Assembly: GCF_014359955.1 (NCBI RefSeq)
Contig: NZ_JACIYL010000019.1
Coordinates: 1-14,946 of the forward strand
Direction: 5' to 3'
DNA from: Thermogutta sp.
Lineage (GTDB): Bacteria > Planctomycetota > Planctomycetia > Pirellulales > Thermoguttaceae
DNA: 14,946 bases
The translations under genes and the position numbers were made by a program. The notes under the pieces were generated by a model. The model did no database searches. It saw only the letters and a program-made list of their open reading frames with translations, and was not told the DNA's origin. Numbering within the stretch: the stretch's first letter is position 1; every line of letters starts with the position of its first letter. Positions 1 through 14,946 of the stretch are shown piece after piece.

Positions 1-476
1 CTGGCCGTGCGCTTGGGACTGAAGTGATGGCCGAATGTGCCCTCCTGAAATAAACACACGCGAAGAAAAAATCTGGTGATCCAAACATTTTGTTACAGTG
101 GCGCTTATCGTGGCGACGTGGAGTCGTTACGGTAGCGGATTCAAGCGACGGGGCGGTTCTGTTCGCCGAGGCATCAGGCTACGGTCGATTAGAGCTGGCC
201 CGTCGGGTGGAGGCGTGGCCCATCCGATCCGTGACCGGATCGAGGCTTTCGATCTTCCAGACGAGGGCAAGCGAACGTGCCCTGGTCCATAACCCCAATC
301 ATCCGGACCACAGTCCGTGGGACATCCTACCGGACCGAACTTCTCGGCTGCCAGCGATCGAGCGGCGGCCTGGTCAGCAGGGCGAGTCCTTCACCGTCCG
401 CAATGTCAATCCTGCAAGTGGTTTGTCGAGAATGAGAGGGGGAAACGGTCAAGTCCACGGTTATTCGTCGCCCGAT
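1..476. other. Non-coding or degraded stretch upstream of the CARF-HEPN gene
   Basis: I see no convincing gene here. Two open frames run in from the left edge: one ends at a TGA at 25-27 (last residues LAVRLGLK), the other at a TAA at 51-53 (last residues AECALLK). Either could be the C-terminus of an upstream protein, but too little is visible to choose. Open frames at 90-530 and 98-292 have no Shine-Dalgarno, look compositionally random and resemble no family I know. There is no repeat-spacer pattern, so the region is not a CRISPR array as far as I can see. Two overlapping small hairpins lie at 225-254 and are listed separately. Confidence 0.5.
225..254. repeat. Two overlapping, mutually exclusive short hairpins
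   Basis: CGATCC at 225-230 can pair with GGATCG at 237-242 (6-nt loop). GATCGA at 238-243 can instead pair with TCGATC at 249-254 (5-nt loop). The two stems share bases 238-242, so only one can form at a time. The site is upstream of the promoter at 477-505 and is not in its transcript. It may be chance, an operator, or the remains of a longer upstream transcript. Confidence 0.3.
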
Positions 477-505
477 TTGGCAATAGACAGCGGTGCGACT
501 ATACT
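477..505 (+). promoter_or_regulatory. Sigma-70-type promoter of the CARF-HEPN gene
   Basis: TTGGCA at 477-482 and TATACT at 500-505 are separated by exactly 17 bases. Each hexamer differs from consensus at one position. The expected transcription start is near 512, giving a leader of about 48 nt that ends in a strong Shine-Dalgarno. This is the best promoter match in the window and supports constitutive or readily induced expression of the gene at 560. Confidence 0.65.
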
Positions 506-544
506 GGAGCGGATGAAAGGGAACCGATAACCCGGCATTCGGCG

Positions 545-551
545 AAGGAGG
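545..551 (+). promoter_or_regulatory. Ribosome binding site that fixes the CARF-HEPN start
   Basis: AAGGAGG at 545-551 lies 8 nt before the ATG at 560. This decides for the start at 560 over the upstream in-frame start near 317, whose extra 81 residues are low-complexity and unlike the family. Confidence 0.8.
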
Positions 552-559
552 CAGTGACA

Positions 560-1795
560 ATGTCCACGAGTGTGATCAGCTTCTTAGGCACGGGGCAGAA
601 GATCCAGCCGCAGCAGGCCCGGTCGGAGTATCGCAAGACTATATACCGCTTCACCCTTTCGGATGGTGGCCACTTTGATAGAGAAACCTCTCTTTTTGGG
701 ACCGCTTTAGTCGAATATTTACGGCATATTGGTGTGGAAATTGACCGTTGGGTAGTTCTTGGGACGTCAGCCTCGCTTTGGTCGGAGCTCATTCGAATTA
801 TTCCCGACCAAGATGCGATCGGTGAGGAAGAATATTGTCGCATCGACGATCGCGTCATAGCCAGAAATGTTGATTTGGAATCTTTACAAAAGTGGGAACA
901 GATCCTCAATGAACATGCGCGGCCTCTCCAATTGCGCTTATGCCTGATCGGCGAGGCGCTCGATCCGCAATCTCAGCAGCAGATCGCGAGGGCTTTATTT
1001 GACAATGTCCCGCACGGCAACGATGTTATATTCGACATCAGCCATGGTTTTCGTCACATGCCGGTGATTGCAACGTTTGTCATTTCTCTGATGCGCTGGA
1101 CTCACGGTGTGAAAAATGTCCGATTCTTCTCGGGTGTTTTTGAAGCGCGTCAAGGGGATATTACGCCGGTGATCGAGTTGCCCATCTGTCAGCAGTTGGT
1201 GGAAGATACCGAGGCGGCAGCCATCCTCAAGCTTACCGGAAACTATGCACCCGTTGCTCAATGCCTGGGCGTGGATGCGGAAGAGAGTTGGTTTTTGGAA
1301 AACACAAACCAGCTCCACACGGCGCGATCCAAAGCGCAATCTCTCGCTAAACAGGCGATCCAAGCGGCCGATGCTGTAGGGAGGGAGTTGCAGCGGCTGC
1401 TGAGGGAACGCCTGGAATGGACCAAACAGGGCTCTTTTGCCGAACGGGTGCGGCAGTCCGCGGTGGAGGCATTGGATCATGGAGACTATTTCCGGGCTGC
1501 CGTCCTGATGTACGAAGCCCTGCTCATTGCAGCCGCGAAAATCCTGAATTTATCCGGGGATCCTCTGGCATACGAGCTTCGTCAAAAGGGCGAAACGGAG
1601 CTGTTCAATCGACTGGGTGGTGACGCCAGGGAGTTGCTCACCGACGTCCAGCACGCGCGGAACTCCTGTGCCCACGGTAGCCGCTCACCACGCAGCCGTG
1701 TGCAGCACATCATGCAATCGCCAGAAGCATTTCGCGAATTAATTAAAAAGGCCTCAGAACTGTTCGATCGTTTGCCGGAACTCTTGACGTCCTAA
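560..1795 (+). CDS. CARF-HEPN ribonuclease, type III CRISPR ancillary effector (Csx1/TM1812, 'DxTHG' family)
   Basis: The product is 411 aa. Proteins of this family bind cyclic oligoadenylate made by Cas10 during type III CRISPR interference and then cleave RNA non-specifically in the cytoplasm. Seen here: an N-terminal Rossmann-like CARF domain opening with ISFLGTG (G10-T11-G12), and the family signature D159-I-S-H162-G-F-R165, a variant of DxTHGFR. A helical C-terminal HEPN domain (about residues 285-411) carries R367-N-S-C-A-H372, a perfect R-x4-H RNase motif. The length is typical. A good promoter and Shine-Dalgarno precede it. No Cas10 or Csm/Cmr gene lies in the window, so the source of the activator is either outside it or lost. 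The exact subfamily (Csx1 versus Csx2/TIGR02221) is not settled. Confidence 0.9.
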   Translation: MSTSVISFLGTGQKIQPQQARSEYRKTIYRFTLSDGGHFDRETSLFGTALVEYLRHIGVEIDRWVVLGTSASLWSELIRIIPDQDAIGEEEYCRIDDRVIARNVDLESLQKWEQILNEHARPLQLRLCLIGEALDPQSQQQIARALFDNVPHGNDVIFDISHGFRHMPVIATFVISLMRWTHGVKNVRFFSGVFEARQGDITPVIELPICQQLVEDTEAAAILKLTGNYAPVAQCLGVDAEESWFLENTNQLHTARSKAQSLAKQAIQAADAVGRELQRLLRERLEWTKQGSFAERVRQSAVEALDHGDYFRAAVLMYEALLIAAAKILNLSGDPLAYELRQKGETELFNRLGGDARELLTDVQHARNSCAHGSRSPRSRVQHIMQSPEAFRELIKKASELFDRLPELLTS

Positions 1796-1811
1796 AAGAT
1801 TTATCGATACT
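1784..1811 (+). promoter_or_regulatory. Possible promoter of the GH140-like gene
   Basis: TTGACG at 1784-1789 and GATACT at 1806-1811 are 16 bases apart and overlap the end of the CARF-HEPN gene (stop codon 1793-1795). The expected start is near 1818, about 70 nt before the chosen ATG at 1888. If real, the glycosidase is transcribed independently of the defence gene. Confidence 0.4.
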
Positions 1812-1887
1812 CATTGGTTTATTATGACGTGAACGCAGTATGCGTTGGTTGACGGAAGAAAACCATTTTGTCCGTGAGGAACGTTAT

Positions 1888-3315
1888 ATGATTCTGCAAG
1901 GTCGGAATGCGCTCTGGATATACTGGAGTTGTTTGTGTGTCTTAATAGTTAGTCTCATTTGTGCTCGCAGCGTCAATGCGGCAACGCCTCAGCGTCTTCG
2001 TGTCTCTGATAATGGACGTTACCTTGTGACTGACAAGGGAGAACCATTTTTCTATCTTGGTGATACCGCGTGGGAATTGTTTCATCGACTCAATCGCGAG
2101 GAAGCAGAGCTGTATTTATCCGACCGCGCGAAAAAGGGATTTACTGTCATCCAGGCGGTGGTATTGGCGGAACTCGATGGCCTGCACACTCCCAATGCTT
2201 ACGGCCACGTCCCGCTTTTGAATGACGATCCCACAAGACCGGCTGTCAAAGAAGGTCCCGATAATGACTATTGGGATCACGTCGATTGGATTGTTCAGCG
2301 TGCGGAAGAACTCGGTTTATTCATCGGAATGCTACCGACCTGGGGTGACAAGTGGAATAAAAAGTGGGGCGTGGGACCGGAAATCTTTACTCCGGAAAAC
2401 GCCAGGATTTACGGACGATGGTTGGGGCGACGGTATCGAGACCGCGCCATCATCTGGATTCTTGGTGGTGATCGGAATCCGGAAAATGATCGGCATCTTG
2501 CCATTGTGCGGGCACTTGCCGCAGGACTTGCCGAAGGGGATGGCGGCGCCCATCTAATGACATACCACCCGATGGGTGGATCAAATTCTGCGACGTGGTT
2601 TCACAAGGATAGTTGGTTGGCGTTTAATATGTTTCAGTCCGGGCACAGTGCGTTCAATCTGCCGAACTACAAAACGACGCTGGCTTTGCGGGACTTGATG
2701 CCTATCAAGCCTGTGTTGGACGGCGAGCCACGTTATGAGGATCATCCCGTCAATTGGAAACAGGGGAAAGATTGGTTCGACGATTGGGACGTTCGTCAGG
2801 CGGCCTACTGGTCGATGTTGAGTGGCGCGTGTGGGCATACGTACGGGAATCATAATATCTGGCAAATGTACGAGCCGCCCCGGAAGCCCATCTCCTTCGC
2901 TCGTACGCCGTGGAAAGAAGCCCTCCATCATCCGGGCAGTGCCCAGATGGGCCTCATGCGGGCGATCCTGACCCAGCGTCCCTGGTACAGGCTGGTGCCG
3001 GATCAATCGCTCATCCAGGGTAACGAGCTGGAAGGGGCCGACCATCGCCGTTGTGCACGCTCCATTGATGATGTGTTTGTACTCGTTTATCTGCCTACCG
3101 GTGGATCACTGAGGGTTCACTGGGAAACAGCCTCGCGAGAGGAGGTCCAGATATGGTGGTTTGATCCACGCACGGGAAGAATTCACGACGGCGGTCGGAA
3201 AAGACCGGGGGAATCCTTGGCTCTCCGTGCTCCAGGGAGTGGCCGGGGCCAGGACTGGCTTCTCATTTTGGATAAAGTCTCGGCCGGTCTTACGCCACCT
3301 CATGTCGCTCGCTAA
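1888..3315 (+). CDS. Secreted GH140-like glycosidase (DUF4038 apiosidase-like domain plus C-terminal beta-domain)
   Basis: The product is 475 aa. The family is a (beta/alpha)8-barrel; characterised GH140 enzymes cleave apiosyl linkages of rhamnogalacturonan-II. The start at 1888 follows GAGGAAC and gives a clean signal peptide (residues 1-31, ending SVNA). An in-frame ATG at 1840 would only add 16 polar residues. The mature protein opens with a typical DUF4038 segment (LVTDKGEPFFYLGDTAWELF). ILGGD195RNP and LDGE280PRYE match the positions expected for acid/base and nucleophile. A beta-rich C-terminal part (about 385-470) resembles the 'putative collagen-binding' domain often found in these proteins. 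It lies 92 bp after the CARF-HEPN gene and convergent with the Csx3-like gene, but has no functional link to CRISPR. The exact substrate is unknown. Confidence 0.85.
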   Translation: MILQGRNALWIYWSCLCVLIVSLICARSVNAATPQRLRVSDNGRYLVTDKGEPFFYLGDTAWELFHRLNREEAELYLSDRAKKGFTVIQAVVLAELDGLHTPNAYGHVPLLNDDPTRPAVKEGPDNDYWDHVDWIVQRAEELGLFIGMLPTWGDKWNKKWGVGPEIFTPENARIYGRWLGRRYRDRAIIWILGGDRNPENDRHLAIVRALAAGLAEGDGGAHLMTYHPMGGSNSATWFHKDSWLAFNMFQSGHSAFNLPNYKTTLALRDLMPIKPVLDGEPRYEDHPVNWKQGKDWFDDWDVRQAAYWSMLSGACGHTYGNHNIWQMYEPPRKPISFARTPWKEALHHPGSAQMGLMRAILTQRPWYRLVPDQSLIQGNELEGADHRRCARSIDDVFVLVYLPTGGSLRVHWETASREEVQIWWFDPRTGRIHDGGRKRPGESLALRAPGSGRGQDWLLILDKVSAGLTPPHVAR

Positions 3316-3363
3316 GGGGCGATACATTCAATGTGCTGAGGCCAATCACGGCGCGGGATATTC

Positions 3364-4674
3364 TCAGCGATCTGGATTGTCGCCCGGTGACTTTGGGCGA
3401 GGACACAGGGCATTCCAAAAGGGGAGGAGCGATTCCTGAAAAGAACTCACAATATTATCCAGCTTTACTGCGCGGTCCAGGCCTGTAGCATGCCCTCTCC
3501 AAATATTGTCGGCCGTTTTATTGAGCGTCAAACTTGGTGGCTCGCGAGGATTGGCTGAGGCAATGATTGCGACAATTCGCTTGTGCAGTTGATGTTCCCG
3601 AAGAGCCTCGACCCATGGCTGGGGCGAGCCCTGATCCTGATACACAATGATGAACCGATCGATGAGATTGAACAGCATTTCCCGTCCCGGTGGAATCCGT
3701 TGAGGGGGTGATGCCTTCAGATGACCTCCCGGCAGATCCACGATGAGCACATCGAAATAATCGCGGGCGATGGTCAGTTGTCGAGTTAAGAGCTTCTCCA
3801 TTTCATGTGTCCACCCGATCTTTTGTAACTTCCGCAATTGTTCTGCCTGTTCTGGCGATTCCTGGCGAAGAAGGAGGTACCACTCGGGTGTCGGAGACTG
3901 ACCATCCGAATCAAAACGCCAGGCCCAGTAGCTGGCCCTTATAGCGCAGTAATAGAGCGCTCTGCTCAATACCGATTTGCCGCAATTGGGATCGCCCACC
4001 ACGCCCAGAGTGACCGAGCCCTGCTTCGGCCGGAGTAAAGTGTGAATCCAACCGATGGCCTCTGAGGTTAACCCGGGTGCTTCCCCTTTGCCCGGCCACA
4101 CGGAAACGTATCCATCCCGCGGCGAGATACAAACGATGCGCCAAACTCCCTGGGAAACCGCAGCCGACGCAATTCCCGCGTAGACTTCCACCGGGCCGGA
4201 GCCCGTCAAACAAATGCTTGAATTACCCGGTAGCTTCTTCAGTTCGTCGCCGACTGCCTCGACGACTTTTGATATTTCCGCTTTCGTCAACGGCGGGCTG
4301 GGTCTGATATCCAGTTTCACAAGGGCGATACTGTGCTCGTCACCAAACTCCCGGTAGTGCACGGTGAAGAAGTCCCGGGGGGAACACGATGGCTGAGTCG
4401 AGCTGTCGCCCAAATTCCGGGCAGCTTGATCCTGTGGCTTGCGCACTTCCACGCAACCACCTTCCGCCGCAATCATGGCAGCCGCATGGGCGTACATCCA
4501 GACAGATCCCGGTCCCGTGATCACCACTTTTCCGCCCCTGATCAAATTTCGCGGGAGAGGCATTTCACGGAGTACGGACGGCGGCCAAAAGCGAACATGT
4601 GGCTCGGGATGAAATGTGAGAAGGGTTTCATTCGGATTCCGCTCAATAGAAAACCATGTGGTTTTGTGGTCCAT
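3364..4674 (-). CDS. Tandem Csx3-like domains fused to a P-loop ATPase (Csx3-AAA type CRISPR ancillary protein)
   Basis: The product is 436 aa. Csx3 is a small cyclic-tetra-adenylate-binding protein; the archaeal form degrades cA4 (ring nuclease). Two Csx3-like units are visible. Unit 1 (about 1-85) has the glycine loop G54-P-G-S-V-W-M-Y61. Unit 2 (about 113-200) has G158-S-G-P-V-E-V-Y165 followed by S184-P-R-D-G188. Residues 218-436 form a P-loop NTPase: Walker A G227-D-P-N-C-G-K-S234, and a hydrophobic strand ending VLIVD313LPGGH as Walker B. From memory, A. fulgidus Csx3 uses H60, D69 and R71 (in 'DPRLG'). Unit 1 has none of these and unit 2 keeps only the arginine, so cA4 cleavage may be lost and binding kept. 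The start at 4674 has GAGGTGG 9 nt before it; an in-frame TTG at 4857 is unlikely. The membrane-protein gene lies 205 bp upstream on the same strand. Confidence 0.78.
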   Translation of the reverse strand: MDHKTTWFSIERNPNETLLTFHPEPHVRFWPPSVLREMPLPRNLIRGGKVVITGPGSVWMYAHAAAMIAAEGGCVEVRKPQDQAARNLGDSSTQPSCSPRDFFTVHYREFGDEHSIALVKLDIRPSPPLTKAEISKVVEAVGDELKKLPGNSSICLTGSGPVEVYAGIASAAVSQGVWRIVCISPRDGYVSVWPGKGEAPGLTSEAIGWIHTLLRPKQGSVTLGVVGDPNCGKSVLSRALYYCAIRASYWAWRFDSDGQSPTPEWYLLLRQESPEQAEQLRKLQKIGWTHEMEKLLTRQLTIARDYFDVLIVDLPGGHLKASPPQRIPPGREMLFNLIDRFIIVYQDQGSPQPWVEALREHQLHKRIVAIIASANPREPPSLTLNKTADNIWRGHATGLDRAVKLDNIVSSFQESLLPFWNALCPRPKSPGDNPDR

Positions 4675-4879
4675 GGCCCGCTTCCACCTCATTTTCGACC
4701 GAACCGGATCGTTTATTTCATCCTCATTGGGGACCGAGACGGGTAAGCTCTTCCTCGAGCATACGCAAATGGCGTTCGATTTTGGGCTTCTGTTGATTTT
4801 AATCGCCGCACAGCTTTTTTCGACCGAGGAACCATTCTCCCGAATACCCGCTCTCAACGTTTTTACCGTGTGCCAGTAT

Positions 4880-5557
4880 CTATTCTTTGGTGGACCGCGT
4901 CACGTGACGCTTCTCTGTCAGCCAGCCAACCGCGGGAGGTATCCAGCACAAATTGGAGGCGATGATTTCCATCGCTGTGGCCACCTGTGTGGTGGGACTG
5001 AATCCCAAAAGGCGTGCCACAAGAAGCCCAACGGGAACAATGAGGATAATTCCTAAACTGGCCAGCATGACAGGATGATGGAAGTACCTGCGAAAGGCTG
5101 TTGTCCAATCGCCGGTTTCCTGGCGGAAGTGAAGAATTCCAGCGAGATTTGCCCCAATCTGGTCGCTCATCGCATAAAAATAGGGGATGTAGAACCCCTC
5201 GACGCTGTACACATCCAGCCCCAGGAGTCGGCTGACAGCGTCAATGATCCAGGGAGCGATCATGCCCAGGAATTTGCCCCAGGCGTAGCTTTCGGCGATG
5301 GACGCGCCCTTTCTCAGAATCCGCTGCCGGAGTGCGAAAAACCCTTCGAAGATACTTTCCGCTTCACCCCCCAGCGTTCTCACAAGCCATTGTCCCAGGG
5401 CGGCTCGTTGAAAACCGAGCGTGTCGAGAATCACACCCGCAACAAATCCTCCAATATATCCCGCTAATGTGTAGCGCAGAAGTTCCTCAAAGCCAGATTC
5501 GGATTCCTGTTCGTGCGGGACTTCTGATCGTAAAGAGTCGCTGGATTTATCTGCCAT
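4880..5557 (-). CDS. Multi-pass membrane protein of unknown family, upstream of the Csx3-ATPase gene
   Basis: The product is 225 aa and I do not recognise its family. A charged cytosolic-looking N-terminus (1-25) precedes hydrophobic stretches at about 28-49, 94-114, 163-184 and 192-214. The segment 119-142 is amphipathic, and the C-terminus (215-225) is basic. Glycines are frequent in the first helix (AGYIGGFVAGV), suggesting helix packing. There is no signal peptide or enzymatic motif. The start at 5557 has GAGGGG about 9-10 nt upstream; an in-frame ATG at 5593 would add 12 residues. It is the only gene near the Csx3-ATPase gene on the same strand, so a role as membrane partner or effector of that protein is plausible. 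That rests on position alone. No CARF domain is visible, so it is not an obvious Cam1/Csx23-like sensor by itself. Confidence 0.7.
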   Translation of the reverse strand: MADKSSDSLRSEVPHEQESESGFEELLRYTLAGYIGGFVAGVILDTLGFQRAALGQWLVRTLGGEAESIFEGFFALRQRILRKGASIAESYAWGKFLGMIAPWIIDAVSRLLGLDVYSVEGFYIPYFYAMSDQIGANLAGILHFRQETGDWTTAFRRYFHHPVMLASLGIILIVPVGLLVARLLGFSPTTQVATAMEIIASNLCWIPPAVGWLTEKRHVTRSTKE

Positions 5558-5998
5558 ACGAAAGGTCCCCTCGAATCGCTGCAAATGGCTCAACGGAGGT
5601 GAGCGCGGATCATGGGCTTTCCGACTGGCTTAGCGCAATCGCGAATTCATAATTGTATGTGACTCCGCGAGGTTCGTTGGATGCGAATTCGGCCGAACAT
5701 CGCGGGTGAGCTTCCCTAGCATGTTACAGACAGTCGATCACCAGCCAAACGTGGCTGGGGCAATTGAGCTTCTCTCAAAAGTAAGGCTTCTCAACCAGTG
5801 GGTGGCTCGGCTTCTTCCATTGATAAGTTTCTCGTTGTCGATCGCGAAGAGTCAGGGCGACAGCATTCTGGCAGTTGAGCGGTGTGACCGCTTGATTTCA
5901 GTACGGCGGAAGACATACTGGAGGCGTGCCGCTTCGCCTTGGTGACAGGGACAATTTCCCCGATGCTCGCCGGTCGTGAATTCCCGGAGGATGAGCGG
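5558..5998. promoter_or_regulatory. Divergent intergenic region between the membrane-protein and MBL genes
   Basis: This 441-bp stretch separates two divergent starts and should hold both promoters. For the plus-strand MBL gene, TTGATT at 5892-5897 and CATACT at 5914-5919 (16-bp spacer) are a plausible pair, with GGAGG at 5986-5990 as ribosome binding site. For the minus-strand membrane gene, TACAAT (read on the minus strand, 5652-5657) could be a -10 box, but no convincing -35 accompanies it. An open frame at 5706-5945 on the plus strand (GTG start) has no Shine-Dalgarno and no recognisable content, so I do not call it a gene. Confidence 0.35.
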
Positions 5999-8011
5999 AT
6001 GAAGTCTGCCGAAATCCCTGATGTACGTCATCACCGTTTTTCCCGGAGAGGGCTTCTCCAGGGATCACTCGCTGCCCCGTTGCTGCTGGCCATCCGGCAG
6101 TCCGTGGCACTGGCGGGCGCGGACAGTTCGCCGAGACCGGGGACGGTTCAGTGGTTGACCGATCACCTCGGCGTGTTTTGGGGCCCGATTCATGTGGGGG
6201 TGTTGAGAAACGGTCACGAGCTGGCACTCTTCGATTGTGGCGACAGAGAGGTGTTTGACTGGGCAGGGCAAGAAGGTCTCAAAATCAGCACGGTGTTCGT
6301 CACCCATCATCATCGGGAACAGGCTCGGGGGCTCGAGGGGCATTCAGCGGAAGTCCAGGTCGTTGTACCGGAGGACGAGCTTAAGCTCTTCACGGAAGTG
6401 ACGAGTTACTGGACTGCACCAGGGACCCGCTGGCACATCTACAACCAGCATCCGCACCATTGGACGTTGCCTGAACCCATAGCCGTGACTCGAACCGTGC
6501 GAGACGGCGAATCGTTGACCTGGGGACCGGGTCGGATCACAGTCGTGGCTACGCCGGGGCACACGGACGGCGCCGTCAGCTACTGTGTGGAGGTGGACGG
6601 CCGGCGAATCGTTTTCTGCGGCGATCTGCTGTCCGGGCCCGGGCAGCTTCCCGATCTGTTCTCGCTTCAGAAAGGATTCCAGCGGGGGCAGAGGAGAATA
6701 TCTGATTACCACGGGTATCTAGGGGCCCGAGAATGGCTGGAGGCGAGCCTTCGCCGTGTCCTGGAGCTCAAACCCGATCTTCTCGTCACTTCACACGGAG
6801 GGATTATCACCAGGCCGCATGAGGCCATCACGAGCGTTCTCGACCGTCTGGAAACACTGTACCGAAACTATGTCTCCACGTCGGCCCTGCGGCATTATTT
6901 CCCCGAACTTTTCACCGAATTTGCAGGGCAGCCCGATCAGTTGCCTTTCCAGGAAACCCTGGAGGTACCTCCCTATCTCCGGCACGTCGGGACAAGCTGG
7001 ATTCTTATCTCTGAAGATGGAGCGGCCTTCGTTATGGACTGCGGGAATCGCCGGGTTATCGAGGCGTTGGAGAGCCTGCTCTCCCGGGGTACGATCAAGC
7101 GAGTGGAAGGCCTGTGGATCACCCATTACCACGACGATCACGTGGACGCCGTTCCCGAATTCCTCCAGAAATTTGGCTGCCCTTGTTACGCTGTTCCGTC
7201 GGTGGCCGGTGTGGTCACCCGGCCGCTGGCGTGGCGTTTGCCGTGTATTTCACCTGCTCAGGTCAAAGTTGATCACGTGCTTGCAGACGGAACGACTTTC
7301 TCGTGGCGCGAGTTTCGCTTAACGGCCTTTGAATTTCCTGGACAAACACTGTATCACGGCGCGCTTCTGGTCGAGAGCGGTTCGGATCGGCTACTCTTCG
7401 TCGGTGATTCGTTCACGCCCTCGGGAATTGATGATTACTGCATCCAAAACAGGAATTTTCTTCATGATGGAATGGGGTTTCAGCGGTGCCTTGAACTGGT
7501 GATGAAACTGCGGCCCACTCACATGTTCAATTGTCATGTGGATCGAGCGTTTCGGTTTACTCCCGATTTTTGCGAGGCGATCATCGGCCGATTGAAAGAA
7601 AGGCGGCAACTTCTTGCCCGGTTGCTACCCTGGCCGGATTCACATTTTGGAATGGACGAGTTTTGGCTCAGGTCAGATCCCTACGAGCAAACTGTCAAAG
7701 CAGGCGACCTCGCAGCCTTCAAAGTGGTGGTTTTCAACCATTTGGATAAGGAAGCGGAGTTCCGGGTGCGTGCCGTTCCACCTTTCTCGTGGCGCAAATC
7801 ACGAGTGCCGGCGGCACGCCGCTCGTGGAAGGAATGGGCCCCTGTCCTTGCGGGCCTGCAAACGGAAACGGCGGTGACATTAACGGTCGGAGTCCCCCGC
7901 AAGGCGATGCCAGGTCGCCACGTTGTGACATTCGACGTGGCCTGTCCGTGGGAAGATTCGGCGCCACGGTTTCTGTTAGGATTCGCGGAAGCGGTGCTGG
8001 TTGTCGAATGA
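5999..8011 (+). CDS. Tat-exported tandem metallo-beta-lactamase-fold protein
   Basis: The product is 670 aa. It starts at the ATG at 5999, 8 nt after GGAGG; the open frame extends upstream to a TTG at 5939 that lacks such a site. A Tat signal is visible: F14-S-R16-R17-G-L-L followed by a hydrophobic stretch to about residue 42. The first MBL domain (about 50-290) has T102-H103-H-H105-R-E107-Q108 in place of HxHxDH, then H188, D209 and H266. The second (about 320-560) has a canonical H376-Y-H378-D-D380-H381, D470 and H513, while the usual GHT motif reads G-Q449-T (H453 nearby). About residues 565-670 look like a beta-sandwich. Two metals are likely in domain 2 and a weakened site in domain 1. 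Substrate unknown; MBL hydrolases act on esters, thioesters, lactams or nucleic acids. It ends 6 bp before the convergent sulfatase gene. Confidence 0.82.
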   Translation: MKSAEIPDVRHHRFSRRGLLQGSLAAPLLLAIRQSVALAGADSSPRPGTVQWLTDHLGVFWGPIHVGVLRNGHELALFDCGDREVFDWAGQEGLKISTVFVTHHHREQARGLEGHSAEVQVVVPEDELKLFTEVTSYWTAPGTRWHIYNQHPHHWTLPEPIAVTRTVRDGESLTWGPGRITVVATPGHTDGAVSYCVEVDGRRIVFCGDLLSGPGQLPDLFSLQKGFQRGQRRISDYHGYLGAREWLEASLRRVLELKPDLLVTSHGGIITRPHEAITSVLDRLETLYRNYVSTSALRHYFPELFTEFAGQPDQLPFQETLEVPPYLRHVGTSWILISEDGAAFVMDCGNRRVIEALESLLSRGTIKRVEGLWITHYHDDHVDAVPEFLQKFGCPCYAVPSVAGVVTRPLAWRLPCISPAQVKVDHVLADGTTFSWREFRLTAFEFPGQTLYHGALLVESGSDRLLFVGDSFTPSGIDDYCIQNRNFLHDGMGFQRCLELVMKLRPTHMFNCHVDRAFRFTPDFCEAIIGRLKERRQLLARLLPWPDSHFGMDEFWLRSDPYEQTVKAGDLAAFKVVVFNHLDKEAEFRVRAVPPFSWRKSRVPAARRSWKEWAPVLAGLQTETAVTLTVGVPRKAMPGRHVVTFDVACPWEDSAPRFLLGFAEAVLVVE

Positions 8012-8017
8012 AATGCC

Positions 8018-9565
8018 CTAACGGCTTTTGCGTCGCTGGGCCAAGGGGACGGCTGCTTCCGGATACCGAGCAAGGATCTCTTTGAGCTTCTGGGCGACTT
8101 CGGGAAGTTTGTCCACGAGGTTTTCACGCTCTTCCGGATCGGTTTGGTAGTCGTAAAGCTCATACTGTGCCGAACTCGCGGGCGCTCCAATCTTTTTCCA
8201 TTCCACAAGCCGATAGCGCTCTGTGCGGATGGCCCGTCCCATGATTTCGCCCCGCGGATAGCAGTGGTAGGCGTGGTCATCCACCCGGGCATTGGGGTCG
8301 CGGAGCACCGGGACCAAACTGACGCCCTCAATGGGCTGAGGACCCGTTGGGCGTGGCAGGCCTGCCAGTTCGGCCAGGGTGGGGAAGATATCCACATTCT
8401 CGGCCACCTGGCGGGTGACAGAACCTGGTGGCGTGACACCCGGTGCCACAATAATCAGGGGAATACGCACCGCCTGCTCGTAGTTCGTGTGTTTGGTCCA
8501 AATGCCGTGGTCACCCAGGTGGAACCCATTATCGCCCCAGAGCACGATGATGGTCGAATCGGCGAGGCCGAGGCGGTCAAGTTCATCGAGGACTTTTCCG
8601 ATCTGAGCATCGGCGAAACTTGTGGCGGCGTAATAACCGTGGATCAACGTGCGCTGAATCTCGTCGGTCTTCAGATTTTCCAAGCTTAGAGGATCATAGT
8701 TGAGAATTTCACCGCCTCGCTTGCCGGCGATCGGCGGAGCTCCCAGCGGCAATTCCTGAAAAGCGGCAGGCTTGAATTCGGCGGGGTCATAGAGATCCCA
8801 GTACTTTTTTGGTGCGGTGAAGGGCAGATGTGGTTTGACAAACCCCAGAGCGATGAAGAACGGGGTGCCGTCCTTCTCACGTCGCTCTTTGGCTGCGCGC
8901 AATCGCTTGATGCCTTCTTCAGCAATGCGTCCATCGGCATAAGCGGTGTCCGGGACGTCCAGTTTCTCCCAGGCGGCTCCGCGCGGAAGACGGCCGATCT
9001 GGTCGAGTTTCTGGTTGGTAAAATAGGCTTCCTCCCGTGTTAATTGACCGTTGGCGGAGTTTTTCGGGTCAACGTACTCCACCACCTTCTCAATGACGCT
9101 GGGGACGCTCCATGAGGCGGGATCGTCGTGATTTCCGTGGCCCACGTGAAACACCTTTCCCACCGATTCCGTGAGGTAGCCGTGTTTCATGAAGTACTGG
9201 GGCATGGTAACAGCATCGGGGACAGCGTTGCGAAAATTCTCGCTCAGGCCGTAGATTCCAATCGTGGTGGAGCGCGATCCGAGCATGAGATCATTCCGCG
9301 AGGGGGCGCACACGGCCTGGTTGCAGAAAGCCAGTTCGAATCGCATTCCGCGTCGCGCCAGACGGTCCATGTTAGGCGTCTTGACGATCGGATCACCATA
9401 GCAGCCGAGAATGGGTTTCAGATCGTCCACGCAAATGAAGAGAATGTTCGGACGTGCGGACGCGGTTTCCTGTGCTGAAAGCAGCCCGGCGGATGTCAGG
9501 ACCGAGAGGAGCCCTGCAACCAAAACACCAGTACAAAATCGCTGCCAGACGACTTGCTTCACCAT
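8018..9565 (-). CDS. Secreted type I sulfatase, iduronate-2-sulfatase-like
   Basis: The product is 515 aa, a typical length. It hydrolyses sulfate esters, most likely on a polysaccharide, outside the cytoplasm. A signal peptide covers residues 1-31 (ending GLLSA). Metal ligands begin with D47-D48 in ILFICVDDLKP. The sulfatase signature is V-C86-A-P-S-R90, whose cysteine would be converted to formylglycine by a maturase not in this window. The downstream WGDNGFHLGDHGIW segment supplies further metal ligands and, with the following KHTNYEQ, resembles iduronate-2-sulfatases. All key residues are present, so it should be active. The ATG at 9565 has GGAGGGA 8 nt upstream. The gene is divergent from the GH43-like gene and convergent with the MBL gene, which suggests a polysaccharide-use cluster. 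The exact sulfated sugar is unknown. Confidence 0.93.
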   Translation of the reverse strand: MVKQVVWQRFCTGVLVAGLLSVLTSAGLLSAQETASARPNILFICVDDLKPILGCYGDPIVKTPNMDRLARRGMRFELAFCNQAVCAPSRNDLMLGSRSTTIGIYGLSENFRNAVPDAVTMPQYFMKHGYLTESVGKVFHVGHGNHDDPASWSVPSVIEKVVEYVDPKNSANGQLTREEAYFTNQKLDQIGRLPRGAAWEKLDVPDTAYADGRIAEEGIKRLRAAKERREKDGTPFFIALGFVKPHLPFTAPKKYWDLYDPAEFKPAAFQELPLGAPPIAGKRGGEILNYDPLSLENLKTDEIQRTLIHGYYAATSFADAQIGKVLDELDRLGLADSTIIVLWGDNGFHLGDHGIWTKHTNYEQAVRIPLIIVAPGVTPPGSVTRQVAENVDIFPTLAELAGLPRPTGPQPIEGVSLVPVLRDPNARVDDHAYHCYPRGEIMGRAIRTERYRLVEWKKIGAPASSAQYELYDYQTDPEERENLVDKLPEVAQKLKEILARYPEAAVPLAQRRKSR

Positions 9566-9688
9566 GGTGACCGTCCCTCCAGTACTGAGTGATATCCAGC
9601 CGGCCTGCGCTGCCCGCAGAAGTAATCGGCGGAACTATTTAATTTTCCTTTGGATTGTGAACAAACAGACGTGCTGATGCAACACAAT

Positions 9689-9719
9689 CTTGCGCAAATC
9701 AGTTGCGCGATTGCGCAAG
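9689..9719. repeat. TTGCGCAA palindrome cluster, possible operator
   Basis: The self-complementary octamer TTGCGCAA occurs at 9690-9697 and 9711-9718, with a one-mismatch copy TTGCGCGA at 9703-9710. The outer copies extend to a perfect 9-bp inverted repeat, CTTGCGCAA/TTGCGCAAG. The cluster lies 5 bp before a candidate -35 box. This arrangement fits a binding site for a dimeric regulator controlling one or both divergent genes. The regulator gene is not in the window. Confidence 0.5.
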
Positions 9720-9723
9720 CACC

Positions 9724-9751
9724 TTGTCGCCTCGATTCGCTGGCTTATCAT
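9724..9751 (+). promoter_or_regulatory. Possible promoter of the GH43-like gene
   Basis: TTGTCG at 9724-9729 and TATCAT at 9746-9751 are 16 bases apart. The expected start is near 9758, giving a leader of about 100 nt that contains a stem-loop. The match is moderate. Confidence 0.4.
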
Positions 9752-9816
9752 GAGAGTCTTCACGGAGAGGAACGACCATGATTCCGAGGTTTTTCACCGT
9801 CACGTCCCATCAAGGC

Positions 9817-9841
9817 TGACGGCTGCATGCCATAGCCGTCA
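9817..9841 (+). promoter_or_regulatory. Leader stem-loop before the GH43-like gene
   Basis: TGACGGCT at 9817-9824 pairs perfectly with AGCCGTCA at 9834-9841 around a 9-nt loop. It ends 8 nt before the GGGGAGG ribosome binding site (9850-9856). No run of U follows, so it is not a classic terminator; it could affect translation or RNA stability. Confidence 0.4.
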
Positions 9842-9861
9842 CTACTCCAGGGGAGGTCGCC

Positions 9862-11016
9862 ATGCGAAGGTTCCTGGCTGTTTTACTCCTGGTTGTCGGG
9901 CTTTCAAAAGACACGCTGGCGGCAGATCCGCCCGAGGCTATTGCAACCGGTTTAAAGGCTCATAACCGAGCGATCCATATCAAGGACGGCTGGATCCGCG
10001 ATCCATACATTGTGCTGGGCCCGGACGAGAATTACTACCTTACGGGCACAACACCACTTCCCGGCGACCCTCGCGAGACAGAGGACATCTACAACACCGG
10101 TTTGGGGCCTCAAAGTATCGTGGGCTGGAAAATGCGGCTTTGGTGCAGCCCCGACCTCATCCACTGGGAATACTGTGGTGAACCGTTCACCCTAAAGGAT
10201 GGGATTTGGGCGAAGGTCAGACCGGAACGGTTTCGGACTGTGCCTGAGTCCCAGTGGCGTCTTTGGGCACCGGAGCTGCACTGGTTAGGTCATCGGTGGG
10301 CATTGGTGCATACGAGTCCGTCACCCGTGCGTGCTTCGAACCTTTCCTTAACGAGGCGTTCCACAATTGACGGCCCATGGGAAAACCCCATGGGGGAAAA
10401 GATCGGCCATCGGCATGATCCTTCACTCTTTCGTGACGATGATGGCACATGGTGGCTGATTTGGAGTGCGACACAAATCGCTCCCCTAAAACCCGACTTC
10501 AGCGACTTCGCCGCGGAAGCGATAAGAATTGGCCCCACAGAGGGAGATGGCCGGTTGGGGACGATTGGCCATGAAGGCTGTTTTATAAAGAGACTCGGAG
10601 AGAAATATGTCCTTTTCGGAACCGGTTGGTCTACCCGTCAACCCCGGAAGGGGAGCTACAATCTCTACTATGCCACGGCGGATCATATCGAAGGCCCCTA
10701 TAGTGAACGCCGCTTTGTGGGGCGGTTTCTCGGCCACGGCACACTATTTCAGGACAAGGACGGGCGATGGTGGTGCACCGCATTTTACAACGCCGATGTC
10801 CCTCCGCTTTCGCGTGAAGAGGCTCGTGGCAAGGACCTTTCCGAGACAGCCCAGACTATCAATCCCCAAGGCGTGACGATCGTTCCCATTGTGGTGAAGA
10901 TCCGACCGGACGGCGACGTCTTCATCCGTGCGAAAGATCCCGATTATGCGAATCCGGGACCGGACGAACTTCAAAAGTTTGACATCTGGGAGCCGGAAAA
11001 GACCACTCTCCCCTGA
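9862..11016 (+). CDS. Secreted GH43-like five-bladed beta-propeller glycoside hydrolase
   Basis: The product is 384 aa. GH43 and related propeller enzymes remove arabinose, xylose or galactose from plant-type polysaccharides. A signal peptide (1-20, ending DTLA) follows GGGGAGG with a 5-nt spacer. Visible family marks: W-I-R-D47-P-Y near the mature N-terminus (general base position), LWAPE138LHW, H-D186-P-S-L-F (pKa-modulating aspartate), and GHE238GCFIKR followed by YVLFGTGW (general acid). All three acidic residues expected for activity are therefore present. The order and spacing fit GH43 or the closely related GH117/GH-F-clan groups; the subfamily and substrate cannot be given. It is divergent from the sulfatase gene, and a GH5-like gene follows 177 bp downstream on the same strand with its own likely promoter. 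Confidence 0.82.
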   Translation: MRRFLAVLLLVVGLSKDTLAADPPEAIATGLKAHNRAIHIKDGWIRDPYIVLGPDENYYLTGTTPLPGDPRETEDIYNTGLGPQSIVGWKMRLWCSPDLIHWEYCGEPFTLKDGIWAKVRPERFRTVPESQWRLWAPELHWLGHRWALVHTSPSPVRASNLSLTRRSTIDGPWENPMGEKIGHRHDPSLFRDDDGTWWLIWSATQIAPLKPDFSDFAAEAIRIGPTEGDGRLGTIGHEGCFIKRLGEKYVLFGTGWSTRQPRKGSYNLYYATADHIEGPYSERRFVGRFLGHGTLFQDKDGRWWCTAFYNADVPPLSREEARGKDLSETAQTINPQGVTIVPIVVKIRPDGDVFIRAKDPDYANPGPDELQKFDIWEPEKTTLP

Positions 11017-11070
11017 CCAATTCCAGACGTGTAGGATAAGCGAGACGCGGGGCACTTTTTTCTCAGTGGT

Positions 11071-11120
11071 TATAATCCCGGCGCGTTATCTATCCACCCG
11101 CAAATTGAATCGGTGGGTAG
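11071..11120 (+). promoter_or_regulatory. Perfect -10 box and leader stem-loop before the GH5-like gene
   Basis: TATAAT at 11071-11076 matches the consensus -10 exactly, but no good -35 hexamer lies 15-18 bp upstream. The expected start is near 11083. Just inside the transcript, CTATCCACC (11090-11098) can pair with GGTGGGTAG (11112-11120) with one G-U pair and a 13-nt loop. The missing -35 suggests activator dependence if the promoter is real. Confidence 0.4.
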
Positions 11121-11193
11121 AAAAGCCCGAACTGCTTGCCGCCAGTTAACTGGGGAGCAAGCCGATGACCTTCGAGTTATAGGAGATCGTAGC

Positions 11194-12603
11194 ATGATCT
11201 TGCATAGGGCGATGATAGTCGGGACCGTCTTGTGGGTTGTGGAGGTCTGGTGGGGCCAACTCTGGGCGCAGGAATCGTTGCCTCATGTGCGGGTGAGTCC
11301 GCGCGATTCTCACTATTTTGAGTTGACGGATGGTAAACCGTACATTCCCATCGGCCTAAACATGATTGGGCCGCCCGCCAATGGGCTAGCGGGAATGGAA
11401 GAGTGGTTCAAGAAGCTCTCGGCCAACGGCGGAAACTTCGTTCGGATCTGGCTGAGCAACCCCTTTTTTGACATCGAGCACGAGCGGAGCGGGGTATTCG
11501 ATGAGGAACGCGCGCAGCGCATCGACGCACTTCTGGCGCTTGCCCGAAAGTACGGAATCCGTTTGAAACTCTGCACCGAACATTTTCGACATCTGGGGGA
11601 AGGAACTCAGGCCTGGGCGGCCAAGCCGCAGCATCTCCTTCAGAATGGAGGCCCGGCCAGGGACACGGCGGATTTCTTCCTTGGCGAGGCTGGCCGAGCC
11701 CAGTACAAGCGTAAGCTCGCATGGTATGCCGCGCGTTACGATTGTGACCCAATCATCTTTGGATGGGAACTGTGGAACGAGATGGACGCCGTTTGGGCTA
11801 ACGTGTGGGAACCGTGGACGGCGGAGATGCTCCCTGAGTTGCACCGACTTTTCCCGCAGACTCTGGCAATGCAAAGCCTGGGTAGTTACGACCATGAAAA
11901 CAAGCGCGAGCGATACCGCCGACTTTGTGAAATGCCCGGTAATGATGTGTTGCAAGTGCATCGGTATCTGGATCTTGGAGCAGCCTGGCAGATTTGCCAC
12001 GGACCGGTAGCGGTGTTTGCGGCCGAGGCCGTCAAGGATCTCCGCTCTTTTGGGGTGGAAAAGCCGATTCTGCTAGCGGAAAGCGGGGCAGTGGAACCCA
12101 ACCACAGCGGACCGTTCAAACTTTACGCAAAAGATAAAGACGGCATCATTCTTCATGATGTGCTTTTTGCCCCATTTTTTGCGGGCGCTGCCGGTCCCGG
12201 CCATATCTGGCACTGGGATGTCTATGTGGACAGGAATAATCTGTGGTGGCATTTTGGTCGGTTCGCCGCCGTAGTCCATGGTGTTGATCCGCCCGCTGAA
12301 AACTTTCAGCCTGTGGAGTTAGAGCATCCTCGGTTGTATGTCTATGCTTTGAAAGGGAGACACGTTACGCTTCTTTGGTGCCGCGATAAAGAGAACACGT
12401 GGCGCAGTGAACTGGCGGAGGATAAGCCGCCAGAACTTATCTCCGGCGCAAAGGTTGCGATTCCCGTTTCCTGGGATTTCAATGACACGTCCACCGTGCG
12501 CTTCTACGATCCGTGGACGGATCAATGGTCTGCCGGGAAACTAGATTCTGCCCTTCTTTTGCCCGATTTCAAACGATCGCTCGTGATACGAATCGAGCAT
12601 TAA
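11194..12603 (+). CDS. Secreted GH5-like (clan A) glycoside hydrolase
   Basis: The product is 469 aa. The ATG at 11194 follows AGGAG by 8 nt; an in-frame start at 11113 would bury the signal peptide behind 27 extra residues. The leader (1-25, ending QLWA) is hydrophobic but contains a glutamate. The mature part starts with a segment common in planctomycete TIM-barrel enzymes (FELTDGKPYIPIGLN). The clan A acid/base is seen in W-E-L-W-N-E196-M, and the nucleophile in ILLAE296SG, 100 residues later, as in cellulase/mannanase-type barrels. A beta-rich C-terminal domain follows (about 375-469). Retaining hydrolysis of a beta-linked glycan is expected; the substrate is unknown. It could form a polysaccharide-use group with the GH43-like and sulfatase genes. 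Confidence 0.82.
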   Translation: MILHRAMIVGTVLWVVEVWWGQLWAQESLPHVRVSPRDSHYFELTDGKPYIPIGLNMIGPPANGLAGMEEWFKKLSANGGNFVRIWLSNPFFDIEHERSGVFDEERAQRIDALLALARKYGIRLKLCTEHFRHLGEGTQAWAAKPQHLLQNGGPARDTADFFLGEAGRAQYKRKLAWYAARYDCDPIIFGWELWNEMDAVWANVWEPWTAEMLPELHRLFPQTLAMQSLGSYDHENKRERYRRLCEMPGNDVLQVHRYLDLGAAWQICHGPVAVFAAEAVKDLRSFGVEKPILLAESGAVEPNHSGPFKLYAKDKDGIILHDVLFAPFFAGAAGPGHIWHWDVYVDRNNLWWHFGRFAAVVHGVDPPAENFQPVELEHPRLYVYALKGRHVTLLWCRDKENTWRSELAEDKPPELISGAKVAIPVSWDFNDTSTVRFYDPWTDQWSAGKLDSALLLPDFKRSLVIRIEH

Positions 12604-12845
12604 GGAGTGCTCATAGAGCAGACATCCCGTTGTGTTTGGACCGGGCAGATTCTTCGGCGACAGGTGCTGGCAAAGCGGATGGAATATCCTCGCCCGGCCG
12701 AACCAAATTGCGCCAGGCCTTTTGCGAGAATGGGCGGAACTTCGTTCTGCGCGTAGTATTGTGACAGGAAGAGGTGTTCCGCACCTCAACGTCGGTACGC
12801 TGGTAAGTTTCCTTGGCTAGTATTTGATATTGAGGGAGCTAGCAG
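12604..12845. other. Intergenic region before the archease gene
   Basis: This 242-bp stretch holds no convincing gene; open frames on both strands overlap each other and lack ribosome binding sites. A 6-bp hairpin, GAGGTG (12771-12776) with CACCTC (12782-12787) and a 5-nt loop, is the only structure noticed. The sequence before the archease start contains AGGGAG 8 nt upstream of the ATG. No clear promoter pair was found. Confidence 0.4.
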
Positions 12846-13421
12846 ATGCCGTTCACCGTGCTCGACCATACAGCCGATCTGCATCTGAGAATTGACGCGC
12901 CCTCGCTGGAAGGGCTTTTCGTAGAAGCGGCGCGGGCAATGGTGGGACAAATGTTTCCCAGCGTGCTCTCCGAACGGACGGAAGACGACGCCGCGCAGAA
13001 CGAGGCCGATTCAGAGGGCCCCACCGGTTCTTCCGGTGAAAAGCCATCCGGGACCAGAAACGAGGTTCCGCCGATGGATCAGTCCACGGTGGTGCGAGAA
13101 ATCACGGTCTCGCTGGGCGAACCGCTGCCGTCGATCGATGAGCGATTGGAAGGAGAGTCGGAGAAACTTCCTGCCGTTTGGGAAGATCTTTTCCACGACT
13201 GGCTGAGCAAAGTTCTCGTGTTGTGCACGGCGGATCGCCTCTTGCCAATAAAATATCGCGTGATGTTTGACAAAGAGGGACTACTCGGCCGAATTGTCGC
13301 ACGGCCCCTGGATCCCCAGCGCGATCTGGGAGAAATCGAGATCAAGGCGGTGACGTATCACGGCCTGAAGCTCGAAGGCACGAAAGGCGGCTACCGAGCG
13401 GAGGTGATCTTCGACACGTGA
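12846..13421 (+). CDS. Archease, activator of RtcB RNA ligase, with an acidic linker insert
   Basis: The product is 191 aa. Archease helps RtcB ligate RNA ends carrying 2',3'-cyclic phosphate and 5'-OH in tRNA splicing or RNA repair. Seen: L-D7-H-T-A-D11 at the N-terminus, SLEGLFVEAARAMVGQMF (20-37), WEDLFHDWLSKVLVL (112-126), GEIEIKAVTYHGL (162-174) and a C-terminal VIFD190, the usual archease order with the conserved acidic residues. Most archeases are about 140 aa. The extra length is an acidic, Ser/Gly/Pro-rich linker at about 42-78 plus a charged stretch at 92-108. The start is at the family-typical position, after AGGGAG. No rtcB gene is in the window. It is convergent with the glycosyltransferase-like gene (37 bp apart). 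Confidence 0.9.
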   Translation: MPFTVLDHTADLHLRIDAPSLEGLFVEAARAMVGQMFPSVLSERTEDDAAQNEADSEGPTGSSGEKPSGTRNEVPPMDQSTVVREITVSLGEPLPSIDERLEGESEKLPAVWEDLFHDWLSKVLVLCTADRLLPIKYRVMFDKEGLLGRIVARPLDPQRDLGEIEIKAVTYHGLKLEGTKGGYRAEVIFDT

Positions 13422-13458
13422 CAGGATGGCCCAAGATTGACCGTCCGGGGAGCCTCCC

Positions 13459-14121
13459 TTATTCATCGAGGGCAAACTGTTTGAGCCGGGAAAAAATGGC
13501 CATTGCCGATCGTGGGACGGCGCTCTTTGGTGGCGGGGGCAAAGGTTCCGGCCCGTCGGATGTTGCATAGCCTTTTGCCCGTTCTGGGACATCGCTGCTT
13601 TGCGCATCGGCCCGTAACGGTACTGTGGCAACATGGGGCTCGAATCGGGCGAGGACCTGGGCGAGCCGCTCGGGGGAACTCAAGGCGGGCAAGATCGGCG
13701 ACGTGGCTGACCTGTGCAGAAGAACGCACTCGACGTGCGGCTTCGAAGAGGGATCCCCATAAAGGCCTACGACGACTGGCACCCTGGCGCTTGCAGACCA
13801 CAGGCGATGGAGCCCATCCAGGCTGACGGGTCGATGATGCAGGGGGATGAACACAAACTCACCCCGGCTGAGTGCCAGGGCGGTGCAGTAAGCCAGGTAC
13901 ATGCCCCGCGGCTGTGCATGCAGCGCCAGTTTGATTTGGGGATAGGCCTGGGCAAGGTCGCAGAGGACGTCGGGCGTGGCGTCCGAGGAACCGTCGTCCA
14001 CGAGGACAATTTCCCACTCCGGCGTGAGGTCGGAGAGTCCATCGACGTACGCAGGAACGACGCGCAACGCCACATGCTGCGCATTACAAAACGGCATGAG
14101 GGCGGACAGCGAACGCGACAA
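13459..14121 (-). CDS. GT2-like (GT-A fold) protein without a DXD motif
   Basis: The product is 220 aa from a TTG start. Family 2 glycosyltransferases transfer sugars from nucleotide-sugars. The N-terminal half is typical: LSALMPFCNAQ (5-15), then EIVLVD42D43GSSDAT with the nucleotide-binding aspartates. At the place of the metal-binding DXD (usually after 'G-x-hydrophobic', near residue 92), the sequence reads F-I-P-L-H95-H96, so metal-dependent catalysis is doubtful. The C-terminal 80 residues are unlike a transferase and end with a proline run (EPLPPPP). The start at 14121 has AAGGAG 7 nt upstream. The frame stays open to a TTG at 14301, but that one lacks a ribosome site and adds 60 residues foreign to the family. 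It may be a regulatory or degenerate relative. Confidence 0.7.
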   Translation of the reverse strand: MSRSLSALMPFCNAQHVALRVVPAYVDGLSDLTPEWEIVLVDDGSSDATPDVLCDLAQAYPQIKLALHAQPRGMYLAYCTALALSRGEFVFIPLHHRPVSLDGLHRLWSASARVPVVVGLYGDPSSKPHVECVLLHRSATSPILPALSSPERLAQVLARFEPHVATVPLRADAQSSDVPERAKGYATSDGPEPLPPPPKSAVPRSAMAIFSRLKQFALDE

Positions 14122-14460
14122 CGTTGTGCTCCTTATGGCTGGTTGGTTCTGTGGGGAAGCCGAGACGGTAAAACCGTCCGGACACACGCAGCGCCCATCC
14201 GTGCCGACAAGCCAGGGGATTTCCGACCGGCCCCTTAGGCTCAGGATCCACCGTTTCCTTTCATCGCCAACCTTGGACGCTCTTTCCAGAAGGCTTTTCA
14301 AAAGTCACATTGCGCGGGACCTGTCGGGATTTCAGCAAAGCACGAAGATGATGAGATTTCGCCCTGTAGCGTTCCGCGTCTGGCGGCGAGAAGGGGCAGA
14401 GCTCTTTCGGCAGGAAAATCCAGATCGGCGCGAAGCCCGGCCAACCCAAACGGGATCAGA
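14122..14460. other. Spacer between the PE-domain gene and the GT2-like gene
   Basis: If the GT2-like gene starts at 14121, this stretch is non-coding. A 62-codon open frame on the minus strand (14449-14261) has no Shine-Dalgarno and no recognisable content. No terminator or promoter stands out. The PE gene lies upstream on the same strand, so read-through into the GT2-like gene is possible. Confidence 0.35.
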
Positions 14461-14832
14461 TCAACCTGTGGGCGAGCCTTCGGTCCAATACTCGAATCGC
14501 CACGATTGACACTCGGGATCGACGAGAGAAAGTTTCGCCCGACCGCGCAACCTGTTCCCGTCCAGGACGAGTTCCAGCATGAGGTTGGTGCGCTTGCTCA
14601 GAAGGTAGGTCCCCTCATCCCAGCGACGGACCGTCCCGCGGCCACCGGAGATTTCGCCTTCGTATTCCAGATAAATCCTGCGATGGTCAGGCAGTTGCTG
14701 GGCAGGAATAATTTTTCCGGTGACTGGGATTTCGGCAAGCGCCCATGTGGCGAGGAGCGTCGCCGTTTCCAGCATAAAGTCGTAATGAAGGCCGCGGGGG
14801 CTGTCGTGTTCCAGAATGACAAACCGGCGCAT
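14461..14832 (-). CDS. Stand-alone LigD-type 3'-phosphoesterase (PE) domain protein
   Basis: The product is 123 aa. PE domains trim 3'-phosphate and 3'-ribonucleotide ends of DNA so that a ligase can seal them; in bacterial non-homologous end joining they are usually part of LigD. Seen: R-F-V-I-L-E-H9-D10-S-P-R-G-L-H16-Y-D18-F, the signature metal- and phosphate-binding block. YLEYEGEISGGRGTVRRWDEGTY (54-76) follows, matching the family's 'FEG-I-GTV-WD-GTY' pattern. The length equals one complete domain, so this is a free-standing form, not a truncated LigD. No ligase, primase or Ku gene lies beside it within the window. The ATG at 14832 has only a weak ribosome site, so the start could be slightly different. 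Stand-alone PE proteins are known in bacteria and archaea. Confidence 0.87.
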   Translation of the reverse strand: MRRFVILEHDSPRGLHYDFMLETATLLATWALAEIPVTGKIIPAQQLPDHRRIYLEYEGEISGGRGTVRRWDEGTYLLSKRTNLMLELVLDGNRLRGRAKLSLVDPECQSWRFEYWTEGSPTG

Positions 14833-14946
14833 GGTCGCCCACTGCCTTTTGCCTCAGGAAGTGTGAAAATGAATCCGACCGCCCACGTTCATTTTAGCGG
14901 TTGACGACGGTTGTATTTCGCGTGACCGTGACAGGGCTTGAGAACC

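Follow-up and report, generated by a model that had tools for sequence, protein, structure and literature searches.

The ring nuclease Crn3/Csx3 of A. fulgidus (AF_1864; PDB 3WZG, 6YUD) is a free, single-domain protein carrying the residues H57, H60, D69, R71 and H80; its cleavage of cA4 depends on Mn2+. In the mutagenesis described for it, cleavage of cA4 is lost on substitution H60A or D69A and falls strongly with R71A or H80A; the D69 face of the protein makes most of the cA4 contacts, including those of G45, R46 and R71 (PMC7371418). Csx3 units are also found fused to an NTPase: proteins of this make-up with one Csx3 unit are known from cyanobacteria (PMC7371418, PMC9676260), and such fusions have been grouped with Crn3 in print (PMC12409355, PMC9676260). 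This fused form, Csx3-AAA or Csx3', is represented by the PADLOC model PDLC01045 and by slr7080 of Synechocystis. The protein analyzed here shares its layout, an N-terminal Csx3 domain followed by a homologous C-terminal P-loop domain, and its association with type III genes. Judged by domain order and profile matches, it is a member of the known Csx3-AAA (Csx3') kind, as a planctomycete tandem variant with two Csx3 units, whereas print describes one. No description of a tandem, degenerate Csx3-NTPase was found in the literature searched; the search was not exhaustive, and absence from print is not claimed.

The stretch of DNA analyzed (the window, 14,946 nucleotides) is the entire contig C219 of a 4.64-Mb Thermogutta genome, G000. 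Its reverse strand encodes, at 3364..4692, a 442-aa protein that we call A. The start codon is the ATG at 4692-4690; a longer frame opening with a TTG at 4857 is probably non-coding, since the equivalent stretch of the congener G001 contains a TGA and the G001 reading frame begins at the equivalent ATG. The two copies of A are 81% identical, with a dN/dS of 0.235. Residues are counted here from the one after the initiator methionine (1-441), and the numbers of a first-pass annotation of this DNA are five lower: its Walker A at G227-S234 and Walker B at D313 are residues 232-239 and 318 below. That annotation had placed two Csx3-like units ahead of a P-loop domain, which PADLOC matches and hhalign both bear out. 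The Csx3 model (PDLC01040) matches 35 residues of unit 1 (residues 12-90; 4420..4656, reverse strand), which contains a TGPGSVWMYAH motif, with E 1.9e-6, and PDLC01045 spans unit 2 (residues 104-212; 4054..4380, reverse strand) together with the P-loop domain with E 4.4e-13. Profile support for the name Csx3 comes from PADLOC, while the Pfam and NCBIfam models give A 18.4 and 14.7 bits, below their cut-offs of 21 and 55.4. Pairwise hhalign relates unit 1 to unit 2 with probability 97.8 (E 7e-13); against five planctomycete Csx3 proteins that have the catalytic residues, unit 2 reaches a probability of 87.5 and unit 1 of 61.3. The likeness to Crn3 itself is weak in sequence, the best match to a Csx3 in the PDB having E 0.24 with the single sequence and 0.0047 with the family profile. 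In the predicted structure of A, residues 87-105 fall below a pLDDT of 50.

The NTPase domain (residues 220-441; 3367..4032, reverse strand) was compared in a 12-row alignment of the family, A3, which includes the window's A and leaves out the 81% identical G001 copy and the frameshifted L050/L051/L038. The Walker A motif GDPNCGKS (residues 232-239; 3973..3996) has Gly232, Asp233, Pro234, Gly237, Lys238 and Ser239 in 12/12 rows, a D-x-D-x-x-S-P-T-P motif (residues 260-268; 3886..3912) has Asp260, Asp262, Ser265 and Thr267 in all 12, and the Walker B motif DLPGG (residues 318-322; 3724..3738) likewise Asp318, Gly321 and Gly322, all on the reverse strand. Invariance in the aligned family extends over the NTP site and a large group of residues surrounding it. 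Where slr7080 has CPDGEG, A has the D-x-D-x-x-S-P-T-P motif; the A-family profile finds slr7080 with a best-domain E of 1e-7 (among 9 proteins).

The first-pass annotation had called this domain a P-loop ATPase. The P-loop stands; as to the AAA/ATPase label, on its predicted structure the "AAA" domain of A is better read as folding like the SIMIBI NTPases HypB, MinD and dethiobiotin synthetase. SIMIBI P-loop proteins work as NTP-driven dimer switches, and AAA+ ATPases have an AAA+ fold with a lid domain, sensor motifs and an Arg finger. The structural matches were to HypB, MinD/ParA, dethiobiotin synthetase and CTP synthetase, which we take to be of the SIMIBI class, at 8-18% sequence identity and with Foldseek TM-scores, normalized by target, below 0.5; the fold assigns no function. 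Among the 50 VIA-align rows listed, which prove no absence, no aligned chain was recognized as AAA+; one title mentions an NtrC-like protein and another a FleQ AAA+ partner. A viral fold library gave one match at E <= 0.001, nameless, and nothing informative.

Crn3 residue positions were mapped onto both units through hhalign and the A3 alignment. In the window's A, the H57, H60 and D69 positions are Ala, Ala and Lys in unit 1 and Ser, Val and Ser in unit 2, so the Crn3 catalytic set is absent from both, and A differs from the free, single-domain enzyme in being fused, tandem and devoid of the His/Asp set. Over the aligned rows, the tally for unit 1 is 0/12 for His at H57, 1/12 for His at H60 and 0/12 for Asp at D69; the match of unit 1 to Csx3 is weak, and its mapping is unsure beyond 34 columns and least sure at D69. 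In unit 2 the corresponding tallies are 1/12, 0/12 and 2/12, with His in the H80 column in 3/12. Because the catalytic His and Asp are lost in both units, the Crn3 mechanism should fail in A, and the suggestion that the protein removes cyclic oligoadenylate is not supported in that form. Judged by the aligned residues, part of the Crn3 ligand face is kept in unit 2, with Gly45 in 12/12 rows, Arg71 in 9/12 and Arg46 in 7/12.

With roughly even confidence, we propose that A is a ring nuclease turned cyclic-oligoadenylate receptor that gates a SIMIBI NTPase or kinase. The proposal draws on the computed architecture of A, its intact NTP-site motifs, its SIMIBI fold, the loss of the Crn3 set and the association with Cas10 and CARF genes described below; ligand binding, coupling and substrate are predicted from these features. 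The two Csx3 units would form an internal pseudo-dimer, whose ligand would be a cyclic-oligoadenylate product of Cas10, probably cA4, bound without Crn3-type cleavage. Binding would switch the fused SIMIBI-type P-loop domain, and the switched domain would hydrolyze or transfer a nucleotide phosphate and thereby act on a cellular target or a companion effector. Two features of unit 2 count against this receptor reading: the window's own copy has Ser at the Arg46 position, and an Asp immediately follows Arg71 and could support other cleavage chemistry.

The main rival is built on that second feature. A might still be a ring nuclease by other chemistry, for example through the Arg-Asp pair of unit 2 (191-192) and without a metal site, its NTPase resetting or powering it; we consider this rather unlikely. 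Arg191 is found in 9/12 rows and Asp192 in 10/12, fused proteins have been placed with Crn3 in print as noted above, and the ring nucleases characterized before Crn3 are described as metal independent (PMC7371418). Against this stand the loss of H57, H60 and D69 from both units of the window's A and the separate Csx3 proteins with catalytic residues encoded 2-4 kb from A at two related loci (L036/L047 and L037/L048), as would be predicted for an A that does not act as the eraser. The same residue pattern, with the catalytic set lost and Gly45 and Arg71 of unit 2 kept, would also suit a cyclic-oligoadenylate sponge, in which the dead units would bind up the ligand and so restrain the CARF-HEPN protein and other effectors, with NTP binding setting the affinity. 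A is indeed found with effectors activated by cyclic oligoadenylate, but an NTP site that is invariant, as are many residues near it, exceeds what a passive binder needs, which makes a sponge quite improbable.

Loss of the catalytic residues is a feature of some Csx3' proteins and not of all. In slr7080, which we infer to be the gene at L066:20158-21090 from its Csx3-NTPase make-up and its place, H57, H60 and H80 are lost and D69 is kept (this and the following residue comparisons were made by eye). In Allocoleopsis and in two Nostoc plasmids, the gene immediately preceding the fused one is a free csx3. Of the fused units, that of Nostoc N6 retains H57, H60, D69 and H80, that of Nostoc UHCC 0302 H57, H60 and D69, and that of Nostoc ATCC 53789 H57 and D69; that of Allocoleopsis is without H57, H60 and H80, and the free Csx3 of Allocoleopsis keeps the full set. 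Pseudanabaena galeata encodes a 441-aa protein (L085:3001-4326) with the order Csx3-Csx3-P-loop in one chain, as in A, and with cas10 near its gene. Unlike A, its unit 2 keeps H57, H60, D69 and H80, and its sequence is closer to those of the cyanobacterial single-Csx3 proteins. Since Nostoc N6 and unit 2 of the Pseudanabaena protein keep His57, His60, Asp69 and His80, the loss does not extend to all Csx3' proteins, and given the Pseudanabaena chain the tandem architecture alone is not specific to planctomycetes. A plausible path, read from these arrangements, would lead from a free eraser beside a fused copy to a single chain and then to decay of the eraser chemistry.

Relatives of A were sought with a profile of three sequences in 396 genomes of the order, of which eight, the source genome included, carry one. 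A scan of a contig collection with seven A members gave 13 loci, and merging duplicates and adding the window's own locus and that of G001 left 14 distinct loci for the tandem form, in Planctomycetota and one Lentisphaerae genome. Places retrieved twice were counted once (L021/L040, L034/L045, L035/L044, L036/L047, L037/L048, and L038/L050 with L051, the matches of the latter being identical). Weak matches to the Csx3-AAA profile (L012-L019, E 2e-4 to 1e-3), lone Csx3 proteins (L007-L009) and L004/L023 (30% identity over 76 aa) were not counted as A. Two copies, L043 and L046, are truncated where their contigs end, and that of L050/L051 is frameshifted. No relative was found in viral contigs, and tblastn with A found none in plasmids, the cyanobacterial plasmid cousins surfacing only from slr7080; we therefore discarded the idea that A is a phage or plasmid gene.

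The family travels with type III systems. Cas10 of the Cmr2 kind occurs in 44/396 genomes of the order and in 8/8 carriers of A (hypergeometric p 1e-8; per genus 6/6 against 27/144, p 3e-5), p values that are optimistic because the carriers are partly related; the Cas10 and A counts assume the same draw of 396 genomes, whose handles agree. PADLOC was run on 44 chosen neighbor proteins and on five from the Cmr contig of the source genome, and cas or CARF genes lie near A at 9/14 loci within the flanks fetched (10 kb or less). A CARF-HEPN gene is near A in the window and in G001. Cas10 and CARF-Lon are near it at L039, and Csm3/Cas7, CARF-RelE and Csx15 at L041. At L049 there are two Cas7 genes of the III-D type, Cas10 by tblastn, and a weakly matched CARF nuclease overlapping the start of A. 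CARF-Lon is the neighbor at L042 and L050/L051, and also, together with the free Csx3, at L036/L047 and L037/L048, L037 having in addition Cas1 and a CARF-PDDEXK protein. Among the neighbor proteins tested at L040, L043, L044, L045 and L046, no cas or CARF gene was found. L040 has an RtcR-like activator, the match being limited to its AAA and HTH part. Conceivably, the Csx3 units bind no cyclic oligoadenylate and are a scaffold for an NTPase that accompanies type III loci but does a different job: these five loci would fit, as would Csx3 matches below curated cut-offs and an Arg46 and Arg71 that are not universal. The strong association with Cas10 and CARF genes and the retention of Gly45 and Arg71 in most copies of unit 2 make this very improbable.

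Within the receptor reading, CARF-Lon is a candidate partner of A. The model PDLC01981 matches at E 1e-20 or better in 8/8 genomes with A and in 10/33 other Cas10-bearing genomes (p 5e-4), and at E 1e-3 in 14/33 of the latter (p 0.003). The 33 were taken from the 36 Cas10-bearing genomes without A, leaving out G031, G505 and G759, whose Cas10 matches are weakest. This co-occurrence is a lead and not a result, because it was noticed post hoc and the genomes are related. In the source genome the CARF-Lon match is partial (92 bits, contig C267), and the congener G002 has CARF-Lon with neither A nor a Cas10 match. In the genome of L045, 13 kb separate A from a CARF-Lon gene.

The window itself adds to the link with cyclic-oligoadenylate signaling. 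Two genes from A, on the forward strand at 560..1795, is the gene of a Csx1/Csm6-like CARF-HEPN ribonuclease, which the first-pass annotation had not mentioned. The HEPN motif of Csx1/Csm6 is R-x4-6-H; the encoded protein combines a CARF domain with a HEPN domain bearing RNSCAH, scores 100 bits against TIGR02221, above its cut-off, and matches PDLC01825 over nearly its whole length (E 3.6e-63). An apiosidase-like gene (1840-3315) lies between it and A. The gene order of the window is kept in G001, inverted as a whole. Elsewhere in the source genome, contig C231 has a Cmr operon of type III-B together with a Card1-like CARF nuclease, and another cassette with Cas10 is on C1007. The link to such signaling postulated from the Csx3-like units is strengthened by the CARF-HEPN neighbor and the neighborhoods of the relatives, and the Cmr operon supports the picture of an NTPase joined to Csx3-type units in a type III genome. 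In the window, neither a tRNA nor an Rfam match reaching the gathering score was found, and the Cmr contig and the surroundings of A in G001 showed no array-like repeats.

Beyond A on the same strand, at 4880..5557, lies the gene of a 225-aa orphan, B, separated from A by 187 bases. The gap contains a promoter-like match (4823-4796), one of 3 found in the region against 1.4 expected, which is within chance. The gene is genuine and under purifying selection (88% amino acid identity to the G001 copy, dN/dS 0.12), and B has no family match above cut-off in Pfam, NCBIfam or PADLOC, no CARF or Csx3 match and no meaningful match in a PDB sequence search, in agreement with its first description as a membrane protein of no known family. 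The four helices given to it were optimistic: two hydropathy segments reach at least 1.6 and are likely membrane segments, and two weaker ones, peaking at 1.06-1.2, would bring the total to at most four. Folded alone, B gave a pLDDT of 52, and the model was left out of the fold searches.

B was found in 2/296 genomes of the order, the source genome and G001, and in 392 genomes of the phylum only there and as a 33-aa fragment (64% identity, in a 53-aa frame) in G120; it was not found in viral contigs. In G120, searched with the Csx3-AAA profile, a lone Csx3 turned up on a contig other than that of the fragment. Among the congeners, the source genome and G001 have both A and B and G002 and G003 have neither, a pattern that one gain or loss could explain. 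In G002 the apiosidase gene and a 63% identical CARF-HEPN gene lie on separate contigs and the DNA alignment to the window is limited to those genes, so an empty site cannot be demonstrated, and an insertion unit of A and B was dropped as an explanation. B adjoins A in 2/14 loci, both in one genus, which leaves a conserved pair unsupported; the first-pass annotation had proposed that the membrane protein and the NTPase form such a unit and had named failure to co-occur as grounds for giving it up. With B absent at 12/14 loci of A, we rejected it as the partner of A; B is a neighbor so far restricted to the genus, and probably no regular partner. The earlier idea that cyclic oligoadenylate and ATP drive A to act on B and so alter permeability or signaling is the least probable reading. 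In its favor, B adjoins A on the same strand where both occur and is under selection, and type III CRISPR systems do have membrane effectors driven by cyclic oligoadenylate, Cam1 and Csx23 (PMC11014256, PMC11229360). Against it, B is missing from most A loci, is represented outside the genus by just the fragment, lies 187 bases away, and matches no known sensor or defense family in the libraries searched; Cam1 and Csx23 have a sensor domain fused to their transmembrane part.

The receptor reading of A can be extended, more tentatively, to a further kind of type III output: two dead Crn3-like units in one chain may sense cyclic oligoadenylate and drive an NTPase or kinase of the SIMIBI class, giving an output by nucleotide-powered switching or phosphotransfer in place of a nuclease, protease or pore, possibly acting on CARF-Lon or together with it. 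The planctomycete family offers a clean test object for this idea. Its ring-nuclease set is gone and its NTP site is invariant in 12 rows, so any effect of cyclic oligoadenylate would need to act by way of binding and the NTPase, and the co-occurrence with CARF-Lon points to a testable candidate for a partner. If the idea is true, receptors would have been made out of ring nucleases, and the outputs of type III systems would gain one that is driven by NTP.

A CARF-Lon gene (PDLC01981) is found repeatedly near genes encoding the tandem Csx3-NTPase: at the homologue loci L036 (6925-8205), L037 (5466-6890), L039 (14280-15656), L042 (3669-5153) and L051 (7259-8857). A match to PDLC01981 is present in all eight genomes of the order that carry relatives of the tandem protein.

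The Thermogutta sp. genome that supplies the window contains a second Cas10, on contig C1007, that is 31% identical to the Cas10 of L039. By eye, translations of the genes preceding it resemble the type I proteins Cas6, Cas8, Cas7, Cas5 and Cas3, and this stretch (L088:946-10659) is an apparent type I/type III cassette. The window's own contig, along with the tandem gene, carries genes for an archease (12846-13421, + strand) and a LigD 3'-phosphoesterase-like protein (14461-14832, − strand), both ordinary in appearance.

The C-terminal part of the neighboring putative membrane protein is 64% identical over 33 residues to a stretch inside a 53-aa frame of a distant planctomycete, G120 (C71:13161-13259; L080, about 6162-6260), perhaps a gene remnant. 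In the congener carrying both genes, the CARF-HEPN gene is adjoined, on the side where the window's contig stops, by a phage-integrase-family gene (L020:13260-14159; PF00589, 35 bits), and the locus possibly belongs to an island.

In the type III locus L041, the tandem homologue starts immediately at the end of a gene (2911-4338, + strand) for a 475-aa protein whose match to the zinc-binding deaminase family dCMP_cyt_deam_1 (Pfam) is barely above cut-off, with weaker nucleotidyltransferase and OB-fold matches. A PADLOC family search assigned this product to no family; it is possibly an accessory protein not yet described.
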